Below are positions 1 through 6,580 of a stretch of DNA of 6,580 bases, one piece after another. This DNA comes from an uncultured delta proteobacterium (GTDB lineage: Bacteria > RBG-13-61-14 > DRUE01). The stretch's first letter is position 1. Each line of letters begins with the position of its first letter. Below the pieces are notes generated by a model, which saw only the letters and a program-made list of their open reading frames with translations, was not told where the DNA came from and searched no databases. The stretch covers positions 1 to 6,580 of the forward strand of contig CAIYYW010000388.1 of the NCBI GenBank assembly GCA_903930515.1. The letters are read 5' to 3'. The translations under genes and the position numbers were made by a program.

Positions 1-342
1 GACCTGGCCAAAAATATCGGCGCCGCGCCGATCCTGATGATCCAGGCAAGGTTGGTTTCGCCGGGAAATACCGAGGCGGAAAAAAAGCGGATCCATTACG
101 AGTATCCCCTGCTCAATCATCAGGGCCTGCTCCAGGCCTTTGATGACACCGACCGGATCTTGCGCGAGGTCGCCTCGGAAAAGGGCGCGGTCCTGATTGA
201 AGCGACTTTCGAACTCACCGGCCGGGGAGATTTGTTTGTTGACCAGATCCATCTCAACGACCGGGGATCACAAGAGCTTGCGAAATTGACCGCGCAAGAA
301 CTGGGAAAAATCCTGGGCCGGCAAACGGGAAAAGCCAAATGA
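1..342 (+). CDS. SGNH/GDSL-type hydrolase, C-terminal part (5' end outside window)
   Basis: The reading frame is open from base 1 and ends at TGA 340-342, so 113 residues of the C-terminus are visible. The recognisable part is a D-x-x-H block (FVDQIHLNDRGSQELA, visible residues 79-94). In SGNH/GDSL esterases the last catalytic block supplies the Asp and His of the triad in just this form, followed by a small-residue helix (here RGSQELAKLTAQEL). The preceding strand-helix pattern (AAPILMIQARLVSPGN, then a loop with EYPLLNHQG) fits the end of this alpha/beta fold. The nucleophile Ser, Gly and Asn blocks would lie upstream of the window, so activity and substrate cannot be judged; such enzymes de-esterify lipids, glycans or modified sugars. 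Its stop overlaps the start of the radical SAM gene (ATGA), implying one transcript and coupled translation. The family call rests on one block and is moderate to good. Confidence 0.72.
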   Translation, partial: DLAKNIGAAPILMIQARLVSPGNTEAEKKRIHYEYPLLNHQGLLQAFDDTDRILREVASEKGAVLIEATFELTGRGDLFVDQIHLNDRGSQELAKLTAQELGKILGRQTGKAK

Positions 343-1781
343 CTTTTGGCAAAATCCTTTTGCTCAACACCAACCGGATGCGGCCGCGGATATCTCCGAT
401 CGGATTGGATTATGTCGCCTCCGCTTTGACCGCGGCGGGAGCGGAGTTGAAATTTTTTGACCTGGCCCTGGAGGCGGGGGGCTGGCAGGCCCGGCTGAAA
501 AAATCGCTTGATCAATTTTCTCCCGATTTGATCGGGATCACCCTCCGGAATATTGACGACTGCTATTTTCTTTCCGGGCAATCCTTTCTCGGACCGATCC
601 AATGGCTGACGCGCTGGCTGAAGAAGAATTCCCCCGCCAAAATCGTTCTGGGCGGGGTCGGGTTCTCCATCGCGCCTGGGGCCCTGCTGGAATACCTGGG
701 CGGGGATTACGGAGTGTGGGGAGACGGCGAGCAAGCCGCGTCCGAACTGTTGCGGGTGATCGCCAAAGGCAGGGCGCCAAGTCCCAAAGAAATCCCCGGC
801 CTGGTGATCCCGGGGGCAAAGGATTTCACCCGCGCCGAGATCAATCCCGATCGTTTTTTTCGAAGCCGCAAACTCTCCGACCAATCCCGATACTTCCGGA
901 TGGGAGGCCAGATCGGGATTGAGACCAAACGCGGCTGCGACGGAAGGTGTATTTATTGCGCGGACCCGCTGGCCAAGGGCGGCAAAATCCGCAGGCGCTC
1001 CCCCGAGGCGGTGGCGGACGAAATTGAAGAGTTGTTGAGCCTGGGCGCATGGGCTTTTCATATTTGCGACAGCGAATTCAACCGGCCCTATCAACACGCG
1101 GCTTCGGCGCTCAAGGAAATCGCGCGCAGGGGCCTTAAGAACAAGATCGCGCTTTACGGATATTTCTCGCCCCGTCCCTTTGACCAAGAGTTGGCAAAAC
1201 TTTATCTTGAGGCCGGGGGCAAGGGCATTTGTTTTGGAGCGGATTCCGGCTCCGAGCGGGTCCTGCAAACCCTGAGACGGGACCATTCTCCGGAAGACCT
1301 GGAAAGGGCGGCCGGGGCCTGCCGGAAAGCCGGGATCAAGGTGATGTATGACCTGCTGATCGGAGCGCCGGGAGAGACCAGGAAAACCATCGCCGAAACC
1401 ATCCGGCTGATGAAAAAACTCAAACCCGACCGGGTGGGACTGAGCTACGGCCTCCGGGTGTACGCGCATACCGAACTGCACCGGATGATTGAAGATCAAG
1501 GCGGCGCCCCGGCCGGTCTTTACGCAAGAGGAACCACGATCAATAACCCCGAACTGATCTTCCCTATTTTTTATCTCGCGCCTGAAATAAAAAAAGACGG
1601 GCTGGAATATCTCCATAACCTGATCGGCAAAGACCCGCGCTTCTTCCTTCCAGCAAGGACCCCCCACCAGCAGAACTACAATTATTCCGGCAATTTGTTC
1701 CTGGAAAAATTGATCAAAAAAGGAGCCCGCGGGGCCTTCTGGAAGATCTTGATGGATCCTAAATCTGCAATAGATCTTTGA
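339..1781 (+). CDS. Radical SAM protein with N-terminal cobalamin-binding-type domain
   Basis: This is a complete 480-residue protein. Residues 1-140 look like a B12-binding Rossmann domain: strand KILLLNTN, then ISPIGLDYVASALTAAG, a GGVGFSIAP turn (105-113) and GDGE (128-131), as in BchE-type enzymes. As is usual in that group, there is no DxHxxG motif for the lower cobalamin ligand. The radical SAM core follows, with the CxxxCxxC cluster motif at Cys200, Cys204 and Cys207 (GCDGRCIYC). It also has FHICDSEFN (240-248), GADSGSERVL (300-309, AdoMet-contact strand) and IGAPGET (341-347). The C-terminal 100 residues are family-specific. Members use a 4Fe-4S cluster and AdoMet, often with methylcobalamin, to methylate or rearrange unactivated carbons. 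The substrate cannot be told here. The ATG overlaps the upstream hydrolase stop; GGGA at 327-330 is a modest ribosome site 8 bases before it. Domain assignment is secure; reaction is unknown. Confidence 0.93.
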   Translation: MTFGKILLLNTNRMRPRISPIGLDYVASALTAAGAELKFFDLALEAGGWQARLKKSLDQFSPDLIGITLRNIDDCYFLSGQSFLGPIQWLTRWLKKNSPAKIVLGGVGFSIAPGALLEYLGGDYGVWGDGEQAASELLRVIAKGRAPSPKEIPGLVIPGAKDFTRAEINPDRFFRSRKLSDQSRYFRMGGQIGIETKRGCDGRCIYCADPLAKGGKIRRRSPEAVADEIEELLSLGAWAFHICDSEFNRPYQHAASALKEIARRGLKNKIALYGYFSPRPFDQELAKLYLEAGGKGICFGADSGSERVLQTLRRDHSPEDLERAAGACRKAGIKVMYDLLIGAPGETRKTIAETIRLMKKLKPDRVGLSYGLRVYAHTELHRMIEDQGGAPAGLYARGTTINNPELIFPIFYLAPEIKKDGLEYLHNLIGKDPRFFLPARTPHQQNYNYSGNLFLEKLIKKGARGAFWKILMDPKSAIDL

Positions 1782-1788
1782 ATCTTTT

Positions 1789-1801
1789 ATCAAATTTTGA
1801 T
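1789..1801. repeat. Small AT-rich palindrome after the radical SAM gene
   Basis: ATCAAATTTTGAT is a perfect palindrome of 6-bp arms around one central base, 7 bases after the stop codon at 1779-1781. It could be a weak operator-like site or part of a transcript end. It lacks the GC-rich stem and following T-run of an intrinsic terminator, so I do not call it one. Confidence 0.35.
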
Positions 1802-1820
1802 GTCTAACTCTATGGAAAGG

Positions 1821-1960
1821 GGTATGCGACATATTTGGCGAGATCAATGGATTCTGTCTTGCCCGGGTTCCGCCTCGGGCGGGATTGTCGCGCCCAGAAC
1901 GGGCAGGGCAAGTCCCGACCCGACCATGGGCGCGATTTACCACCAAATATGTCGCAGACC
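1821..1960. repeat. 140-bp element with 18-bp terminal inverted repeats and internal hairpins
   Basis: The left arm GGTATGCGACATATTTGG (1821-1838) and the right arm (1943-1960) are inverted copies matching at 17 of 18 positions. The only mismatch is the fourth base from the outer end, leaving a perfect 14-bp core (1825-1838 / 1943-1956). Inside, TCGCGCCCA (1888-1896) pairs perfectly with TGGGCGCGA (1927-1935), GCCCG (1861-1865) pairs with CGGGC (1876-1880), and CTTGCCC (1858-1864) can instead pair with GGGCAAG (1906-1912). Folded as one strand it gives an outer stem enclosing two hairpins. The interior is GC-rich while the flanks are AT-rich. No open reading frame with gene-like character lies inside. 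It could be a non-autonomous miniature transposable element (MITE-like), a palindromic repeat family member, or a structured RNA or attenuator ahead of the secretion operon. I found no convincing target-site duplication. The repeats are read directly; their nature is inference. Confidence 0.8.
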
Positions 1961-1977
1961 CAAGCAAAGAGTCGGTC

Positions 1978-2006
1978 TTGACAATTTAAGCAATTTACTT
2001 TAAGCT
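1978..2006 (+). promoter_or_regulatory. Candidate sigma70-type promoter for the gspL-gspM-gspN-like operon
   Basis: A perfect -35 box TTGACA lies at 1978-1983. A 17-base spacer leads to TAAGCT at 2001-2006, which matches TATAAT at only three of six positions. The region from 1984 to 2034 is strikingly AT-rich against its surroundings, and the AGGAG ribosome site follows at 2036-2040. The -35 is strong and the -10 weak, which would suit an activated promoter. The promoter starts 17 bases after the right arm of the inverted-repeat element, so the operon can be transcribed without reading through that element. Confidence 0.5.
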
Positions 2007-2021
2007 TGATAAAAATTAAGC
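1986..2021 (+). repeat. Three TTAAGC direct repeats in the operon promoter region
   Basis: TTAAGC occurs at 1986-1991, 2000-2005 and 2016-2021; the first and third extend to TTAAGCAA. The start-to-start distances are 14 and 16 bases. The middle copy overlaps the candidate -10 box and the first lies in the spacer, a position from which a bound protein would block or modulate RNA polymerase. In such AT-rich sequence three 6-mers may be chance, so an operator role is only a suggestion. Confidence 0.35.
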
Positions 2022-2035
2022 AAATAACCAAAATC

Positions 2036-2040
2036 AGGAG
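2036..2040 (+). promoter_or_regulatory. Ribosome binding site that fixes the TTG start of the GspL-like gene
   Basis: AGGAG sits 10 bases before TTG 2051-2053. It is the only good Shine-Dalgarno sequence near the 5' end of this frame. The protein read from this TTG begins directly with the first strand of the PilM-like domain (CVGLVIGPRKLKAVEL), so the non-ATG start is well supported. Confidence 0.75.
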
Positions 2041-2050
2041 CGATTAACTA

Positions 2051-3649
2051 TTGGCACAAAGATGCGTGGGCCTGGTAATCGGGCCTCGGAAATTAAAAGC
2101 GGTTGAGTTGACTTCCCGCTTCGGGGAAGTGAGCCTGAACCGTTATTGGCTGGTAGATCTTCCGGACTATTTCCGCGGGATGATTTTCGGCCAGGCTCCG
2201 GCCCCGGACCAGGGGGTGACCCTTCCGCCCGAGCTTCAGGAGATTCTGGGGGAGGAATCCGAGGTTTCGGTTTCGATCCCCAGCGAGCTTTGTTTTTACC
2301 GCGAGATTGAATTCCCTTTCACGGACCTGAAGAAAATCAACCAGGTGATCCGTCTGGAGGCTGAGGGTTATTTCCCGTTTGAGATGGACGAATATCTTCT
2401 GGATTTCCTTCCCCCGGTGAGCCAGGACCATACCAGCCAGGTGCTCACCTTCGTGCTCCCGCGATCCCAGTTTTCCCAGGCCCTGACCTCCCTTAACGCC
2501 CTCGGCATTGACCCGGCTTTCAGCGGGATTGAGGGGCTGACCCTTCCGCTCCTTTCCATCAATCAACCCGAGCAGACCCGGCTCTGGCTGGAAATCGGGA
2601 CCGAGCGCAGCATCCTGGTGGGCTCATTGGGAACCGTCCCCCTGCTCTACCGGCGCCTCCCGTTGGGGTTGGGCGCGCTGCTTTCGAAATTAAGCCGGGA
2701 GTCGGGCGGAGACCGCGTCCGGGCCGAGCAAATGATCGCTCAGATAGATTTGTCCCAGCCCCCGGCGGAAGGCGATTCCACGGGGACCCGGATCATCTCG
2801 GATTGGGCGGATTCCCTTTTAGCCAAGGTCAATGAAACCCTGCACTGGTTCGAGCGTAACCGCAAGGAAGAGACCCCGGCGTCTAAGTTTAAGGAGTTGG
2901 TCCTGACCGGGAACGGCGCGCTGATCAAGGGATTGGATGTTTTCTTCGAGCAAGAGCTGACGATTCCGAGCCGTAAATTTCAAATGCCGGATTGGATCAA
3001 GCAGGAAACGGCCTTGGATCAGAACCAGGCCTTGATTCTCTCCGAGCCGTTGAGCCTGGCCCTGGCCCGGGTCCGGCGGGAAGGGAAAAAGCTGGTCAAT
3101 TTCCGCAAGGGAGAGTTCGCCTGGAAAATGGAGTTCCAGATTCCATATCGCCGGATGGTCTTTCCGGCCATCCTGCTGGTCCTGCTCCTGGCGATGGGAG
3201 CCGCCAAGGGATACGGCCAATACCGCCTGAATAAAACCAGGAACGACCAGATCAAGAATGAAATGATCGCGGAATATCAGAAGTTGTTCCCCGGATCGGT
3301 CCCCACCGACCCGGTCCGGCAATTGACCCAGTCCCTGACCGTGTCCAAGTCCAAGATTGAAGTGTATCGGGACCTGCTATATCCCACGGCGGTGGACACC
3401 CTTTCCGCGATCGCGGATCAGCTCCCGGAAGGAAGTTACTTTATCCTGAGCCGGTACAGCTATACCGGAAACAAGGTGCGGCTGGAGGGAGAGAGCGCTG
3501 ATTTCGCCGGCGCCAAGGGAATTGTGGACCTTCTGGGCAAGGTGGAATTTTTCCAAAAGGCGATCCTGGAAGACTCGCGCGCCAACCCCAAGGGCAAGGT
3601 CAATTTCGCCATCCAGATTGAACTGAAAAGCCCGGGGGAGAAACTATGA
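2051..3649 (+). CDS. gspL: GspL-like type II secretion protein (PilM-like domain + TM + periplasmic domain)
   Basis: This 532-residue protein starts at TTG. Residues 5-350 form a PilM/GspL actin-like domain. It has the N-terminal strand pair (CVGLVIGPRKLKAVEL), the family hallmark EIEFPFTDLKKINQVIRLEAEGYFPF split over 85-110, and EYLLDF (114-119). A second nucleotide-pocket strand, LWLEIGTERSILVG, lies at 178-191 and LVLTGNGALIKGLDVFFEQEL at 283-303. A basic VNFRKGEF linker (349-356) leads to one membrane helix near 369-388 (MVFPAILLVLLLAMGAAKGY). The periplasmic part (390-532) ends in a ferredoxin-like fold typical of GspL or PilN (LSAIADQLPEGSYFILSRYSY). GspL couples the cytoplasmic ATPase GspE to the periplasmic partner GspM. 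The layout also equals a PilM-PilN fusion, so a type IV pilus-like role is the alternative. The next two genes overlap or abut it and favour the type II secretion reading. Confidence 0.85.
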   Translation: MAQRCVGLVIGPRKLKAVELTSRFGEVSLNRYWLVDLPDYFRGMIFGQAPAPDQGVTLPPELQEILGEESEVSVSIPSELCFYREIEFPFTDLKKINQVIRLEAEGYFPFEMDEYLLDFLPPVSQDHTSQVLTFVLPRSQFSQALTSLNALGIDPAFSGIEGLTLPLLSINQPEQTRLWLEIGTERSILVGSLGTVPLLYRRLPLGLGALLSKLSRESGGDRVRAEQMIAQIDLSQPPAEGDSTGTRIISDWADSLLAKVNETLHWFERNRKEETPASKFKELVLTGNGALIKGLDVFFEQELTIPSRKFQMPDWIKQETALDQNQALILSEPLSLALARVRREGKKLVNFRKGEFAWKMEFQIPYRRMVFPAILLVLLLAMGAAKGYGQYRLNKTRNDQIKNEMIAEYQKLFPGSVPTDPVRQLTQSLTVSKSKIEVYRDLLYPTAVDTLSAIADQLPEGSYFILSRYSYTGNKVRLEGESADFAGAKGIVDLLGKVEFFQKAILEDSRANPKGKVNFAIQIELKSPGEKL

Positions 3650-4215
3650 CCGAGAACAGTAATCCCCTGGAATCCGTCATCGGGTATTTCACCCGGCTCA
3701 AATCCCGCGAGCGGTGGATCGTTCTGGTCGGAGCCGGGGTCGCGCTCTTCTTCGTCATCTTCTTCTCCCTGTTTTTATCCCACCGAGGTCCCCAGGGAAA
3801 GGCGACCAAGACCGAACAGATTGCCGAACAGCGCGGCGAGTTCTTCCAGGCCGCCCAGGAATACGCCAAGCTCAAGCAGGTGGTGGACCTGGTGGACTCC
3901 CGGGTGGCTCAGCGGCCCCCTGATTTCGACCTCTATAGCAAAATCAATGAACTGGTCGCGGCCGGAGCCCTTCAGCAGTTCGTGGTGAAAATGGACCCCG
4001 GGGCCGTGGAAGGCAAGGAATTTCTGGACGAGGAATATGTGGATTTGAATGTGCAAAAAATCGAGTTGCGCGTTTTGGTCAATTTCCTCAAGCAACTGGA
4101 GCAACTCCCCGGATTCGTCCGGATCAGCCAGATGTCCATCAAAACCAGGCTGGACAATTCCAAGACCCTGGATGTGGTGTTGAGAATTTCCGCCTATAAG
4201 GAAAAAGCAAAATAA
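3646..4215 (+). CDS. gspM: GspM/PilO-like inner-membrane assembly protein
   Basis: This is a 189-residue bitopic protein. It has a short cytoplasmic N-terminus rich in charge (residues 1-23), one membrane helix at about 24-45 (WIVLVGAGVALFFVIFFSLFL) and a polar stretch likely to form a coiled coil (52-90). The periplasmic domain has the GspM/PilO pattern of two related strand-helix units, ending in VQKIELRVLVNFLKQLEQLPGFVRISQMSIKTR (split over 136-168) and a final strand LDVVLRISAY (175-184). GspM and PilO dimerise through this domain and pair with GspL or PilN across the periplasm. The start ATG 3646-3648 overlaps the upstream TGA (ATGA), with GGGGGAG at 3634-3640 five bases before it. The length suits the family. 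Sequence conservation is low, so the assignment leans on topology, the C-terminal pattern and its place between the GspL-like and GspN-like genes. Confidence 0.8.
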   Translation: MTENSNPLESVIGYFTRLKSRERWIVLVGAGVALFFVIFFSLFLSHRGPQGKATKTEQIAEQRGEFFQAAQEYAKLKQVVDLVDSRVAQRPPDFDLYSKINELVAAGALQQFVVKMDPGAVEGKEFLDEEYVDLNVQKIELRVLVNFLKQLEQLPGFVRISQMSIKTRLDNSKTLDVVLRISAYKEKAK

Positions 4216-5051
4216 TGAAAGGTAAAATCCTGCTCATCTCCGGTTACACCGCGTTTTTTATTCCCGCTTTCCTCTGCTCGCTCTACCTCACCTTCAACCC
4301 GGTCCCGATCAAGGCCTGGCTGGAAAATCAAGCCCGGCAAAAAGGATATAACCTCACCATCTCCAACCTGGATAAATACCGCCTGAGCGGGATCCAGGCC
4401 AAGGAAATCACCTGGCAAAACGCCCAGGGAAGGACGATCAAGATTGACCAGATCAAGGCCCGGCTCTCCCTCCTCCCCCTGCTCCTGGGCAGGAAACAGA
4501 TTGGATTCCAAATGAAAATCTCTGGCGGGAAAGTGTCCGGAAAGGTGGAGCAGGCAAAACGCGGTTTTCAAACCGAATTCGATCTCCAGGAGGTCAACCT
4601 GGCAAATATGCAGGCCGGCCCCCAAGGCGGTTTCTGGGTCGCGGCCAAGCTTTCCGGCAAAGGCAACCTCAACCTCACCCCGCGCGAAAACCCCAAGGCC
4701 TGGACCGGAAAAATTGAGGGCCAACTCAGCCCCGGGACCATTCCCAGCTTTGCCTATCAGGGGTTCCAGGTGCCTGAAATCAAAATAGAACAGGGCCAGT
4801 TCAACCTGGAATTGAACAACGGAAGCGCCCAGATCAAAACCTTTGAACTCAAAAGCCCGGACTTTCCCTTCTCGGGAACCGGCCAGGTCGAATTACGCAA
4901 CCCCATCGCCAGCAGCCTGCTCAAGCTGGAAGCCAAAATCAAGCCCAGTCAGGCCTTCCTGGAACAAATCAAAATGCTGGAATCCATCATCCCCCCCAAC
5001 CATACCATCACTTACAATGGCACCCTGGGAGGAATAGTTTCTGGACACTGA
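4215..5051 (+). CDS. gspN: GspN-like type II secretion protein (AsmA-like periplasmic domain)
   Basis: This 278-residue protein has an N-terminal signal anchor (residues 4-27, ILLISGYTAFFIPAFLCSLY). A first periplasmic unit follows (PIKAWLENQARQKGYNLTI, then NLDKYRLSGIQAKEITWQ, residues 31-68), then a series of amphipathic beta strands with Gly turns (96-275). That order matches the GspN family found beside gspL and gspM in Myxococcota, Desulfobacterota and Leptospira, whose N-terminus resembles AsmA-type beta-groove lipid-transfer folds. GspN is thought to assist the inner-membrane platform, but its exact role is unsettled. The start overlaps the upstream TAA by one base (TAATG), with AAGGA at 4198-4202 twelve bases before. 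The C-terminus ends in a strand (ITYNGTLGGIV) followed by a short SGH tail. This could be a natural end or a slightly clipped one; family members are often somewhat longer. Confidence 0.75.
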   Translation: MKGKILLISGYTAFFIPAFLCSLYLTFNPVPIKAWLENQARQKGYNLTISNLDKYRLSGIQAKEITWQNAQGRTIKIDQIKARLSLLPLLLGRKQIGFQMKISGGKVSGKVEQAKRGFQTEFDLQEVNLANMQAGPQGGFWVAAKLSGKGNLNLTPRENPKAWTGKIEGQLSPGTIPSFAYQGFQVPEIKIEQGQFNLELNNGSAQIKTFELKSPDFPFSGTGQVELRNPIASSLLKLEAKIKPSQAFLEQIKMLESIIPPNHTITYNGTLGGIVSGH

Positions 5052-5127
5052 GATTGGGATCGGATTGCAACTGGACTTGCCGCTCAAAAATCCCCAGCCC
5101 CGGACGGAATCGCCCGAAAGAATTTTT

Positions 5128-6198
5128 TTATCGGCATCTTTCCACCGCCTGCTTCTCAATGGTTTGAGGATCGCGGAGTTTGGCATAGACCAACCGGGCC
5201 GGAACCTTGGGATCGTTTCCGATGCCGAAATAATATCCCGTGGGTTTGAGATAGTCCATTGAAACCCTGAGCTCGTTCGGCGGCTCGGCCAAGTCCGGAT
5301 CAACCGCGATCGCCACCGGGATCACGCCGTGCAAAGGCATCCCCGCCATACCCATCGCCCTTCCCGCAACCACCATATGCCATATTTCCGAAGCCACCCA
5401 CCGGGAAAGCGGGGTGTCGGCCTTTTGCAAGGCCTTCCGGTCCGCCCCGGTGATCATTGCGTCGTCCATCACCTCGTTCGGATAAATAATAAAATTCTCT
5501 CCCTGCTCCAGCACATACCGGAGCGCCTCCGGGTCAACGCTGATGTTCAAATCCCGGTAAAGACCGGTCTTGCTGAATTTGGCCCCATCTGAAAGCTCGC
5601 CCAGTTTGCCCATAAAATCACCGGTGGCGAGATGGAGCACTTTCCAATTCTGCGCCAGCCGAGGCTCCAGCATCATCGCGGTCGCGATATTGGTGAGCGG
5701 GGCCGTGGCAATGATCTCCACCTGTCCCGGAGCAGACATCACCGCGTCAATGATGAACTTAGCCGCCTCCGTGGATTTGCCCAATTCCCCGGGAGATTCC
5801 GCGCCCGAAAAAACCGGAACCTCGGTCCGGCCGGTCAGCTCCAGGATCTTCTTCACCGACTTGATACAAACATCGGTGCTGGAACAGCCCATCACGCAGG
5901 TGATCCCGATCACCTTGATCCTGGGCTCGCGCAACGCATAAATCATTTCCAGGCCCCCGTCCGGGTCCGTCAACTTGAACCAGGGCGCCTGATAGGTCCC
6001 CTGCTTCCAAACCTCCTTCCGCAGCATCCCCACATCGTCATCAATGATTACCAGCCGCCTCGGTCCGGCTGCGCGATTCGCTTCCGGGACGGAGACCGGT
6101 TGAGCAAACAGAATTCCGCCGAGCGCGCCGAGAAAAACCAAACCCAGGATCACGCCCGCGCTTAAAACTTTCCGAGCCGCCCCTGCCTTTTTTCTCAT
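5128..6198 (-). CDS. Exported nucleoside-hydrolase-family (IunH-like) protein with altered metal site
   Basis: With the chosen start the protein has 356 residues. A Sec signal peptide comes first: MRKKAGAARK, a hydrophobic stretch to about residue 31, and possible cleavage after LFA. The nucleoside-hydrolase fold follows: LVIIDDDVG (49-57), DPDGGLEMIYAL (78-89), IKVIGIT (94-100), VPVFSGA (127-133), IIATAPLTNIATAM (162-175), DLNISVDPEAL (216-226) and LHGVIPVAIAVDPDL (289-303). The family hydrolyses N-ribosyl bonds using a calcium ion held by DxDPGxDD and HDP motifs. Here a roughly 20-residue insert splits the first motif, its last Asp appears to be Gly81, and HDP reads HG (His290-Gly291). The nucleoside role is therefore uncertain. 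GGAG sits six bases before this ATG. In-frame ATGs at 6210 and 6243 would add 12 or 15 residues, but lack as good a ribosome site. The gene converges on the GspN-like gene with a 76-bp gap. Confidence 0.85.
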   Translation of the reverse strand: MRKKAGAARKVLSAGVILGLVFLGALGGILFAQPVSVPEANRAAGPRRLVIIDDDVGMLRKEVWKQGTYQAPWFKLTDPDGGLEMIYALREPRIKVIGITCVMGCSSTDVCIKSVKKILELTGRTEVPVFSGAESPGELGKSTEAAKFIIDAVMSAPGQVEIIATAPLTNIATAMMLEPRLAQNWKVLHLATGDFMGKLGELSDGAKFSKTGLYRDLNISVDPEALRYVLEQGENFIIYPNEVMDDAMITGADRKALQKADTPLSRWVASEIWHMVVAGRAMGMAGMPLHGVIPVAIAVDPDLAEPPNELRVSMDYLKPTGYYFGIGNDPKVPARLVYAKLRDPQTIEKQAVERCR

Positions 6199-6204
6199 CT
6201 TTTT

Positions 6205-6208
6205 CTCC
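6205..6208 (-). promoter_or_regulatory. Ribosome binding site deciding the start of the hydrolase-family gene
   Basis: On the minus strand GGAG lies six bases before ATG 6198-6196. That start gives a textbook signal peptide (MRKKAGAARK then a hydrophobic core). The competing ATG at 6210 overlaps this GGAG; it has only a distant AGGGA ten bases upstream. The outermost ATG at 6243 has no purine-rich element at a suitable distance. The choice is likely but not certain. Confidence 0.55.
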
Positions 6209-6251
6209 ATATATATTGGATCCCTGGAACCATCTTCGCTCATTTTATCAT

Positions 6252-6281
6252 TTGGTCAAGGGTCGGGATTGATGCTATGAT
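6252..6281 (+). promoter_or_regulatory. Extended -10 promoter for the small secreted-protein gene
   Basis: TATGAT (6276-6281) matches TATAAT at five of six positions and is preceded by TGC (6273-6275), giving the TGn extended -10 form. TTGGTC at 6252-6257, 18 bases upstream, is a weak -35 (three of six), as is common with extended -10 promoters. Transcription would begin near 6288, about 25 bases before the ATG at 6314. I saw no equally good promoter on the opposite strand for the divergent hydrolase-family gene. Confidence 0.6.
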
Positions 6282-6299
6282 GGGAAACCAACCTTGAAC

Positions 6300-6305
6300 A
6301 AGGAG
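6300..6305 (+). promoter_or_regulatory. Strong ribosome binding site for the last gene
   Basis: AAGGAG lies eight bases before ATG 6314-6316, close to the ideal sequence and distance. With the extended -10 promoter it indicates a well-expressed gene. Confidence 0.75.
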
Positions 6306-6313
6306 AATTAAAA

Positions 6314-6580
6314 ATGAAAAAAGCGCTGATCTTTTTTGCCGGGATTATGGTCGCCGTTTCCGGGTTTGCCGCGCAAAAAACGGAAGGGGTTTTTAAGGAT
6401 TTCAATCAGGCCGTAATGGCGACGGAGAATAAGCCGGCTCCGGGGGCAAAGGCCGCGATCGGGAAGGTATATCAGACCTTCTTTTTCGTGGAAGAGGATG
6501 GGAGATTGATGCAACTGGTTCGGGTGGAGCTTTCCGGATCAGGCGGGAAGAATCTGACCATCCGCGCGATCCGGCCGGGC
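6314..6580 (+). CDS. Small secreted protein of unknown function, N-terminal part (3' end outside window)
   Basis: The frame is open from ATG 6314 to the window edge, giving 89 residues with no stop. It begins with a classic Sec signal peptide: MKK, a hydrophobic core (ALIFFAGIMVAVSGF) and a likely cleavage site in FAAQ near residues 18-20. There is no Cys at the cleavage point, so it is not a lipoprotein. The mature part (KTEGVFKDFNQAVMATENK, then a short Pro/Ala/Gly linker) leads into alternating strands (VYQTFFFVEEDGRLMQLVRVELSG, NLTIRAIRPG) that suggest a small beta-rich domain. I do not recognise the family. It is transcribed away from the hydrolase-family gene and has its own strong promoter and ribosome site. 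That it is a real gene is well supported; function is unknown. Confidence 0.78.
   Translation, partial: MKKALIFFAGIMVAVSGFAAQKTEGVFKDFNQAVMATENKPAPGAKAAIGKVYQTFFFVEEDGRLMQLVRVELSGSGGKNLTIRAIRPG

Follow-up and report, generated by a model that had tools for sequence, protein, structure and literature searches.

The block of inverted repeats analysed here lies in a 6,580-nucleotide stretch of DNA (the window) and is very probably an old miniature inverted-repeat transposable element (MITE), mobilised in trans by a promoter-targeting transposase of the Mutator superfamily, most likely of the ISKra4 group. It is a known kind of object with an unusual, quantifiable address. A mobile miniature element was among the options of the earlier note on this DNA, and it is borne out by dispersed copies at unrelated loci, by 9-bp duplications, by the absence of the element from the orthologous site of a congener and by the fixed insertion address. 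The genomes considered are that of the window (G000), that of the congener (G001) and that of Deltaproteobacteria bacterium RBG_13_61_14 (G002), which belongs to the same order. The features of the window are listed in table 1.

The terminal repeats of the element are 19 nt long and complementary at 18 of 19 positions (95%), with arms 104 nt apart. The 18-nt repeat with 17 matches given in the earlier note is real, being the same repeat less one pair; the 104-bp interior and the perfect 9-bp internal repeat (1888–1896/1927–1935) that it described are also present. No other inverted repeat in the window that spans up to 240 nt matches at 18 or more of 19 positions, and when the window was resampled six times under a first-order Markov model, no repeat scored above 15/19.

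Table 1. Features of the element and its neighbours in the window.
Feature	Position	Strand	Remarks
Upstream B12-binding radical SAM gene	339..1781	+	Pfam
Possible degraded target duplication, left copy ATGGAAAG	1812..1819	.	6/8 identical to right copy
MITE copy, GGG...CCC	1820..1961	.	142 bp; ends set by family alignment and duplications of related copies
Left terminal inverted repeat GGGTATGCGACATATTTGG	1820..1838	+	end type A
GC-rich core hairpin	1856..1885	.	common to other repeats of the window's genome
Internal hairpin with 9-bp stem	1888..1935	.	
Right terminal inverted repeat, inward reading GGGTCTGCGACATATTTGG	1943..1961	-	end type B
Possible degraded target duplication, right copy AAGCAAAG	1962..1969	.	
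Predicted -35 box TTGACA	1978..1983	+	16 bp from element; sequence, junction scan, kept in congener G001
Predicted -10 box TAAGCT	2001..2006	+	TAAAAT in congener
GspL/PilM-PilN-like gene, first of the operon	2051..3649	+	Pfam PilN, PilM_2; NCBIfam GspL below cut-off
GspM-like gene	3646..4215	+	Pfam T2SSM, below curated cut-off
GspN gene	4215..5051	+	NCBIfam TIGR04411, 133 bits

The genome-wide search for copies that the earlier note had named as a check found diverged relatives at unrelated loci. Besides the window copy, G000 holds four two-ended elements (C323:4493-4599, C344:3995-4104, C350:1683-1822 and C58:14048-14201) and about nine single ends, all of them at unrelated loci. Allowing up to three mismatches, there are 24 end matches in this genome, against three for the reversed control pattern. 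The relatives in this genome are 107–154 bp long. In the other copies of the family the terminal repeats match at 13 to 19 of 19 positions; end type A continues GGCGAgATCtATGGATTCTGTCTTGG and end type B continues GGTGATAAATTac. Many copies are truncated, and all match the window copy only partially, with 74–95% identity, so that the family must be old in G000. RBG_13_61_14 contains 23 end matches against one for the control; its copies have GGGTGTGCGACA ends and different interiors, and are younger, two of them with perfect 9-bp duplications. The congener G001 has weak end matches only. The long exact pattern had no match in the genome collection. The exact end pattern was found seven times in RBG_13_61_14, as well as in four unrelated genomes, which is about chance level, and in one viral contig, and a plasmid search with the family consensus gave no match.

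Bacterial MITEs, for example MITEAba12 of Acinetobacter, are short and non-coding, with inverted ends, target duplications and dispersed copies. The present family is alike: its members are short, have no transposase gene, carry terminal inverted repeats, are flanked by target duplications and occur in multiple dispersed copies. It is unlike bacterial MITEs in general in its fixed distance upstream of promoters. A plain genome-wide palindromic repeat of the REP type, without transposon ends, had been another option of the earlier note. The GC-rich core does recur at loci without such ends, but the defined GGG...CCC ends and the 9-bp duplications of related copies contradict this reading, which we regard as extremely improbable.

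The core, CGCCTCGGGCGGGAC, also belongs to a longer repeat of a second kind that is not bounded by MITE ends at both sides (L008, L009 and L043, plus core-only matches). It may be that this repeat sits nested within the MITE.

Target-site duplications were recognised by comparing the flanks of two-ended elements. In five of the ten the flanks are identical at seven or more of nine positions, against none of 90 swapped pairs. The 9-bp duplications are perfect in two elements (TTGGGAGAG/TTGGGAGAG and TGTTAGTTT/TGTTAGTTT) and imperfect, at the same level of at least 7/9, in three (GCAGTAATC/GCAGAAATC, TCCCGAGAT/TCCCGCGAT and GGCAATAAT/GGCAACAAG). The flanks of the window copy are identical at three of nine positions, or at six of eight if the duplication was 8 bp long (chance of at least 6/8, 0.004); its own degraded duplication is only suggestive.

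The position of the family relative to promoters was analysed with 41 element/host junctions picked by the terminal repeat alone, the flanks of which were scored for outward sigma70-like promoters with an E. coli-like model, which may not be that of the host phylum. In 13 of the 41 junctions the -35 hexamer starts exactly 16 bases outside the element, and every other offset is represented by at most five junctions (binomial p about 2e-12). The peak holds across all thresholds tried (6 to 13 junctions, p 5e-10 to 8e-13) and was reached by none of 20,000 circular shifts. False positives are possible among the listed ends; their effect would be to dilute the peak and not to create it. The family inserts in both orientations relative to promoters, and its address is a fairly harmless one, as it avoids coding sequence and lies above the core promoter. 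In the window, the copy is followed by 16 bases (1962–1977), TTGACA, 17 bases, TAAGCT and the GspL/GspM/GspN operon.

Several G000 copies have a promoter 3–10 bp from the element and not 16 bp. In the single-ended copies at C346, C296, C243, C343 and C361 the promoter lies 7–8 bp from the end, about nine below the main peak. The explanation of this offset as 16 bp minus a lost 9-bp duplication is unsupported, as copies with recognisable duplications also occur at offsets 4 and 9.

In the congener G001, the radical SAM gene and a gspL-like gene share a contig (window positions 1–1748 and 1975–4101 are matched by BLAST). The element is absent from the gap between them and TTGACA-17-TAAAAT is kept there; the promoter thus exists independently of the element. 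The gap is not a clean empty target, since it contains a nucleotidyltransferase-like frame and an apparent HEPN partner. These frames, upstream of the gspL-like gene (G001:C379), read as an MntA-HepT-like pair (nucleotidyltransferase-like plus HEPN/DUF86).

These comparisons bear on the question of whether the element serves its host. One proposal is that the MITEs were fixed near promoters since they alter transcription of the downstream gene. Copies do persist at a fixed distance above the -35 boxes of many genes, but an insertion preference suffices to explain this, the copies are diverged and often truncated, and the operon of G001 retains its promoter without the element; we find this proposal quite improbable. 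The more general idea that the MITEs are portable upstream modules, with one shared sequence in place of many genes' own upstream promoter regions, is only slightly less doubtful; if it were true, transcription of those genes might be tuned or coordinated in this little-studied lineage. We infer that the element does nothing for the operon that follows it.

The option to which the earlier note leaned was a regulatory structured RNA, or riboswitch, that would act on the secretion operon by switching between two alternative folds. The element does sit ahead of the operon and its predicted fold is very stable, with folding-energy z-scores against shuffles of -8.8 as RNA (-7.2 as DNA). The competing 7-bp pairing on which the switch would depend (1858–1864 with 1906–1912) is indeed present as complementarity in the letters, but not as a populated fold: its predicted base-pair probability is 0.0, and that of the 9-bp stem at least 0.97, whether the full element or just its interior is folded. 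RNAalifold on five copies gave an unfavourable covariation term (+3.8 kcal/mol), and the pairs retained are mostly those imposed by the inverted ends. Rfam returned no match. The copies precede unrelated genes, in both orientations, and the element is missing ahead of the operon in G001. In the window the element precedes the operon promoter, and a transcript started there would therefore exclude it. A switching RNA is therefore very improbable.

A few Mutator-type insertion sequences and conjugative elements are already known to transpose to promoter addresses. In TnGBS/ISLre2 and in part of the ISKra4 group the -35 box is about 16 bp from the insertion, Mutator-type elements make 8–9 bp duplications, and orientation preference is lost where the two repeats of an element are near-identical (Guerillot et al., PMC3942029). 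Taken together, the GGG ends, 9-bp duplications and 16-bp offset of the present family are what has been published as characteristic of Mutator-type transposases that target promoters. Insertion sequences of the ISKra4 group (Mutator superfamily, p-MULT 4; ISKra4, ISCasp3) resemble it in their GGG ends, 9-bp duplications and near-symmetric repeats and, for part of the group, in insertion in either orientation (PMC3942029). They differ from it in carrying a transposase gene, in their size (more than 1 kb, against 107–154 bp) and, for the ISKra4 copies read, in end sequence. TnGBS/ISLre2 (p-MULT 3) share the 16-bp offset and have duplications of 8–9 bp; unlike the present family, they insert mostly in one orientation, carry genes and are almost exclusively found in Firmicutes.

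We infer both mobilisation by the ISKra4 group and the contact that sets the address. A transposase, most likely of this group, would recognise the near-symmetric GGGTNTGCGACATA ends in trans, cut the target with a 9-bp stagger about 7 bp above a -35 box and insert the element there; once the 9 bp had been duplicated, 16 bp would separate this box from the element. The near-identity of the two ends would allow landing in either orientation.

An element of 107–154 bp with a promoter address would be a small, tractable substrate for studying promoter recognition by a transposase, and the family contributes to the turnover of upstream regions in the uncultured genomes around RBG_13_61_14. A literature search on ISKra4 and MITEs, covering papers available without subscription, gave no description of miniature elements with such an address.

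Candidate transposases were sought in the same genomes. The congener G001 has an ISKra4 transposase gene (264 bits, cut-off 205), and in G000 a 50-position remnant of such a gene survives, with the same kind of end as that of G001. The right end is GGGTCTGCGTCATAAAAGT in the G001 element and GGGTCTGCGACATATTTGG in the window copy; the two are similar but not identical, the inner end bases being different. The only match to PF06782 (ISLre2-type) is the ISKra4 gene of G001, and no ISLre2 gene was found. A search of viral contigs with the G001 ISKra4 transposase gave no relative. Five ISKra4-type elements of plasmids start with GGG, with 9-bp duplications in four and an 8-bp duplication in one; neither in the flanks of the plasmid ISKra4 copies nor in those of the G001 element is a promoter at 16 bp clearly seen. 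In the assembled contigs no autonomous element carries exactly the ends of the family, and the contigs of RBG_13_61_14 break inside such ends.

A MITE of another transposase family, associated with promoters through selection against insertions elsewhere, would be compatible with the lack of a mobilising transposase in the assembled contigs and with the different inner end bases of the G001 copy and the lack of a clear promoter 16 bp from it. Under selection for intergenic sites, however, the offsets should be spread broadly instead of peaking at the single base 16 bp away, and the GGG ends, the 9-bp duplications and the 16-bp offset fit the published group. We consider this alternative unlikely, and the assignment of the family to the ISKra4 group is supported, rather than demonstrated, by these sequence comparisons.

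Both edges of a 147-kb contig of RBG_13_61_14 (C125) lie inside identical element ends (GGTGATGCCTTTTTTG), and its 29-base end matches only these two edges. This suggests a multi-copy, unassembled and perhaps autonomous element. An IS110-type element found beside the ends in RBG_13_61_14 was rejected as the autonomous partner: it seems to be inserted within MITE copies, and an intact copy of it (C40) is without such ends. The apparent insertion of this element within MITE copies breaks the RBG_13_61_14 assembly (contig ends C32, C84 and C5; C40:22397).
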